Part shown: piece after piece, positions 1 through 64,000 of the stretch | Layout: every line of letters starts with the position of its first letter | How positions within the stretch are numbered: the stretch's first letter is position 1 | Source of the DNA: Bacillus sp. ISL-55 | GTDB taxonomy: Bacteria > Bacillota > Bacilli > Bacillales > Cytobacillaceae | Direction: 5' to 3' | Assembly (NCBI RefSeq): GCF_018613155.1 | Contig: NZ_JAGGQU010000008.1 | Location: 20,175 to 84,174 of the forward strand | DNA: 64,000 nucleotides | Translations under genes and position numbers: made by a program | Notes under the pieces: model-generated | What the model was told of the DNA's origin: nothing | Database searches by the model: none | What the model saw: the letters and a program-made list of their open reading frames with translations, nothing else

Positions 1-151
1 CTTTTCGATTTCAGTCCTGTCAATGAAGTCAAAGTGCGACTTCACTGCCAGGCCTTCCGAGGCACACGATGTGCCAGACCCGCCAGCCACAGGACGTGGC
101 GTCATAGGCGGGCAGCGCTTTTCGGGGCTGATCAAGGCGCTTGCGCTTTTC
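1..151. repeat. Dispersed modular repeat, copy 1 (5' part outside window)
   Basis: This segment carries modules also found at 39825-40068 and 49328-49624: an AATGAAGTCAAAG-nn-CGACTTCA hairpin module, a GAGGCAC...GACCCGCCAGCCAC...GGCGGGCAGCGCTT module and a terminal GGCGCTTGCGCTTTTCT module. It lies directly before the soj ribosome site. GC content is visibly higher than its surroundings. No coding role is supported. Confidence 0.85.
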
Positions 152-185
152 TAATTATTTTACGGGTTTGAAAGAGGGTGACAAT

Positions 186-947
186 GTGGGAAAAATCATT
201 GCGATTGCGAATCAAAAAGGTGGAGTCGGCAAGACGACTACATCTGTGAATCTCGGTGCGTGCCTGGCATACATAGGAAAAAAAGTGCTGCTTGTCGATA
301 CGGATCCTCAAGGAAACGCAACGAGTGGTGTTGGGATTGAAAAAGCGGATGTTGAGCAATGCATATATGATGTTCTTGTTGACGATGTTGAAGCCAAAAA
401 TGTCATTCATCCAACAGCGGTAGAAAATTTATATACAATTCCTGCGACGATCCAGCTTGCTGGAGCGGAAATCGAGCTTGTTCCCACGATTTCAAGGGAG
501 GTCCGCCTGAAGAGGGCTCTCGAGGAAGTGAAGGATCAATTTGATTATATTATCATCGACTGTCCGCCATCTCTCGGGTTATTGACACTGAATGCCTTGA
601 CGGCTTCAGATGCTGTCATAATCCCTGTCCAATGTGAGTATTATGCACTTGAAGGGCTTAGTCAGCTCTTGAATACTGTTCGCCTCGTACAGAAGCATTT
701 GAACCAGGATTTGAAGATTGAAGGGGTTCTGCTGACCATGCTTGATGCACGTACGAATCTTGGTCTTCAAGTCATCGAAGAAGTGAAGAAGTACTTTCAG
801 GACAAGGTGTACAAGACAGTCATTCCACGGAATGTCCGGCTGAGTGAAGCTCCAAGCCATGGAGAGCCAATTATCATTTATGATCCAAAGTCCCGCGGGG
901 CAGAGGTTTATTTAGATCTTGCAAAGGAAGTGGTTGCAAATGGCTAA
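186..947 (+). CDS. soj: ParA-family chromosome partitioning ATPase Soj
   Basis: ParA/MinD-type ATPase that works with ParB on origin segregation and, in Bacillus, modulates DnaA. The deviant Walker A motif KGGVGKTT sits near residue 10, followed by the VDTDPQGN switch and the IIIDCPPSLG Walker B region. I chose the GTG at 186 because an AGAGGGTG ribosome site ends six bases upstream and it gives 253 aa, the usual Soj length; an in-frame TTG at 141 lies inside the upstream repeat and lacks a site. The next gene overlaps its end, so soj-spo0J is an operon. Family identity is very secure. Confidence 0.97.
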   Translation: MGKIIAIANQKGGVGKTTTSVNLGACLAYIGKKVLLVDTDPQGNATSGVGIEKADVEQCIYDVLVDDVEAKNVIHPTAVENLYTIPATIQLAGAEIELVPTISREVRLKRALEEVKDQFDYIIIDCPPSLGLLTLNALTASDAVIIPVQCEYYALEGLSQLLNTVRLVQKHLNQDLKIEGVLLTMLDARTNLGLQVIEEVKKYFQDKVYKTVIPRNVRLSEAPSHGEPIIIYDPKSRGAEVYLDLAKEVVANG

Positions 948-1788
948 AGGCTTAGGTAAAGGATTGAATGCTTTCTTTAACATGGAAGCTGAGAGAGAAG
1001 AGAAGGTCCAGGAAATAAGCGTCAAAGAAATAAGGCCAAATCCTTATCAACCACGAAAAGTATTCCAGCCAGAAGCGATAGAAGAATTGAAGTTATCAAT
1101 CCAGGAACATGGAATACTTCAGCCAATTATCGTCAGAAAAACGATAAAAGGCTTTGAAATCGTTGTTGGGGAAAGGCGTTTCCGGGCAGCAAAAGAAGCA
1201 AAGATGGAAACCGTGCCGGCAGTCGTCCGTGAGCTGAATGAACAGCAAATGATGGAGCTTGCTGTACTGGAAAATCTCCAGCGTGAAGACCTGAATCCAA
1301 TCGAAGAGGGAATTGCCTATCAAACTTTGATTGAAAAACTGAAACTTACACAGGAAGAGTTAGCGAAAAGGCTGGGAAAAAGCAGACCGCATCTGGCCAA
1401 TCATATCCGTTTGCTATCGCTGCCACCTAAAATCCAGCAACTCATTTCAGATGGCAAGATTTCAATGGGGCATGGGCGTGCGCTTCTAGGATTAAGGAAG
1501 AAAGACAAGCTGCCGATCCTTGTGGATAAAATCCTAAAAGATGGAATGAATGTCCGCCAGCTTGAACAACTGATCCAGCAGATGAACGAAGTTGTTCCAC
1601 GTGAAACAAAAAAAGAGAAAGTAACAAAAGATGTTTTCATTCGAGAGCGTGAAACAACACTTCGGGAACGTTTCGGTACCACTGTTAACATCAAACAATC
1701 CAAAAATAAAGGAAAAATTGAAATAGAATTTTTCTCGAAAGATGATTTAGAACGAATTCTGGAACTATTAGATCAGCAAAACTCTTAA
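940..1788 (+). CDS. spo0J: ParB-family chromosome partitioning protein Spo0J
   Basis: CTP-dependent DNA clamp that loads at parS, spreads, and partners Soj and SMC. Visible parts: an N-terminal KGLGKGLNAFF Soj-activating segment, the ParB CTPase motif GERRFRAAK near residue 85, the LAVLENLQREDLNP block, a helix-turn-helix (LAKRLGKSRPHLANHIRLL) and a C-terminal dimerisation region. Start ATG 940 follows an AAAGGAAG ribosome site and overlaps the soj stop by 8 bp; the protein is 282 aa. A perfect parS lies inside the gene at 1593-1608, as in B. subtilis. A 9-bp stem with a T run follows the stop. Confidence 0.97.
   Translation: MAKGLGKGLNAFFNMEAEREEKVQEISVKEIRPNPYQPRKVFQPEAIEELKLSIQEHGILQPIIVRKTIKGFEIVVGERRFRAAKEAKMETVPAVVRELNEQQMMELAVLENLQREDLNPIEEGIAYQTLIEKLKLTQEELAKRLGKSRPHLANHIRLLSLPPKIQQLISDGKISMGHGRALLGLRKKDKLPILVDKILKDGMNVRQLEQLIQQMNEVVPRETKKEKVTKDVFIRERETTLRERFGTTVNIKQSKNKGKIEIEFFSKDDLERILELLDQQNS
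1593..1608 (+). promoter_or_regulatory. parS site (perfect) within spo0J
   Basis: TGTTCCACGTGAAACA matches the Bacillus parS consensus TGTTNCACGTGAAACA at every position. It is the loading site for Spo0J clamps. Confidence 0.93.
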
Positions 1789-1816
1789 GCTATCAAATTG
1801 ATGGCTTCTTTTTTTA
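1787..1816 (+). terminator. Terminator after soj-spo0J
   Basis: A nine-pair stem (AAGCTATCA / TGATGGCTT, one G-T pair) starts at the spo0J stop and is followed by a run of eight T. Confidence 0.75.
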
Positions 1817-1820
1817 CATA

Positions 1821-2003
1821 GGCTCTTTTCTCAAACTTTGTTGCTATTGACTACAAAATAGGATTGAATTCCTAAGCTTCTTCACAAAAACAACGCATAT
1901 TATGAGAAAAGAGCTTGCAAACTTAGTACCGACATACAAAATAGCTATTAGCACGTTAAAATCGGCTTTAAGATTTTAACAACAATCTTACGAAAACAGC
2001 CTT
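1821..2003 (+). repeat. ~183 bp dispersed repeat, copy A
   Basis: It begins GGCTCTTTTCTCAAACTTTG and ends CAATCTTACGAAAACAGCC, so its ends form an imperfect terminal inverted repeat (GGCTCTTTTCTCAAA against GGCTGTTTTCGTAAG). An internal ATGAGAAAAGAGCT repeats the left end in inverse. A near-identical copy lies inverted at 3966-4148. There is no coding capacity. It resembles a MITE or bcr-type element; the class name is inference. Confidence 0.8.
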
Positions 2004-2046
2004 TACATAAGTGTATTCATACAAAATCTGAAGATAGGTGAACAAT

Positions 2047-2757
2047 ATGTTTTTACTTGGCACCATTGTTAATGGGCTATTGATTATCATAGGGACCTTG
2101 CTGGGCCGGCTTCTGACGAGAATCCCTGAAAATATGAAAGCCACAGTCATGCATGGCATCGGGCTTGCGGTTATGGTACTGGGACTGCAAATGGGCTTTA
2201 AAAGTGCCAATTTCCTGATTGTTATTTTGAGTCTTGTGATTGGTGCAGTCCTAGGTGAAGCTTGGAAGCTGGAGGATAAGCTGAATGCTGTTGGGGACTG
2301 GCTCGAAAGAAAGCTTGGGTCAAAAGGGGAAGGCAGTATTTCACAAGGATTTGTGACGGCGACGCTTATTTTCGTCATTGGCGCAATGGCCATTATCGGC
2401 GCGCTCGACAGCGGGATTCGCGGTGACCATGACGTCCTCTATACAAAAGCGATTATTGACGGTTTCACGGCATTAATTCTGACTACTACACTAGGTATTG
2501 GCGTTTTATTTTCTGCGATTCCCGTCATGTTGTACCAGGGACTGATCGCCTTGTTTGCGACGCAAATAGATAAGTTTATACCGCAGGCATTGATGGACAG
2601 CTTTATCCTTGAGCTGACTGCAACCGGCGGTGTCATGATTTTTGCCATCGGCTTGAACCTGATTGGATTGACAAAAATCAGGGTTGCGAACCTGCTGCCA
2701 GGTATTCTTGTAACAGGTGTTCTTGTCACGATCTCACATTATATGATCGGGATTTAA
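2047..2757 (+). CDS. DUF554 family membrane protein
   Basis: A 236 aa integral membrane protein of the DUF554 (YdfK/YqgA) family with about seven hydrophobic segments. Family signatures visible are an N-terminal GTIVNGLLIIIGTLLG stretch and a central GAMAIIGALDSGIRGD motif. The molecular function is unknown. Start ATG 2047 follows a GATAGGTG ribosome site; a GTG nine bases upstream is too close to that site. It sits after spo0J, inside the segment bracketed by the two inverted 183 bp repeats. Confidence 0.9.
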   Translation: MFLLGTIVNGLLIIIGTLLGRLLTRIPENMKATVMHGIGLAVMVLGLQMGFKSANFLIVILSLVIGAVLGEAWKLEDKLNAVGDWLERKLGSKGEGSISQGFVTATLIFVIGAMAIIGALDSGIRGDHDVLYTKAIIDGFTALILTTTLGIGVLFSAIPVMLYQGLIALFATQIDKFIPQALMDSFILELTATGGVMIFAIGLNLIGLTKIRVANLLPGILVTGVLVTISHYMIGI

Positions 2758-2776
2758 TGTTGGGGGTGAGTTCGTC

Positions 2777-2959
2777 GTGAAAGAGTTTTTCTCCAGTCTA
2801 TTATTTATACTTAGCATTTTGATCTTTGCGATAACTGCTTACTTGCTTTATTGGACGATTGTGATGCCAGGGTGGTTCATTGTTCCTTTTCTTATTTCGT
2901 TATTAATCGGCCTGGTTACACTCTTTGTTTCAAAAAGGATAGACAAGCAAAAAGAATAG
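2777..2959 (+). CDS. Small two-TM membrane protein, unknown
   Basis: A 60 aa protein with two predicted hydrophobic helices (about residues 5-28 and 32-52) and a short charged tail SKRIDKQKE. Start GTG 2777 lies seven bases after TGGGGGTGAG. I do not recognise a family. It follows the DUF554 gene by 19 bp on the same strand and shares the terminator at 2961-2994, so the two are probably co-transcribed. Confidence 0.65.
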   Translation: MKEFFSSLLFILSILIFAITAYLLYWTIVMPGWFIVPFLISLLIGLVTLFVSKRIDKQKE

Positions 2960-2960
2960 A

Positions 2961-2994
2961 AAAATGCCTGGATAGCCTCCAGGCATTTTTAACA
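2961..2994. terminator. Bidirectional terminator
   Basis: The perfect hairpin AAAATGCCTGGa..tCCAGGCATTTT has A and T runs on its two sides. It serves the small membrane protein gene on + and yyaC on -. Confidence 0.85.
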
Positions 2995-3627
2995 TTATTC
3001 AGCAACTGTAGGCTGCTCAGCTTCAAGATCCCAATTTAACTTTGGCCAATCCTGTTTCTTCGGCAGCTGCTGACTGCTCTCGAAAATACCGTTTGCGATC
3101 GTTTTTGCCATTTTTAAAACGAGGTTCAATCTTGTATTTTGCAATACAAAGAATTCCATAAACCCGCTGACATTGACAATGCCGGTAATGTGCATGTTTC
3201 CGACTTCAGGCAGCTCCTTATTCACTCCGGCACCCGGCTTGACGGGTCCATCGCCTACCTGGATGGAGCCTACGCTTTTTAAGCGGCCAAGGCAAGCGTC
3301 TATGCCAATAATAAAAGGATTGAAGTGTTTTTGTTTGATTTCGGCCAGTTTTGCATCCATATTTACAGCATGAATTGGATCATCAAGTGTACCATATACA
3401 TGGTATGGTGCAATTTCTTTCTCCTGCAGCAGCGTTCCGATTAGCGGACCCAATGAATCACCGGTAGAGCGGTCAGTTCCAATACAGACAAAAACAATTG
3501 GGCGTGTGCTGAAATTAGGCAAATGGTCCAGGATTTCAGAAGCCAGCTTTTCGGCAGCCAGTTCATCTTCATGGTTAATTTTTGCCACATTGTTTTTCCG
3601 CTCGAAAAAATGGTTTTTGAGATTCAT
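2995..3627 (-). CDS. yyaC: YyaC, Gpr-protease-like sporulation protein
   Basis: A 210 aa member of the YyaC family, related in fold to the germination protease/HybD group (DUF1256). The conserved block FVCIGTDRSTGDSLGPL is near residue 45, with GIDACLGR and VGDGPVKPGAGVNK downstream. It is made during sporulation in B. subtilis, where the exact role is unclear. The start is supported by AAGGAGTTGATCC immediately upstream. It is the only minus-strand gene in the first 27 kb, as in B. subtilis. Confidence 0.92.
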   Translation of the reverse strand: MNLKNHFFERKNNVAKINHEDELAAEKLASEILDHLPNFSTRPIVFVCIGTDRSTGDSLGPLIGTLLQEKEIAPYHVYGTLDDPIHAVNMDAKLAEIKQKHFNPFIIGIDACLGRLKSVGSIQVGDGPVKPGAGVNKELPEVGNMHITGIVNVSGFMEFFVLQNTRLNLVLKMAKTIANGIFESSQQLPKKQDWPKLNWDLEAEQPTVAE

Positions 3628-4210
3628 TGGATCAACTCCTTAAAAAATTCGTACTATCAGTATACGGACTTTTTTTGTAATCTATACATACCTGTAAACA
3701 GAAAGATTTAAACAGGGTCTTTTGGAGTGGTGAACTATTTATAAAGGAATAATGACTTATTTTTTTAAAAAGGCTTTATAATGGTTTGGACTCTTTCGGA
3801 AAATAATACTATTATATTAGAATAATATTATATTAGAATGACAGCATGCTTTTGAGTACGTTATGGCATCAACTTACAGAAACAGCCTTCTTTAACTACA
3901 TTATAAAACTTGATAAAATGATTGTGTTTGTATGAAACTTACTAGTTTGTTACATAACGTTTAATAAGGCTGTTTTCGTAAAGATTGTTGTTAAAATCCT
4001 AAAGCCGATTTTAACGAATATATACCTATTGCGGAGGTCGGTATAAAGTTTACATGCTCTTTTCTCATAAAAACGTCTTCTTTACAAGGGTAAACAGCTA
4101 ATTCAATCTAATTTTGTCTTCAATAGCAATAAAGTTTGAGAAAAGAGCATTAAATAAAGAGGTTCTGTTATAGCTTAAAGTAAGCATGAATTTTGCAGGC
4201 GGGTGAGAAT
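3628..4210. other. 583 bp gene-free interval with nested inverted repeats
   Basis: It holds the yyaC upstream region, an AT-rich stretch, an imperfect inverted repeat (CTTACAGAAACAGCCTT near 3880-3896 against AAGGCTGTTTTCGTAAAG at 3966-3983) and the 183 bp repeat copy B. No supported gene is seen in it. Confidence 0.7.
3966..4148 (-). repeat. ~183 bp dispersed repeat, copy B (inverted)
   Basis: The reverse complement aligns along its whole length with 1821-2003. The ends and the block around AAAATCGGCTTTA-AGATTTTAACAACAATCTT are nearly identical; the middle differs by scattered substitutions. The same element caps the other side of the DUF554-yyaC segment in opposite orientation. Confidence 0.8.
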
Positions 4211-5119
4211 ATGAGTAAAACAGAAGAAAGTCTAACCAAGACACAAGCATTTTTTAATAAAATGAGTCAAAAGCTGATGGATGAGAACCTTTGGTTTGCC
4301 ATTGGGGAAAGTGTTTTGAAAATCATTGCGATCCTGATTATCACAGGCTTGTTCATTCGAGTTGGAAAGATTGCGATCCGTAATTTCTTCAAGGTCAGGA
4401 CGAGAGGGCCGCTAAGGATTACGGAACGGCGTGAAGCGACCTTGATGAAATTGCTTGAAAATGTGCTGACGTACGTTGTTTATTTTATTGCGATCATGTC
4501 CATTCTTGCGGCGATGGCAATCGATGTCAAAGCTATGCTCGCGGGAGCTGGGATTGTCGGTTTGGCAGTCGGCTTTGGTGCACAAAGTCTTGTGAAGGAC
4601 ATTATTACCGGTTTCTTCATTATTTTTGAAGATCAGTTTTCTGTAGGCGATTATGTACGAATTGGACAATTTGAGGGAACTGTGGAGGAAATCGGGCTGC
4701 GGACGACGAAAATAAAGAGCTTTACGGGAGAAATCAATATTCTTCCTAACGGCAGCATTGTTGAAGTCACCAACTTCTCGGTTTATAACAGTGTTTCGGT
4801 TCTCGATATAGGAATTGCTTATGAAGGGGATATTGAATACGCGGAAAAAGTACTGCAGCAATATCTTGAGACCACAACTGAGAAGTATCCGGAACTGGTG
4901 AAGACACCTGAGCTGTTAGGCGTACAGCAATTTGGTGCATCAGAGGTTGTACTGCGCATTGTCGCAGAAACAGTGCCTATGAAACACTGGTATATTGGAA
5001 GACAGCTTCGCAAGGACATCAAGCTTCTTCTGGATGAGCACGGAATTGAGATCCCATTCCCAAGAATGGTCATGTACTCTCGCCAGGAAGGCGGAGAGCA
5101 GAAAGAATTCGGTAAATAA
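4211..5119 (+). CDS. MscS-family mechanosensitive channel
   Basis: Small-conductance mechanosensitive channel of 302 aa in the cytoplasmic membrane, which releases solutes on hypo-osmotic shock. Three N-terminal membrane helices precede the pore-lining TM3 (MLAGAGIVGLAVGFGAQSL). The family signature DIITGFFIIFEDQFSVGDYVRIG is near residues 127-149, followed by the beta domain (GTVEEIGLRTTKIKSFTGE) and an alpha/beta cytoplasmic cage. ATG 4211 follows GGCGGGTGAG. It is 17 bp before the DUF951 gene and likely co-transcribed with it. Confidence 0.93.
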   Translation: MSKTEESLTKTQAFFNKMSQKLMDENLWFAIGESVLKIIAILIITGLFIRVGKIAIRNFFKVRTRGPLRITERREATLMKLLENVLTYVVYFIAIMSILAAMAIDVKAMLAGAGIVGLAVGFGAQSLVKDIITGFFIIFEDQFSVGDYVRIGQFEGTVEEIGLRTTKIKSFTGEINILPNGSIVEVTNFSVYNSVSVLDIGIAYEGDIEYAEKVLQQYLETTTEKYPELVKTPELLGVQQFGASEVVLRIVAETVPMKHWYIGRQLRKDIKLLLDEHGIEIPFPRMVMYSRQEGGEQKEFGK

Positions 5120-5136
5120 ACAAGGAGGTTTTACAA

Positions 5137-5331
5137 TTGGAGCATGAATTTCAACTTAATGATGTTGTTGAAATGAAAAAACCACATCCTTGCGGCACCA
5201 ACAAGTGGAAAATCATCCGCCTTGGCATGGATTTCCGAATCAAATGTGAAGGCTGCGAGCACAGTGTCTTGATTCCCAGAAAAGAATTCACACGAAAAGT
5301 AAAGAAGGTTTTATCGAAGCAGGGTGAGTAA
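5137..5331 (+). CDS. yyzM: DUF951 (YyzM-like) small protein
   Basis: A 64 aa DUF951 protein. Recognisable features are VEMKKPHPCGTNKWKI and the second pair CEGC, giving a small cysteine-containing fold related to zinc ribbons. The cellular role is unknown. The TTG start at 5137 is set by a perfect AAGGAGGT site eight bases upstream. The terminator stem overlaps its last codons. It is conserved at this place between the channel gene and the ychF region in Bacillus. Confidence 0.9.
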   Translation: MEHEFQLNDVVEMKKPHPCGTNKWKIIRLGMDFRIKCEGCEHSVLIPRKEFTRKVKKVLSKQGE

Positions 5332-5348
5332 TCCTGCTTCTTTTTTTT
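5316..5348 (+). terminator. Terminator overlapping the end of the DUF951 gene
   Basis: GAAGCAGG / CCTGCTTC stem followed by eight T; the left arm lies within the coding sequence. Confidence 0.85.
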
Positions 5349-5415
5349 GCCTAATTGTATTATTCTTAAAGATAAAATTAACGTACATATAGAGAGAACG
5401 TGGGGAGATGGGGAA

Positions 5416-7416
5416 GTGGCGACAGTACATCATTCAGCATGCCCATTGAATTGCTGGGACAGCTGCGGGTTCCTTGTTACCGTGGAAGACGGAAAGGTAA
5501 TCAAGGTCGAAGGCAATCCAGATCATCCGATTACACAGGGGAAAATTTGCGGCCGCGGCAGGATGCTTGAGAACAGGGCGAATTCGGAAGACAGACTGCT
5601 TTATCCTCTGAAAAAAATCGATGGCAAATTCCAGCAGGTTTCCTGGGAGCAGGCTCTCGATGAGATTGCTGAAAAACTGGCTTATTATAAAGAGCGTTTT
5701 GGCACCACTTCCGTTTTGCACAGCCATGATTATGCCAACGGTGGTTTGCTCACCAATCTCGACAGCCGCTTCTTTAATCTCTATGGCGGTGTGACTGAAT
5801 TGACCGGTTCTATTTGCTGGGGAGCGGGAATTGAAGCGCAGAACTGGGATTTTGGTGATGCCTACAGCCATGCACCAGAGGATTTGAAAAATAGCAAACA
5901 TGTTGTCATCTGGGGAAGGAATGTCGCCCGGACGAATATGCATCTTTTCCAAAACCTCCAGGCTGCGAAAAAGAATGGCACGAAAATTTATGTCATTGAT
6001 CCGATTTTTAACGCAACTGCGAAGATTGCGAATGAATATGTCTCTATCAAGCCAGGTTTTGATGGACTTTTAGCGGCTGGCATTATGAAAGAATTGCTTA
6101 GGATGGAACTGCATGATGTGGAGTTTTTGGCGAATCATACAGTCGGGTTTGGGGATTTGAAAGAAACGCTGGATAGCCTAACACTGGAATATATCAGTGA
6201 AGTGACCGAAGTACCGATTGAGGTCATCACTCATCTTGCTGAAGTATATGCTGACCGGCCGGTGTCAACGATCATGGGTCTTGGGATGCAGCGTTATGAA
6301 AATGGAGGCAATACGATCAGGCTGCTGGATGCGCTGGTTGCTGTCAGCGGCAATATTGGCATTCCTGGCGGCGGAGCCAACTATGCGAACAAGCAGGTAG
6401 GGCAGAGTTTTGACTATCAGAACATGACGATGGCTGAGCAGAAAAGTTCTTCACGCACTTTTACAATGATGAGGCAGGCAGAGGGGATTCTGTCAGCTAT
6501 TGATCCTCAGATAAAAATGGGCATTGTCACATGCGGCAATCCACTTACTCAAGTTCCGGATACGAACAGAGTACGAGAGGCTTTTGAGTCGCTAGAAACC
6601 CTAGTGGTGATTGACCACTTCATGACGGATACAGCTGAACTGGCTGATTATGTTTTGCCAGCTGCCACGGCCTTTGAGGTAGAAGATGTTTACTATTCAT
6701 CAATGTACCACCATTATGTGAATCACGGTCCGAAGCTGGTTGAACCACCGGGAGAAGCAAAGCCAGACGCCTGGATTTGGGCGGAACTGGCGTCCAGATT
6801 GGGCTTCGGGGACGAATTTGATTTTACGAGAGAAGAATTCTTGAAAATGGGACTCGTTTCTTTGCTGAAGAAGGGCATCACGCTCGAAAAAATACGTGAT
6901 GATAAATTTGCCGAACTGCCAGTGGATAGGATTCCATGGGCTGATCGGGAATTCAAGACAGCAAGCGGCAAATATGAATTCACTTCTTCCGCAGTCACTG
7001 ACGGCCGGATCAAGCTGTCACTGCCAAACGAAACAAAATGGACCAATCCCGAGCTGGCGGAGAAATATCCTTACACATTGCTGACAATCCACCCGCTACG
7101 CTCCAACCACTCGCAGCATTTCCACCTGTTCCAGCCGGAGCCTTATGTGAAAGTGGAGATTGCAGGCAGTGTGGCTGTCGAAAAGGGACTGAAAGACCAG
7201 GACCATGTCCGTGTCTGGAATGACAGAGGCGAAATTCATGGAACAGTTTCGATCCTCAAGGCTGCCCACCCGGGAACTGTTAACATCGATGAAGGATTGA
7301 GCGCCCGTTTTGGCGGCTCCGTCAACCAGCTGACCTCAAGCAGGGAATCAGATAACGGACTCGGAAGCACGCTATACGATTGCCTGGTTAATATAGAAAA
7401 AGTGGAAAAAGAATAA
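5416..7416 (+). CDS. yyaE: Molybdopterin-dependent oxidoreductase YyaE
   Basis: A 666 aa enzyme of the DMSO reductase/formate dehydrogenase superfamily using bis-MGD and an N-terminal [4Fe-4S] cluster. Cysteines at 9, 13, 17 and 45 form the cluster motif. MGD-binding segments include HVVIWGRN and YVLPAATAFE, and the C-terminal molydopterin dinucleotide-binding domain starts near residue 555. No Tat signal is present, so it is cytoplasmic. I chose GTG 5416 (site TGGGGAG) because upstream in-frame TTG 5347 overlaps the previous terminator; the length then matches B. subtilis YyaE. The physiological substrate is unknown. Confidence 0.88.
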   Translation: MATVHHSACPLNCWDSCGFLVTVEDGKVIKVEGNPDHPITQGKICGRGRMLENRANSEDRLLYPLKKIDGKFQQVSWEQALDEIAEKLAYYKERFGTTSVLHSHDYANGGLLTNLDSRFFNLYGGVTELTGSICWGAGIEAQNWDFGDAYSHAPEDLKNSKHVVIWGRNVARTNMHLFQNLQAAKKNGTKIYVIDPIFNATAKIANEYVSIKPGFDGLLAAGIMKELLRMELHDVEFLANHTVGFGDLKETLDSLTLEYISEVTEVPIEVITHLAEVYADRPVSTIMGLGMQRYENGGNTIRLLDALVAVSGNIGIPGGGANYANKQVGQSFDYQNMTMAEQKSSSRTFTMMRQAEGILSAIDPQIKMGIVTCGNPLTQVPDTNRVREAFESLETLVVIDHFMTDTAELADYVLPAATAFEVEDVYYSSMYHHYVNHGPKLVEPPGEAKPDAWIWAELASRLGFGDEFDFTREEFLKMGLVSLLKKGITLEKIRDDKFAELPVDRIPWADREFKTASGKYEFTSSAVTDGRIKLSLPNETKWTNPELAEKYPYTLLTIHPLRSNHSQHFHLFQPEPYVKVEIAGSVAVEKGLKDQDHVRVWNDRGEIHGTVSILKAAHPGTVNIDEGLSARFGGSVNQLTSSRESDNGLGSTLYDCLVNIEKVEKE

Positions 7417-7427
7417 TGGATGTAGTG

Positions 7428-7455
7428 CCGCACTTGAATTGAGGGTGCGGTTTTT
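7428..7455 (+). terminator. Terminator after yyaE
   Basis: CCGCAC / GTGCGG stem with a TTTTT run, 12 bp after the stop. Confidence 0.75.
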
Positions 7456-7473
7456 CTATTGGGTGACTAGGGC

Positions 7474-7800
7474 GGAAAGATACCCTTATGCGAGCAAATT
7501 CCCATCTATAAGGGCACCATTCGAGCAGAAAGATACCCTTATACAAGCAGTTTCACCTTTATAAGGGCACTATTCGAGCGGAAAGATACCCTTATGTAAA
7601 GCATTTAACAATCATAAGGGCACCATTCAGGCGAAAAGATACCCTTATGCAAGCAAATCCCTCTCCATAAGGTCACCATTCGAGTGGAAAGATACCCTTA
7701 TGCAAGCAGATTCGCCTCTATAAGGGAACCATTCGAGCGGAAAGATACCCTTATGCAAAGCATTTAACAATCATAAGGGCACCATTCAACCAGAAAGAGT
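7474..7800. repeat. Tandem array 1: six 53 bp units
   Basis: Starts of AGATACCCTTAT lie at 7478, 7531, 7584, 7637, 7690 and 7743, an exact 53 bp period, with a decayed seventh unit to about 7830. Each unit holds an inverted repeat CCCTTAT...ATAAGGG separated by about 21 variable bases, then CACCATTCGAGCG. Units 3 and 6 share a variant interior (AAAGCATTTAACAATCAT). It lies between the yyaE terminator and ychF and has no coding potential. Confidence 0.93.
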
Positions 7801-7949
7801 AAATTCCCCCTCCACAAAGGCACCAAGAAGCTTACCTCCTTTTACAAGCTTGTCTTTTCCTTTCGTAATCTCTATAATTGTGAGAGGAAAAAATCGTTTA
7901 GGTGATTCTTGCTTGAATAGATACATTTTTAAATAGAGGAGTGACATGG

Positions 7950-9050
7950 ATGGCCTTAACAGCAGGTATTGTTGGACTTCCTAACGTTGGGAAATCTACA
8001 TTGTTTAATGCGATCACACAGGCTGGTGCTGAATCAGCCAACTATCCGTTCTGTACGATTGACCCGAATGTAGGAATCGTTGAGGTTCCTGATCATCGTT
8101 TAACTAAATTGACTGAGCTAGTACAGCCGAAAAAGACTGTACCAACAGCTTTTGAATTCACTGACATCGCTGGGATTGTTAAAGGTGCGAGCAAGGGTGA
8201 AGGACTTGGAAACAAATTCCTTTCCCATATTCGCCAGGTGGATGCGATTTGTCAGGTTGTCCGCTGTTTTGCAGATGACAATATCACACACGTTGCCGGT
8301 AAAGTGGATCCTATTTCGGATATTGAGGTCATTAACCTCGAATTGATTCTGGCTGACCTGGAATCTGTTGAAAAAAGAATCAGCCGCGTCGAGAAGTTGG
8401 CGAAGCAAAAGGATAAGGAAGCATCTATTGAGTTTCCAATACTAGCTCGCCTGCGAGATGCATTTGAAGCTGAACAACCAGCACGCGCAGTTGAATTCAC
8501 TGACGAAGAAATGAAAATCGTTAAACATCTTCATTTGCTCACAATCAAGCCAATGCTATATGTAGCTAATGTAGGTGAAGAAGATGTCGCAGATCCAAGC
8601 GGAAATGAATACGTCCAGAAAGTCCGCGAATTTGCACAAAAAGACAATGCGGAAGTCATCGTCATCAGTGCCAGGATAGAAGAAGAAATCGCTGAGCTTG
8701 AAGGCGAAGAAAAGCAAATGTTCCTAGAGGAACTAGGCATTGAAGAATCCGGTTTGGACCAGTTAATCCGTGCAGCTTACAGCCTGCTTGGTCTGGCAAC
8801 TTACTTCACAGCTGGCGTCCAGGAAGTCCGTGCATGGACATTCCGCCACGGAATGAAAGCACCTCAGTGTGCAGGTGTCATTCACTCTGATTTCGAACGT
8901 GGATTCATCCGTGCAGAAACAGTCCACTACGATGACCTTCTTGCAGCAGGATCAATGACTGCAGCCAAGGAAGCCGGAAAAGTCCGCCTGGAAGGTAAAG
9001 AATACGAAGTAAAAGACGGAGACATCATCCACTTCCGCTTCAATGTATAA
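7950..9050 (+). CDS. ychF: Redox-regulated ATPase/GTPase YchF
   Basis: Universally conserved Obg-family P-loop NTPase (YyaF in B. subtilis) that binds ATP rather than GTP and associates with ribosomes. Visible: G1 GLPNVGKST (residues 8-16), NYPFCTIDPN switch, G3 DIAG, a variant G4 (NVGE instead of NKxD, which explains ATP preference), and a C-terminal TGS domain (TFRHGMKAPQCAGVIHSDFE). ATG 7950 follows GAGGAG; length 366 aa is standard for the family. It is followed by its own terminator. Confidence 0.97.
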   Translation: MALTAGIVGLPNVGKSTLFNAITQAGAESANYPFCTIDPNVGIVEVPDHRLTKLTELVQPKKTVPTAFEFTDIAGIVKGASKGEGLGNKFLSHIRQVDAICQVVRCFADDNITHVAGKVDPISDIEVINLELILADLESVEKRISRVEKLAKQKDKEASIEFPILARLRDAFEAEQPARAVEFTDEEMKIVKHLHLLTIKPMLYVANVGEEDVADPSGNEYVQKVREFAQKDNAEVIVISARIEEEIAELEGEEKQMFLEELGIEESGLDQLIRAAYSLLGLATYFTAGVQEVRAWTFRHGMKAPQCAGVIHSDFERGFIRAETVHYDDLLAAGSMTAAKEAGKVRLEGKEYEVKDGDIIHFRFNV

Positions 9051-9059
9051 ACCGTTTTT

Positions 9060-9091
9060 GCCCTGCTCATATAGCAGGGCATTATTTTTTA
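9060..9091 (+). terminator. Terminator after ychF
   Basis: GCCCTGCT / AGCAGGGC perfect stem with a CATAT loop, then ATTATTTTTTATTTT. Confidence 0.88.
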
Positions 9092-9195
9092 TTTTCAAAT
9101 AACTAAGCATGGACAGAAACGCGAACATATGTTAGTATTTTGTTATAGAAATATATCACATAGAAACAGGCAAAGTAGATTCTCCATACATATCG

Positions 9196-9224
9196 TTGCC
9201 TTTGAATATATTCTGTGATATAAT
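9196..9224 (+). promoter_or_regulatory. Probable sigma-A promoter of rpsF-ssb-rpsR
   Basis: TTGCCT, 17 bp spacer, TATAAT, with TG at the extended -10 position. It leaves a leader of about 70 nt before rpsF. Confidence 0.75.
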
Positions 9225-9234
9225 TTCATCTTGT

Positions 9235-9293
9235 GAGTAATTAATCAATTACTCCTTGCCCTGTAATGGGGCCGTTTAGACCAAAAGGAGGTG
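9235..9293 (+). promoter_or_regulatory. rpsF leader, candidate S6:S18 autoregulatory RNA
   Basis: The leader contains a perfect seven-pair stem GAGTAAT/ATTACTC (9235-9254) followed by GCCCTGTAATGGGGCCGTTTAGACC just before the ribosome site AAGGAGGTG. Autogenous control of rpsF operons by an S6:S18 complex through a leader with an exposed CCG is established for many bacteria. Assigning this leader to that class rests on position and the GGGCCG element; it was not folded computationally. Confidence 0.5.
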
Positions 9294-9299
9294 ACAGTG

Positions 9300-9587
9300 A
9301 TGAGAAAGTACGAAATTATGTACATCATCCGCCCAAACATTGAAGAGGACGCTAAAAAGGCTCTTACTGAGCGTTTCAGCACAATCCTTACAGAAAACGG
9401 TGCGGAAGTTGCAGAAGCTAAGGAATGGGGCAAACGCCGCCTAGCTTACGAAATCAATGATTTCCGTGATGGCTACTACCAGCTTGTTAAGGTAAACGCT
9501 ACTCCGGCAGCAGTTGAGGAATTCTCTCGTCTTGCTAAGATCAACGAAGATATCCTTCGCCACATCGTAATCAGAGAAGAAGAATAA
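9300..9587 (+). CDS. rpsF: 30S ribosomal protein S6
   Basis: Small-subunit protein that binds S18 in the platform. The 95 aa sequence opens [16 protein letters not shown] and contains the typical [20 protein letters not shown] core. ATG 9300 is placed by AAGGAGGTG ending seven bases upstream; the GTG at 9291 is inside that site. First gene of the rpsF-ssb-rpsR operon. Confidence 0.98.
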
Positions 9588-9620
9588 TTAACGATATAAA
9601 TAATAACTTTCAGCGGAAAA

Positions 9621-9636
9621 TGTTTCACATGGAACA
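9621..9636 (-). promoter_or_regulatory. parS-like site (one mismatch) between rpsF and ssb
   Basis: The reverse complement TGTTCCATGTGAAACA differs from the parS consensus TGTTNCACGTGAAACA at one position. It lies in the rpsF-ssb gap. ParB binding would be weaker than at the two perfect sites. Confidence 0.6.
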
Positions 9637-9664
9637 TTCAGGCTGGGGGAAGGAGTTGATTCTG

Positions 9665-10162
9665 ATGATGAATCGTGTCATTCTTGTTGGCCGTTTGACC
9701 AAGGATCCTGAATTACGTTTCACACCGAATGGAGTTGCGGTGGCTACTTTCACTCTTGCGGTAAATCGTTCATTTACCAACCAGCAGGGGGAAAGAGAAG
9801 CTGACTTCATCAACTGTGTGGTATGGCGCCGTCCAGCTGAAAACGTTGCTAACTTCTTGAAGAAGGGCAGCCTTGCAGGTGTTGATGGACGCGTTCAAAC
9901 TCGCAGCTACGAAGGACAAGATGGTAAGCGTGTATACGTTACAGAAGTTCTTGCTGAGAGTGTTCAGTTCCTTGAGCCAAAAGGTCAAGGTCAAGGTCAA
10001 ACTTCAGACAGAGGGGATAACAACTATTCCCGCCAAAATGATCAGGGTTCCCCATTCGGGAATCAGAATCAACGCCAGAACCAAGGTTATACAAAAGTAG
10101 ATGAAGATCCATTTGCAGGTGGCGGCCAAATCGACATTTCAGATGATGATCTTCCATTCTAA
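9665..10162 (+). CDS. ssbA: Single-stranded DNA-binding protein SsbA
   Basis: Essential replication and repair SSB of 165 aa. The OB fold spans residues 1-105 ([21 protein letters not shown], then [21 protein letters not shown]). A Gln/Asn/Gly-rich linker follows, with the acidic protein-interaction tip DISDDDLPF at the C terminus. Start ATG 9665 follows AGGAG by nine bases and corresponds to the MLNRVVLVG start of B. subtilis SsbA; the upstream TTG at 9620 would add an unlikely leader spanning the parS-like site. Confidence 0.97.
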
Positions 10163-10185
10163 TATAATTCGGACGTAAAATATAA

Positions 10186-10449
<264 letters not shown>

Positions 10450-10461
10450 TGATCGGATTTT

Positions 10462-10496
10462 AAAAGGCAGCGGGGCAACCCCGCTGCCTTTTATAT
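10462..10496 (+). terminator. Terminator of the rpsF operon
   Basis: AAAGGCAGCGGGG / CCCCGCTGCCTTT with a four-base loop, followed by TATATT; a very stable hairpin. Confidence 0.88.
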
Positions 10497-10617
10497 TATC
10501 TATTAGACACTTCGTTTGCTTGTCAGAGTTTTAGAAGATAAAATAGTTCTTATCGGTTATTTTAAAAATGGCTGCTACTTTGGTTCAGTTATAATACCTT
10601 GCTGAAACCTTAAGGCA

Positions 10618-10640
10618 GACCAAGGCGCTTACGCATTTCT
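10618..10640 (+). repeat. Remnant of the dispersed modular repeat
   Basis: GACCAAGGCGCTTACGCATTTCT matches the terminal module GACCAAGGCGCTTGCGCTTTTCT of the repeat family in 21 of 23 bases. It lies immediately before the yybS ribosome site, as copy 1 does before soj. Confidence 0.6.
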
Positions 10641-10652
10641 GTGAGGTGGATT

Positions 10653-11594
10653 ATGAAGAATACATACAAGCTGACGGAAGGAGCCATTCTGTTAGCGATT
10701 TTTGCGGTTTTATTGTTGATCACTTTTTACATACCTGGCCTGGGGTTAATTGTGAACCTCTTTCTTTCTTTGCCATTCATGTTTTTCGGTGCTAAGTATG
10801 ACGCCAAAAGTACGGCTGTGTTTACGATTGCCGCTGTATTATTATCGATGATTCTAGGGTCACTTCTGGCAATCCCGCTTGCATTGGCATATGGGACGAC
10901 TGGTGCAGTGATGGGATACATGGTAAGGAAAGGGAAAAGCAGGTTTACAGCATACATAGCAGGTTCCCTCGTGTTTCTTTTGAATTTAGTGGCACAATAT
11001 GCATTGTCGGTCATTTTCTTTAAAATTAATATTATCGAAGAACTGATGGAGGCTTTTCGGGTCTCTACCGACCAGGCAATCAAAATGCTGGAACAAATGG
11101 GGCAGACTCCTGATGAGAAACTCATCAAGCAATTTGAAACAATGATTGATATGATGGAAGTGCTTATGCCAAGCATGTTCGTCATGGCTTCATTTTTGAT
11201 TGTGTTCCTGCTTCAGCTTGTCTCATTCCCATTCTTGAAGCGTTTTGGGATCAAGGTGCCATCCTGGCCTCCATTCAGGGAATTGAATCTGCCAAAAAGT
11301 ATCTTATGGTACTATCTCATCGCGATGATTGCAGCATTGATTATGCAGCCGGAAAAAGGGACTTACTGGTTCTGGGCGATTTCCAATCTTACATTCATAT
11401 TGCAGATGCTGATGGTTCTCCAAGGTTTATCATTAGTTTTTTATGTCACACATATAAAACGGTATCCTAAAGCTGTTCCAATCATCGTCATTATCCTGAC
11501 CTTCCTCCTGCCATTTGTTCTTTATATTGTCAGGATATTAGGTATAATTGATTTAGGGTTTGACTTAAGAAAACGTCTTGGGGAGAAGAAGTAA
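10653..11594 (+). CDS. yybS: YybS family (DUF2232) membrane protein
   Basis: A 313 aa polytopic membrane protein with about eight hydrophobic segments, DUF2232 family. Its placement before gdpP-rplI-dnaC is conserved in Bacillus. It lacks recognisable catalytic residues and its function is unknown; the N-terminal half resembles small-molecule transporter membrane components. ATG 10653 follows GTGAGGTGGA. Only 30 bp separate it from gdpP, so the two are probably one operon. Confidence 0.9.
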   Translation: MKNTYKLTEGAILLAIFAVLLLITFYIPGLGLIVNLFLSLPFMFFGAKYDAKSTAVFTIAAVLLSMILGSLLAIPLALAYGTTGAVMGYMVRKGKSRFTAYIAGSLVFLLNLVAQYALSVIFFKINIIEELMEAFRVSTDQAIKMLEQMGQTPDEKLIKQFETMIDMMEVLMPSMFVMASFLIVFLLQLVSFPFLKRFGIKVPSWPPFRELNLPKSILWYYLIAMIAALIMQPEKGTYWFWAISNLTFILQMLMVLQGLSLVFYVTHIKRYPKAVPIIVIILTFLLPFVLYIVRILGIIDLGFDLRKRLGEKK

Positions 11595-11624
11595 TCAGAA
11601 ACTAACGCTTTAGGAGCTGAGCAC

Positions 11625-13598
11625 ATGCCTTCTTATTTAGAGAGGCGGCAAATACGTTATCCATTGTATGGATTGATGGCCGTAACACTGGTGCTAATTG
11701 GATTTCTGTCTTACTATAACTGGATTATAGGAGCGGCAGGATTCATTCTCACTGGCCTGTTGATATATCTCATTTTTCAAGTGAACCATAGAATGAGGCA
11801 GGAGACGGAAGAATACATTTCCACGCTGTCTTATCGGGTAAAAAAAGTCGGCGAGGAAGCATTGATGGAAATGCCGATTGGAATCATGCTGATCAATGAC
11901 GACTATTATATTGAATGGACGAATCCTTTTATTGCTGCTAGTTTCAATGAAGACTCGCTTGTCGGCAAATCGCTTTATGATGTAGCCGATGCGGTCATTC
12001 CATTGATTAAGAAAGAGGTAGAAACCGAAATCATTACTCTTCATGACCGGAAGTTCAGGATCATTCACAAACCTGATGAAAGGCTTCTCTACTTTTTCGA
12101 TGTGACCGAACAGGCAGAAATTGAAAAAATGTACCATGATGAGCGCACAGTCATTTCAATTATTTATCTTGATAACTATGAGGAACTGACTCAGGGAATG
12201 GATGACCAGACAAAAAGCAGCTTGAACAGTCTTGTTACTTCCATTTTAAATAAATGGGCTACCAATAATGGAGTATTCCTCAAGAGGGTTTCTTCGGAAC
12301 GATTCATCGCTGTTTTTAGTGAACATATTCTCCAGCTGCTTGAAAAAGGGAAGTTCACGATTCTCGATGAAGTAAGGGAAACAACATCGAAACAGAATGT
12401 CCCATTAACTTTGAGCATTGGTGTTGGTACGGGTTATTCCTCGCTTCCTGAACTCGGAAGTCAGGCGCAGTCCAGTCTGGACTTGGCTTTGGGACGCGGC
12501 GGCGATCAGGTAGCGATCAAACAGCCTAACGGCAAAGTTAAGTTTTATGGCGGCAAGACAAATCCTGTTGAAAAGCGTACAAGGGTAAGGGCGCGAGTCA
12601 TTTCTCATGCATTGAAGGAATTGGTTGTCGAAAGTGATAAGGTCTTGATCATGGGACACAAGAATCCGGATATGGACGCAATTGGTTCGTCAATCGGTAT
12701 CCTTAAAGTAGCACAAATGAACAAGCGTGAAGGCTTTATTGTGTATAATAAAAATGAGATCGATACAGGTGTACAGCGCTTGATGGATGAGATTAAGGAA
12801 AACGAATCTCTATACTCAAGATTCATTTCACCAGAACAGGCGTATGAAATTGCTTCTGACGACACTTTGCTTGTCGTTGTCGATACTCATAAACCTTCAC
12901 TTGTCATCGATGAAAGACTACTGAACCGGATTGAGAACGTCATCGTGATCGATCACCATCGCCGCGGTGAGGAATTTATTAAAAATCCGCTGCTCGTCTA
13001 TATGGAGCCTTACGCTTCATCAACGGCTGAGCTTGTAACGGAACTTCTGGAATATCAACCGAAGAATGGAAAAATCCAGATGCTTGAGGCTACTGCTTTA
13101 TTGGCAGGAATCATCGTCGACACGAAAAGCTTCACCTTAAGGACAGGGGCCCGTACTTTCGACGCTGCCTCATACCTGCGAAGCCATGGTGCGGATACTA
13201 TTCTTGTACAGAAGTTCTTAAAAGAAGATATTAATACTTATGTAAAAAGAGCAAAAATTATAGAGAATGTTTATTTTTACCGGGATGGCATTGTCATTTC
13301 AAAGGGTGAAAACGATGTTTACTGTGACCAGGTGCTGATTGCACAGGCAGCGGATACACTCCTGACGATGGACGGTGTGTCAGCATCATTCGTGATCTCC
13401 AAACGATCAGAAGACACGGTAGGTATCAGCGCAAGATCGCTTGGGGAAATCAATGTCCAGGTGGTCATGGAAAATCTCGAAGGTGGCGGGCATTTAACCA
13501 ATGCTGCGACGCAAATGTATGATATCTCTACGGATGAGGCAGAAACACTTTTACAAAATGCGATAGAGGATTATTTAGAAGGGGGACAAAAAGAATGA
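11625..13598 (+). CDS. gdpP: Cyclic-di-AMP phosphodiesterase GdpP
   Basis: Membrane-bound enzyme (YybT) that hydrolyses c-di-AMP and so affects wall and potassium homeostasis. The order is two TM helices (about 14-55), a PAS domain (about 80-160, haem-binding in the family), a degenerate GGDEF domain (about 170-305), then DHH with [14 protein letters not shown] near 340 and [10 protein letters not shown] near 441, and DHHA1 ending in GGGH near 620. All catalytic metal-ligand motifs are present. Length 657 aa is usual. Its TGA overlaps the rplI ATG (ATGA), indicating coupled translation. Confidence 0.97.
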
Positions 13599-14044
13599 AA
13601 GTAATCTTTTTGAAGGACGTTAAAGGAAAAGGCAAAAAAGGCGAAATCAAAAATGTGGCAGATGGCTATGCACACAATTTCCTTATTAAACAGGGTCTTG
13701 CAGTTGAAGCAAATCAGGCTGCTATGAGTTCCCTTGATGCGCAACAGAAGAAAGAAGAGAAAATGGCACAGCAGGAGCTAGAAGATGCGAAAGCTTTGAA
13801 GGAAAAGCTGGAAAAAGTTACAGTTGAATTATCGGCGAAATCTGGAGAAGATGGCCGTCTTTTCGGCTCAATCACAAGTAAGCAGATTGCTGATGAACTG
13901 CAAAAAGCTAATGGCATCAAGCTTGATAAGCGAAAAATTGAACTTCAGGATGCTATTCGCACACTTGGATACACAAAGGTTCCAGTAAAGCTTCATAAGG
14001 ATGTTCAGGCAACTTTGAATGTCCATGTTAAAGAAGGTAAATAA
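13595..14044 (+). CDS. rplI: 50S ribosomal protein L9
   Basis: Two-domain large-subunit protein of 149 aa that binds 23S rRNA near L1. The N domain has [17 protein letters not shown] and the signature [17 protein letters not shown]; a long charged central helix leads to the C domain ([20 protein letters not shown]). It overlaps gdpP by four bases and probably depends on its translation. Confidence 0.98.
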
Positions 14045-14099
14045 TTTACAGTTCCATATAGCCGTAAACATGATAAACTAATATAGTTACAGAAAATAG

Positions 14100-14126
14100 G
14101 TGATCGGTCCTGCTGATCACTTTTTT
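14100..14126 (+). terminator. Terminator after rplI
   Basis: GTGATC / GATCAC stem (with a weaker inner GG/CC pairing) then TTTTTT. Confidence 0.7.
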
Positions 14127-14164
14127 CAGTTCGAAGAGAGAGAATTACGTAAGGGGGCTGGCAG

Positions 14165-15529
14165 ATGAGTGAATTATTCGCGGATCGACTTCCGCCACAA
14201 AACATGGAAGCGGAACAAGCCGTACTTGGCGCAATATTTTTAGAGCCATCAGCTTTAACTCTTGCTTCAGAAATTCTATTACCCGAAGACTTTTATCGTG
14301 TTGCGCACCAGAAAATCTTCAACGTTATGCTGGATTTAAATGATAAAGGCAAAGCTATCGACCTGGTGACCGTTACTGAAGAATTGGCATCATCCAAGCT
14401 GATTGAAGATGTTGGAGGCGTCAGTTATTTAAGTGAATTGGCGGCATCCGTTCCGACGGCTGCTAATATAGAGTATTATGCTAGAATCGTAGAAGAAAAG
14501 TCATTGCTGAGAAGGCTGATCCGGACAGCATCAGGCATCGCTGAAGATGGCTATATGCGTGAGGATGAAGTTGAAGCATTACTTGCCGAAGCAGAAAAGA
14601 ACATCATGGAGGTTGCCCAGCGCAAAGGCGGAGGAGCCTTCCATAATATAAAAGATGTCCTTGTCAGGACATACGATAATATCGAGGAAATGCATAACCG
14701 TCAAGGTGATATCACCGGCCTTGAGACTGGCTTTACCGAACTTGACCGAATAACCGCTGGCTTTCAGCGAAACGATTTGATTATCGTTGGCGCCCGTCCA
14801 TCTGTTGGTAAAACAGCATTCGCCTTGAATATCGCCCAGAACGTTGCGAAAAAAACAGGAGAGAATGTCGCGATCTTTAGTTTGGAGATGGGTGCAGAAC
14901 AGCTTGTCATGCGTGTCCTTTGTGCAGAAGGAAATATCGATGCCCAGAGGCTTCGTACAGGTTCCCTGACTGATGAGGACTGGGGCAAGTTGACGATGGC
15001 AATGGGAAGCCTGTCGAATACAGGAATCTTCATTGACGATACTCCAGGTGTCAAAATTACCGATATCAGGTCAAAATGCCGACGTTTAAAGCAGGAGCAG
15101 GGACTTGGCATGATCATGATCGATTACTTGCAGCTGATCCTCGGGAGCGGACGTGCCGGCGAAAACCGTCAGCAGGAAGTATCCGAAATATCCCGTTCCC
15201 TCAAGCAACTGGCGCGTGAATTGCAGGTCCCTGTCATCGCACTGTCCCAGCTTTCCCGTGGAGTGGAACAGCGACAGGACAAGCGTCCGATGATGTCTGA
15301 TATCCGTGAATCAGGTTCGATCGAGCAGGATGCCGATATCGTAGCCTTCCTTTACCGTGATGACTATTATGATAAGGAATCCGAAGACAAGAACATCATT
15401 GAGATCATCATTGCGAAGCAGCGTAACGGCCCGGTGGGAACCGTAAAGCTGGCATTCGTAAAAGAATACAATAAATTCGTCAACATTGAAAACAGGTATG
15501 ACGAATCGTACGCTCCACCTGGGGCATAA
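14165..15529 (+). CDS. dnaC: Replicative DNA helicase DnaC (DnaB family)
   Basis: Hexameric 5'-3' replicative helicase, called DnaC in Bacillus and DnaB elsewhere. The N-terminal domain begins PPQNMEAEQAVLGAIFLEP; the RecA-like C domain has Walker A GARPSVGKTAFA near residue 209, the Walker B MIMIDYLQLI, and the DIRESGSIEQDADIV arginine-finger region. 454 aa is the B. subtilis length. An AAGGGGG ribosome site precedes ATG 14165. No intein is present. A terminator follows immediately. Confidence 0.98.
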   Translation: MSELFADRLPPQNMEAEQAVLGAIFLEPSALTLASEILLPEDFYRVAHQKIFNVMLDLNDKGKAIDLVTVTEELASSKLIEDVGGVSYLSELAASVPTAANIEYYARIVEEKSLLRRLIRTASGIAEDGYMREDEVEALLAEAEKNIMEVAQRKGGGAFHNIKDVLVRTYDNIEEMHNRQGDITGLETGFTELDRITAGFQRNDLIIVGARPSVGKTAFALNIAQNVAKKTGENVAIFSLEMGAEQLVMRVLCAEGNIDAQRLRTGSLTDEDWGKLTMAMGSLSNTGIFIDDTPGVKITDIRSKCRRLKQEQGLGMIMIDYLQLILGSGRAGENRQQEVSEISRSLKQLARELQVPVIALSQLSRGVEQRQDKRPMMSDIRESGSIEQDADIVAFLYRDDYYDKESEDKNIIEIIIAKQRNGPVGTVKLAFVKEYNKFVNIENRYDESYAPPGA

Positions 15530-15530
15530 T

Positions 15531-15565
15531 GAGAATTGATCCTTTTGGATTGATTCTCTTTTTTT
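15531..15565 (+). terminator. Terminator after dnaC
   Basis: GAGAATTGATCC / GGATTGATTCTC stem with a TTTT loop, followed by seven T. Confidence 0.88.
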
Positions 15566-15598
15566 GCTGATATTATATTTAGTATTTTAGGATGCAGG

Positions 15599-15644
15599 TT
15601 TTTACGAACGAAATAAATATAATATAAAATTAATGTTCGTGTTT
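15599..15644. promoter_or_regulatory. Candidate PurR operator of purA
   Basis: Two PurBox-like cores face each other: TTTTTACGAACGAAA (CGAAC 15605-15609) and, in inverse, AAACACGAACATTAA (GTTCG 15635-15639). The PurBox consensus is AWWWCCGAACWWT; here the base before CGAAC is A. The core-to-core gap of 25 bp is slightly longer than the usual 22-23, so this is probable rather than certain. Confidence 0.5.
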
Positions 15645-15646
15645 AG

Positions 15647-15676
15647 TTGACTTTATACTATTATTGCTGGTAAACT
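15647..15676 (+). promoter_or_regulatory. Probable purA promoter
   Basis: TTGACT, 18 bp spacer, TAAACT, directly after the PurBox pair and about 50 bp before the ATG. Confidence 0.5.
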
Positions 15677-15731
15677 TTATATGTTTGAAGCGAAAAAAAA
15701 TTAACCGTATACCTTTGGAGGTGCTTTTTAT

Positions 15732-17021
15732 ATGTCATCCGTAGTAGTAGTTGGTACACAATGGGGAGACGAAGGAAAAGGGAAGATTACTGACTTCCTT
15801 TCAGAAAATGCTGAAGTGATTGCCCGTTACCAGGGAGGGAACAACGCAGGACATACAATAAAGTTCAATGGTGAAACATATAAATTGCATTTGATTCCAT
15901 CAGGAATTTTCTATAATGATAAAATCAGTGTTATCGGAAACGGCATGGTTGTGGATCCAAAAGCGCTCGTGAAGGAACTAGCCTATCTTAACGATAAAAA
16001 CGTTAAGACAGACAACCTGCGAATCAGCAACCGTGCACATGTCATTCTTCCGTATCACTTGAAACTTGATGAGGTGGAAGAAGCAAGCAAGGGCGCCAAT
16101 AAAATTGGAACAACCAAGAAGGGGATAGGTCCTGCATACATGGACAAGGCTGCGAGAACAGGTATCAGGATTGCAGACCTTCTTGACAGGGAAGTCTTCG
16201 AGGAGAAGCTAACCCGCAATCTCGAGGAGAAGAACCGACTGCTAGAGCGCATCTATGAAACTGAAGGATTTAAGCTAGAGGATATTTTAGACGAGTATTA
16301 CGAGTATGGTCAGCAAGTCAAAGATTATGTGGTCGACACATCTGTCGTTTTGAACGATGCTTTGGATGAAGGACGACGTGTCCTATTTGAAGGTGCACAG
16401 GGCGTCATGCTCGATATCGACCAGGGAACATATCCATTTGTTACATCATCCAATCCAGTAGCTGGCGGTGTCACCATTGGTTCAGGTGTAGGACCAACGA
16501 AAATTACCCATATCGTTGGAGTTTCAAAAGCTTATACGACTCGTGTCGGTGACGGACCATTCCCTACAGAGTTAGATAACGAAATCGGCCACCAAATCCG
16601 CGAAGTAGGACGAGAATACGGCACGACAACAGGCCGCCCGCGCCGCGTCGGCTGGTTCGACAGCGTCGTTGTTCGTCATGCCCGCCGTGTCAGCGGCATC
16701 ACTGACTTATCGTTGAACTCTATCGATGTATTAACAGGAATTGAAACGCTCAAAATCTGTGTGGCATACCGCTACAAGGGTGAGTTAATCGAAGAATTCC
16801 CTGCAAGCCTTAAGACACTCGCTGAATGTGAGCCAGTATACGAGGAGCTGCCAGGCTGGACAGAAGACATCACAGGTGTGAAATCACTAGACCAACTGCC
16901 AGAAAACGCAAGACACTATCTTGAGCGCATCTCACAACTGACAGGCATCCCATTATCCATCTTCTCAGTCGGCCCGGACCGCACCCAGACAAATGTCGTC
17001 CGCAGCCCTTGGAGATCATAA
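15732..17021 (+). CDS. purA: Adenylosuccinate synthetase
   Basis: Catalyses IMP + Asp + GTP to adenylosuccinate, the first committed step to AMP. The P-loop GDEGKGK is at residues 12-18, followed by catalytic H near 41 in NNAGHTI. The IMP site is seen in [14 protein letters not shown], and the C-terminal GTP-binding SVGPDRTQT is intact. Length 429 aa. A TTTGGAGGTG ribosome site sets ATG 15732. Monocistronic, flanked by terminators, with PurR-like boxes upstream. Confidence 0.98.
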
Positions 17022-17031
17022 TAATTATTGA

Positions 17032-17068
17032 ACAAAGCCCCCGATCATGTGATTGGGGGCTTGTTTTT
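17032..17068 (+). terminator. Terminator after purA
   Basis: AAGCCCCCGATCA / TGATTGGGGGCTT stem followed by GTTTTT. Confidence 0.88.
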
Positions 17069-17161
17069 ATAGAGAAACTCCCAGTGGTTTCCAGTTAGCG
17101 GAATTAGCCTGTTTTTAGTAAATTTCTATTTATAGAATTTAAAATATCTAAGGAAAATAGA

Positions 17162-17284
17162 ATGAGCTACGAAGAAAAACATGAAAAAGCTAAAAATATT
17201 TTAAAAAGATATATACAAACAATAAAATGCTATGGTAATATAAACAACGTTGTCACTAATTCGACAAAAAGTGATAAAGTTTGA
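17162..17284 (+). CDS. Possible small ORF (40 aa), unrecognised
   Basis: ATG 17162 follows AAGGAAAATAG and opens a 40-codon frame encoding a lysine-rich peptide (MSYEEKHEKAKNILKRY...). It ends with the TGA just at the start of the first tRNA-like element and overlaps the putative tRNA promoter. There is no family recognition; AT-rich codons alone could give this by chance. Confidence 0.2.
   Translation: MSYEEKHEKAKNILKRYIQTIKCYGNINNVVTNSTKSDKV
17250..17278 (+). promoter_or_regulatory. Candidate promoter of the tRNA cluster
   Basis: TTGTCA, 17 bp spacer, GATAAA. A start about seven bases later would fall at the GATACGAG that opens the first tRNA-like element. Confidence 0.45.
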
Positions 17285-17394
17285 TACGAGCCATTAGCTC
17301 AGTCAGTTGCTTGCATCGAGGAGTTCACTTCAGCGGCAACTTGCGAGAAAGGCCGAAGGTATTTTGAGCACTGTATCAAGTAAGTCTTCATTTA
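17283..17394 (+). ncRNA. tRNA-5'-derived structured element 1 (before tRNA-Lys)
   Basis: It starts with ATACGAGCCATTAGCTCAGTC, identical to the first part of the tRNA-Lys locus 125 bp downstream, then departs into AGTTGCTTGC, 15 variable bases, CAGCGGCAACTTGCGAGAAA, a small CC-GAA-GG hairpin and TTTTGAGCAC. GCTCA pairs with TGAGC, GTTGC with GCAAC, and the ends GATAC with GTATC. It cannot form a tRNA: no anticodon or T arm follows. A second copy with the same core lies before tRNA-Phe. Type is inferred from the pairing; no known RNA family is recognised. Confidence 0.5.
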
Positions 17395-17412
17395 GGGTTG
17401 AATTTTTCATAC

Positions 17413-17485
17413 GAGCCATTAGCTCAGTCGGTAGAGCATCTGACTTTTAATCAGAGGGTCGAAGGTTCGAGTCCTTCATGGCTCA
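17413..17485 (+). tRNA. tRNA-Lys (TTT anticodon)
   Basis: 73 nt cloverleaf: acceptor GAGCCAT/ATGGCTC, D arm AGCTCAGTCGGTAGAGC, anticodon arm TCTGACTTTTAATCAGA with TTT, T arm GAAGGTTCGAGTCCTTC, discriminator A. The CCA end is not encoded. Confidence 0.97.
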
Positions 17486-17502
17486 CTTAGATTTTTATAT
17501 CC

Positions 17503-17574
17503 GGCCCCTTGGTCAAGCGGTTAAGACACCGCCCTTTCACGGCGGTAACACGGGTTCGAATCCCGTAGGGGTCA
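17503..17574 (+). tRNA. tRNA-Glu (TTC anticodon)
   Basis: 72 nt cloverleaf: acceptor GGCCCCT/AGGGGTC, anticodon arm CCGCCCTTTCACGGCGG with TTC, T arm ACGGGTTCGAATCCCGT, discriminator A. CCA is not encoded. It is the only tRNA of the three without an upstream tRNA-like element. Confidence 0.97.
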
Positions 17575-17591
17575 CTTTATTACATATTTAA

Positions 17592-17704
17592 TTGAATATT
17601 ATCTTGGCTCAGTAGCTCAGTCAGTTGCTTGCTTCTTCGAATAATCATCAGCGGCAACTTGCGAGAAAAACCGAGAGGTTTTTTGAGCACAGTATTCAAA
17701 TATA
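17592..17704 (+). ncRNA. tRNA-5'-derived structured element 2 (before tRNA-Phe)
   Basis: It begins TTATCTTGGCTCAGTAGCTCAGTC, identical to the start of the tRNA-Phe locus 128 bp downstream, then enters the same core as element 1: AGTTGCTTGC, variable bases, CAGCGGCAACTTGCGAGAAA, an AACC-GAGA-GGTT hairpin and TTTTTTGAGCAC. Flanking GAATA and TATTC can pair where element 1 has GATAC and GTATC, and the CC/GG hairpin is kept while loop and lower pairs change. This suggests a conserved fold in two tRNA contexts. Confidence 0.5.
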
Positions 17705-17733
17705 ACAAAGTTTAGGAAACAACATTTTATCTT

Positions 17734-17806
17734 GGCTCAGTAGCTCAGTCGGTAGAGCAAAGGACTGAAAATCCTTGTGTCGGCGGTTCGATTCCGTCCT
17801 GAGCCA
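17734..17806 (+). tRNA. tRNA-Phe (GAA anticodon)
   Basis: 73 nt cloverleaf: acceptor GGCTCAG/CTGAGCC, D arm AGCTCAGTCGGTAGAGC, anticodon arm AGGACTGAAAATCCT with GAA, T arm CGGCGGTTCGATTCCGTC, discriminator A. CCA is not encoded. Confidence 0.97.
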
Positions 17807-17814
17807 TTAAAAAA

Positions 17815-17847
17815 GGGAGCGTGTCATATGACATGCTCTCTTTTTTT
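17815..17847 (+). terminator. Terminator of the tRNA cluster
   Basis: GGGAGCGTGTCA / TGACATGCTCTC stem, palindromic centre, followed by seven T. Confidence 0.88.
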
Positions 17848-17863
17848 GTAACATTTATGTAAC
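17847..17863 (+). promoter_or_regulatory. Candidate WalR binding site
   Basis: TGTAAC-ATTTA-TGTAAC exactly fits the WalR (YycF) box TGTWAH-N5-TGTWAH. It lies about 330 bp before the cell-wall hydrolase gene, the next gene downstream, and two genes before walR itself. The first T is shared with the tRNA terminator. Confidence 0.55.
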
Positions 17864-18189
17864 ATAACGATAAAATTCCTATTTTTAACATGTTTGTGTT
17901 ACTATTAACAACATTGTTCAATAATACTCCTTCGAAAGTAGGAGTATACCCTGATATTACTAGGTTTTTAGCTCATTTATATTATGCTGGATAGGTAAAT
18001 GTTCTGATATTGAATTCCATTTTACTGACAAAAATCGTAATAAAATGTCAGCTATTATACATTTTTGTTACATAATGAAGACTAGTCTTCCTAGCGATAC
18101 ATTATATGGTAAAGTATAAAGGTACAATTATCAGATAATAGTTATTTAGAACTAGACTAATAGTGTTTGACCGTGGTAGGAGGATCAGG
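17864..18189 (+). other. Long leader of the M23 hydrolase gene
   Basis: This AT-rich 326 bp interval has a hairpin ATACTCCT/AGGAGTAT (17923-17948), the inverted repeat CTGACA...TGTCAG near 18027-18053, a palindrome AAGACTAGTCTT near 18078-18089 and a possible -10 TATAAA near 18115. I find no motif of a known riboswitch and no gene. Confidence 0.4.
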
Positions 18190-19668
18190 ATGAATAATTT
18201 AAAACATAGGCTGTCCAATCTTGCCGGCAAAACATCTAGAGAGATGAAGCCAGCAATTAAAAAGTCAATCATGGCAGCGGTAACTGTAGCTGTATTGTCT
18301 TTTGGTGCAGGAAATGCTGCACTTGCGGCGAAGTCTGAATTAACAACAGTGTATTATGTATATGTTAATGATAAATTTGTAGGAACTGTAACAGATAAAG
18401 CACAAGTAGAACAACTGGTAGAAGATAAGTTGACATCCGTGAAAAAGGAATACGCGGATCTTGATGTCGAACTTGGGTTAGACGTATCTTTTATTCCTGA
18501 GCAAGTGTTCAGCTCGGCTGCAAATGCAAATACAAGTGAAGTAATAGAAGTACTTAAAGACGAGATGACTGTCCAAGCGGAAGCGACAGCCCTTGTAATT
18601 GCTGATCAGCCAGTAGCATATGTGAAAGATGCAGAATCAGCAAATGAAGTCCTCAGGACATTAATGCTAGAATACGTTACTGAAGAAGAATTAGCTGAGG
18701 TGGAGAATCGAAAGAATTCTTCTAGTCTACCATTACCCGAAGTTAAAGAAAATGAAACTCGTTTATTAGACGTTCGCGTCACTCAGGAAGTTTCACAATC
18801 AGATGAGAAAGTTGATCCTAAATTAGTACTTTCTGTAGAGGAAGCTGTCCAAATCCTGAAAAAAGGAACTTTGGAAGAACAGAAATACCAGGTTAGAGAC
18901 GGGGATGTGTTAGGAAGCATTGCGAATTCACATAACCTGAAGCTTGCTGAATTGCTTTCTTTAAACGAAGGTCTTACTGAAGATGCTGTTCTAAAACCAG
19001 GTCAGGAATTGAATGTAACAGTATTAAAACCTTTTGTAGAAGTTGTAGTCGATCGCCAGATCTATTCTGAGGAAGAAGTTGCTTACGAAAGAGAAGTAAT
19101 AGAAGATTCCTCAATGCCTAAGGGCGATACGAAAACGAAGCAGGAAGGCCAGGTCGGTATGAAGGGCGTCACCTTATCGCTGACTGAGCAAAATGGCAGG
19201 GTGATCAAGAAGGAAATCATCAAAGAAGCCTTACTTAAAGAGCCTGTGAAGGAAATCATAGTCAAAGGAACAAAGGTTGTTCCTTCACGCGGAGATGGTA
19301 CTTTCGTATGGCCGACAAATGGCGGATATGTATCCAGCCGCCAGGGCTACCGCTGGAGCAGGATGCATAAAGGAATTGATATCGCACGGCCAAGCAACTA
19401 CACAATCAAGGCTGCTGATAATGGAACAGTCGTATATGCTGGTAACAAGGGCGATGGATATGGCAATAAAATCATGATCGACCACAATAACGGCTACCGC
19501 ACTATGTATGCCCACCTTGCATCAATCTCAGTAAGCGTAGGCCAGACAGTTTCCCGCGGTTCGAGTATTGGGGTCATGGGAAGAACGGGTAATTCCACTG
19601 GAATCCATCTGCATTTTGAAGTTTATCAAAACGGCAGGATTATAGATCCAATGTCAAAATTAAAATAA
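18190..19668 (+). CDS. Secreted LysM-G5-M23 peptidoglycan endopeptidase
   Basis: A 492 aa exported cell-wall hydrolase. A basic N terminus and hydrophobic stretch (about residues 28-48) end at AAL-AA, a signal peptide. Next come a long helical region, LysM (YQVRDGDVLGSIANSHNL, from about 238), a G5 domain (about 290-370) and M23 metallopeptidase. Zinc/catalytic residues H393 and D397 (HKGID), H473 and H475 (HLHFE) are intact. GGTAGGAGGATC sets ATG 18190. It precedes the walRK operon that controls such hydrolases in Bacillus, and a WalR-type box lies upstream, so WalR control is plausible. Confidence 0.9.
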   Translation: MNNLKHRLSNLAGKTSREMKPAIKKSIMAAVTVAVLSFGAGNAALAAKSELTTVYYVYVNDKFVGTVTDKAQVEQLVEDKLTSVKKEYADLDVELGLDVSFIPEQVFSSAANANTSEVIEVLKDEMTVQAEATALVIADQPVAYVKDAESANEVLRTLMLEYVTEEELAEVENRKNSSSLPLPEVKENETRLLDVRVTQEVSQSDEKVDPKLVLSVEEAVQILKKGTLEEQKYQVRDGDVLGSIANSHNLKLAELLSLNEGLTEDAVLKPGQELNVTVLKPFVEVVVDRQIYSEEEVAYEREVIEDSSMPKGDTKTKQEGQVGMKGVTLSLTEQNGRVIKKEIIKEALLKEPVKEIIVKGTKVVPSRGDGTFVWPTNGGYVSSRQGYRWSRMHKGIDIARPSNYTIKAADNGTVVYAGNKGDGYGNKIMIDHNNGYRTMYAHLASISVSVGQTVSRGSSIGVMGRTGNSTGIHLHFEVYQNGRIIDPMSKLK

Positions 19669-19674
19669 ACTTAT

Positions 19675-19707
19675 AAAAAAAGTCTCTAGCTAAACTAGAG
19701 ACTTTTT
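19675..19707 (+). terminator. Terminator after the M23 hydrolase gene
   Basis: AAAAAGTCTCTAG / CTAGAGACTTTTT perfect hairpin with T run. Confidence 0.9.
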
Positions 19708-19930
19708 TCATTAGAGATTTGACTTTAAAATGAAAGCGCCAAATCATTAAAAGCCAGTTATTTTTATGTTATGGGCAGGATTGGTACAATTGGGAAGAGA
19801 AGAATAGAAGTTGTATAACAGAAAAATTCAGTTTTTCTCTGATTTACAGTAAAATAGGTAAGATAGCTTTTGTAATAAGAGAAGATTATTCTAGCCGATA
19901 GATAAATTTGCACTTTAAAGGAGAATTGGT

Positions 19931-20641
19931 ATGGAGAAAAAAATTCTGGTAGTAGACGATGAAAAACCAATTGCAGATATTCTACAGTTCAACTTGAAAA
20001 AAGAGGGTTATGATGTTTACTGTGCTTATGATGGAAACCAGGCAGTTGAAATGGTGGAGGAAGTCCAGCCAGATTTAATCCTGCTGGATATCATGCTGCC
20101 GATGCGTGATGGCATGGAGGTTTGCCGCGAAGTCCGCAAAAAACACGAGATGCCGATCATCATGCTGACGGCTAAAGACTCTGAAATTGATAAGGTACTC
20201 GGACTTGAACTAGGAGCCGACGACTATGTCACGAAGCCATTCAGCACAAGGGAATTGATTGCAAGGGTAAAAGCAAACTTGCGACGCCATCAGCAGAATG
20301 CAATTAAAGAAGATGAACAAGAAGAATCAAATGAAATTGCTGTAGGCTCGTTGACAATCCACCCTGACGCTTATGTTGTCTCCAAAAGAGGAGAAACAAT
20401 CGAATTGACGCATCGTGAATTCGAGCTTCTTCACTACCTTGCCAAGCATATTGGACAAGTCATGACAAGGGAGCATCTGCTGCAAACCGTTTGGGGCTAT
20501 GACTATTATGGAGATGTCCGTACAGTAGACGTAACTGTAAGGCGTTTGCGTGAAAAGATCGAGGACAACCCAAGCCACCCGACGTGGATCGTGACAAGAC
20601 GAGGAGTAGGCTATTATTTAAGAAACTCTGAGCAGGAGTAA
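19931..20641 (+). CDS. walR: Essential response regulator WalR (YycF)
   Basis: OmpR/PhoB-type regulator of cell-wall metabolism, 236 aa. The receiver domain has the acidic pair D9-D10, phosphorylated D53 in LLDIMLP, T/K in LTAKD and TKPF. The winged-helix domain (from about 135) shows the transactivation loop and [23 protein letters not shown] 19931 follows AAAGGAG. It heads the walR-K-H-I-J operon; walK starts 8 bp after its stop. Confidence 0.98.
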
Positions 20642-20649
20642 GGGCAGGA

Positions 20650-22470
20650 ATGAAAAAGGTAGGTTTTTTTCGTTCAATACACCTTAAATTTGTGCTTATA
20701 TATGTCCTGCTTATTCTAGTTGCCATGCAAATCATAGGCGTTTACTTTGTCCGCAAACTTGAGACGACATTGATGACGAATTACCAGGAATCTGTAAAAT
20801 CTCGGGTGGACCTGCTGGTTTATGATATACAGGAAGAGCTGGTGAAGGAGCGCGGGAAGGAAGACCCCACGAAAGAGGAAGCCATTAGGCGGATATTAAT
20901 GGACTATAAGCCCAATGATATTTCTGAAATCCGGGTAGTTGACGGGAGCAGCTTTAAAATACTGGGGACATCAAGCCTTAGCAATCAGGGGATGGTGGGT
21001 CAGAGGACTCCTGACGTCAAGATTAAGCGTTCGATCATCACTGGAGAAGATGAAGACGTCATCCAGTTGAAAGCGAACGAAAGAGTTTGGGTTCTTTCAA
21101 CACCTATCATGCATAACGGTGAAGCGATAGCAGCTGTCTATCTGGTTGCCAATATTAATGATATCTTTGACCAGATGAATGATATCAATAAAATCCTCGC
21201 TACCGGAACAGCCATTGCCCTGATTTTTACAGCCATTTTGGGAGTCTTGCTTGCACAGACGATTACGAGGCCGATTTCAGATATGCGTAAACAGGCACTG
21301 GCGATGACGCGCGGCAATTTTTCCAGGAAGGTTAAGGTCTATGGTTACGATGAAATCGGTCAACTGGCGATCACCTTTAACAATCTGACGAAAAAACTGC
21401 AGGAAGCACAGGCCACAACAGAAGGAGAGAAAAGGAAGCTTTCCTCAGTCATTTCCTATATGACCGACGGTGTCATATCGACAGATCGGAAAGGACGCAT
21501 CATCCTGATCAATGACCCTGCGACACAGATGCTTGGTGTTCCACGTGAAACAGTGCTTTCGCAGCCATTAGTTTCTGTACTTGGGCTGGATGAGAATTAT
21601 ACTTTTGATGATTTGCTTCAGGAGAAAGACTCAATTGTTCTGGATTACAGTACGAAAAGCAAGCCATTCATCCTTCGGGCAAACTTTTCGGTCATACAAA
21701 AGGAAAGCGGCTTTGTAAATGGATTGATTGCAGTCCTGTATGATATTACAGAACAAGAAAAAATTGATATGGAGAGACGGGAATTCGTTGCGAATGTTTC
21801 CCATGAATTGCGGACTCCGCTGACAACGATGCGCAGCTATCTGGAGGCGCTGGCTGAAGGAGCGTGGAGGGATGAGGAAATCGCTCCAAACTTCCTTGAG
21901 ACAACCAGAGGTGAAACAGAGCGGATGATCCGGCTTGTCAATGATTTGCTGCAGCTATCAAAACTTGACAGTGTGGATTATCGTCTATCAAAGGAATGGG
22001 TCAACTTCCCGGTCTTTTTTAACAGGATCATTGACCGATTCGAAATGACGAAGGAACAAAATGTTTCTTTCAAAAGGGAAATCACGGAGAATGCGATTTT
22101 TGTTGAAATAGATGAAGACAAAATAACGCAAGTGCTCGATAATATCATTTCTAATGCCATGAAATATTCACCAGAGGGCGGCACGATTACATTCAAAGTG
22201 AAAGAACTGGATGATCAGATTGTTGCAAGCATTTCTGATGAAGGCGTTGGCATCCCGAAAGATAACCTTGATAAAATTTTCGATCGTTTCTACCGTGTCG
22301 ATAAAGCCAGGACCCGCAAACTAGGCGGTACAGGGTTAGGGCTGGCTATTGCCAGGGAAATGGTCAATGCCCACGGGGGAAGGATATGGGCAGAAAGCGT
22401 GGAAGGCAAAGGAACAACTGTTCAATTTACACTTCCTTATGACCGAAGTGCAGAGGATGATTGGTCATGA
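20650..22470 (+). CDS. walK: Sensor histidine kinase WalK (YycG)
   Basis: A 606 aa membrane kinase partnering WalR. TM1 is about 13-33, followed by an extracellular Cache-like domain, TM2 about 183-203, HAMP, a PAS domain (about 260-370), HisKA with phosphoaccepting H385 in NVSHELRTPL, and HATPase with N box NIISNAMKYSPEGG and DEGVGIPK, GTGLGLAI. All catalytic boxes are intact. A perfect parS is embedded at codons for residues 296-301, in the PAS region. Its stop overlaps walH (ATGA). Confidence 0.98.
   Translation: MKKVGFFRSIHLKFVLIYVLLILVAMQIIGVYFVRKLETTLMTNYQESVKSRVDLLVYDIQEELVKERGKEDPTKEEAIRRILMDYKPNDISEIRVVDGSSFKILGTSSLSNQGMVGQRTPDVKIKRSIITGEDEDVIQLKANERVWVLSTPIMHNGEAIAAVYLVANINDIFDQMNDINKILATGTAIALIFTAILGVLLAQTITRPISDMRKQALAMTRGNFSRKVKVYGYDEIGQLAITFNNLTKKLQEAQATTEGEKRKLSSVISYMTDGVISTDRKGRIILINDPATQMLGVPRETVLSQPLVSVLGLDENYTFDDLLQEKDSIVLDYSTKSKPFILRANFSVIQKESGFVNGLIAVLYDITEQEKIDMERREFVANVSHELRTPLTTMRSYLEALAEGAWRDEEIAPNFLETTRGETERMIRLVNDLLQLSKLDSVDYRLSKEWVNFPVFFNRIIDRFEMTKEQNVSFKREITENAIFVEIDEDKITQVLDNIISNAMKYSPEGGTITFKVKELDDQIVASISDEGVGIPKDNLDKIFDRFYRVDKARTRKLGGTGLGLAIAREMVNAHGGRIWAESVEGKGTTVQFTLPYDRSAEDDWS
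21537..21552 (+). promoter_or_regulatory. parS site (perfect) within walK
   Basis: TGTTCCACGTGAAACA, identical to the site in spo0J. B. subtilis also has an origin-proximal parS in this neighbourhood. Confidence 0.92.
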
Positions 22471-23780
22471 CATATGAAAATATTAAAACAGGTATATTAA
22501 CATTTCTTGTTATTCTAAGTGGCTTTTTAACGTGGAATATTTGGACGTATCAACCAGATTATGAGGTTGTTAACAATCAAAAGACTTTTGAAGATATAAG
22601 CATAGCAACACAGAAGGAAATTAAAAAAATAGTCAAGCCCCATCAGGTGATCTACCATGTGAATGGTAAACAGTTTGGTTCGGTAGACAATGACTATATT
22701 GATGATATAATCGGAGTTATTTCAAAATGGAAGTATTTTGATATCGAAAAGTATCCTGGGCGAATCAGTGAATTTAATGACAAGATTGCTCAGGGGGAGA
22801 ATACCGAAGTTATTTTCCCGGATGAGGTGCCAATTGAACTTTATAAAAGGGTCCTGAATATCGATGAAAAGGATATGCCAAAATTTGATTTTGACCGGAT
22901 CATCATTAATTCAGAGACCCAGCAAAAGCAGGAAGGGATTATCTATTTCTATTCGCAGAAAAATCAGGAAGCATATGTCAGCAATGTCAGTCCTTCTTAT
23001 ATCAATGATTTTACGAATACATTTTATGATTCTGCAAAAAGGCTGACGCCGTATTTCCTTCATACTGTTTCCGATATCAAGAAGATTTACCTTCCAATTG
23101 AAAAAGTAAAAATGGTGCTGCACACTTACTACCAGAATCCCCTTGAATCTGAACAATTTAAAGATGCTTTGTTCCCAGACCCGAGCTTTGTACAGCGAAG
23201 TATAGTCGATGGAATTGAGGAATATACGGATGATGCCAGTAAGATGATCGTTGACACCGATACAAATATGATTAACTACGTGAATCCTGTCAGGAGTGGC
23301 GATTCAGTCATCGGCACCAACAATGTTCTTCAGAAGAGTATCGAATTTGTTAATAACCATGGTGGCTGGACGGAACCTTATCGTTATGTTTATAAAGATG
23401 ATTTTAACCAGAACGTTCTTTTCCGTCTTTATAGCAAGGAAGGTTATCCTGTTTTCAATCAGATAGGGATGTCAGAGATCTATCAGCAGTGGAGACAATC
23501 GGAAATCAGCAGATATGTACGCCCGGGATTCCATCTCGAGCTGCCTTTGAATCCGGATGTTGTCACCAAGACGTTGCCGTCTGGATATGAAGCGCTGGAA
23601 TACCTGCAAAGTAAGAAGGATTTTAAGCCTGAGTTGCTGCAAAATCTTATGCCTGGCTATTATATGACCCAGGGACCAGAAAACTCATTAATCCTGTTGG
23701 AGCCAGGCTGGTTCTATTTATACGATCAGGAGTGGCGTCAGCTTATATGGGAGGAGGAATTGAATAATGGATTGGAGTAG
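22467..23780 (+). CDS. walH: WalRK regulatory protein WalH (YycH)
   Basis: A single-pass membrane protein (TM about 5-27) with a large extracytoplasmic part that, with WalI, inhibits WalK in B. subtilis. 437 aa is typical. ATG 22467 overlaps the walK stop; the TTG at 22461 is less likely. The last 14 bp overlap walI. The extracellular region shows the three-lobed pattern of YycH only by length and order, so identity rests on operon position plus overall similarity. Confidence 0.93.
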   Translation: MTYENIKTGILTFLVILSGFLTWNIWTYQPDYEVVNNQKTFEDISIATQKEIKKIVKPHQVIYHVNGKQFGSVDNDYIDDIIGVISKWKYFDIEKYPGRISEFNDKIAQGENTEVIFPDEVPIELYKRVLNIDEKDMPKFDFDRIIINSETQQKQEGIIYFYSQKNQEAYVSNVSPSYINDFTNTFYDSAKRLTPYFLHTVSDIKKIYLPIEKVKMVLHTYYQNPLESEQFKDALFPDPSFVQRSIVDGIEEYTDDASKMIVDTDTNMINYVNPVRSGDSVIGTNNVLQKSIEFVNNHGGWTEPYRYVYKDDFNQNVLFRLYSKEGYPVFNQIGMSEIYQQWRQSEISRYVRPGFHLELPLNPDVVTKTLPSGYEALEYLQSKKDFKPELLQNLMPGYYMTQGPENSLILLEPGWFYLYDQEWRQLIWEEELNNGLE

Positions 23781-24561
23781 AATCAAGACAATCTTTATTC
23801 TTACCTTCCTCGTCCTGGATATATATCTTGTGTACCAGTTCATGAACACCAGGGATGCGACTCAGTATGAAATTCTAAAGGAAGCGACCCTTGAGGAAAA
23901 GCTGAAAAATGACGATATCACCTATGGTGAACTCCCTGAGACAAAACAGAAAGAACAGTATCTTAGTGTAAGAGCCAAGGTATTCACCTCCGAGGAAACG
24001 GAGAAGGTCAAGGGACAGTCCGTCAGTCTGGGAGACGGCACGTCGATTGAAGTCAAGCTTGAAAAGCCGTTCAAACTGACGAGCAAGTTCCAGCCGGCTG
24101 AACTGTCTGATTTCATAAAAGCGAATATTTTTTCCGGTGAACAGTATAAGTTCTGGAGCAAAAATAATGAGGCAGGGACCATTACGTATTATCAAGAGCA
24201 TGATAGTAAAACGTTCTACTATAACAGCAATGCGAAACTGACTTTCTTTTTCAATGAAGATAATGAAGTGACTTCGTATAAGCAAACGTATTTGGAAATC
24301 ATCGATGAACTGTCGGATGCTGAAGAGTTGCTGCCGCCATTAAGGGCGCTGGAAACTCTTTATAAAAAAGGTTTGCTCAAGCCGAAGAGTAAAATCACTG
24401 ATTTTGAACTGGGCTATTCCACTCTTGTATCATTGACTTCATCCCTTGTAGTAACACCAACTTGGAGGATAGAAGTCAACGGCAAGGAAAACCTTTTTGT
24501 CCATGCAATTGAAGGCCGGGTCATCCCGTTGTCTGACGGAGAAAATAAAATTACGGAGTGA
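23767..24561 (+). CDS. walI: WalRK regulatory protein WalI (YycI)
   Basis: A 264 aa bitopic protein with an N-terminal TM (about 6-24, KTIFILTFLVLDIYLVYQF) and an extracytoplasmic YycI domain. It forms the WalHI complex that restrains WalK. GGGAGGAGG precedes ATG 23767. It overlaps walH by 14 bp and is 6 bp from walJ, consistent with one transcript. Confidence 0.94.
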   Translation: MDWSRIKTIFILTFLVLDIYLVYQFMNTRDATQYEILKEATLEEKLKNDDITYGELPETKQKEQYLSVRAKVFTSEETEKVKGQSVSLGDGTSIEVKLEKPFKLTSKFQPAELSDFIKANIFSGEQYKFWSKNNEAGTITYYQEHDSKTFYYNSNAKLTFFFNEDNEVTSYKQTYLEIIDELSDAEELLPPLRALETLYKKGLLKPKSKITDFELGYSTLVSLTSSLVVTPTWRIEVNGKENLFVHAIEGRVIPLSDGENKITE

Positions 24562-24567
24562 AGAGAT

Positions 24568-25362
24568 ATGAGTTTGCATTTTAGTGTTCTCGCCAGCGGG
24601 AGTACGGGAAATGCGATCTATGTGGAGACGGAGGGCCAGTCCTTTTTGGTGGATGCCGGATTGAGCGGCAAACAAATGGATGCTTTATTCAAGCAAATTG
24701 GCCGGGAAATGAAAGACCTCTCTGGAATATTAGTGACGCATGAACATAGCGATCATATAAAAGGCATAGGAATCGTTGCCCGTAAATACAAACTGCCAAT
24801 CTATGCAAATGAAAAGACATGGAAAGCGATGGACGGCTTGATTGGAGAAGTCCCGCTTGATCAGAAGTTCTCTTTTGACATGGAAACCGTGAAAACCTTC
24901 CGCGGTCTGGATATCGAATCCTTCGGTGTCTCACATGACGCGGCTGAGCCGATGTTCTACGTGTTCCATAAAGACGGCAAGAAGCTGGTGCTCATCACAG
25001 ACACAGGCTATGTCAGCGACCGTATGAAGGGAATCATTTCTAATGCGGACGCTTATGTTTTCGAAAGCAATCATGACGTCCAGATGCTGAGGATGGGAAG
25101 ATATCCTTGGAGCGTCAAGCGCCGGATCCTGAGCGATTACGGCCATGTTTCAAATGAGGATGCCGCTGTCGCGATGAGTGAGGTGGCAGGAGATAATACG
25201 AAACGTATTTACCTTGCTCATTTAAGCGCTGATAACAATATGAAGGACCTTGCAAGGATGTCAGTATCCCAGACTCTCGAAAGCAGGGGCATCTTAGTAG
25301 GAGATCAGTTCGATTTGATAGATACAGATCCGAAGACTCCGACACCTTTGACAGCAATTTAG
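24568..25362 (+). CDS. walJ: MBL-fold hydrolase WalJ (YycJ)
   Basis: Metallo-beta-lactamase fold exonuclease-like protein, 264 aa, linked in Bacillus to coordination of replication or repair with wall synthesis. The metal motif [10 protein letters not shown] begins near residue 55, with DTGYVSD and the later FESNHD and LAHLSADNN histidines. It ends the wal operon before a terminator. The substrate in vivo is not settled. Confidence 0.95.
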
Positions 25363-25387
25363 CTTGTTTATGGCATGAATTTATAGG

Positions 25388-25433
25388 TAAAGGAGTAAAG
25401 GCATCTATTTTGGATGCATTTGCTCCTTTTTAT
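25388..25433 (+). terminator. Terminator of the wal operon
   Basis: AAAGGAGTAAAGGCATC / GGATGCATTTGCTCCTTTTT long imperfect stem with T tail. Confidence 0.8.
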
Positions 25434-25545
25434 TTTCCAGGGGATTAAAGGAGCTTATGTTTTAGAAATTAGCATTACTGATAGTATAATAATCTGTATA
25501 AGAATAACTAAAGTATCTATTGGTCAATGAAGGGATTGGTGGACA

Positions 25546-26781
25546 TTGGGTTATTATGATCAGGATTATCAAAGCCGGTATAAACCGCAAAACAGCAGGA
25601 AAGGCGGCTTTTTTTGGGCCAGCCTGGCAGGTGCAATCATAGGTGCATTATTGGTGATCTTCTCGATTCCTATATTGTCTAACCTGGATGTGCTGCCATA
25701 TAAAATTGAACCTCATAATCAGACAGCAGCAACAGACGAAGAGCAAGCTGAAGAGAGTGAAGAAGGCAATACCACTAATAAAAATGTATCGATTGATGTT
25801 TACTCCCAAATTACTGAAGCAGTCGACAAGGCTGGAGATGCAGTAGTCGGTATTACGAATATCCAGGAGAGTACGAGCTTCTGGGGGCAATCCCAGGAAT
25901 CAGGCGGAACAGGCTCTGGCGTCGTTTATAAAAAGGCAGGAGATAAAGCCTATATTGTCACAAATCACCATGTGGTGGCGGAAGCCTCTGAACTTGAGGT
26001 CAGCCTGAGTGATGGTACGAAAATTCCTGCCAAGCTTTTAGGAAGTGATATCTGGACTGATCTGGCTGTGTTGGAAATACCGGCTGACGAAATTCAAGTT
26101 GTAGCCGAATTTGGCAACTCTGACAAGCTGAAGCCTGGTGAGCCAGTTATCGCAATTGGTAATCCGCTCGGACTTACTTTTTCAGGTTCTGTTACACAGG
26201 GAATTATCTCTGGTTTAGAACGTGCGATTCCAGTGGACATCAATCAGGATGGAACTCCCGATTGGCAGGCAGAAGTTTTACAGACTGATGCAGCGATTAA
26301 CCCTGGCAATAGCGGAGGGGCGTTGATCAATATAGAAGGCCAGGTGATCGGCATTAACTCGATGAAAATCGCCCAGAGTGCTGTAGAAGGAATCGGACTT
26401 TCTATTCCCATTAATTATGCGGCACCAATTATTGAAGACTTAGAGAAGACTGGAGAAGTAAAACGTCCATTCATGGGTGTCGAATTAGCTTCCGTAAATG
26501 AAATTTCAGCCTACCACCAGGAAAACACGTTGAAGCTGCCGAAGGAAATTAACTATGGTGTCGCAGTTAGAGGCGTACAGCCCAATTCTCCTGCATCCCA
26601 GGCAGGATTGAAGGAGTATGACGTCATTGTCGAAATGGATGGCGCGGAAATCAGGGATGTTGTTGATCTGCGCAAGCACCTTTACAATAAAAAGAAGGTT
26701 GGCGATGACATGCAGGTCAAGTATTATCGAAATGGCCAGCTGGAAGAAACAACAATGAAGCTAGGCGGAGAAACATTATAG
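25546..26781 (+). CDS. htrC: HtrA-like membrane serine protease (HtrC/YyxA)
   Basis: S1C (DegP-type) protease with a short cytoplasmic head, TM about 22-44, an acidic linker, a trypsin-like domain and one PDZ domain (about 300-400). The triad is H142 (TNHHVV), D172 (WTDLAVLE) and S256 (GNSGGAL). It handles misfolded exported proteins. The start is taken as TTG 25546, which gives the family-like MGYYDQDY head after AGGGATTGGTGGA. It sits after walJ as in B. subtilis but has its own region and terminator. Confidence 0.93.
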   Translation: MGYYDQDYQSRYKPQNSRKGGFFWASLAGAIIGALLVIFSIPILSNLDVLPYKIEPHNQTAATDEEQAEESEEGNTTNKNVSIDVYSQITEAVDKAGDAVVGITNIQESTSFWGQSQESGGTGSGVVYKKAGDKAYIVTNHHVVAEASELEVSLSDGTKIPAKLLGSDIWTDLAVLEIPADEIQVVAEFGNSDKLKPGEPVIAIGNPLGLTFSGSVTQGIISGLERAIPVDINQDGTPDWQAEVLQTDAAINPGNSGGALINIEGQVIGINSMKIAQSAVEGIGLSIPINYAAPIIEDLEKTGEVKRPFMGVELASVNEISAYHQENTLKLPKEINYGVAVRGVQPNSPASQAGLKEYDVIVEMDGAEIRDVVDLRKHLYNKKKVGDDMQVKYYRNGQLEETTMKLGGETL

Positions 26782-26796
26782 GCGTTGTGGATAATG

Positions 26797-26825
26797 ACAG
26801 GAGGCGAAATGCTTCCTGTTTTTTT
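26797..26825 (+). terminator. Terminator after htrC
   Basis: ACAGGAGGC / GCTTCCTGT stem followed by seven T; it sits between the first two DnaA boxes. Confidence 0.8.
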
Positions 26826-26911
26826 GTGTTAAAATGGACTTTGTGGATAAATTTAAAAGTGAACTTAAGCAAATGATAATCATATAAAAAGAAGCTGAAA
26901 GGATGAGTGTT

Positions 26912-27073
26912 ATGAAGTATTGCTGCGGTGAACATGTAGAATTGGCGCTGGATGAAGCTGTTGATGAGTTTGAGGTAGCACCACAATTAACAAAGCTTGA
27001 GCCTGTTGATAAGTCGGAGTTTACCTGTGGATACTGTGGACAACCAGCTATATATATTGTGGCGAACGAATGA
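26912..27073 (+). CDS. yyzF: CxxH/CxxC small zinc-binding-type protein (YyzF-like)
   Basis: A 53 aa protein reading MKYCCGEHVELALDEAVDE and ending with CGYCGQPAIYIVANE, so it has a CxxxH pair and a CxxC pair, the pattern of the CxxH/CxxC (BA_5709/YyzF) family found at this place in Bacillus. A metal site is inferred. ATG 26912 lies six bases after GAAAGGATGAG; an ATG at 26903 is inside that site. Function is unknown. Confidence 0.8.
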   Translation: MKYCCGEHVELALDEAVDEFEVAPQLTKLEPVDKSEFTCGYCGQPAIYIVANE

Positions 27074-27133
27074 TCGCCTACTAAATGTGGATAGCGATGT
27101 GAATATGTGGATAACTTTTGTGGATATCTTGTT

Positions 27134-27161
27134 TGTAAACTGTTTGTAATCTGTTTGTAAA
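27134..27161 (+). promoter_or_regulatory. Triple WalR-like motif before rlmH
   Basis: TGTAAA-CTGTT-TGTAAT-CTGTT-TGTAAA: three hexamers fitting TGTWAH with exact 5 bp spacers, giving two overlapping WalR boxes at 11 bp period. It ends 12 bp before the rlmH start, an unusual location for an activator site. Confidence 0.4.
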
Positions 27162-27173
27162 GTGGGGATGGCT

Positions 27174-27653
27174 GTGAATATCTCGATCGTGACGGTTGGA
27201 AAATTAAAAGAAAAATACCTGAAACAGGGGATTGAGGAGTACTTAAAACGCCTGGGAAGCTATGCAAAAGTAGAAGTCATCGAGGTGCCTGACGAAAAAG
27301 CACCCGAGGAATTGAGCGATACTGAGATGATCCAGGTCAAGCAAAAAGAAGGCGAACGGATCCTCACGAAAATTGGACCCGATACCTATGTTATCGCTCT
27401 GGCCATTAACGGCAAGCTCAAATCATCAGAAGAACTCGCAGACACACTCGATAAACTGGCGACGTACGGAAAAAGTAAAATCGCGTTTGTTATCGGTGGA
27501 TCACTTGGTTTGAGTGATGAAGTACTGAAAAGATCCGATGAACAACTATCCTTTTCCAAAATGACATTCCCTCACCAATTAATGCGGTTGATCCTCGTTG
27601 AGCAGATTTATCGGGCTTTCAGGATCAACCGCGGTGAACCGTATCATAAGTGA
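27174..27653 (+). CDS. rlmH: 23S rRNA pseudouridine-1915 methyltransferase RlmH
   Basis: SPOUT-class SAM-dependent enzyme (YydA) that methylates pseudouridine 1915 in helix 69 of 23S rRNA. The 159 aa length is standard. SAM-knot motifs [13 protein letters not shown] and [24 protein letters not shown] are intact, as is the C-terminal GEPYHK. GTG 27174 gives the conserved [20 protein letters not shown] start; ATG 27168 would add two residues. Confidence 0.97.
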
Positions 27654-27784
27654 TGATGGTAGTGAAAGTTTGTTCACTATTTATTGAGACCCTTAGCATT
27701 TTTCTGAGTTATCTAAATAAGAATATTAATCCAGATGTTTAAAACTGATTAATAAATGGATACACAAAGATTGGAGGGATGAAG

Positions 27785-29116
27785 ATGAAAATACTGATTA
27801 TTGGCGGCGATGCAGCGGGTATGAGTGCTGCGATGCAAATGGTACGTAACAGCTCTGGGCATGAAATCACTGTGTTAGAAAAGGGAGGCGTGTATTCATA
27901 TGGGCAATGTGGCCTGCCTTATGTAATCAGTGGGAAGATTGAGTCCACAGATGAGTTAATCGCTCGCACTCCGTCTACTTTTAAAGAGAAATATGGTATT
28001 GATGCACGTGTATTTCATGAAGCCCAGAAGGTAGACGTGGTAAATAAAATGGTAAATGGAATAAACCATAGTAATGGAGAAACGTTCAGCCTTCCTTATG
28101 ACCGCCTTCTGATCGCGACTGGTGTAAGCTCGGTCGTTCCAAAGTGGGAGGGTGTGACACTTCCAGGTATTTTCTCATTAAAAACCATCCCTGATGCAAA
28201 AGCAATCTTGGATTATCTGGAAAAAGATATAAAGAATGTGACCGTGATTGGCGGCGGATACATTGGGCTTGAAATGGCCGAAAGTTTTGCGGAGCTCGGC
28301 AAGAAGGTAACGATCATTGAAAGAAATGAGCAATTAGCCAAGATATTTGATCCCGACATGGCCGAACTGATTCATGAAGAAGCAGTAAAGCATGACATTA
28401 TGTTGAAAATGGGTGAATCCGTGGAAGCATTCGGTGGAAGTGACCATGTGGAATCTGTGAAAACCGATAAAGGAGAGTATGAAACAGATTTGGTGCTAGT
28501 CGCTGTTGGTGTGAAGCCGAATACTTCCTTTTTAGAAGGAACAGGAATTAAAACCATTGGAAATGGTGCAATCCAGGTAAATGCCTATATGCAAACCAGT
28601 GTGGAGGATATCTACGGTGCAGGAGATTGTGCCACGCAATATCACCGGGTAAAAGAGAAGGATGACCATGTCCCATTGGGAACACATGCCAATAAGCAAG
28701 GACAAATCGCCGGATTGAACATGGTTGATGTACATAAAACGTTTAAAGGAATTGTCGGCACTTCAATCATTAAGTTTTTCAATTTAACCCTGGGGAGAAC
28801 AGGGATATCAGAAACAGAGGCAAAAATGCTGAACATTCCCTATGGTTCTGTAACTATTACAGCAAATGATATTGCTGGTTATTATCCGGATGATAAAAAA
28901 ATGAAGTTAAAACTTGTCTATCATAAAGAGACACATAAGGTCCTTGGCGGGCAAATTATTGGGGAAAATGGAGTCGATAAACGAATCGATGTACTAGCGA
29001 CGGCAATATTCCATTCTATGACGACCGATGAGCTGCTTGATTTAGATCTGGCGTATGCTCCCCCGTATAATGGTGTGTGGGATCCTGTTCAGCAGGCAGC
29101 CAGGAGAGTAAAGTAA
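27785..29116 (+). CDS. CoA-disulfide reductase/NADH oxidase-type flavoenzyme
   Basis: Pyridine nucleotide-disulfide oxidoreductase, 443 aa, with an N-terminal FAD motif [10 protein letters not shown], a single redox Cys at 42 in [11 protein letters not shown](P)H motif [12 protein letters not shown] near 152, the FAD-binding YGAGDCA and a dimerisation domain ending in [11 protein letters not shown]. The single-cysteine arrangement marks the CoADR/Nox/Npsr group rather than glutathione reductase. Substrate (CoA disulfide, polysulfide or O2) cannot be fixed from sequence. ATG 27785 has a proper GGAGGG spacing; ATG 27779 is too close. Confidence 0.9.
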
Positions 29117-29140
29117 CTGGAAACTGCATAGATAAATATT

Positions 29141-29177
29141 GTCGGCAAGCTCAGTTTTCTTGGAGTTTGCCGACTTT
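29141..29177 (+). terminator. Terminator after the CoADR-like gene
   Basis: GTCGGCAAGCTC / GAGTTTGCCGAC stem then TTTTT. Confidence 0.85.
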
Positions 29178-29292
29178 TTAGTGCTTTTCAGAGGTGAAAC
29201 AACTGTTACGGAAAAGTGCCTAAAAAAATAGGTATTAACTTGAGCTGCGGTTGGGTTAAGATAAGGGTAGTTGCTTACCTTGGAGGATAGAA

Positions 29293-29400
29293 ATGATTAA
29301 AATTTTGGCTGATTCAACTTGTGATTTATCGAAGGAAGTACTTGAATTATATGACATTAGCTTAGCTCCATTGACAATAAATATAGATGGTAAACTTTAG
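29293..29400 (+). pseudogene. Truncated DegV-family gene (N-terminal stump)
   Basis: ATG 29293, after a TTGGAGGAT ribosome site, encodes 35 residues starting MIKILADSTCDLSKEVL and continuing DISLAPLTINIDGK, which is the N terminus of DegV fatty-acid-binding proteins (usually about 280 aa). A TAG follows and the remaining family domain is absent downstream. A hairpin terminator directly follows. It is most simply a deletion remnant; translation of the stump is possible. Confidence 0.8.
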
Positions 29401-29403
29401 GAA

Positions 29404-29457
29404 AAACCAATGCCTTAACCATGTAATAATGGATTTAAGACATTGGTTTTGTTTTTT
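29404..29457 (+). terminator. Terminator after the degV remnant
   Basis: AAACCAATGCCTTAA / TTAAGACATTGGTTT long stem with a T-rich tail. Confidence 0.8.
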
Positions 29458-29653
29458 GCGAACTTCTGAATGGACTTCTCCCTTTTTTACTATGGAAAAA
29501 TAGTTTATAATAATCAGTAAATAGTAGATATTTTAATGTATAAGTCATTATAATAGATTATGTTATGGTTTGAACAAGGACGGAAAAGGTGTGCTCCTAG
29601 GTGAGATGTAAGCAGGCGCACTTCCTCAAATATAAGCGATAAGGAAGGGTATA

Positions 29654-31153
29654 ATGAGCAACGTACAGAAAGCAACAGACGTAATCTTAATTGGTGCCGG
29701 AGTCATGAGTGCGACGTTGGGATCCTTACTGAAAGAGTTAGCACCAGAATGGAACATTAAAGTGTTTGAAAAACTAGCTTCTGCAGGTGAAGAGAGCTCC
29801 AATGAGTGGAATAATGCGGGTACTGGGCACGCTGCTCTGTGTGAGTTGAATTATACACCTGAAAAACCCGACGGATCGATAGATATTAGCAAGGCAATTA
29901 ACGTAAACGAGCAGTTTCAAATTTCAAGACAATTCTGGTCTTATCTTGTAAAAAGCAATTTGATCCGTAATCCAGAAGAATTTATCAGGCCGCTGCCTCA
30001 TATGAGTTTAGTAGAAGGCGAAAAAAATGTCGAGTTTTTGAAAAAACGATTTAAAGCGCTTTCAGGTGTTCCTATGTTTCAGGGAATGGAATACTCCGAA
30101 GACCCCGACAAACTGAAGGAATGGATTCCATTAGTCATGGAAGGCCGTACCTCTAATGATCCAATAGCGGCAACTAAAATTGATTCAGGAACGGATGTCA
30201 ACTTTGGCGCGTTAACTCGTATGTTGTTTGGTCATCTGGAGAGTAAAAATGTCGAGATTAACTATAACCATAGTGTTAAAGATATCAATCGTACAAGTGA
30301 TGGATTATGGGAACTGAAAGTGCAAAACCTTGAAAGCGGTAAAACTGAATATCATACTGCTAAATTCATTTTTATCGGCGGCGGTGGCGGAAGTCTGCCA
30401 TTACTGCAAAAGACCGGTATTCCTGAATCAAAGCGTATTGGCGGATTCCCTGTTAGTGGACTGTTCATGGTCTGCAACAATCCAGAAGTAGTAGAACAGC
30501 ACCATGCAAAGGTGTACGGAAAAGCCAAGGTAGGCGCACCTCCGATGTCTGTTCCGCATCTTGATACTAGATTTATCGATAATAAGAAAAGCTTACTGTT
30601 TGGACCGTTTGCCGGTTTCTCACCAAAGTTCCTGAAAACAGGTTCGAATTTGGATTTGATTGGTTCAGTGAAACCGAATAATGTGATTACTATGTTGGCA
30701 GCGGGTATGAAAGAAATGGCATTAACGAAGTACCTGATCGAGCAAGTGATGCTCTCTCATGAAAAACGAATGGATGAACTACGTGAGTTCATTCCTAATG
30801 CTAAGAGCGAGGATTGGGGCATCGTGGTGGCAGGACAGCGTGTGCAGGTCATCAAGGATACCGACACTGGCAAAGGGACACTACAGTTCGGTACAGAGGT
30901 TGTAAGCTCCTCTGATGGCTCAGTAGCAGCATTGCTAGGTGCATCCCCTGGTGCGTCCACTGCCGTAAACGTCATGCTGGAAGTGTTAGAAAAATGCTTC
31001 CCTGAGCAAATGTTCAATTGGAAGGATAAAATCAAGGAAATGGTCCCTACCTATGGCGTGTCATTAGTGAACAACCCAGAGCTGTTCCATGATATCCATG
31101 AATCAACTGCCAAGGTGCTGGGATTGAGTGATAAAGAGAGAGTCTATAGCTGA
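29654..31153 (+). CDS. mqo: Malate:quinone oxidoreductase
   Basis: FAD-dependent peripheral membrane enzyme that oxidises malate to oxaloacetate and feeds electrons to menaquinone. The 499 aa sequence has the FAD motif [12 protein letters not shown] near the N terminus, [34 protein letters not shown] and the C-terminal [23 protein letters not shown] precedes ATG 29654. It stands alone between terminators. This is MQO, not the NAD-linked malate dehydrogenase. Confidence 0.97.
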
Positions 31154-31175
31154 TTTGTTTACGCGATCTGATAAA

Positions 31176-31214
31176 AAAACCTTTGATCCCCGTTGAGGAT
31201 TGAAGTTTTTTTTG
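31176..31214 (+). terminator. Terminator after mqo
   Basis: AACCTTTGATCC / GGATTGAAGTT stem followed by eight T. Confidence 0.75.
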
Positions 31215-31256
31215 TTGGGGCAATAATTGGGGCGGTTCGTTTTAAGACCAAGCGTA

Positions 31257-32035
31257 TTATTGTGACAGCTTTCAGGTGAAAGAGTCCAAAGCTGTCAAGA
31301 AAAAGCCGTTATTGTGACAGGTTTCAGGTGGAAGAGGCCAAAGCTGTCAAGAAAGAGCTGTTATTGTGACAGGTTACAGGTGAAAGAGCTCAAAGCTGTC
31401 AAGAAAACCCGGTTATTGTGACAGCTTTCAGGTGAAAGAGGCCAAAGCTGTCAAGAAAAAGCCGTTATTGTGACAGGTTTCAGGCGGAAGAGTCCAAAGC
31501 TGTCAAGAAAACCCCGTTATTGTGACAGCTTTCAGGTGAAAGAGTCCAAAGCTGTCAAGAAAACCCCGTTATTGTGACAGGTTTCAGATGAAAGAGTCTA
31601 AAGCTGTCAAGAAAACCCCGTTATTGTGACAGCTTTCAGGTAGAAGAGCTCAAAGCTGTCAAGAAACCCCCGTTATTGTGACAGCTTTCAGGCGGAAGTG
31701 GCCAAAGCTGTCAAGAAACCCTCGTTATTGTGAAAGGGTTTTCAGACGAAAGAGTCCAAAGCTGTCAAGAAAACATCGTTATTGTGACAGCTTTCAGGTG
31801 AAAGAGGCCAAAGCTGTCAAGAAAACCCCGTTATTGTGACAGCTTTCAGGTAGAAGAGCTCAAAGCTGTCAAGAAACCCCCGTTATTGTGACAGCTTTCA
31901 GGCGGAAGTGGCCAAAGCTGTCAAGAAACCCTCGTTATTGTGAAGGGGTTTCAGACGAAAGAGTCCAAAGCTGTCAAGAAACCCCCATTATTATGACAGC
32001 TTTCAGGTGAAAGAGGCCCAAAACTGTCAAGTATC
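31257..32035. repeat. Tandem array 2: fifteen ~52 bp units
   Basis: TTATTGTGACAG-type unit starts are at 31257, 31309, 31361, 31413, 31465, 31517, 31569, 31621, 31673, 31725, 31779, 31831, 31883, 31935 and 31988. The period is 52 bp, with one unit of 54 and one of 53. Each unit contains TGACAGCTTT...AAAGCTGTCA, a ten-pair stem around a variable centre. A block of three units (31621 on) is repeated almost exactly at 31831 on. It lies between the converging mqo and ahpF genes; no coding use. Confidence 0.95.
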
Positions 32036-32059
32036 GCCCACGCAATCCCAAGGATCACA

Positions 32060-32101
32060 AAAAAACCGCTCTACTGCATTCGAGCAGCAAAGCGGTTTTA
32101 C
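32060..32101 (-). terminator. Terminator of ahpCF
   Basis: On the minus strand AAAACCGCTTT ... AGCGGTTTTTTT forms a stem with T run just after the ahpF stop. Confidence 0.8.
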
Positions 32102-32103
32102 TG

Positions 32104-33633
32104 TTAGTTTCGAATCAAGTAATCAAACGCACCTAATGCTGCGGTTGCACCTGATCCCATTGAAATTATGATTTGTTTGTATGCACTGTCCGTGCAGTCG
32201 CCTGCAGCGAAGACGCCAGGAAGGTCTGTGGCACCCTGCTTGTCTACGACGATCTCACCGAAGCGAGTGCGTTCAAGCGTGTCGCCAAGCCATTCTGTGT
32301 TCGGCACAAGGCCGATCTGGACGAATACACCTTGTAATTCAACATGGTGTTCTTCACCTGATGCACGGTCAATGTAGGTGATACCGTTCACTTTGTCAGT
32401 TCCGGTAATTTCACTTGTTTGTGCGTTAGTCACAACAGTGACGTTCGGAAGGCTATGCAGACGGTCTTGCAAAACTGCATCAGCTTTGAGCTCTGGGTTG
32501 AACTCAATCACTGTTACATGCTTTACGATACCTGCAAGGTCGATTGCTGCTTCAACACCGGAGTTTCCTCCGCCGATAACGGCAACATCTTTTCCTTCGA
32601 ACAATGGTCCGTCACAGTGAGGACAGTAGGCAACACCTTTGTTCTTGAACTCAGCTTCTCCTGGTACGTTGACATTGCGCCAGCGGGCACCAGTTGAGAT
32701 GATGACAGTCTTACTCTTAAGAACTGCACCATTTTCCAATTCAAGTTCAATCATGTCCTTCTTTTCCAAACGCTTTGCACGCTGAAGGTTCATGATATCA
32801 ACGCCATACTCTTTAACATGTTCCTCAAGGCTGGCAACAAGTTTTGGACCTTCTGTGTGCTTCACGCTGATGAAGTTCTCAATCCCCAATGTATCCATTA
32901 CCTGTCCGCCGAAACGCTCAGCTACGATACCTGTACGGATGCCTTTACGAGCTGCGTAGATGGCCGCACTTGAACCAGCTGGTCCGCCGCCGATAACAAG
33001 GACATCATAAGGGTCTTTGTCGTTCATTTCAGATGCATCAGGGTCTGAACCCATTTTTGCAAGGATTTCTTCCAATGACATACGTCCGCTTCCGAATGGC
33101 TCGCCATTCAAAAGAACCGTCGGCACTGCCATGATTTGTTTGCTCTCCACTTCATCTTTAAAAGCTGCACCGTCAATCATGGTATGTGTAATGCCAGGAT
33201 TCAGGGTACTCATCACGTTAAGAGCTTGTACAACGTCAGGACAGTTATGGCAGCTCAGGCTGACATAAGTTTCAAAACGGTATTCGTCTTTAATCGCTTT
33301 AACCTGATCGATGACTTTCTGGTCTACCTTAGGAGCTCTTCCGCTAACCTGCAGCAAGGCAAGAACTAATGAAGTGAATTCATGTCCTAAAGGAATGCCT
33401 GCGAAAGTCACTCCAGTGTCTTCGCCAGGGCGGTTGACACTGAAGCTAGGTGTTCTTTCCAGTTCGGCATGCTCCACTTTAATACGGGATGACATTGTTG
33501 CCAATTCATCGACTAAAGCCAGCATGTCTCGAGATACATCATCCGATCCAGCGCTAACTTTAAGCAGCACATCGCCCTCCATCATTTGAAGATATTGGGC
33601 TAATTGTGCTTTTATATCTGCATCTAATAACAT
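32104..33633 (-). CDS. ahpF: Alkyl hydroperoxide reductase subunit F
   Basis: NADH-dependent flavoprotein that reduces AhpC. The 509 aa chain has an N-terminal tandem thioredoxin-fold domain with the C128-x-x-C131 dithiol (SCHNC), the FAD motif [11 protein letters not shown] near 214, the CPHC redox centre C337/C340, NADH motif [11 protein letters not shown] and a final FAD segment AAGDCTD. All redox cysteines are intact. It lies 12 bp after ahpC in one operon. Confidence 0.97.
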
Positions 33634-33645
33634 GGGAATGTACCC

Positions 33646-34209
33646 TTAAATCTTTCCTACAAGATCAAGGCTTGGCTTAAGTGTTGCTTCGCCTTCTTTC
33701 CATTTAGCAGGGCAAACTTCGCCTGGGTTGTTACGTACATATTGTGCTGCTTTTAGCTTGCTTACTACTTGGCTAGCGTCACGGCCGATTCCGCCTGCGT
33801 TGATTTCAACAGTCTGGATAACGCCGTCTGGATCAATGATGAAAGTTCCGCGCTCTGCAAGTCCATCTTCTTCATTTAATACATCGAAGTTGCGAGAAAT
33901 CTTCTGAGAAGGGTCTCCGATCATGATGTACTCGATTTTGCCGATTGCTTCAGAGTGGTCATGCCATGCTTTGTGAGTGAAGTGTGTATCAGTTGATACA
34001 GAGTATACTTCTGCTCCCATTTCTTTTAAAGTAGCGTATTCGTTTTGCATGTCTTCAAGCTCTGTAGGGCAAACGAATGTGAAGTCCGCTGGATAAAAAA
34101 TAACTACGCTCCACTTGCCTTTAAGGTTTTCTTCAGAAACAGTGATGAATTCTCCCTTATGGAATGCATTTGCTGTGAATGGTAAAACTTGAGTACCGAT
34201 TAATGCCAT
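33646..34209 (-). CDS. ahpC: Alkyl hydroperoxide reductase subunit C (2-Cys peroxiredoxin)
   Basis: Typical 2-Cys Prx of 187 aa reducing H2O2, organic peroxides and peroxynitrite. Peroxidatic C47 is in DFTFVCPTE and resolving C166 in [28 protein letters not shown] places the ATG. PerR-like boxes and a promoter lie upstream (34287-34340), so peroxide induction through PerR is likely, as in B. subtilis. Confidence 0.98.
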
Positions 34210-34286
34210 GATTAATTTCCTCCTTGAATGGTTGAGTTATTTTTTGAAATAGTTTCACTGAAAAGTTCAGTTAACTATTCGGTAAA

Positions 34287-34321
34287 CTAGAATAATTCTA
34301 ATACAGTAAGAATTATTATAT
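34287..34321. promoter_or_regulatory. Two PerR-like boxes upstream of ahpC
   Basis: CTAGAATAATTCTAA (34287-34301) matches the PerR box TTATAATNATTATAA in 11-12 of 14 fixed positions and TAAGAATTATTATAT (34307-34321) in 11. Their centres are 20 bp apart, two helical turns, and the second overlaps the predicted -10. Confidence 0.65.
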
Positions 34322-34340
34322 AAAACTTATTAACTGTCAA
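34312..34340 (-). promoter_or_regulatory. Probable ahpC promoter
   Basis: On the minus strand: TTGACA (34340-34335), 17 bp spacer, AATAAT (34317-34312). The PerR-like boxes cover the -10 and start region, a repressing arrangement. Confidence 0.65.
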
Positions 34341-34516
34341 GTAATAACCACCAGGTTTTAATTTCTTCATCATTATTTCAGAAAAAGGACACAATTATAC
34401 CGTGGTTTAAAACCTGCCATCTATAAGCTTGTCCAACTTTCCCCCATGTAATGAATTCATCAGCCAACTTCTGTATAGTATTAAGTAGATGAAAAATTCT
34501 GAAAAGGAGTGATTGA
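34341..34516. other. Remainder of the ahpC/HODM divergent region
   Basis: This stretch completes the 307 bp gap between the divergent ahpC and demethylase genes. The AAAAGGAGTGATTG ribosome site of the + strand gene ends it. No convincing + promoter could be fixed. Confidence 0.4.
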
Positions 34517-35467
34517 ATGGTCTCAATTGAGAAAATCCGCTCATTTCCTTATCCATTTGGTGAATATAATGCCTATAGATATTCTAACAATGCAATTCCA
34601 TTAAATCCACCAATTGGAATCGAAGTGACGGATTCTTATATAGAAGAAATGGATTTAAAAAGAGAACTGCTGAAAAAGCATCACGAACGCTGTTATCATT
34701 CAGAGTCCCATACAATGAATGCCCAGTGGGAAGCATTGGATTTAATTCTGAATCAATTGGTGGAATGTTATCCTGATCAATTCGAACTTGTTACGAAAGA
34801 TGATCATTGGATATTTTCCAACCTGCAGACGGGTGAAAAGCAATCATTCACATTTGGGGATCACGAGTCACTGGCCCTGGAGCCGCTCGATTTTGTAGGG
34901 CGACATGTCCAGGAGGATTTAATTTTGATGATGCAGAGAGATGGGGACCTATTTTTAGATGCAGGCCAGCTCTGTTTTCCTGCAAATTGGTCATTATTTT
35001 TTGATGCGGGGATGTCATTTAAAGAAATACACAAGCCGATTCCAGGGTTCCAATCAGACTCTCTTGATGACCGCATCCTTCAGTTCTTGATGAGAATCGA
35101 GGCAGGAAGTCCATGGTGGAGGAAAAACTGGTCCCTGATGGCAGGAAACCAGCTGGATACATCGCTTGAGACCTTTGCTGAATGGGGGCAGTCTCGTAAA
35201 AAGGTAACGAATGAAAATGTTGGCGAGTTTGTGCATCTACGGGTGGAGGTCCAAAAATTATTCCGCCTTCCAAAAAGCAATGGAATTTTATTTACGATCC
35301 ACTCCCATATGCTTCCGCTTGAAAAATTCATTCAACATACACCGTGGCTGGAGCAATTTTCGGCAATCCTCCATGAGCTTCCAGAATTTATTGCAGATTA
35401 TAAAGGCATATCACTGTACCGCGAAGTGGTCCTTGAATATCTAGAGAAGGAATTGGAAAAAAGGTGA
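34517..35467 (+). CDS. Haem-dependent oxidative N-demethylase family protein (DUF3445)
   Basis: A 316 aa protein of the DUF3445/HODM alpha-subunit-like family, a haem-binding PAS-like fold that catalyses oxidative N-demethylation, for example of dimethylamine. The family signature LCFPANWSLFFDAG followed by IHKPIPGF is at about residues 154-180; a conserved LRVEVQKLFRLPKSNGILFTI block follows at 240-260. AAAAGGAGTGATTG precedes ATG 34517. It is translationally coupled (GTGA) to the next gene. The actual amine substrate is not determinable here. Confidence 0.85.
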   Translation: MVSIEKIRSFPYPFGEYNAYRYSNNAIPLNPPIGIEVTDSYIEEMDLKRELLKKHHERCYHSESHTMNAQWEALDLILNQLVECYPDQFELVTKDDHWIFSNLQTGEKQSFTFGDHESLALEPLDFVGRHVQEDLILMMQRDGDLFLDAGQLCFPANWSLFFDAGMSFKEIHKPIPGFQSDSLDDRILQFLMRIEAGSPWWRKNWSLMAGNQLDTSLETFAEWGQSRKKVTNENVGEFVHLRVEVQKLFRLPKSNGILFTIHSHMLPLEKFIQHTPWLEQFSAILHELPEFIADYKGISLYREVVLEYLEKELEKR

Positions 35468-35922
35468 TTCAAGATATGTTTTCTTATGCTAGAGGTAAAA
35501 GGAAGTTCTTATTTTGTACGGATTCAGAAGGCGTTAGAAATCTCAATTTTCTCGTTTGCGAGGCATTGAATGAGAATATGCCATTTGATTTTCATATTTT
35601 CCAAGATGAGAGGGAAGAAAGCTTTTTGAACGATTGGTTTACCAAACAGAAAATGGGTACGTATTTATACATTTCGGGGTCATCTGATTTTGTAAAAAGG
35701 ATACAAGGAGCAGCGATGGAGGCAGGCTTTTCACAATATGACATGCAATCACATACTATCGGTCCTGCCAGGAAGAAACTGATTTGCTGCACCTGCCACG
35801 GGGAAAATGAAGTGCTGAATCAGTCGGATATCGTTTGCGGACACTGCGGAGAGAAGCTGGAAGTCTCGGACCACTATTCACGGCGTTTGGATGCCTTTTT
35901 GGGTTATGTAAATATCAAATAG
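35464..35922 (+). CDS. DmmA-family dimethylamine monooxygenase subunit-like protein
   Basis: A 152 aa protein whose C terminus has CCTCHG...CGHCGE, a rubredoxin-like or zinc-ribbon motif, then DHYSRRLDAFLGYV, characteristic of DmmA-family subunits. The N-terminal part is a Rossmann-like region probably involved in electron transfer assembly. The GTG start overlaps the previous stop by three bases. It sits between the haem subunit and the reductase, the order expected for a three-component demethylase. Function is inferred from family and context. Confidence 0.82.
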   Translation: MIQDMFSYARGKRKFLFCTDSEGVRNLNFLVCEALNENMPFDFHIFQDEREESFLNDWFTKQKMGTYLYISGSSDFVKRIQGAAMEAGFSQYDMQSHTIGPARKKLICCTCHGENEVLNQSDIVCGHCGEKLEVSDHYSRRLDAFLGYVNIK

Positions 35923-35940
35923 AATAGGAGGAACTTATGA

Positions 35941-36900
35941 TTGCATCAGAAACCTACCCTTGAAGTACGTGTAAAATCAATTATAAAAGAAACGGCGACA
36001 ATTAAAAGATTTACCCTTCAGGCGCTGAATGTATTGAAGCTGCCTCCATTCAGCGGTGGCTCACATATCACCACATATTTGCCGAAAGCTTCGGGGACAT
36101 TGGAAAGATCTTATTCAGTTTTTAATATATCGGAACCTGGCTCTATCGAAATAGCTGTCCGACTGGCAGAGCCTTCGACTGGGGGGTCTGAGTACTGGCA
36201 CAATCATATTTCTGAAGGGGATATTTTGAAAGTCAGCTATCCGAAAAACCATTTTCCTTTAAGTTTTCAGGCCAAGCATCATGTTTTTTATGCAGCAGGT
36301 ATTGGGATTACCCCATTTTTATCGATGATGGCTGAGCTTACTGAAAAAAACCAATCCTTTGAGCTTCATTATGCTGCAAAGTCAAAAGAGCAATGCGCAT
36401 TTTTTGATTACCTTACCAAGACCTATCCTGGCCAGTGCCATTTTTATTTTTCTGAAGGGGAGAATAAGCAACGTCTGTCAGCAAAGCTGCTTATGGATCA
36501 TCGAATCGGCACACATGTTTATTTTTGCGGGCCGGAAAAAATGATTCAAGAGTTTTCTAGTGCAGCTAAGAGCTATGGCTACCCCGACTTCAATGTCCAT
36601 TTTGAACGGTTCGCACCACCTATGAAAAAGGACGCGGTCCCGTTTAGAATTACATTGAAACAGAGCGGTAAACAACTTGAAGTACCTGCGGAAAGCTCCC
36701 TGCTTGACGTACTTCGTCAAAATGAAATTGATATCCCTTACTCCTGCAGAGTTGGCGGCTGCGGTACATGTGAGGTGAAGGTGGCTGAAGGGGAGATTAA
36801 CCACTACGATTCCTTCCTGACAGATGAACAGCGGCACTCCAATCGAACCATGCTTAGCTGTGTTTCACGCGGGAAGGGGAATGTGGTGCTGGATTTATAA
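35941..36900 (+). CDS. PDR/VanB-type ferredoxin reductase, demethylase electron donor
   Basis: A 319 aa flavin reductase: flavin motif RSYSVFN near 60, NAD(P)H segment FYAAGIGITPFLSMM near 118, and a C-terminal plant-type [2Fe-2S] domain with CRVGGCGTC and a distal LSC. It should pass electrons from NAD(P)H to the upstream haem subunit. The TTG at 35941 has AGGAGGAAC eight bases upstream. An out-of-frame ATG at 35938 opens an eight-codon frame that stops at once, an odd decoy start. Confidence 0.87.
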   Translation: MHQKPTLEVRVKSIIKETATIKRFTLQALNVLKLPPFSGGSHITTYLPKASGTLERSYSVFNISEPGSIEIAVRLAEPSTGGSEYWHNHISEGDILKVSYPKNHFPLSFQAKHHVFYAAGIGITPFLSMMAELTEKNQSFELHYAAKSKEQCAFFDYLTKTYPGQCHFYFSEGENKQRLSAKLLMDHRIGTHVYFCGPEKMIQEFSSAAKSYGYPDFNVHFERFAPPMKKDAVPFRITLKQSGKQLEVPAESSLLDVLRQNEIDIPYSCRVGGCGTCEVKVAEGEINHYDSFLTDEQRHSNRTMLSCVSRGKGNVVLDL

Positions 36901-36906
36901 ATGTCA

Positions 36907-36940
36907 AAAAAGACCGCATCTAAAGCAGATGCGGTCTTTA
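36907..36940. terminator. Bidirectional terminator
   Basis: AAAGACCGCATCT / AGATGCGGTCTTT perfect hairpin between converging genes. Confidence 0.88.
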
Positions 36941-36944
36941 CGTG

Positions 36945-38201
36945 TTATGATCCAGCCATTTCAGCTTTCTTTTCGGATTGGTCGACCACTGCTGCACCAA
37001 CGACGTCTCCTACTACGTTAGAGGCTGTTCCGGCCATCCCGATTATCGCATCGACGCCGGCAATCAGTGCAACGACCTCAAGCGGCAAATCAAACATTGT
37101 CAGCACGACTGACAGGGTCACCAGCCCAGCCGTAGGGATGCCTGCTGTGCCAATCGAAAGAAGAGTGCCAATAAGGACGATCGTAATGAAATCAGTCAGC
37201 GAGAAGCTGATCCCTGTTACATTGGCGGCAAAGACGATTGAGGCGCCCATCCGGAGCGCTCCGCCATCGGAATTGAAGACCGCCCCCAAAGGTAGACTGA
37301 AATTCACCATTTTCTCGCTTATGCCAGCCTTCTTCGCACTTTCAATCGCTACTGGCAATGAAGCAATGCTGCTGGAAGTGAAAAACGCTGTCGTGTAGGC
37401 ATCCTTTGTGTTAGCAAAGAAGCTTTTGACCGGAATCTTGAAGAGTTTCAATGTTCCGCTGTAAACAAAGATCCATAGAATGATGACCCCGATATAAAAT
37501 ACTGCTGTAAACTCTAATAGGGAAGTTAATGTATCCCAGCCTTGTGTGCCAAATGTGGAAGCACTTATCGCAAAAATACCGATTGGAGCGTAAAGGAGGA
37601 TACCCTTCAAAATTCTGAAGAACAACTCATTCGCAGCTTCAAAAAATGTTTGCAGCTGGGCTCCATAGTTTTGGATTTTTTCCTCATTAGCAAATCTCAT
37701 CCCCGAAATCGTAAAGCCAATGATGATTGCCAGGAACAGAATCGCCATTAAGTTTCCTGATGTAAAAGCCGAGAAGAAATTATCCGGTACAATATTGAAA
37801 ATCACGTCTGAGATGGAAGGTGTCGCAGGCCTCTCAACCTCGGCATTAGGTAGTGAAAGGGAACTTCCTGGATTGATCCACAATGCAAGGCCGAGGCCGA
37901 TCAAGACGGCAGCTGCCGTTGTCGCCCCATAATAAAGCACCAGTTTCCCGCCGGTCCTGCCTAGTTGCGCAGGATTCATTTGATTGACTGCAAGCACAAC
38001 CGTCAGGAATACAACCGGAGTAGCAATGAGATTAAGCAATTTTATTAACAGTGTTCCAAAAGGTTTGAAAATCTCGGCCTCCGCCCCAAATAGAACACCA
38101 GCTAAAATACCAAGTACAAAGCCGACTGTCATTTTTAAAATGAAAGATGAATTTTTGTATGAATGCCAAATGTTCAATTTCTTGTATCGCCTCTTTTTCA
38201 T
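36945..38201 (-). CDS. Dicarboxylate/amino acid:cation symporter (DAACS/SLC1)
   Basis: An approximately 418 aa membrane transporter of the glutamate/dicarboxylate symporter family with eight TM helices and two re-entrant hairpins. Family blocks visible: FFTSSSIASLPVAIE (HP1 serine-rich motif), NFSLPLGAVFNSDGGALRMG (TM7 region) and GIPTAGLVTLSVVLTMF with the following GVDAIIGMAGTASNVVGD (HP2-TM8). It imports C4-dicarboxylates or acidic amino acids with Na+ or H+. The start is uncertain: ATG 38201 lacks a good ribosome site and an in-frame TTG exists at 38267. Confidence 0.88.
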   Translation of the reverse strand: MKKRRYKKLNIWHSYKNSSFILKMTVGFVLGILAGVLFGAEAEIFKPFGTLLIKLLNLIATPVVFLTVVLAVNQMNPAQLGRTGGKLVLYYGATTAAAVLIGLGLALWINPGSSLSLPNAEVERPATPSISDVIFNIVPDNFFSAFTSGNLMAILFLAIIIGFTISGMRFANEEKIQNYGAQLQTFFEAANELFFRILKGILLYAPIGIFAISASTFGTQGWDTLTSLLEFTAVFYIGVIILWIFVYSGTLKLFKIPVKSFFANTKDAYTTAFFTSSSIASLPVAIESAKKAGISEKMVNFSLPLGAVFNSDGGALRMGASIVFAANVTGISFSLTDFITIVLIGTLLSIGTAGIPTAGLVTLSVVLTMFDLPLEVVALIAGVDAIIGMAGTASNVVGDVVGAAVVDQSEKKAEMAGS

Positions 38202-38321
38202 AAAATTGTTATGCACTGGATAAATAGTACTAACTATTAAATTACACTTGTTCCGCACAGCAGACAATAGGATTAGCTATAAAAAGATATGATAAAGTTT
38301 AAGTTTTGATTGCAAAAACAA

Positions 38322-38370
38322 AAAAAGGGACTATAAGAAACCTATTTAGCGTGTTCTTATAGCCCTTATA
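38322..38370 (-). terminator. Terminator of the DUF3231 gene
   Basis: On the minus strand AAGGGCTATAAGAA ... TTCTTATAGTCCCTTTTTTT forms a long stem with T run. Confidence 0.8.
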
Positions 38371-38411
38371 TTTTTGAAGAATTTCGTAACCACTTATTCA
38401 ATACTACGCAG

Positions 38412-39404
38412 TTATACCTTCCGATCAAAAGCCTGTGGCGGCTGTTCTAGCCATTTTTCGGTGATTGTCAGGAGCAGGCCTTTTCCGTAAAACTTCTTCA
38501 TTTGGGTGGAAATCATTGTGAATTTGGTGACGATATCTGTCCTCAAACTGGAGGTCAGAGCCTGGTTAATCATAATGAAGCAGAACATTCCCAGGCATGT
38601 ATTCACGAAAAACAGCATCAGTTTATCGGAAAAGGGTGAATTTTTCACATCGAAAGTATTATAATCCCCTGAAGCTGAATAGGGGATGTTTTCTTTTTCA
38701 AAGACATCTCCCAGCGTTTCCAGGACTTTTTCAAGCGAGTCTCTTCCTTTGCTGAAATGCTGTTTAACATCTTTGTGGGAAGCGAGTTTACTGAAAGTGA
38801 CAAGGACCATTTTCGAAAAGCGAGCTCGATGAATGACTCTTGACAGATTTGCAATCTCAGCGGCATTCACTGGCCTTGAGCGACCGAATAGGCCATTGAG
38901 GTATTTCATTTCATCAACCAGATCGACTGTATGGTCCATTGCCACCTGAGGCGATTTCAAAAAGACGCCTTGTGACAACATCAAATCAGTGATTTCATTT
39001 TGAATTTGGATGGTGTATTCTATAGCATTTTGAAAATAATTCCGGACATCCTTCCTGGTGCAATCGGGAAAGGCAGCTGGGTATGTACTCAATGACAGCA
39101 TCGTCATATCATGACAAATATATAAGATGAAGGTATCAGAAAATACTTTATCAACGTCCAGCCTGACATCCTTTTCGGTGAAACCTAAAGGAATTGTCAT
39201 GTTTTCTTTTATAAAAATTTCCTTAAGGTCATCAAGACTCTTTTGTGAGTACTCCACCATTTTTCCAACAATGTTTTTAACCTCGAGATTCTCTGCAGTT
39301 GCATGGAAATATTGAAAGAATCTTAGCTCCATACTGCTTTTTAAGTAGGAAGACCATAAATTCGATATCTCTGTCGAAGTCAGTTCTACATTTGTTCCAC
39401 TCAT
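38412..39404 (-). CDS. DUF3231 family protein
   Basis: A 330 aa helical protein built of two DUF3231 repeats (about residues 1-165 and 166-330), each with a motif of the type LWSSYLKSSMELRFFQYF / LVDEM and a long four-helix-bundle pattern reminiscent of ferritin-like folds. Cellular function is unknown; relatives are common in spore formers. AAAGGAGTGACTAGTACC upstream favours ATG 39404 over the longer frame beginning at 39437. Confidence 0.85.
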   Translation of the reverse strand: MSGTNVELTSTEISNLWSSYLKSSMELRFFQYFHATAENLEVKNIVGKMVEYSQKSLDDLKEIFIKENMTIPLGFTEKDVRLDVDKVFSDTFILYICHDMTMLSLSTYPAAFPDCTRKDVRNYFQNAIEYTIQIQNEITDLMLSQGVFLKSPQVAMDHTVDLVDEMKYLNGLFGRSRPVNAAEIANLSRVIHRARFSKMVLVTFSKLASHKDVKQHFSKGRDSLEKVLETLGDVFEKENIPYSASGDYNTFDVKNSPFSDKLMLFFVNTCLGMFCFIMINQALTSSLRTDIVTKFTMISTQMKKFYGKGLLLTITEKWLEQPPQAFDRKV

Positions 39405-39587
39405 GGTACTAGTCACTCCTTTGTTATTATTGTTCAACTTTTAATGAGATTTATTACAATTAATATAATTATTATCAAGATTTTACATTTTGGTTTTAGT
39501 CTTTCGACAGGGAACCTGATTTTACGGAATGAGATTACATAGAAAAATAAAGCATAGGAAAAACTTCATCAAAAGGAGGTAGGAAAA

Positions 39588-39737
39588 ATGAAAAAGCTAT
39601 TGTTTATGTTTTTATTGGCCATTTCGATGTTCACTGTGACAGGCTGCGGCAATGACGCACCGCCTGAGGAAGGGGAACAGCTGGAAGATGTTGAGGAAGA
39701 AGATGAAATTGGTGACGGCGAAGTAGATGATGAATAA
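39588..39737 (+). CDS. Small acidic lipoprotein, unknown
   Basis: A 49 aa peptide with an N-terminal lipoprotein signal (MKKLLFMFLLAISMF) and lipobox VTGC at residue 20, leaving a mature chain of 30 residues that is almost wholly Asp/Glu/Gly. A near-perfect AAAGGAGGTAGG ribosome site and a terminator 15 bp after the stop support a real gene. It would be anchored outside the membrane; no family is recognised. Confidence 0.75.
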   Translation: MKKLLFMFLLAISMFTVTGCGNDAPPEEGEQLEDVEEEDEIGDGEVDDE

Positions 39738-39751
39738 GCAAGAAGAACTAA

Positions 39752-39785
39752 AGGGTCAACAGCTATTTTGCTGTTGGCCCTTTCT
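39752..39785 (+). terminator. Terminator after the small lipoprotein
   Basis: AGGGTCAACAGC / GCTGTTGGCCCT stem then TTTCTT. Confidence 0.82.
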
Positions 39786-39824
39786 TAATGGATAAGAAAG
39801 TATAAATTTATCCACTTAGATTAG

Positions 39825-40068
39825 TCTCTAGCTCCAGCGCCTAGCCCCTCGAGACGTTTGTCTAGCTGCGACTCCTAACTCCTCGAGTCACTTCGGTCCT
39901 GCCAATGAAGTCAAAAAACGACTTCAATGTCAGGCCCTCCAGCGCTTGTCGGAGTTGGGCAGTCGCCTCCGCTTTTCGTTTTCGGTCCGCCCGATGAAGT
40001 CAAAGAGCGACTTCAATGTCAGGTCCTCCAACGCTTGTCGGGGCTGACCAAGGCGCTTGCGCTTTTCT
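39825..40068 (+). repeat. Dispersed modular repeat, copy 2 (double)
   Basis: It opens with CTCCAGCGCCTAGCCCCTCGAG, then carries the AATGAAGTC...CGACTTCAATGTCAGG-CCTCC(A)GCGCTTGTCGG block twice (about 39900-39960 and 39990-40045) and ends GACCAAGGCGCTTGCGCTTTTC. GC-rich relative to its neighbours. It fills most of the 460 bp gap between the lipoprotein and the PKD protein gene. Confidence 0.88.
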
Positions 40069-40198
40069 TATGGTATTAGTGGACTATTAGGTAAGAGCCG
40101 TCCCTGCTTTTTGATTATTGAATAAGATATTTCAAGGTTTATCAGGTCCTAAGTCAAGTACCACGGTAGGCCACTTTACTATGAAAGGAGCAATTAAC

Positions 40199-42238
40199 TT
40201 GGAAGTTGGTCCAATAAATGCGCTGAATGGGTTTCCGGTTTGGTATAAGGATGAAAACGGACTCCGGCTGCAATTAAACACAGACCCAAACGACCTCTTT
40301 TCAGGACTTACACCAGCTGACCTGCCTAATCCCGGACAACCAGTTTCCTTTCCGGACAATTTTCCTGCTGAAGCATTTTATTTTGCTGCAGAAGCAGAGA
40401 TGGAAACAGGAACAGGTGAGCGGGCTCGATTAGTTTTGGCTATAGAGGCTGCTTTTACAAATGAAGTGCCAGCGGAAGGCGATCAGACTGTGTTTGGCCG
40501 AGTTCGTATTCGAGTGGATGGATTACAATCTGGTGTTGAGTATAAGGTTACCCACCCATATGGTGTGGACACTTTTATTGCTGAACCCGGCGGAGATGGT
40601 TTTGGTGAAATAAACTTCACAGAAGATATCGGTATATGTCCTCTTGAATTTGAACAAGTGTCCAATAGCCGTGTACATCCTTTTTTACAATGGGATCCAT
40701 CCGTGGCTCCAGCACCGCCGGCGGGATACATCGGAGACCCGAATGTGTTGCATCCAGTGGTCGGCAGTACGTATGTTGACCAATTTGGAGAACCACAAAA
40801 TATCTTCAGGATTGAGGGTCCTGGGATAGGGATTGGTTCCCCTGATCGTTCTGTTTCTCCCGGGTTAAATCCAGACAATGCAATTGAAACCAGGAATTTT
40901 TCATTATTAGGGAAGGTCTCCACCATTTCAGGAGTTGATGTCACAAGAACAACTTATACCTTAGCAGATGCCGGTGGCGGTTTTATCGATGTATTTGCCA
41001 AGTCAGATGTAACACCACAACAAATTGAGGTAACAGGGGATGGGATTGTCCCTACTATGCTCCAAGGAGGAAGTGGACTCTATTTTGGACGTGTGGCCTT
41101 TACTGGCAGCAACCCTCCAGGAACAGTGACGGTGACGAACATGGGGGATAATGACCCAGCGAGTATAAAGCAATCAGTTCCCGTTGATTTGATCACAGCC
41201 GCAGCAAATTATGACAACGACACACATACCCTGGAAGTAACCGCTGTTTCAAGTGATGCAGTCAATCCTGTTGTCCTTTCTGTACAAGATTTTGGACTTG
41301 GAAATATGCCTGTTCCTCCTGATGGTCCACTTACTTTGAATTCTGCATTTTTGCCTCCGAAGCTTACGATTCAATCAATAGCTGGAGGGGAAGTGGTTGT
41401 CCCGGTCATTGTTACTGGCTCGCCTGATTCACCAGTTGGTGTAAAAGCAAACGCAGGCCTTGACCAGACTGTATTGATAGGTTCACAGGTCTCCCTAAAT
41501 GGAAATGGTTCAACGGGACCAATTACTTTATATAACTGGATCCAAACTGCAGGTGAGCCGGTAATATTGGAGAATGCGGATACTGCTGTGGCATCTTTCA
41601 TGGCACCAGGAACACCGGGGATTCTGACGTTTGAACTAACTGTTGAAGGTGAGGGAGGTCCTTCCTCGGATACTGTAGATGTTGAAGCAGTTGATTCAGC
41701 TGCTGCGCCGGTTGCTGACGCAGGTCCGAATCAGTCCGTTCAACAAGGCACTCTCGTTACATTAAATGGAACCGCCACTGGAGATGTAACAAGCTATAAC
41801 TGGATACAAATATCAGGTCCTGCTGTCCAAATCCTCAATTCTGCCGCAGCCAATGCCTCATTTACTGCACCAAAACAATTAGCTGAACTTACTTTTGAAC
41901 TCACAGTCAGTGGCCCGGGAGGCAGTTCAACAGATTCTGTTCAGGTGTTCATAAATCCTGACAACTTAACGATCACCCGTGCTGAATATAGAACCAGAGA
42001 CAATGAATGGCGAATCTCAGGGACTACGGATGTGCCAGGTCCAGGCGTTGCCATCACAATATACAACGGAAGCACATTAGATGGACCATTACTAGCACAA
42101 GTAGAAGCAGATGCTCTTGGACAATGGGAGTACAGGATTGAACCTTCTGCTGTCCAGCCTGACGAAACACGCTCTATTTCAGTACAATCCAGTTCAGGTG
42201 GAGCCTTACTTAATATCCCGGTTACAATTCGTCAATAA
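40199..42238 (+). CDS. Large Ig-like/PKD-repeat protein, unknown
   Basis: A 679 aa protein without a signal peptide. Residues 1-270 form an unnamed conserved domain (VGPINALNGFPVWYKDENG; RVRIRVDGLQSGVEYKVTHPYG), a middle beta-rich region follows, then two PKD/K319L-like repeats beginning NAGLDQTVLIGSQVSLNG and DAGPNQSVQQGTLVTLNG, and a final beta-sandwich. I chose TTG 40199 because AAAGGAG lies eight bases upstream; ATG 40181 and TTG 40118 are in frame but lack sites. It is 27 bp from the collagen-like gene, so both may be spore- or cell-surface proteins. Confidence 0.72.
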   Translation: MEVGPINALNGFPVWYKDENGLRLQLNTDPNDLFSGLTPADLPNPGQPVSFPDNFPAEAFYFAAEAEMETGTGERARLVLAIEAAFTNEVPAEGDQTVFGRVRIRVDGLQSGVEYKVTHPYGVDTFIAEPGGDGFGEINFTEDIGICPLEFEQVSNSRVHPFLQWDPSVAPAPPAGYIGDPNVLHPVVGSTYVDQFGEPQNIFRIEGPGIGIGSPDRSVSPGLNPDNAIETRNFSLLGKVSTISGVDVTRTTYTLADAGGGFIDVFAKSDVTPQQIEVTGDGIVPTMLQGGSGLYFGRVAFTGSNPPGTVTVTNMGDNDPASIKQSVPVDLITAAANYDNDTHTLEVTAVSSDAVNPVVLSVQDFGLGNMPVPPDGPLTLNSAFLPPKLTIQSIAGGEVVVPVIVTGSPDSPVGVKANAGLDQTVLIGSQVSLNGNGSTGPITLYNWIQTAGEPVILENADTAVASFMAPGTPGILTFELTVEGEGGPSSDTVDVEAVDSAAAPVADAGPNQSVQQGTLVTLNGTATGDVTSYNWIQISGPAVQILNSAAANASFTAPKQLAELTFELTVSGPGGSSTDSVQVFINPDNLTITRAEYRTRDNEWRISGTTDVPGPGVAITIYNGSTLDGPLLAQVEADALGQWEYRIEPSAVQPDETRSISVQSSSGGALLNIPVTIRQ

Positions 42239-42265
42239 AAATGTTAAATGAGAGGTGAAAACGAG

Positions 42266-42985
42266 ATGCAATATTGTTCTAGATGCAAAAGATGGTACTG
42301 CAGATGTGGTCAAGGAAGATGGAAAGATGAACCTAATTGTGAGCAAGGACCGGCTGGACCGAAAGGGGATCCGGGACCTCCTGGCCCAAGAGGTGAACGG
42401 GGACCCCAAGGTATTCCTGGACCTAAAGGTGACCCAGGACCAGCAGGACCAAAGGGAGAGCGAGGTAAAAAAGGCCCGCCGGGTCAAGATGGTGCACCTG
42501 GTCTCCAGGGTCCTCCTGGACTGCAGGGGCTTCAAGGACCCAAGGGAGATCCAGGTGAGCAAGGTCCTCAGGGAGAAAAAGGCGAACCAGGACCGGCTGG
42601 AACGCTCAGTACGAGTTTTGGTTTCGCCTATTCACCATCTACTAGTACACAAAGCGGCAACGTAAGACTCACAATTGCAGGTCCTCTACAGGACTTTGAA
42701 TTAACAAGTGACGGTTTAAAAACATTAACATCGGGCATTTTCCAAATAACATATAAGGTAAATGTAATCAATGAGGTTGGCTCTGGCGAAGGAGCTAAAT
42801 TCCACCTGGTGGTAAATGATTCAATCACAATCGGTTCGTCCGTGACCGAAGCTAATATGACAACAAATTTGCAGTCCACTCAGTTATTTTCACTGTTAGA
42901 AAATGATGTGATCAAACTGATCGCAACCATTCCTCAGGGTGTGAGTTTTTCTTTGCCAGCATTGCAAATTATAAAAGTAGGTTAA
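42266..42985 (+). CDS. Collagen-like protein with Cys-rich head and BclA-like tail
   Basis: A 239 aa protein. Residues 1-25 are Cys-rich ([17 protein letters not shown]), then 28 uninterrupted Gly-X-Y triplets, then a beta-rich C-terminal domain of about 125 residues ([17 protein letters not shown]... [11 protein letters not shown]) resembling the trimerising tails of bacillar collagen-like surface proteins. ATG 42266 has the AGAGGTGA site; ATG 42248 overlaps it. Exosporium or surface location is inferred. Terminator follows. Confidence 0.85.
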
Positions 42986-42992
42986 TATTCTT

Positions 42993-43025
42993 AAAGAGCA
43001 AAGAGTTCTTCTTTGCTCTTTTTTT
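42993..43025 (+). terminator. Terminator after the collagen-like gene
   Basis: AAAGAGCAAAGA / TCTTTGCTCTTT stem followed by T run. Confidence 0.85.
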
Positions 43026-43073
43026 GATGACTAGCTTTTTTCTCTGACCTGCCGAATCTTACACACAATCAGA

Positions 43074-43102
43074 TTGACAAATGACCAGTCAGTCAGTAAG
43101 AT
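43074..43102 (+). promoter_or_regulatory. RND exporter promoter with TetR-type operator
   Basis: TTGACA, 17 bp spacer, TAAGAT. The spacer is TGACCAGTCAGTCAG, containing the interrupted palindrome TGAC-CA-GTCA and a third GTCA, typical of TetR-family operators placed between -35 and -10. Confidence 0.6.
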
Positions 43103-43141
43103 TATTATCGTCAATAAAGTCATTTTGAGGTAGGTGCAGTA

Positions 43142-46100
43142 GTGAGAAATTTAGTCAATTTTGTACTTGGAAATAAACTGGCCGTGTGGCTGCTTACGAT
43201 TATCATCACCGTATCAGGAATCTATTCTGGCACACGGATGAACATGGAGACCATCCCGAATATTTCAATTCCATACCTGATGGTTATGGATGTATATCCT
43301 GGGGCAACTCCTGAAAAAGTGATGGAGGATGTCTCGATCCCGATTGAAAAAGCGGTAGAGGGTCTGGAAGACGTTAAATATGTCTATTCGAATTCATACT
43401 CCAATATGTCGAGCATCCAGGTAGAGTATGAGTACGGCATTGATATGGATGAGGCCAAGCGTGCTTTGCAATCGGCTTTGGATGCGGTCAAGTTGCCGGA
43501 AGGAGCTCAGGAACCGACCATCACAGCGATCAGTATGAATATGATGCCGGTAGCGGCATTGAGTGTCAGCAGTTCAACTGAGGATATTGTGGAGCTTACA
43601 TCCACCGTTGGAGAAATCATTCTTCCGAAAATCGATAAAATCGATGGAGTTGCATCTGTCACTATGACTGGTCAGCATATCGAAGAAGTTAATTTAACGT
43701 ACGATGAAGCAAAACTTGGGCAATTTGGATTAACGGAAACGAATGTAAAGGAAATGATTCAAGCCAGCAATCTGGGCGTTTCATTAGGCCTTTTTGAGTT
43801 CAAAGAAGGAGAGCAGGCCGTTGCCGTCGATGGCAAGTTCACAACAACTGATGAATTGAAAAACATGTTGATCCCGGTTACGCCATCAGCAGGCAATCCA
43901 TCACCTTTTGTAAAACTTAGCGAACTTGCCAAAATTGAACTGGTTGGTAAAGTTCAATCCATTTCCCGCACAAATGGTGAAAATGCGATTGCCCTGCAGA
44001 TTGTTAAGGAGCAGCAGGCGAATACCGTTGATGTAGTTAATGCTGTGAAAGATTTAGTAAAAGAAGAAGAGGCTAAAATTGATGGATTGGTTATTGAAGT
44101 ATCGCTTGACCAGGGGAAGCCAATTGAAGAATCAGTTTTTACAATGATTGAAAAAGCTTTATTTGGCGGATTAATCGCAATCCTTGTTATCCTGCTTTTC
44201 CTGCGTGACTTCAAATCTACGATTATATCAATTGTCTCAATTCCAGTATCGATTTTTATGGCATTGCTGCTATTGAACTGGATGGACATCACGCTTAATA
44301 TCATGACGCTTGGCGCGATTACTGTAGCGATTGGCCGTGTTATTGATGACTCGATTGTCGTCGTGGAAAACATTTATCGCCGTCTGCATTTAAAAGAAGA
44401 AAGATTAACAGGGCGGGCACTGGTGCGTGAAGCGACAATCGAAATGTTTAAGCCTATCCTTTCGTCCACACTTGTGACGGTTGCTGTATTCGCACCGTTG
44501 ATCTTCGTAGGCGGGATGGTAGGGGAATTATTCACTCCATTTGCCCTGACGATGACATTTGCGCTCGGTGCTTCACTGATTGTAGCGATTACAATCGTAC
44601 CAGCATTATCTCACTTTTTATTCAGGAAGAAGTTATATGGTGAAAAGTCTGAAAGCAGCCATAAGGAAGTTGGAAAGCTGGCTAATTGGTATAAGGGTGC
44701 ATTGAATAAGTCTCTAAACCATAAGGTCATTACTTCACTCATAGCTGTTGTAATGCTTGTCGGAAGTCTTGCGCTGACACCAATCATCGGATTCAGCTTC
44801 ATGGGCAGTGAAGAAGATAAAGTAATGTATCTGACTTACACACCTAAAGCAGGTGAGCTTAAGGATGAAACAATTGAAAATGTTGCAGAAGTAGAAGAAG
44901 AAATGCTGAAACGCGATGACATCGATATCGTACAGGTATCGATCAACGAAGAGGCAGATCAGATGGCGGCCATGATGGGCGGAGGAGCAGGCGGAGCATT
45001 AATGTACCTGATCTTTGACCCGGAAATGGAGAACTTTTCAGAAGTAAGGGATGAACTAGAAGATTATGTCTTCAACATTGGCAACAGCGGTGAATGGAAG
45101 AGCCAGAACTTCGGCGGAATGTCGATGCCTGAGAATGAAATCAGCTATACCTTGTACAGTGAGGATTTAGGCAAGTTAACCAGCACTGTTAAGATGGTGG
45201 AAGATGAACTGAAGACTGTACAAGGTTTGGAGGACGTAACTTCCAGTGCGGAAGATGCTTATGTAGAATACACCTTCAAGGTTGAACAGGATGAATTGCT
45301 GCAATATGGATTGACAGCAGGACAAATCGTTATGATGCTCAATCCGAACAAGTCAAAAGAGGTCTTGACGACTGTTGAAAAAGATGGAGATTCACTTGAT
45401 GTCATTGTTCAGCAGGAGCAAGCAGAACAGCCTGAATCAATCGATGATATTCTTGCCACTGAAGTACAAACAGCGCGGGGTACCACTATGCCATTGTCTG
45501 AATTGGTGAAGGTTGAAGAAGGGTCAACAATGAACACCCTGGCCCGCAGCAAAGGCCAGTATTATGCTTCTGTATCAGGAACTGTCGTCAGTAAAGATAT
45601 TTCAAAGGCAGCTGCAGAAGCTGAAAAAGCAATCGATCAATTAGATCTTCCTAAAGGAGTGGAAGTCGGAGTAGATGGCGTCCAGGCAGATATGACGGAA
45701 ACATTCACCCAGCTAGGAGTTGCGATGCTTGCTGCGATTGCGATCGTCTACTTTATCCTGGTCGTTACCTTCCGAGAGGGTGTCGCACCATTCGCGATCC
45801 TCTTCTCACTTCCATTCGCAGTCATTGGATCGTTCGTTGGACTGCTTATCGCAGGTGAGACCATCTCTGTCTCAGTCATGATGGGTCTATTGATGCTGAT
45901 TGGTATCGTCGTAACGAACGCCATCGTGCTTGTAGACCGGATCATTCACATGGAACGTGAAGGGCTCACAATGCGTGAAGCAGTCCTTGAGGCAGGCGCT
46001 ACACGTTTACGTCCTATCCTGATGACAGCAATTGCAACGGTCGGTGCCTTAATTCCATTAGCGATAGGATCAGGCGGAGGCGGACTGATTTCCAAAGGTC

Positions 46101-46225
46101 TGGCGATTACCGTAATCGGTGGTTTGACCAGTTCGACACTATTAACCCTGATGATCGTACCGATTGTTTATGAAGTTTTATCTAAGATTTTTAAGAAAAA
46201 CCGTAAGGAAGTTGTTGAAAACTAA
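43142..46225 (+). CDS. RND family efflux transporter (SwrC/YerP-like)
   Basis: A 1027 aa resistance-nodulation-division exporter with 12 TM helices in two halves and two large extracytoplasmic loops, like Bacillus SwrC (surfactin and drug export). Start RNLVNFVLGNKLAVWLL; the TM4 proton-relay region VAIGRVIDDSIVVVENIYR and repeat-2 motif GIVVTNAIVLVDRI are present. GTG 43142 follows TTGAGGTAGG. No adaptor or outer-membrane partner is nearby, as expected in Gram-positives. Likely controlled by the TetR-type operator upstream; the regulator is not in this window. Confidence 0.93.
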   Translation: MRNLVNFVLGNKLAVWLLTIIITVSGIYSGTRMNMETIPNISIPYLMVMDVYPGATPEKVMEDVSIPIEKAVEGLEDVKYVYSNSYSNMSSIQVEYEYGIDMDEAKRALQSALDAVKLPEGAQEPTITAISMNMMPVAALSVSSSTEDIVELTSTVGEIILPKIDKIDGVASVTMTGQHIEEVNLTYDEAKLGQFGLTETNVKEMIQASNLGVSLGLFEFKEGEQAVAVDGKFTTTDELKNMLIPVTPSAGNPSPFVKLSELAKIELVGKVQSISRTNGENAIALQIVKEQQANTVDVVNAVKDLVKEEEAKIDGLVIEVSLDQGKPIEESVFTMIEKALFGGLIAILVILLFLRDFKSTIISIVSIPVSIFMALLLLNWMDITLNIMTLGAITVAIGRVIDDSIVVVENIYRRLHLKEERLTGRALVREATIEMFKPILSSTLVTVAVFAPLIFVGGMVGELFTPFALTMTFALGASLIVAITIVPALSHFLFRKKLYGEKSESSHKEVGKLANWYKGALNKSLNHKVITSLIAVVMLVGSLALTPIIGFSFMGSEEDKVMYLTYTPKAGELKDETIENVAEVEEEMLKRDDIDIVQVSINEEADQMAAMMGGGAGGALMYLIFDPEMENFSEVRDELEDYVFNIGNSGEWKSQNFGGMSMPENEISYTLYSEDLGKLTSTVKMVEDELKTVQGLEDVTSSAEDAYVEYTFKVEQDELLQYGLTAGQIVMMLNPNKSKEVLTTVEKDGDSLDVIVQQEQAEQPESIDDILATEVQTARGTTMPLSELVKVEEGSTMNTLARSKGQYYASVSGTVVSKDISKAAAEAEKAIDQLDLPKGVEVGVDGVQADMTETFTQLGVAMLAAIAIVYFILVVTFREGVAPFAILFSLPFAVIGSFVGLLIAGETISVSVMMGLLMLIGIVVTNAIVLVDRIIHMEREGLTMREAVLEAGATRLRPILMTAIATVGALIPLAIGSGGGGLISKGLAITVIGGLTSSTLLTLMIVPIVYEVLSKIFKKNRKEVVEN

Positions 46226-46231
46226 TCAAAA

Positions 46232-46270
46232 AGAGCCCTGGTGGATGACCGGTCGTCCTGCTAGGGCTTC
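46232..46270 (+). terminator. Terminator after the RND gene
   Basis: AGCCCTGGTGGATGACC / GGTCGTCCTGCTAGGGCT long imperfect hairpin; the tail is only moderately T-rich. Its loop region reads TGACCGGTC, close to the promoter operator core. Confidence 0.6.
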
Positions 46271-46361
46271 TATCTATACTGAAGTCTCCTGTAATACGAT
46301 AGGAATATCACCGAAACTTGGCTATAATTAAGCTTAATATCAAATAACGGAGGCTTCGAAC

Positions 46362-46697
46362 ATGTCTAATTTGCCTAATTGCCCAAAATGCGGCTCAGAA
46401 TATACTTATGAGGATGGCACCCTCCTGGTTTGTCCAGAATGCGCCCATGAATGGGATCCTGCTGCTGATACTTCTATTGAAGAGGATAGCAAAGTGATCA
46501 AAGATGCGAATGGCAATGTCCTGAACGATGGAGACACAGTTTCTGTCATCAAGGACCTTAAAGTTAATTCTTCTGTGATAAAAATCGGAACTAAGGCTAA
46601 AAATATCCGTCTAGTGGATGGCGACCATGATATTGAGTGTAAACTTGAAGGATTTGGAGCAATGAAACTTAAGTCTGAATTTGTAAAGAAAATATAG
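46362..46697 (+). CDS. PhnA/YjdM-type zinc-ribbon protein
   Basis: A 111 aa protein with an N-terminal zinc ribbon ([25 protein letters not shown]) and the PhnA C-terminal domain ([24 protein letters not shown] ... [16 protein letters not shown]). It is named after the phosphonate operon but relatives occur without phosphonate genes, as here, and the biochemical role is uncertain. Monocistronic with a downstream hairpin. Confidence 0.93.
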
Positions 46698-46706
46698 AAC
46701 AATTAT

Positions 46707-46731
46707 CGCCAGGCATTTTGCCTGGCTTTTG
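46707..46731 (+). terminator. Terminator after phnA-like gene
   Basis: CGCCAGGC / GCCTGGC stem with ATTTT loop, then TTTTG. Confidence 0.8.
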
Positions 46732-47157
46732 TTTTGTTTCGCTCTCTTCTTCCTCTTTCGCCAGGTTTCGACTGTTTCAGGCTCTAACCATCAGATAGGG
46801 GAGGGGAGTTGTTCCATTCACCATACCCAATGACTTTTCGTATAGCTAACATCGGAAACAGAGTTGGGTTCTATATTAGTTGACGACATTTGATGTGCAT
46901 GATTCATCGTACCTTTGATTAAAATATCTCCTCATAACTTACAAAGCGCCTAATCAATTTCCCCCTCGCAGTTTCTCAATATTCCCAGAAGCACCCCATC
47001 TGAATTAAAATCTTTCCGGATTTCTTTTTGTGCTGGCTAAAGTTTTTCTTTAGATACGAGTATACTCACAGAAAAATAATAAGTAAGGTGAGTAGGGGAG
47101 GTGAGATAAGGTGAGAATTTATGGGAATTAATTGAAATTAATAAGAACTAAAATCAA
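46732..47157. other. Gene-free region before the parC-like array
   Basis: No supported ORF. It contains a palindrome GAGTATACTC near 47058-47067 and a purine-rich stretch with three GGTGAG copies (47091-47117). Confidence 0.5.
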
Positions 47158-47333
47158 AGTATACAAACTTGTAAACAAGTATACGTTTTGTAAACAAGGT
47201 GTTTACAATTATGTTTACATGTATACAAAGTTGTATACATCTTGTTAAACCAACATGTATACAACTTTGTATTCATTGTGTACAATTATGTATACAATTA
47301 GTGTGAGATTTACAGCCTGTTTACATGTTTACA
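47158..47333. repeat. parC-like iteron array, about 14 copies of TGTWTACA
   Basis: Eight-base motifs TGTATACA, TGTTTACA or TGTAAACA start at 47158, 47170, 47178, 47189, 47200, 47212, 47220, 47232, 47256, 47268, 47277, 47289, 47318 and 47326, mostly 8 or 11-12 bp apart, with one outlier AGTATACA at 47403 near the parM ribosome site. The array directly precedes an actin-like/RHH gene pair, the place of the centromere and operator in parMRC modules. Confidence 0.75.
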
Positions 47334-47442
47334 TTTATATTTCTTTTTACTCGATTTTCTTGCAGTATCTATTATTTACCTTTACCTTTAAAATAGTAAG
47401 TGAGTATACATAAACTTAGATTATTGAAAAGGAATGATAGAA

Positions 47443-48618
47443 ATGACGAAATCTAGAATTGCAGCTGTTGATGTTGGTAACGATTCTATTAAAGCTATTT
47501 TTGGAGAATTTGATAATGAGTTGAACATCCCTAATATCGTAGCAAGGGACACAGAAGACCGTCCTGTCATCGGTATCGAGGAGCTTGATACGAAGGATCC
47601 TCTCGATGGAATTCATGTTCGTGTCCACTCCCCTGCCCTGAAGGATAATAACGCTATTTATCGTGTCGGCAATCTGGCGACTAAAAGTGATAATGCGACA
47701 GAACTTGATCCTGGAAGCAGCAAGTCCGAGGAAGATCAGACATTGATTATGTTGTTCGCAACTCTCGCATTAGATGCAGTCAATGAAGATAATGCAAAGC
47801 TTTTTCCGAAAAACAAGAATGTCATCGATGCGAATTATACCCTTGGTACTGGGCTTCCGCTTCGTGAAGTCAAGGAAGGGAAAGATGCTGGCTACCGTTC
47901 TAAGCTGGTAGGTTCTGTCCACCAGGTAGAATTCCTTGTTACTCCTAAATACCAGGGTCTGAAAGTGAATATCAAATTTGATGAAGTAAAGGTTTACCCT
48001 GAGGGCTTCGCTGCTTATATCAATCTAGTAATGGACAATAGCCTGAAAATCATCAACAAAGACCTTATTGATAGAAGAATCCTTATTCAGGATATCGGCG
48101 GCTTATCAACAGATATCGCTGTAATCAAAAACCGCAATGTTGATGATGATAAGGCACAGGGCTTCAACCTTGGTGTATCTGAGGCATTAGAGCAAATCAG
48201 GGAAGAAATCCGCAGCAAGCATGGCGTCGAGTTAGACAGCCGAACAGATGTTGTAGAAATCATCACGCGCAAGAATGACCGCAACCACATCATGGTTAAG
48301 GGAAGCCGGACAAGCGTCCATGATATCACTGACCGTATCCTTCTCGAACTGGCTAAGAAGCAATACCGCCTGCTTCGCAATGTCTGGGCAAAGAACTCAC
48401 AGACTGAGATCTGCTACTTTGTCGGCGGCGGCGCAACAGTTTTAAAAGAATACATTAAAACATTAAACAACAATCTTGATGGCTATAACATCGAATTCTT
48501 CGAGGATGAAAAAGAGAGCATCTGGATGATGGCCAATGCTTACTATAAGCTCATCATGGATTATGTTAAGAAATCAGAGAAGAGCAGCAAAGCCGCTTCT
48601 GAACCTGTTAAAAGCTAA
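47443..48618 (+). CDS. ParM-like actin-fold filament protein
   Basis: A 391 aa actin-like ATPase of the ParM/StbA/Alp group. Phosphate-1 motif AAVDVGNDSIKAIFG at residues 6-20, phosphate-2 ILIQDIGGLSTDIAV near 213, and the adenosine motif CYFVGGGATVLKEY near 325 are intact. In plasmids such proteins polymerise and push apart centromeres bound by ParR. ATG 47443 has AAAAGGA with nine-base spacing; ATG 47434 is too close. The next gene, 14 bp downstream, is RHH-like. Chromosomal context suggests a domesticated or chromosomal segregation or cytoskeletal role. Confidence 0.85.
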   Translation: MTKSRIAAVDVGNDSIKAIFGEFDNELNIPNIVARDTEDRPVIGIEELDTKDPLDGIHVRVHSPALKDNNAIYRVGNLATKSDNATELDPGSSKSEEDQTLIMLFATLALDAVNEDNAKLFPKNKNVIDANYTLGTGLPLREVKEGKDAGYRSKLVGSVHQVEFLVTPKYQGLKVNIKFDEVKVYPEGFAAYINLVMDNSLKIINKDLIDRRILIQDIGGLSTDIAVIKNRNVDDDKAQGFNLGVSEALEQIREEIRSKHGVELDSRTDVVEIITRKNDRNHIMVKGSRTSVHDITDRILLELAKKQYRLLRNVWAKNSQTEICYFVGGGATVLKEYIKTLNNNLDGYNIEFFEDEKESIWMMANAYYKLIMDYVKKSEKSSKAASEPVKS

Positions 48619-48632
48619 AATAAGGTGATTTT

Positions 48633-49226
48633 ATGAAAAAAACCAACCCAAATGAGATTAAGAGGGGACAGGCACTATCGTTCCGGATCCCATCTGATAC
48701 ACCAGACCATATCTTAAGGCATCTTCAAAAATTAAAAGAAACCGAGAGAAGAAATTTCTCCAGCAAGATTGCCGATTTTGTCTTGCAGGGTGTAGGGAAT
48801 TCATATTCCAGGGAACGCGAAACGATTACCATCCCTCTCCCTCGCAATCTTAGCAAATCGCAACGGGATTGGATTAAGCATGAGCATTCAGAAGCTTTGC
48901 TGGGCAATATCGTGTATCACCTGATGACAGACCCAATACGGGCAACGGCACTGCTTGCATCATTGAACAGTAAGTCAACAGAAATTGATGAAGCCCTGTA
49001 CCTTCAGGAAGAGGAAATGGACCTTCCACCGGTGAATGCAGCAGAGGATTCATCGGTAATGGAAGAGACTGCTTCAACGACTGAAAACGATTCAGTGGAT
49101 GATGACCTTGATTCATTTGTCTGGGAGTCAATTGAGCAGGCTGATAAACCAAAAGAGGAAACCGAAGAGAAGGAAGAAGATTTGGACGACCTTCTTGGAG
49201 ATTTCCTTGCTAAAATGAATAAATAA
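48633..49226 (+). CDS. ParR-like ribbon-helix-helix DNA-binding adaptor
   Basis: A 197 aa protein with an N-terminal segment ALSFRIPSDTPDHILRHLQ-x-FSSKIADFVLQGV typical of a ribbon-helix-helix domain, a second alpha-helical part to about residue 120, and a strongly acidic C-terminal tail ending DDLLGDFLAKMNK. In ParR proteins the RHH part binds iterons and the C-terminal tip binds the ParM filament, which fits this layout. Family assignment is by organisation and pairing with the actin-like gene, so less certain than for ParM. Confidence 0.72.
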   Translation: MKKTNPNEIKRGQALSFRIPSDTPDHILRHLQKLKETERRNFSSKIADFVLQGVGNSYSRERETITIPLPRNLSKSQRDWIKHEHSEALLGNIVYHLMTDPIRATALLASLNSKSTEIDEALYLQEEEMDLPPVNAAEDSSVMEETASTTENDSVDDDLDSFVWESIEQADKPKEETEEKEEDLDDLLGDFLAKMNK

Positions 49227-49234
49227 CCAGAAAC

Positions 49235-49271
49235 AACCCATGGGTGCAAAGCTGCCCATGGGTTCTTTTTT
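49235..49271 (+). terminator. Terminator after the parMR-like operon
   Basis: AACCCATGGG / CCCATGGGTT perfect stem followed by a seven-T run. Confidence 0.88.
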
Positions 49272-49327
49272 TATTGTTCACGGAAATTATAAAATCATTT
49301 AGGTGTGGATAACTGCCTGTGGTTTTC

Positions 49328-49624
49328 TTAATCCAGCTCCAGCGCCTAGCCCGTCGAGTCGCTTGTCTAGTATCGCCTACTAGAAACTCCGAAACTTCAA
49401 CTCCGCCGGCAGAAGCAAAAAGCGCTTCTTTGGCGGAGTCTCCAGTTTCTGCGTTTCTGGACAGTCGGCTATACATTTCTATTTCGAGACGCCCATTGAA
49501 GTCAAAGAACGACTTCATTGGCCGTCCCTCCGAGGCACAGGACGTGCTAGACCCGCCAGCCACACGATGTGGCGTTTCAGGCGGGCAGCGCTTGTCGGGG
49601 CTGAACGAGTCGCTTGCGGTTTTT
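49328..49624 (-). repeat. Dispersed modular repeat, copy 3, with long hairpin insert
   Basis: It opens CTCCAGCGCCTAGCCCGTCGAG and ends with the CCATTGAAGTC...CGACTTCATTGG, GAGGCAC...GACCCGCCAGCCAC...GGCGGGCAGCGCTTGTCGGGGCTGA modules shared with 1-151. Between them is a palindromic insert (49382-49458) whose arms AGAAACTCCGAAACT and AGTTTCTGCGTTTCT enclose ACTCCGCC/GGCGGAGT and AGAAGC/GCTTCT. It lies immediately downstream of pepF. Confidence 0.88.
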
Positions 49625-49628
49625 GTTC

Positions 49629-51446
49629 TTATTGATAAGATTGCTCAAGTTCGTCAATCAATGAACCGACATAAGAAACTGCTTTCCGCACTGGTTCTGG
49701 TGTCGACATATCCAGTCCTGCATGTTTCAGCAGCTCGAGTGGTTTCATGGTGCCGCCCGCACGGAGTACCTCAAGCCAGCGGTCTACAGCAGGCTGGCCT
49801 TCTTCCTGGATCAGCTGGGATACGGCCGTTGATGCGGTCAAACCTGCAGAGTAAGTGTATGGATACAAGCCCATGTAGTAGTGAGGCTGGCGCATCCAGG
49901 TCAAGCCGGCTCCTTCATCGATTTCCACTGTATCGCCCCAGAAGCCTTTAAGGACGTCTGTTTTGATTTCTGTCAAAGTTTTTGCTGTCAGGGCTTTGCC
50001 GGCTTCAGCATGGGCGTATACACGCCTCTGATACTCTGCCTCAAGCAGATGTGTGACAAAGTTATGATAGTACGTTCCCAGGAGCTGCAGAATGACCCAG
50101 CGGCTCATTTGCGCATCATCTTTATTTTTTTCGAGAAGATGCTGTGCGAGAAGCATCTCATTCATCGTGGATGGAGCTTCGATAAAATACATGGACGGTC
50201 GTACGTTCATGATGCGCTGGTTTTCGTTAGCCAGGTAGAAATGTCCAGCATGCCCGAACTCGTGAGCAAGTGTGAAGCAGCCGCGCATATTATCTGCCCA
50301 TGTAATCAGGATATATGGATGTGATCCATATGGGCTTGAGCAGAATGCTCCTGTGGATTTGCCGACATTATCGGCAAGGTCTACCCATCTCTCTTCAAAA
50401 CCTTTTTCAATCATAGCAGTATAATCTGAGCCCATTACTTTTAGTGCCTCTGTAATGACCGCACGGGCCTCTTCATAGGTGATTTCCGGATCAAATTCCG
50501 GGTCAAATGGAGCCTTTAAGTCACAGAACATCATTTTGTCCAGGCCTAATACCTTTTTCTTCAATTCTGCAAAGCGTCGCATATGCGGTGCCAGTTCTTT
50601 ATAGATGATATCAATTTGGTTATTGTACATCTCGGGTGTTACCTGCTGTGACTCAAGGAGCATATGTGTAACGGATTCATAATTTCGCAGCTTTGCTAGA
50701 GTAACCTGTTTTTTAACCTCAGTTGCATAAGTTGCAGCAATTGTATTTTGATATTGTTTTAGTGTCGAGACAAAGGAATCATATGCTTTTCTGCGGACAT
50801 ATGTGTCTGGAGAAAATTCATAACGGCTCTCAAATAATGCGAAAGAGACTGGCAGTTCATTTCCCTCTTCATCCTGAATTGAGGAGAACTGCATGTCGGC
50901 AAGCTTAGCCATTCCATAAACATTGTAAGGAGCAGAATGGACCTCACCAAGCGCCGCTAGTACTTCTTCAGTTTCAGGCGACAGCTTATGCTTTTTGGTT
51001 TCTAATAGTTCTAATAAGTTCTTTTTGAAGGGTTCCAGAGCAGGTTCTTCCTGAAGGAATTCTTCAATTTTTCCATCCTCGAAATCCAGTATTTCAGATG
51101 AGATAAATGATAGAGCAGACATAGCTTGTGTGCCTATGGCTGCTACTTTAGCGGAATTTGCCTGATTCACAGGGTCGGTACCATCAGCAGATTGCTTCAA
51201 GCTTGCGTATGTACGGACTTTGACCAATTTTTTCGTTAGCTCTTCCTGAGCAGTAAGGCATTCCAGCAATGCCTTTGAACCTGTATGTAAGCTACCTTTA
51301 AAATCTGTCAATTTTTTGACGTCATCTTCAATCTCTTTCAACGCCGTCTCCCATTCTTGGTCAGTTTGGAATAAATCATCCAGATTCCATGTCAAATCAA
51401 CAGGGACCTCAGAACGGACAAGGCGTTTTTCAATCGTTTTAGTCAA
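49629..51446 (-). CDS. pepF: Oligoendopeptidase F
   Basis: Cytosolic M3 zinc metallopeptidase, 605 aa, cleaving oligopeptides. The zinc motif HEFGHAGH near residue 395 is intact, with the distal E of the M3B family in FIEAPSTMNEMLLAQ. The start is TTG 51446, directly after AAAGGAGGAGATCAA on the minus strand. It is flanked downstream by the modular repeat copy 3, whose hairpin could serve as the terminator. Confidence 0.96.
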   Translation of the reverse strand: MTKTIEKRLVRSEVPVDLTWNLDDLFQTDQEWETALKEIEDDVKKLTDFKGSLHTGSKALLECLTAQEELTKKLVKVRTYASLKQSADGTDPVNQANSAKVAAIGTQAMSALSFISSEILDFEDGKIEEFLQEEPALEPFKKNLLELLETKKHKLSPETEEVLAALGEVHSAPYNVYGMAKLADMQFSSIQDEEGNELPVSFALFESRYEFSPDTYVRRKAYDSFVSTLKQYQNTIAATYATEVKKQVTLAKLRNYESVTHMLLESQQVTPEMYNNQIDIIYKELAPHMRRFAELKKKVLGLDKMMFCDLKAPFDPEFDPEITYEEARAVITEALKVMGSDYTAMIEKGFEERWVDLADNVGKSTGAFCSSPYGSHPYILITWADNMRGCFTLAHEFGHAGHFYLANENQRIMNVRPSMYFIEAPSTMNEMLLAQHLLEKNKDDAQMSRWVILQLLGTYYHNFVTHLLEAEYQRRVYAHAEAGKALTAKTLTEIKTDVLKGFWGDTVEIDEGAGLTWMRQPHYYMGLYPYTYSAGLTASTAVSQLIQEEGQPAVDRWLEVLRAGGTMKPLELLKHAGLDMSTPEPVRKAVSYVGSLIDELEQSYQ

Positions 51447-51616
51447 ATTGATCTCCTCCTTTTATAAGTTAATATTACTACGATATTCGAAATAATTTAA
51501 GTTAAAGTTGAATTATTTAAAAAATTTTAAAAACTAACCGCATTAAATTCTATGGAAAAGGTGTTTTCTCTGGTTTATGATAATTAATAAATTCGCATTT
51601 TATAGGTGGGAGTCAG

Positions 51617-53242
51617 TTGATTCTAATAGATTACATCATAAATCTCTCTATGCTTTCTTTATTGATCAGTACTCCTTTAATAATCCGTTCATATTTGAAC
51701 TTTAAGCCACTCAAGCAGCTGCGGATTTGGGCAGGATTATATGCGGGAATTGTTTCCTCCGTGCTCGTTAGCTTATCTTTCCAGGATCAAGGATATTCAT
51801 ATGATATCCGTTACGCCGTTATTATTTTGGTCTTTGCTTATCTTGGGCCAGGCCCAGGCATGATTACCGGCAGCTTTGCATTGGTGTCCAGGTTAATGGT
51901 ATCTGAAAACTGGTTTCCAGCAATAGTTGGCTGGTTAATCGTCATGACGGTTTTGATCGTAATTCACAAATTTATTATTCATTTTAATCCAGTCAGACGC
52001 TACATAATTTTACTGTGTTCTTACATAGTCACTTATATTATTACGGTCCCGATTGTTTTAAACATAGTTAGAGACAATTCAGTTTTTCATCTTCAATATT
52101 TACTTTTTGTTTCAATAGGAGTTCTTTTGGGTGGATTATTAATAGAATCATATGAAAAGTTATATAGAATCATCCAGGAACGGAAGAGGATGGAGCAGAC
52201 GCTGGAGGAAAGTGAATCAAAATATCGTCTCATCGCTGAGAATACATCAGATCTCATCATGGTAATGGATAAAGAGCACTCAATCAGTTACTTCTCTCCT
52301 TCTCATGAGCTGGCGTTGGGGTACAAGGTTCCAGAGCTTGAAAAAATGAAAATCTGTAAGTTGATTCACCCAGATGACGTTGTGAATTTCAGGGAAACAA
52401 TCACAAAGATCATGGAATATAAAGAATCACTGCCAGTAGAGTTTCGCTTCCAGCATAAAAATGGAAAATGGTTGGATTTTGAGTCCCGCTGCATGCCGGT
52501 TATGGATGATTCTCAAACAATCGAGCATATTGTGATCATAAGCAGGGATATTTCTGAGCGCAAAAAAGCGGAAGAGATTCTTTTGCAATCCGAAAAGCTA
52601 TCGATTGTGGGGGAATTGGCAGCAGGTGTAGCCCATGAAATACGGAATCCGCTTACGACAATAAAAGGGTTTGTCCAGTTGTATAGAAAAGAAAATGAAT
52701 CGAATGAAATACACGACTTGCTTCTAAGTGAACTAGAGAGAATCGAAACGATAACAAGTGAAATGCTTTCTTTAGGAAAACCGCAGGCTATCCAGCTTAA
52801 CCAGGCCAACTTGTGTGATTTAATCGATCATACTGTCGAATTCCTATCCCCGCAGGCCAATATGAAAAATATACAATTCATCCGAAGTTATCTGGGTACA
52901 GATTTCTTCATAACCTGTGAGAAAAACCAGATTAAGCAAGTGATCTTGAATATTTTTAAGAATGCTATGGAGGCCATGCCGAAGGGCGGAAATATTGATA
53001 TTAAACTGCAAAAAGGGATAGATGGTGAATGTATTATTTCTGTTCAAGATGAAGGTTGCGGAATTCCAGAAGAATTGCTTCCGCGCTTAGGAGAGCCATT
53101 TTACACATTGAAGGAGAAAGGGACGGGGCTAGGGTTGATGATTTGCCATAAAATCATTAAACAGCATAATGGGACGATTTCTTATCATAGTAAGATAGAC
53201 AATGGGACCTTAGTTGAAATAAGACTCCCCTTAGCGAATTAA
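51617..53242 (+). CDS. PAS sensor histidine kinase, sporulation-kinase type
   Basis: A 541 aa membrane kinase: a 5TM-5TMR_LYT-type N-terminal region of six helices (residues 1-180, with the AYLGPGPGMITGS motif), a PAS domain with PAC (about 200-315), HisKA with H340 in VAHEIRNPLTTIKGF, and HATPase with N box NIFKNAMEAMPKGG, DEGCGIPE and GTGLGLMI. The architecture resembles Bacillus KinB-type kinases that feed the Spo0 phosphorelay; no response regulator is adjacent, which fits an orphan kinase. TTG 51617 follows TAGGTGGGAG. Confidence 0.87.
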   Translation: MILIDYIINLSMLSLLISTPLIIRSYLNFKPLKQLRIWAGLYAGIVSSVLVSLSFQDQGYSYDIRYAVIILVFAYLGPGPGMITGSFALVSRLMVSENWFPAIVGWLIVMTVLIVIHKFIIHFNPVRRYIILLCSYIVTYIITVPIVLNIVRDNSVFHLQYLLFVSIGVLLGGLLIESYEKLYRIIQERKRMEQTLEESESKYRLIAENTSDLIMVMDKEHSISYFSPSHELALGYKVPELEKMKICKLIHPDDVVNFRETITKIMEYKESLPVEFRFQHKNGKWLDFESRCMPVMDDSQTIEHIVIISRDISERKKAEEILLQSEKLSIVGELAAGVAHEIRNPLTTIKGFVQLYRKENESNEIHDLLLSELERIETITSEMLSLGKPQAIQLNQANLCDLIDHTVEFLSPQANMKNIQFIRSYLGTDFFITCEKNQIKQVILNIFKNAMEAMPKGGNIDIKLQKGIDGECIISVQDEGCGIPEELLPRLGEPFYTLKEKGTGLGLMICHKIIKQHNGTISYHSKIDNGTLVEIRLPLAN

Positions 53243-53279
53243 GAAGGAGGATGGCGAAATCAGCCATCCTCCTTCTTGT
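53240..53279. terminator. Bidirectional terminator
   Basis: AAGAAGGAGGATGGC / GCCATCCTCCTTCTT, 15-pair perfect stem between converging genes. Confidence 0.92.
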
Positions 53280-53280
53280 T

Positions 53281-54453
53281 TTATTGGTCCAATGAATGGG
53301 AAGGTTTTGATCGTGCCTGATAGAATTGGTACAAAATCAGGGCAACCATCGATAAAACAATCCCTGAGATATAAGGCATACCAATGGCAATCGAGAACAG
53401 CCATCCTCCTAATGGAGGTCCAATGATCCTGCCGAGGGAATCAAAGGAAGAAAGCAATCCAGTCGTGCCGCCATGTCCGGTCGTTGATTTTTTTGTCAGC
53501 AATGAAGATACACTAGGGCGAATCAATCCATTTCCTATTCCAAAAATGGTCAGGAACAATGCGGCAGTACCAAATCCTTCTGTCAGGAGGATTAATCCGA
53601 AGCCTGCCGCAGAAATGATGATGCCCAGCTGGATGACAATGCCCTCGCCAAGCTTCTTTGTCAGCCTGCCGACAAGCCCTCCCTGTACGATAGCTCCTGC
53701 CAGTCCCATGATCATGAAAATATATCCTAACTCGACGGAACCCAGCCCTGCTTTTTCAGCCGCAAAGTAAGCAAATGTTGCCTCGAGTCCGGACAGAGAA
53801 AGTGAAACGAATAATTGAAGCAAGAACAGCATGGAAAGTGGTCCATTTAAAGCTTGCAGTAATGAGGTTTTCTCCTTATCCTGACTGCTGCGCTGTTCAG
53901 CTGAAAGCGACTCTTTCAATACAAAAGTAACGAATAAGAACGTAACCAAGGATGTCGCTCCTGCAAGATAAAAAGGGGTGCTCAGGCTTGATTGAGAGAA
54001 AACCCCGCCGATTGCCGGACCGAAAATGAATCCAAGTCCAACTGAAGCACCGATGATCCCCATGCCTTTTCCGCGGTCTTCCTCGGATGTGATATCTGCG
54101 ACATAGGCCATGACAGTTGGCATATTAGCCGATGACAAAAATCCTCCGATGATCCTTGCCGCGAACAGCATCCAAAGCTCTGTGGAAAGTGCCATCAAGA
54201 AGAAGGAAAGCGACAGTCCCAGTATACCAACCATGATGACAGGCTTCCTGCCAATCCTGTCGGAAATACGCCCCCACATTGGAGCGAATAAGAACTGCAT
54301 CAAGGAATAGACCGCCATCAATAAACCTAATTGAGTAGGTGTTGCCCCGATTTCTTCTGCGTAAAAAGGGATGACCGGAATAATGATTCCAAAGCCGACC
54401 ATTACGAGAAACATAACTAAAAATAAAATAGGCAAAGCCTTTTTAGTATCCAT
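53281..54453 (-). CDS. MFS multidrug/tetracycline-type efflux protein
   Basis: A 390 aa, 12-TM major facilitator of the DHA1 drug:H+ antiporter group. Motif A GRISDRIGRKPVIM follows TM2, and the motif C GIIGASVGLGFIFGPAIGG is in TM5, marking an exporter. The nearest familiar relatives are TetA/NorA/Bmr-like pumps; the substrate cannot be told. ATG 54453 is preceded by GGAGTG at nine bases; GTG 54465 would overlap that site. Confidence 0.9.
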   Translation of the reverse strand: MDTKKALPILFLVMFLVMVGFGIIIPVIPFYAEEIGATPTQLGLLMAVYSLMQFLFAPMWGRISDRIGRKPVIMVGILGLSLSFFLMALSTELWMLFAARIIGGFLSSANMPTVMAYVADITSEEDRGKGMGIIGASVGLGFIFGPAIGGVFSQSSLSTPFYLAGATSLVTFLFVTFVLKESLSAEQRSSQDKEKTSLLQALNGPLSMLFLLQLFVSLSLSGLEATFAYFAAEKAGLGSVELGYIFMIMGLAGAIVQGGLVGRLTKKLGEGIVIQLGIIISAAGFGLILLTEGFGTAALFLTIFGIGNGLIRPSVSSLLTKKSTTGHGGTTGLLSSFDSLGRIIGPPLGGWLFSIAIGMPYISGIVLSMVALILYQFYQARSKPSHSLDQ

Positions 54454-54810
54454 CTTTATATTCACTCCATTATCTCAACGGTATCATTGCTTTTAAGTAC
54501 ACAATAAAAAAATTATATCAGAAACCCCAGAGGTATAGCGAAAATAACTTTTCGAGAGTGGAAACTTTCTTTCAGCTATCTAATGGCTTAGCATTTGGCT
54601 TTTTGAGTTATATAATTCAAAAGTTTGATTATTGTAGGAAGATTATTTCATTACTTCAAGTCTGAGCAAAGAATTTAATAAGACTTCTAGTACTGCGTTA
54701 AGGCTATTAAAGTTTGAATGAGAGGAAAATAGCAAGGCACGCCCTTCTTTGAGTCTGTCGATAAACTTCTGTAAAATGAAATCAAGAATCTTTTATGAAA
54801 AGGTGTAGTA
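54454..54810. other. Divergent intergenic region, nothing assigned
   Basis: This 357 bp AT-rich interval separates the MFS and oxidase genes, which are transcribed away from each other. I see no repeat, RNA or clear operator in it. Confidence 0.5.
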
Positions 54811-55938
54811 ATGAAAACATATATCGTCATCGGAGCAGGAATATTAGGCGCTTCCACTGCCTATCACTTAGCGAAGGAAGGTAAGAATGTAACGATCATA
54901 GACCGTGAAGAACCAGGACAAGCGACGGATGCTGCTGCTGGTATCATATGTCCCTGGCTGACCCAGCGCAGGAATAAGGCATGGTATTTCCTCGCAAAGA
55001 ATGGGGCGGCCTTTTATCCATCACTGATTAGGCAGCTTGAAGAGGACGGCGAGAAGGAAACAGGCTATCAGCGGGTAGGTGCCATCAGCCTCCATCATGA
55101 TCGGGAAAAACTTATGAAAATGGAAGAAAGAGCGACTGTGAGGCGTGAAGATGCTCCGGAAATCGGGGAGATTCGGCAGTTGAACCAGCGCGAAACAAAT
55201 CAACTTTTCCCGCCATTATCAGAAGAGTATTCTTCTGTGCATGTAAGCGGTGGGGCACGGGTAAATGGACGGTTACTGCGAGATGCTCTTTTGAATGCTT
55301 CACAAAAACATGGAGCTTCCATGATAAAGGGAGATGCCCAATTAGAGTGGTCTAACGGGAAAGTGACAGGTGTTAAAGTAGAAGATACAAGATATGAAGC
55401 TGACAGCATCATCATAACCGCAGGGGCATGGGCACCTGAGTTGCTGAAGCCGCTTGGGATGGATCTCAGTATCGCCCCTCAAAAGGCACAAATCATCCAT
55501 CTGAAGCTTGAAGGTTCAGAGACCGGAAGCTGGCCAGTCGTCATGCCGCCGAACAACCAGTACATTCTTGCGTTCGATGGAGGAAGAGTTGTCATCGGGG
55601 CAACACATGAAGACGAGAAGGGATTTGACTCCCGCCCGACTCTTGGGGGCATGCATGAAATCATCGATAAAGGATTGACGGTCGCACCGGGACTGGGAGA
55701 TGCAACCTATCTTGAAACAAAAGTGGGATTCCGTCCGGTTGCACCGAATTTCCTTCCGATTATTGGTGCCGTTCCAGGTTTTGATAACCTATTCATGGCA
55801 AACGGACTCGGCGCTTCAGGTCTCACAGTCGGACCATATCTTGGAGCCCAGCTCGCCAAACTGGCATCAGGCGAAGACGTCGAACTAGACCTGAAGCAGT
55901 ACGATGTCTCAGGAGCCATCAGCGACAATATTTCCTAG
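54811..55938 (+). CDS. FAD-dependent D-amino acid/glycine oxidase family protein
   Basis: A 375 aa DadA/ThiO-like flavoenzyme. It begins YIVIGAGILGASTAYHLAKEG (Rossmann FAD motif), followed by IIDREEPGQATDAAAGIICPW and the C-terminal FAD segment LFMANGLGASGLTVGP. It would oxidise an amino acid or sarcosine-like substrate to the imine with O2 or a quinone as acceptor; substrate unknown. ATG 54811 follows AAAAGGTGTAG. Monocistronic with a long terminator. Confidence 0.9.
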   Translation: MKTYIVIGAGILGASTAYHLAKEGKNVTIIDREEPGQATDAAAGIICPWLTQRRNKAWYFLAKNGAAFYPSLIRQLEEDGEKETGYQRVGAISLHHDREKLMKMEERATVRREDAPEIGEIRQLNQRETNQLFPPLSEEYSSVHVSGGARVNGRLLRDALLNASQKHGASMIKGDAQLEWSNGKVTGVKVEDTRYEADSIIITAGAWAPELLKPLGMDLSIAPQKAQIIHLKLEGSETGSWPVVMPPNNQYILAFDGGRVVIGATHEDEKGFDSRPTLGGMHEIIDKGLTVAPGLGDATYLETKVGFRPVAPNFLPIIGAVPGFDNLFMANGLGASGLTVGPYLGAQLAKLASGEDVELDLKQYDVSGAISDNIS

Positions 55939-55944
55939 GCAATG

Positions 55945-55996
55945 AAAAAGCAAGCAGAAGAACCTTTGAATGAAGGTGCTTTACTTGCTTTTTTTT
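55945..55996 (+). terminator. Terminator after the oxidase gene
   Basis: AAAGCAAGCAGAAGAACCTT / GAAGGTGCTTTACTTGCTTT long imperfect stem with eight T. Confidence 0.85.
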
Positions 55997-56022
55997 GTGT
56001 GTTTGTAGCGCTGAAATCAGGT

Positions 56023-56170
56023 TCTGCACTGCCCGGAATGAGCTGGAAAGTATGAAAAGGGTAAAAGGAGAGGCTCTGCACTGCCCGGAATGAGCTGGAA
56101 AGCATGAAAAAGGTAAAAGGAAAGCCCCTGCGTTACCCGGAAGGAAGCGAAAGCTAAGAAAGGGCAAAGG
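56023..56170. repeat. Tandem array 4: three 52 bp units
   Basis: The phrase TCTGCACTGCCCGGAATGAGCTGGAAAG starts at 56023 and 56075, with a diverged third unit (CCTGCGTTACCCGGAAGGAAGCG) at 56127. Spacing is 52 bp throughout. The unit sequence is unrelated to the other arrays, but its length and its place after a gene are the same. Confidence 0.85.
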
Positions 56171-56373
56171 ATACTTTAAATTGATCTCATTTGTGTAAGT
56201 GTATTGAAATCGGAAAATGGCTGTACTCTGCCGGGTAAAAAGCAGACATGTTAATTACCAAAAAAAATTATTTTCGGAAAGGCAATATATCGCTTATATG
56301 CGGGTATAACACTAAGGACATCCATTAAAATTTTTTATCAGTGTTTAGCATATAGCAGGAAGGAGCCAACATC

Positions 56374-57222
56374 ATGCAGTGGAAAGGCAGAAGAGCGAGC
56401 AGCAATGTGGAAGATAGAAGAGGGATGGGTGGCGGAGGCATGCTCATGGGCGGCGGTCTTGGCGGCATCATCCTATTAGTGATCATGACATTCCTAGGCG
56501 GAGGCGATATGGGGGACGTCGTCAATAATATGACAAACGGTGGAAACCAGTCTCCTGCTCCTTATGAGCAGTCAGCGGAGGAAGAGGAACTTGCCCAATT
56601 CGTTTCAGTGGTCCTTGCTGACACAGAGGAAGTATGGTCCAAGGTATTCGCGGAAGAAGGCATGGAATATCAAGAACCAACACTTGTTTTGTATTCAGGA
56701 AGTGTCCAGTCAGCCTGTGGAATGGCTGGCTCACAAGTTGGCCCGTTTTATTGTCCGGGTGACCAGAAGCTCTACATTGACCTCAGTTTTTATAATGAAC
56801 TTCAAACAAAATTCCAGGCACCAGGTGATTTTGCGATGGCTTATGTGATTGCCCATGAGGTTGGTCACCATGTTCAGACATTACTTGGAACGAGCGATAA
56901 GCTTAATTCACTCCGCGGGCGTTTGGACCAGACGGAATTCAATAAATATCAAGTCCGATTTGAGCTTCAGGCCGATTATTTAGCAGGCGTTTGGGCGCAC
57001 CATGCCCAGGGAATGGGAGTCGTGGAAGAAGGCGACCTGGAGGAAGCGATGAATGCGGCCAGTGCGGTTGGGGATGACACAATCCAGAAGCGGTCCCAGG
57101 GTTATGTCGTGCCGGAAAGCTTCACACACGGGACGTCAGAGCAGAGGAAAAGCTGGTTCCAAAAAGGCTATAAAGCTGGCAACCTTGAACAAGGTGATAC
57201 GTTTAACACCAGAGAATTTTAG
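56374..57222 (+). CDS. Neutral zinc metallopeptidase, YpfJ family
   Basis: A 282 aa single-TM protein: Gly-rich N terminus, TM about 28-48, then a metallopeptidase-like domain with the zinc motif HEVGHH (H161, H165) and a following QADYLAGVWAHH segment. The family (putative neutral zinc metallopeptidase, PF04228) has no firmly known substrate. AGGAAGGAGCC precedes ATG 56374. A hairpin GCATAGACC/GGTCCATGC with no strong T run follows the stop. Confidence 0.92.
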   Translation: MQWKGRRASSNVEDRRGMGGGGMLMGGGLGGIILLVIMTFLGGGDMGDVVNNMTNGGNQSPAPYEQSAEEEELAQFVSVVLADTEEVWSKVFAEEGMEYQEPTLVLYSGSVQSACGMAGSQVGPFYCPGDQKLYIDLSFYNELQTKFQAPGDFAMAYVIAHEVGHHVQTLLGTSDKLNSLRGRLDQTEFNKYQVRFELQADYLAGVWAHHAQGMGVVEEGDLEEAMNAASAVGDDTIQKRSQGYVVPESFTHGTSEQRKSWFQKGYKAGNLEQGDTFNTREF

Positions 57223-57347
57223 GTACAGATAAGCATAGACCTTTTTTGGTCCATGCCATCAAGTTAACATTTGTGGGTGGCACCAACTTATAGAGTTTTA
57301 CTCCTCAAAGGAGCAACGAATTCAATATAGGAAAGGAGCAATTCACA

Positions 57348-57845
57348 ATGGGAACTCAAATTCGATCATTTTTCGCAAACGACACAGGTGATATACCTAA
57401 TAATCCAACTTTACCGGTCATTGTTTATGAAGGTGTTTTTGATGACAACTTAAGCATGGAAGACCAATTTGAGCAGCATAACTGGACAGGCACTTGGACT
57501 GGCGATATTTACAATTATCATCACTACCATACAAATACCCATGAAGTCCTTGGTGTTAAATCGGGCAGTGCGACAGTCCAAATTGGCGGCGATTCCGGAG
57601 AACGTCTTGAGCTAAAAGCAGGCGATGTTGTCGTTCTTCCGGCAGGAACGGGTCACAAAAAAATAGACAGCAGCCAGGATTTCAAAGTTGTAGGTGCTTA
57701 CCCAAATGGACGAAGCCCAGACTTGAAGGAAGAAGATCCTGGTGTCAGGGCTCAGGCATTATCTCAAATCAAAAATGTCCCTATTCCGGAAACAGATCCG
57801 GTATACGGTGAGACAGGTCCACTTCTTCATAAGTGGGTAAAATAA
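57348..57845 (+). CDS. Cupin domain protein (YjlB-like)
   Basis: A 165 aa single-domain cupin with the metal motif HYHTNTHEVLGVKSG near residue 63 and the second cupin motif PAGTGHK near 105. YjlB-like proteins are presumed metal-dependent enzymes of unknown reaction. AAAGGAGCAATTCACA precedes ATG 57348. Monocistronic with a strong terminator. Confidence 0.9.
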   Translation: MGTQIRSFFANDTGDIPNNPTLPVIVYEGVFDDNLSMEDQFEQHNWTGTWTGDIYNYHHYHTNTHEVLGVKSGSATVQIGGDSGERLELKAGDVVVLPAGTGHKKIDSSQDFKVVGAYPNGRSPDLKEEDPGVRAQALSQIKNVPIPETDPVYGETGPLLHKWVK

Positions 57846-57855
57846 TAGATATCAA

Positions 57856-57902
57856 AACAGGCAGCAGTTTGGTTTTACCACCAGACTGCTGCCTGTTTTT
57901 TA
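57856..57902 (+). terminator. Terminator after the cupin gene
   Basis: AAACAGGCAGCAGT / ACTGCTGCCTGTTTTTT with a TGG/CCA inner stem. Confidence 0.9.
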
Positions 57903-57921
57903 GGTGGATTTGTTTCTCTTT

Positions 57922-57942
57922 ATACCTATACGGGTATATAAT
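57922..57942 (+). promoter_or_regulatory. CstR/CsoR-type operator and -10 of the dsrE pair
   Basis: ATACCTATACGGGTAT is an inverted repeat of the kind bound by CsoR-family persulfide sensor CstR (ATACC...GGGTAT), and TATAAT begins at its last base. A -35 (TTCTCT, 17 bp upstream) is poor. The genes it precedes encode sulfur-relay-type proteins, which fits CstR. Confidence 0.65.
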
Positions 57943-58028
57943 ATCAATAAGTAAAACTCATGGTAGTTAATCATTTGGACAAAATAATTAGTCGTAGAAG
58001 ATAAACGGAATGAAGGAAGGGAAGCCAT

Positions 58029-58376
58029 ATGGCTAAGAAGAAGTTTGTTTACTTCGTTTCATTGAGCTCTAATGTTCCTTATGTTTTGAAAAAAGCACTG
58101 AGAGACGCTGAGGAAGAGAACGAGGTTGCTATTTTCTTTGATTTGGACGGAGCGCGTGTCCTGGATAAACGATATTTAAAGATTATGGAGAGAACCCACA
58201 ATATTGATTTGCAAAAATTGATGCAGCAGGCTTTGGATAAAGGCATAAAGTTTTTCGGCTGCCAGATGAATGTATTGATCGCTGATGGACTGGAGCTTGT
58301 TGAAGGCGCAGAGTTATCAGGAGTTGCAACCTTTTTAGAGACCGCTTACCAGGCGGATGCAGTACTAAGCTATTAA
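58029..58376 (+). CDS. DsrE-family protein 1 (with conserved Cys)
   Basis: A 115 aa DsrE/F-like protein of the fold used for sulfur relay. It has one cysteine, in FFGCQMNVLIADG near residue 78, where DsrE proteins carry the persulfide site. GAAGGAAGGGAAGCC precedes ATG 58029. It is 15 bp from the second DsrE gene. With the CstR-like operator upstream, a role in reactive sulfur handling is likely, though no rhodanese or TusA gene adjoins. Confidence 0.88.
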   Translation: MAKKKFVYFVSLSSNVPYVLKKALRDAEEENEVAIFFDLDGARVLDKRYLKIMERTHNIDLQKLMQQALDKGIKFFGCQMNVLIADGLELVEGAELSGVATFLETAYQADAVLSY

Positions 58377-58391
58377 TGGGAGTGAAAGCTT

Positions 58392-58772
58392 ATGGAAAAG
58401 AAAAAAGTAGTGGTTATGGCACTTCATGATCAGCTGGAATCTGCGTACCCTCCTTTGAATGTGGCCGTGGGGGCTGCATCATCTGGGGCAGATGTCATCC
58501 TGGCATTTTCCCGCAGAGGAGTCAATATTCTGGATAAGCGATATGTATCCGTCCCGTCTGAGGACCTGGAGTACCTATCAAATGCATTGAACGACTTTGG
58601 CGTATCTTCCGTCCATGACCTTCTAGGATTCGCCGTAGAAATGGGAGCCCATCTCTATGTCGTGGATCTGGATGTAAACGATCGTTTTGATTTCATCCAT
58701 CCCGCAGAACAGGTCCCAATCAAATGGTTACTAAACGAAGCAGCATCCGCGGATTTATTTATGCACTTTTAA
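58392..58772 (+). CDS. DsrE-family protein 2 (cysteine-free)
   Basis: A 126 aa DsrE-like protein sharing the NILDKRYVSVP / VLDKRYLKI motif with its neighbour, so the two are probably old duplicates. It has no cysteine at all, and the position of the relay Cys reads LGFAVEMGAHLYV. It may be a structural partner in a heteromer with protein 1. ATG 58392 follows GGGAGTGAAAG. No terminator was seen before the repeat array. Confidence 0.82.
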   Translation: MEKKKVVVMALHDQLESAYPPLNVAVGAASSGADVILAFSRRGVNILDKRYVSVPSEDLEYLSNALNDFGVSSVHDLLGFAVEMGAHLYVVDLDVNDRFDFIHPAEQVPIKWLLNEAASADLFMHF

Positions 58773-58816
58773 AGACATATAAAGTTTGAAGAATGAACCT
58801 AACGGATGTATTTAGG

Positions 58817-59460
58817 CAGGTTTGGTGTTCAAAGGAGAAAAGCTGTCAAGAAAACCTTGTTATTGTGACAGGTTTGAGGTGCAAAGCAGAAAAGCTGTCA
58901 AGAAAAGCTCGTTATTATGACAGGTTTGGGGTTGAAAGCAGAAAAGCTGTCAAAAAAAGCTCGTTATTGTGACAGGTTTGGGGTTCGAAGCAGAAAAGCT
59001 GTCAAGAAAAGCTCGTTATTATGACAGGTTTAAGGTGCTAAGCAGAAAAGCTGTCAAGAAAAGCTCGTTATTATGACAGGTTTAAGGTGCAAAGCAGAAA
59101 AGCTGTCAAGAAAAGCTCGTTATTGTGACAGGTTTGGGGCTCAAAGCAGAAAAGCTGTCAAGAAAAGCTCGTTATTGTGACAGGTTTGGGGTTGAAAGCA
59201 GAAAAGCTGTCAAAAAAAGCTCGTTATTGTGACAGGTTTGGGGCTCAAAGCAGAAAAGCTGTCAAAAAAAAGCTCGTTATTGTGACAGGTTTGGGGTTCA
59301 AAGCAGAAAAGCTGTCAAGAAAATCTCGTTATTATCACAGGTTTGGGGTTGAAAGCAGAAAAGCTGTCAAAAAAAGCTCGTTATTGTGACAGGTTTGAGG
59401 TGCAAAGCAGAAAAGCAGTCAAGAAAATCCCGTTATTGTGACAGGTTTGGCCTTGCCAAG
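58817..59460. repeat. Tandem array 3: twelve ~52 bp units
   Basis: TTATTGTGACAG (or TTATTATGACAG) starts recur from 58860 at 52 bp steps (58912, 58964, 59016, 59068, 59120, 59172, 59224, then 59277 and on to 59433), preceded by a partial unit. Each unit has TGACAGGTTT ... AAAGCTGTCA. The core is the same family as array 2, 27 kb away, but with a different centre (GGGGTTCAAAGCAGA). It separates the converging dsrE and GGDEF genes. Confidence 0.94.
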
Positions 59461-59496
59461 CGGAAATCCTGTCATAACGGCATAACCCTGCTAGCA

Positions 59497-59535
59497 CAGA
59501 AAAAGACAGAGAGTCGCTTCTCTGTCTTTTGTTCT
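59497..59535. terminator. Bidirectional terminator
   Basis: AAAAGACAGAGA / TCTCTGTCTTTT stem at the 3' end of the GGDEF gene and after array 3. Confidence 0.85.
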
Positions 59536-59540
59536 TGTCC

Positions 59541-60785
59541 TCATCCTGTTTGTCGGGAAAGCTCGTCCTTAAAGGTAACTTTATTTTTGCCAAGGTCCTT
59601 CGATTGGAGCAAGAGCTGGTCTGCAAAGATATACCCTTTTTCCATCGAAGTGTACTGGTTGACTTTAAAATAATACAATCCAAATGAAGAGGTTATTGAA
59701 ACAGCATGCTTCTCGGATTGATAATCAACCTCCACTGAACTGATCTCAATCCCATGGCGAATCTTTTCCACAAGCTCGATGTTCTGGCTGAAGGATCTAT
59801 TCCTTAAGATCAAGGTGAATTCTTCCCCTCCGCTCCGGAAAACATGATCGTCCTCAGACAAGTAGCTTTTGAGTGTATTGGCAAAATGCTGGATCACCCG
59901 GTCGCCAACAGCATGATTGTAGGAATCATTTATCAGCTTGAATTTGTCGATGTCGGCTACAACAATGCCAACCTTTTCGCCAGTATTGTTTAATTCAAAC
60001 ATTTTCTTATCCATGTATGCGCGGTTCGGGATCCCGGTCAGGAAGTCGGTATAGGCCATTTGCTCGAACTTGTCCCGCTCGATTTTGTTCTGGATGCTTT
60101 GCGATTTTGATTGGAAGGAACGGCTGACGAGATAGTTCAAAATGAATAATCCAACGACCATTTCCCATCGCTGTTCCTTTAGCAGCAGCAGCAGCAAGCC
60201 ATTCGTGAATGCTGTTTTTCCAAGATCCAGCCAGTTATTGCTTTCTTTAAAAAACTTGATCGCCTGCTGCAGGCTCTTGATTTCTCCCATAATGTAAAAG
60301 GCGGTAGACAGGAAGGTATAGGAAATCAACGTGGTCGTTACAGCAAGGATGCACATGAGGATAAAGAATCCGAATGGGATATTCTCTATAAGTGGATATC
60401 CGAGCTGGAACAGAAAATAACCAATCGAGTAGATCAGAACATGAGCGCCTATATTGTAAAATGTATCGGAAAATTCACTTTCATCGGCGGTTTTCGAACT
60501 CTTCCTTGAAAAATAGACTGTGAAACGATAGATTGCTTCAAAAATGAACAGGCCAGCCGGACCTGCGAAAATCCCGAACGATAAACTATAACTAATGCCA
60601 TAATCAAATTTCAGCGTACCATTTTTCGCTGTGATTCTTAGGTGATTATAAAGGGTTGAAAATAACCAATAGATAAATAGTGCTATAAAAAAATTGTTTT
60701 TATCTATAGTGAAGGTACCTAACCCAAAAGCTACGGCAACAGCAGTAAAGAATAACGTAAAATCATATAACCTAGCTTTCAGCAT
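59541..60785 (-). CDS. Membrane GGDEF protein (putative diguanylate cyclase)
   Basis: A 414 aa protein with seven or so N-terminal TM helices (residues 5-190) and a C-terminal GGDEF domain. The active motif is GGEEF in VFRSGGEEFTLI, with upstream FDKFKLIND-type metal residues (DIDKFKLINDSYNH), so it should make c-di-GMP. The inhibitory I-site RxxD five residues before GGEEF reads SEDD, so product inhibition is probably absent. ATG 60785 has AAAGGGGA upstream; an in-frame GTG/TTG farther upstream is possible. Confidence 0.9.
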   Translation of the reverse strand: MLKARLYDFTLFFTAVAVAFGLGTFTIDKNNFFIALFIYWLFSTLYNHLRITAKNGTLKFDYGISYSLSFGIFAGPAGLFIFEAIYRFTVYFSRKSSKTADESEFSDTFYNIGAHVLIYSIGYFLFQLGYPLIENIPFGFFILMCILAVTTTLISYTFLSTAFYIMGEIKSLQQAIKFFKESNNWLDLGKTAFTNGLLLLLLKEQRWEMVVGLFILNYLVSRSFQSKSQSIQNKIERDKFEQMAYTDFLTGIPNRAYMDKKMFELNNTGEKVGIVVADIDKFKLINDSYNHAVGDRVIQHFANTLKSYLSEDDHVFRSGGEEFTLILRNRSFSQNIELVEKIRHGIEISSVEVDYQSEKHAVSITSSFGLYYFKVNQYTSMEKGYIFADQLLLQSKDLGKNKVTFKDELSRQTG

Positions 60786-61066
60786 AGGTAAAAAATCCCC
60801 TTTCCCAAACTCTACCACATAATTTTATCCTATATATAAATCTAGTTGCAAAGTAATTTTTTGATTTATGGAAATTTTTGAACCATTTGTTTTGTCTATT
60901 GCATAACATAAAAGGCTATAATGGAATTATCGGCAAAAAAAGATTTTTGTTCATCCAATTGTTACTGACACAGGGATTTTTACAAGGTTTGTCGAATAAT
61001 TTTATAATATATATTCAGAATATTTAATTAATAAAACAACTTTAATCATAAGGAGAGGGGTTAGAT

Positions 61067-61942
61067 ATGGATCTTATTTTTGGCGGGATATTAGTCCTAT
61101 TATTGATAGCTGCTGTCAGTTTGTCATTGTATTATCAGCGGAAAAGCCGCATTAATCAATTGCCTCACAATAATCCGAAGGCTTTCCTGGAAAAAGGCCT
61201 TCGCCAGGAAGGCAAGAAGCTTGTGGCGGTAATCGGAGGTGATGTTGTTCATGGCAACATCAGCTACAATTTTGTCGATGACACAGCCAGGAGGAAAAAC
61301 TGCAGGGATTATCAATTCATTAATGCCGGAGTGAATGGAAGTACCGCTTATGATGTTCTTCAGCGCTTGGACAGTATAATCGCTTGCCAGCCTGATTTCA
61401 TAGTAATTTTAGTCGGGTTGAATGATGCTGCTGCTAAAATAGCCCCAGACCTTGCAAAGAAGAACATCAAGCTGGCTCAGCAATTGGAAAAACCGTCACT
61501 ATTGGTGTATGAAAAGAATCTTGCGTTAATCGTCTCAAGGCTTAAATCAGAAACAACTGCGAAAATCGGGTTACTATCACTCCCTGTCGTTGGTGAGAAC
61601 TTATTTTCGAAAGCAAATAAAGAAATTGATCAGTACAACGAGGTCATCAAAAAAACGGCGGAAATGACCAATGTACCTTACCTTCCTTTTAACGAAAAAT
61701 TAAAGGCCTATCTAAAGGGGAAAGGACATACGAGGGGACGGTCGCTGAAGGACGGGACGAAGCTTTATGAAAAAGCGGTCATCGAGCATTTCGTGTACGG
61801 ATACAGCCTTGACCGGATATCTGTCCGGAATGGATATTTGCTGCTGACTGACGGGATGCATTTGAACAGTACAGCGGGGATGATGGCAGCTCATCAAATT
61901 GAGTTATTCCTGAAGAAGAATGAATTGAAAGCAATCCAATAA
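61067..61942 (+). CDS. SGNH/GDSL hydrolase family protein with altered nucleophile block
   Basis: A 291 aa protein anchored by an N-terminal TM (residues 3-22). SGNH blocks: block I reads IGGDVVHGN where IGDSITHG is usual, so the catalytic Ser is replaced; block II NAGVNG, block III VGLND and block V DGMHLN with His are kept. It may be a pseudo-enzyme or use a different nucleophile. AGGAGAGGGG precedes ATG 61067. Terminator follows. Confidence 0.82.
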   Translation: MDLIFGGILVLLLIAAVSLSLYYQRKSRINQLPHNNPKAFLEKGLRQEGKKLVAVIGGDVVHGNISYNFVDDTARRKNCRDYQFINAGVNGSTAYDVLQRLDSIIACQPDFIVILVGLNDAAAKIAPDLAKKNIKLAQQLEKPSLLVYEKNLALIVSRLKSETTAKIGLLSLPVVGENLFSKANKEIDQYNEVIKKTAEMTNVPYLPFNEKLKAYLKGKGHTRGRSLKDGTKLYEKAVIEHFVYGYSLDRISVRNGYLLLTDGMHLNSTAGMMAAHQIELFLKKNELKAIQ

Positions 61943-61944
61943 AA

Positions 61945-61978
61945 AGGATACTGCATCATCTGCAGTATCCCTTTGGCT
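61945..61978. terminator. Bidirectional terminator
   Basis: AAAGGATACTGCA / TGCAGTATCCCTTT stem between converging genes. Confidence 0.85.
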
Positions 61979-61979
61979 T

Positions 61980-62357
61980 TTATGCTACGACCTCGCTCAT
62001 GAATGCATGAGTGTTTTCCTCTGTATCCTTGAAGAACACCATCCATGTTTCTGTATCGCCGATTTTAGCGACAACATGGGGCTCGCCAATGAACTCCACT
62101 CCACCTGAAAGCAGCTCTTCATACTTTGCCTTGATATCCTCAACCTGTAAATAGATGACCGAACTAGGATGAGCAAATTGCTCGTTTTCCGGTAGGGTCA
62201 ACAGAAGACGGACGCCTCCACATTCGAAGAACGCCATTGTATCCGTATTGAATAATAACGGCAGGCCTAATTTCTCCTGATAAAAGGCAGTGGCCCTTTC
62301 AATATTTTTCACAGGTATGCCAATCTGGCCGATTTTTTGTACTGGATTTGACTGCAT
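61980..62357 (-). CDS. VOC family (glyoxalase-like) protein
   Basis: A 125 aa vicinal-oxygen-chelate fold protein with two beta-alpha-beta-beta-beta modules; module 1 begins GQIGIPVKNIERATAFYQEKLGL and module 2 VIYLQVEDIKAKYEELLSGG. Relatives include glyoxalases and antibiotic-binding proteins; the reaction is unknown. ATG 62357 has AGGAGG six bases upstream, better than GTG 62360. It lies 10 bp after the hydrolase gene and is probably in its operon. Confidence 0.88.
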   Translation of the reverse strand: MQSNPVQKIGQIGIPVKNIERATAFYQEKLGLPLLFNTDTMAFFECGGVRLLLTLPENEQFAHPSSVIYLQVEDIKAKYEELLSGGVEFIGEPHVVAKIGDTETWMVFFKDTEENTHAFMSEVVA

Positions 62358-62367
62358 CACTTGCCTC

Positions 62368-63240
62368 CTAATAATGGTTTTTTAAAAACTCCTTGATATC
62401 TGTATGAATTGTTTCAAGGTGTGCCGGGGACGGAAAATGTCCCATCTGATATTGTTTCAATTCTAGCTGGTCACCTAAAATCCCTTCCGTTTTTTGGGAA
62501 ATTTTGTTTGCTGGGAAAAATACATCTTCTGTCCCCGTTATGACAAGAGTGGGTGCACTGTAATCCCTCAATTCTTCCGCAGTCGTCAGTTTGGGCATTT
62601 CCTGTTCTAGGGTTGTGTGTTTAAAAATATTGCCGATGATGCTTTCATCCAGCTGCTTCATACTGTTGGAGGACATGACATCGGCGATTTTGCGAAGGCT
62701 CTTGGCCGAGCCGTTTATTTTGTAAAAAATCATCGGGAAAAGGATTTCCTTGATCATTTTAAGTTTTGAGCCAAGGCTTATTCCGGCAGGTGCGACAAGG
62801 ACAGCGCACTGAATTCTTTCTGGCTTAAACGCCGCAAGCCTGAGGATAATGCCGCCACCGTAGGAAGGACCGATAAATGCACATTTTTCAATTTTATAAT
62901 GGTCCATCAAATCGCCAATCCAGTTGGCAAAGCTTTCGTCTGAAGCAGATATTCTCGTTTCGTTACTGTATCCTGGATGTCCGATCGTGTCAGGTGCATA
63001 GACCTTATACTCGTCCAGCAAGCCTTTGAACCAGGACAAGGTGACTGGATTGATGCAATTGCCTCCCTGGAAAATAAATAGAGGCTTCCCGTCTTCCTTC
63101 CCCAATATCAGGACATGTGTACTCCCAAATCTCGTCTGAACGTAATCCCTGCTAATCAGTGAATCGAACTGGGTCAGATACTCTTCATATTGGTTAAGAA
63201 TCTGCTCTTTTCCTTCCAGGCTTTTATAAATGGTTTTCAT
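62368..63240 (-). CDS. Alpha/beta hydrolase
   Basis: A 290 aa alpha/beta-hydrolase fold protein. The nucleophile elbow FIGPSYGGG is near residue 127, the acid D in VITGTEDVFFP near 237 and the base H in MGHFPSPAHLE near 265. No signal peptide; cytosolic esterase or lipase-like activity is inferred. It overlaps the preceding hydrolase gene by four bases (ATGA), so these two hydrolases and the VOC protein form one operon. Confidence 0.88.
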   Translation of the reverse strand: MKTIYKSLEGKEQILNQYEEYLTQFDSLISRDYVQTRFGSTHVLILGKEDGKPLFIFQGGNCINPVTLSWFKGLLDEYKVYAPDTIGHPGYSNETRISASDESFANWIGDLMDHYKIEKCAFIGPSYGGGIILRLAAFKPERIQCAVLVAPAGISLGSKLKMIKEILFPMIFYKINGSAKSLRKIADVMSSNSMKQLDESIIGNIFKHTTLEQEMPKLTTAEELRDYSAPTLVITGTEDVFFPANKISQKTEGILGDQLELKQYQMGHFPSPAHLETIHTDIKEFLKNHY

Positions 63241-64000
63241 AGATTGATAACCTCTGCTTTAATATGGCTTAATTCATTGATAAGCTGTTGTTCGATCAGT
63301 GCAGCATCATCAGGGTGAAAGAGATGTGCCGATTTCTCCATCCAGATGAAATTTTTATCATGGTTCGTTTTCAGGGTGCTAAGATAGTCTTCTGCAAAGT
63401 GGGCATGAACATGGACATCCTTCCGTCCGTGGATGAAGGTGACGGGAACATCCACAGATGGCACATCTTTTTGCACATCAATCATTGGTATATTACGGAT
63501 GAACTCGTCTGTGTAGATCAGTTTGAACCCGCTGTAAAACGAGTGGAATACATCTGTTACTCGATAATCACTTGAATTGAGCATACTCATGGACACTTTT
63601 AAAAGCCCTGGATGCTTGATTTGGCTATCGTTATAGACCATGGTGCTGTATTTCATCTGCCATTTTCGCAGGACACCCCATTGCTTATAGCCCTCTGTAA
63701 AAGGCGGATCGCCAACAGCTTCCAGTTCATTCAATGCTTTGAAGTCCCCGCGCCGTTTAGCTTCTTCTTTTGCCCAGGTGATGCTTTCCCGATCATTTTC
63801 AGTCCAGCTGATGATCTGCGAAATCCCTACATAGGAATGAAATTTTCCAGGATGCTTCTTCAGCAGGTACATGCCGATTAAGGTACCGAATGAATGAGCG
63901 GCAAGGAAGATTTTTTCCTGATGAAACGTTTCTCTTAAAAAGTCAGTCAGTTCTGCTGCGTCTGATACGAGTTGATCAAAGGTCATCGATGTTTGAGGAA
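63237..64000 (-). CDS. Alpha/beta hydrolase, N terminus cut by window edge
   Basis: The reading frame stays open to the window end, so the visible 250 or so residues are a partial gene. The nucleophile elbow AAHSFGTLIG and a late His in KSAHLFHPDD are visible; the HG oxyanion motif normally found 60-80 residues before the elbow must lie outside. An internal ATG at 63986 is not the likely start. It resembles proline iminopeptidase-like hydrolases. Confidence 0.85.
   Translation of the reverse strand, partial: PQTSMTFDQLVSDAAELTDFLRETFHQEKIFLAAHSFGTLIGMYLLKKHPGKFHSYVGISQIISWTENDRESITWAKEEAKRRGDFKALNELEAVGDPPFTEGYKQWGVLRKWQMKYSTMVYNDSQIKHPGLLKVSMSMLNSSDYRVTDVFHSFYSGFKLIYTDEFIRNIPMIDVQKDVPSVDVPVTFIHGRKDVHVHAHFAEDYLSTLKTNHDKNFIWMEKSAHLFHPDDAALIEQQLINELSHIKAEVINL

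Follow-up and report, generated by a model that had tools for sequence, protein, structure and literature searches.

tRNA genes serve as attachment sites for integrative elements, and bcr1 of the Bacillus cereus group, MITEs and REPs are familiar examples of small, structured repeated sequences. In the T-box riboswitch, a leader RNA is linked to tRNA identity, and the rtT sequences are tandem repeats that carry a piece of a tRNA, the copied piece being the tRNA 3′ end. In the E. coli tyrT operon, rtT RNA is released from the tRNA precursor (PMC4986893). In the window (the whole stretch of 64,000 nucleotides of Bacillus sp. ISL-55 DNA analyzed here), ARAGORN located a three-tRNA operon, Lys-Glu-Phe, flanked by putative purA upstream and by putative peptidase and walRK genes downstream. 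The tRNA-Lys and tRNA-Phe genes are each preceded by an element (17284–17412 and 17599–17732) with the same layout: a copied 5′ part of the downstream tRNA, a core with two helices (P2 and P3) of the kind we call type I, and a tail of 42 to 43 nt. The features of the locus are as follows.

17212–17241, plus strand: candidate promoter of the Lys-Glu-Phe operon (TATACA-18-TAATAT), inferred by reading, in a block kept between filled and empty relatives
17284–17304, plus strand: copy of the tRNA-Lys 5′ flank, acceptor 5′ strand and D-arm start, identical to 17409–17429 (21 nt)
17303–17370, plus strand: type I core of element 1 (model R2, 68.6 bits)
17305–17310/17336–17341 (P2) and 17342–17370 (P3, ending GAGCA), plus strand: helices of element 1, coordinates by eye
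17371–17412, plus strand: tail of element 1, 42 nt, with TTTAGG at 17391–17396 and reaching tRNA-Lys (from spacing and motif offset across copies)
17413–17486, plus strand: tRNA-Lys(TTT) (ARAGORN)
17503–17575, plus strand: tRNA-Glu(TTC), without an element (ARAGORN)
17599–17622, plus strand: copy of the tRNA-Phe 5′ flank, acceptor 5′ strand and D-arm start, identical to 17727–17750 (24 nt)
17621–17689, plus strand: type I core of element 2 (model R2, 81 bits)
17623–17628/17654–17659 (P2) and 17660–17689 (P3, ending GAGCA), plus strand: helices of element 2, coordinates by eye
17690–17732, plus strand: tail of element 2, 43 nt, with TTTAGG at 17711–17716 and reaching tRNA-Phe (from spacing and motif offset across copies)
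17733–17807, plus strand: tRNA-Phe(GAA) (ARAGORN)

A sequence-only reading of this DNA had described direct repeats of the tRNA 5′ ends, a switch to one common core at the same point in both elements, and elements upstream of tRNA-Lys and tRNA-Phe but not tRNA-Glu. All of this holds: the repeats are real (21 nt for Lys and 24 nt for Phe, in units of 125 and 128 bp), the switch from tRNA copy to core falls after CAGTC in both elements, and the distribution is borne out by the tRNA coordinates. The 20-mer CAGCGGCAACTTGCGAGAAA, common to both elements, occurs twice in the window versus 0 expected from shuffles. Both copies are of a short form that lacks GGTAGAGCA, the rest of the D arm, and the ends of each element can pair over 7 bp (TTGATAC/GTATCAA and TTGAATA/TATTCAA). 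No open reading frame of at least 80 aa is listed between 17022 and 18162, and the units in the window encode no integrase. In the predicted fold, the folded element keeps the cloverleaf of the neighboring tRNA free. The output of a consensus promoter scan did not include the TATACA-18-TAATAT site.

The element family is far wider than the two copies first noticed. Four strong type I copies were found in this genome with the core-only model R2, and a pattern scan recovered an arrangement like that of the window in Mesobacillus selenatarsenatis and Bacillus sp. ISL-37. By BLAST, the type I core was detected in 18 of the 21 genomes of the genus. A covariance-model search across the family placed it in 113 of 193 genomes and 17 of 25 genera (model R1; the tally of 113 includes weak matches, some near E = 1e-3). 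Model R2 matched 20 of 397 genomes in a sample of the order, 12 of which belong to the window's own family, and the three matching genomes among 398 in a class-wide sample (E up to 1e-4) were all of the window's own genus. Most relatives that were read carry a long form, in which the whole D arm (GGTAGAGCA) is kept and the insert follows GAGCA at the junction of the D stem and anticodon stem; the long-form insert itself ends in GAGCA. Compensating end pairs, also proposed from the window, are real there but are not general to the family: short-form copies reached 5 bp or more in 9 of 19 cases (mean 4.6, against 3.8 in shuffles) and long-form copies did so in 11 of 75, with a mean no higher than in shuffles (3.69 versus 3.78), and end pairing was rejected as a family feature on these counts.

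Across 98 distinct type I cores, 98.2% of 1542 cells were paired, with changes on both sides in 10 of 16 pairs (alignment A7, which was fitted to its own model, so that these pairing figures lean towards structure). Double-changed cells numbered 182 versus 36 in shuffles, slid structures paired at 26 to 50%, and a MAFFT alignment of 45 type I cores was 98.7% paired. The GTTGC/GCAAC pairing and the CC/GG hairpin noticed in the window both covary across relatives, and in a copy between tRNA-Thr and tRNA-Tyr the P2 stem is wholly different in sequence yet matching. Within type I pairs, G-U was far more frequent than A-C (78 versus 10), which places the fold on the sense strand. Helix P3 carries a tandem G-A (one side in 97 of 98 cores, the opposite side in 89 of 98), and its loop is GNRA in 50 and GNA in 43 of the 98. 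A tail hairpin (P4), discernible by eye in many copies, is not claimed, as the best stem over 95 tails exceeded shuffles only modestly (5.8 versus 5.1).

A second insert (type II), marked by the motif CTTGAATAAGCTTCCTGAG, occupies the same scaffold as type I. At no more than one mismatch the motif was found in 46 of 193 family genomes (reversed control, 0). The gene downstream of its 32 matches in 30 loci was tRNA-Met in 20, Phe in 5, Pro in 2, Thr, Arg, Asn and Lys in one each, and none in 1; 29 of the 32 repeated 12 nt or more from the 5′ part of the tRNA that follows. According to model R3, type II is absent from this genome and present in 104 of 397 genomes and 50 of 135 genera of the order, upstream of tRNA-fMet, Met, Phe, Lys, Thr, Arg, Asn and Pro. 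At this level, 41 of 53 matches from 30 loci (5 of the 53 without a tRNA downstream in the locus, and at least 4 already in the first module set, A8) repeated 15 nt or more from the 5′ part of their own downstream tRNA, versus 18 of 420 control pairings with the other tRNAs in those loci. The type II stem was 98.3% paired, with 52 double-changed cells versus 12 shuffled (39 of 40 modules; leaving out L093, with a stem of 3 pairs, favors structure), and 99.3% paired at the order level, with 64 versus 14 (49 distinct matches). The count of double-changed pairs was unexceptional for type II (33 and 151 of 500 shuffles as high), as was the count of pair types (107 and 495 of 500). As in a structured RNA, compensatory base changes are present in both types, two of the five measures being unexceptional in type II.

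A stable-RNA gene lies downstream of 111 of 114 type I matches (124 R2 matches in the fetched loci minus 10, of which nine repeated places in other loci and one was cut off): tRNA-Phe in 63, Lys in 35, 16S in 5, Tyr in 4, Asp in 2, Met and Gly in 1 each, and none in 3. The tRNA- and 16S-linked copies are in sense orientation. Many tRNA genes adjoin copies, where the sequence-only reading had named a lack of copies beside other tRNA genes as a point that would tell against it. In seven of the 114, the core directly adjoins the 3′ end of a preceding tRNA instead of GAGCA (four before Tyr, two before Asp, one before Gly). Between core and tRNA-Phe, 49 of the 51 nearest copies leave a gap of 40 to 45 nt (range 39 to 49, median 42); the gap to tRNA-Lys was bimodal (36 to 63 nt, n = 29 copies), and the distance from the preceding tRNA ran from 21 to 193 nt (n = 53 first copies). 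A TAGG-type motif was present in 60 of 95 tails, versus 9% of shuffled tails, mostly 20 to 21 nt past the core. Over 78 nearest copies, the flank has drifted (38 to 60 identical per position), positions 8 to 17 are kept in 77 to 78 (partly fixed by the anchor used) and the acceptor part in 71 to 78; in copies of loci L027, L034 and L090 the acceptor has diverged while the D arm is intact. Tandem arrays reach five almost identical units (L081), and 16 of the 18 core-to-core periods below 200 measure 132 to 138. Within one genome the flanks of copies are alike, and apparent remnants of older copies were seen by eye in L026, L035 and L087.

Of 102 cores, 88 agreed in tRNA type with their closest counterpart in another genome (Phe, 60 of 64; Lys, 28 of 38); with the closest one in another genus, 59 of 64 Phe cores and only 9 of 38 Lys cores agreed. 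The type was assigned from the first Phe or Lys gene to follow within 750 nt, so a few Tyr- and Asp-linked cores are probably mislabelled. Because cores track tRNA type between genomes, inheritance is mainly vertical; from these similarities, units are mostly passed on within the genus and homogenized locally, with movement, if any, being rarer. No insertion event was caught between near-identical genomes.

Of 83 type II and 102 type I elements examined, 74 and 88 carry a copy of 15 nt or longer, and that copy stops at GAGCA in 68 and 62 of them, respectively; 16 of the 26 type I copies that end elsewhere do so at CAGTC, as in the window. In Lys, Phe, Thr and elongator Met the GAGCA junction falls around position 26 of the tRNA, and in fMet (recognized by its CGCGGGG start) around position 14, where that tRNA carries GAGCA, so the junction follows sequence and not one structural position. 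Beyond the insert, many copies pick up the species' own tRNA sequence again (AAGGAC or ATGGAC in Phe, TCTGAC in Lys). In genome G476, a type I core splits the 16S leader directly after TTGAGCA, with the insert ending in AAGCA; of the seven 16S leaders found there, six were read: one is empty (TTGAGCA followed directly by ATCAATAC), and the other five carry the insert, with P3 shortened in two. Genome G413 has three empty leaders among those read and one filled leader, which lies at the end of a contig. Clean empty sites, which the sequence-only reading had suggested seeking in relatives, were also found at tRNA genes: the Lys locus of genome G009 has a promoter region and tRNA like the window's and no unit, and an fMet site is empty in locus L126 and filled in L033. 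Such sites are explained both by insertion and by precise loss through recombination between direct repeats.

Inserts of other kinds were seen in comparable places. In loci L152 and L168, representing one rRNA operon each of genomes G160 and G095, another insert of about 100 nt lies between the leader end and 16S. The rRNA promoter region in L153, L162 and L170 (G475) contains repeated hairpins with TTGCTTAAAACATC...GATGTTT-like units, where a weak R2 match lies on the opposite strand. Locus L096 has other inserts elsewhere in the D arm upstream of tRNA-Phe and tRNA-Asp (for Phe, GGTAGCT/...GGAGCA/AAGTCGG, with slashes at the boundaries), perhaps a third type.

Rfam 15 at gathering score matched only tRNA, rRNA and Bacillaceae-1 RNA, the last elsewhere in the window (61–123, minus strand, 36.5 bits against a gathering score of 35), and nothing for the element; at E up to 10, searched for type I only, no family was returned for it. 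The RtT covariance model gave no match at gathering score, nor at E up to 10 for type I only. The elements of the window were called tRNA neither by ARAGORN nor by the Rfam search to E = 10, and an element of L028 scored 17.5 bits with the tRNA model, below the gathering threshold of 29. Phage records gave no match to either type. Type I matched 67 plasmid records, none with 80% of the query, and the 20 listed all fell within its first 35 bases (the D-arm end); type II matched no plasmid. Among viral contigs, 12 matched a 17-nt pattern, R1 matched only weakly in three of these (at most 16.1 bits), and a type II pattern matched none. In the literature, judged by titles and abstract openings, no description was recognized as this element. 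An antitermination role was considered and not adopted, with nothing in its support. Separately, a dispersed intergenic repeat (GTCTAGCTCCAGCGCCTAG...TTGCGAGAAGCGTTAGCTTTGAGCA-GCTCGAG) shares a P3-like end and loop motif with the type I core; it occurs genus-wide (L132–L137, L176–L201), with one copy in this genome (G000:C25:109768), and, with coordinate 1 taken as the origin, 43 of the 49 copies listed for four single-contig genomes are oriented with replication.

The comparisons establish a covarying, strand-specific, tRNA-linked family: its inserts are of two types, they mostly join at GAGCA, and both tandem arrays and empty sites occur. Most units that were read consist of a tRNA 5′ copy mostly ending in GAGCA, a type I or type II insert and a tail, followed by an intact tRNA; they measure about 130 to 150 bp in the family, are non-coding and lie in stable-RNA operons of this order. 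We read the elements of the window as members of a small, gene-less, structured insertion family that favors GAGCA within stable-RNA genes and spares its host tRNA by duplication of the 5′ part; our confidence in this reading is evenly balanced. The insert would enter 3′ of GAGCA, and the events surviving in a tRNA gene would be those that duplicate the sequence through GAGCA and so leave an intact tRNA downstream. Recombination between the two identical 5′ parts could then amplify, delete and homogenize units together with their tRNA. The element would be co-transcribed and fold as its own domain, with the tRNA cloverleaf free; the unit is too short to encode an inserting enzyme. The sequence-only reading had left a choice between insertion into the D loop with rebuilding of the tRNA and a tRNA-derived RNA; insertion is the better supported because of the clean empty sites, the GAGCA junction shared by tRNA, fMet and 16S-leader sites and the own-tRNA copy per isotype, but the usual junction lies after GAGCA, not inside the D loop, and the earlier interpretation as a whole is partly supported. 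It is possible, though we hold it only tentatively, that these units represent an undescribed gene-less insertion class, composed nearly entirely of structured RNA or DNA, that recognizes GAGCA within stable-RNA genes and copies the host tRNA's 5′ part on entry; the two insert types with the same habit would then place the copying within the insertion process, which might be RNA-guided.

Several observations count against insertion. The narrow tRNA-Phe gap and the TAGG-type motif suggest a constraint beyond mere insertion, seven cores sit at upstream tRNA 3′ ends and 26 of 88 type I copies lack the GAGCA end, inheritance is mainly vertical, and no tie to the element emerged from the 25 Y1 transposase loci scanned (of 46 matches), from phages or, for type II, from plasmids, while type I met plasmids only in partial matches. 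The same gap and motif, together with sense orientation, a strand-specific fold, the intact D arms of L027, L034 and L090 and a flank that drifts while positions 8 to 17 hold, would be expected of a host regulatory or processing RNA, released from or acting in the tRNA precursor as in the case of rtT from E. coli tyrT, which would tune tRNA supply or processing through a 5′ part that mimics the D arm. However, the acceptor is likewise well kept, so the case for a special D-arm constraint is weak; the tRNA-Lys gap is bimodal, presence is patchy with an empty site behind the same promoter region, some cores, in a 16S leader or at an upstream tRNA 3′ end, have no tRNA copy, and the junction tracks GAGCA. 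On balance we consider a regulatory RNA rather unlikely.

Improbable, in our assessment, is a non-autonomous single-strand DNA element mobilized by IS200/IS605 or RAYT enzymes, with its hairpins acting as DNA. Its attractions are that P3 alternates between GNRA and GNA loops, both of which are stable in DNA, and that the dispersed repeat with a P3-like end mostly points with replication under the assumed origin. Y1 transposase genes occur in 18 of 21 genus genomes, but the type I P3 pattern, the only pattern tried, was absent from the 25 Y1_Tnp loci scanned of 46 matches, and genomes G016, G019 and G020 carry elements with no Y1_Tnp match. Less probable still are degenerate tandem tRNA-gene duplications, alike only through recombination and with neither function nor mobility. 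Direct repeats, tandem arrays, similar flanks within a genome and apparent remnants of older copies would all follow from such duplications, but the strong covariation across 98 distinct cores, the tandem G-A and GNRA/GNA loops conserved in them, the occurrence of one core type beside different tRNAs and 16S, and the breadth of type II already contradict them, unless the covariation is an alignment artefact.

With type II in over a hundred genomes of the order and no Rfam family, the insertion family that we favor bears on the evolution of tRNA operons, on the tolerance of tRNA genes for insertions and on whether a gene-less element can place itself; were the units processed RNAs instead, they would constitute a widespread uncharacterized RNA made together with tRNAs. 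Compared with described systems, the element resembles rtT RNA as an RNA element in a tRNA operon with tandem repeats that include a tRNA piece, but the piece copied here is the 5′ part and not the 3′ end, and to our knowledge rtT has nothing equivalent to the structured insert or to the junction at GAGCA. With tRNA-integrating elements it shares a tRNA direct repeat on both sides and an intact tRNA, whereas the unit here is gene-less, about 130 to 150 bp long, arranged in tandem arrays and specific in its copy to the host tRNA. Like bcr1, MITEs and REPs it is short, non-coding, structured and multi-copy, but no terminal inverted repeats were noticed and almost every copy read is tied to stable-RNA operons (111 of 114 type I matches precede a stable-RNA gene). 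The link to tRNA identity recalls the T-box riboswitch, although the element here precedes tRNA genes themselves and has no Rfam match. As each compared system lacks at least one feature tested or compared, and none of the known kinds considered joins these features, we rate the element as new in kind, a combination whose separate parts have precedents.
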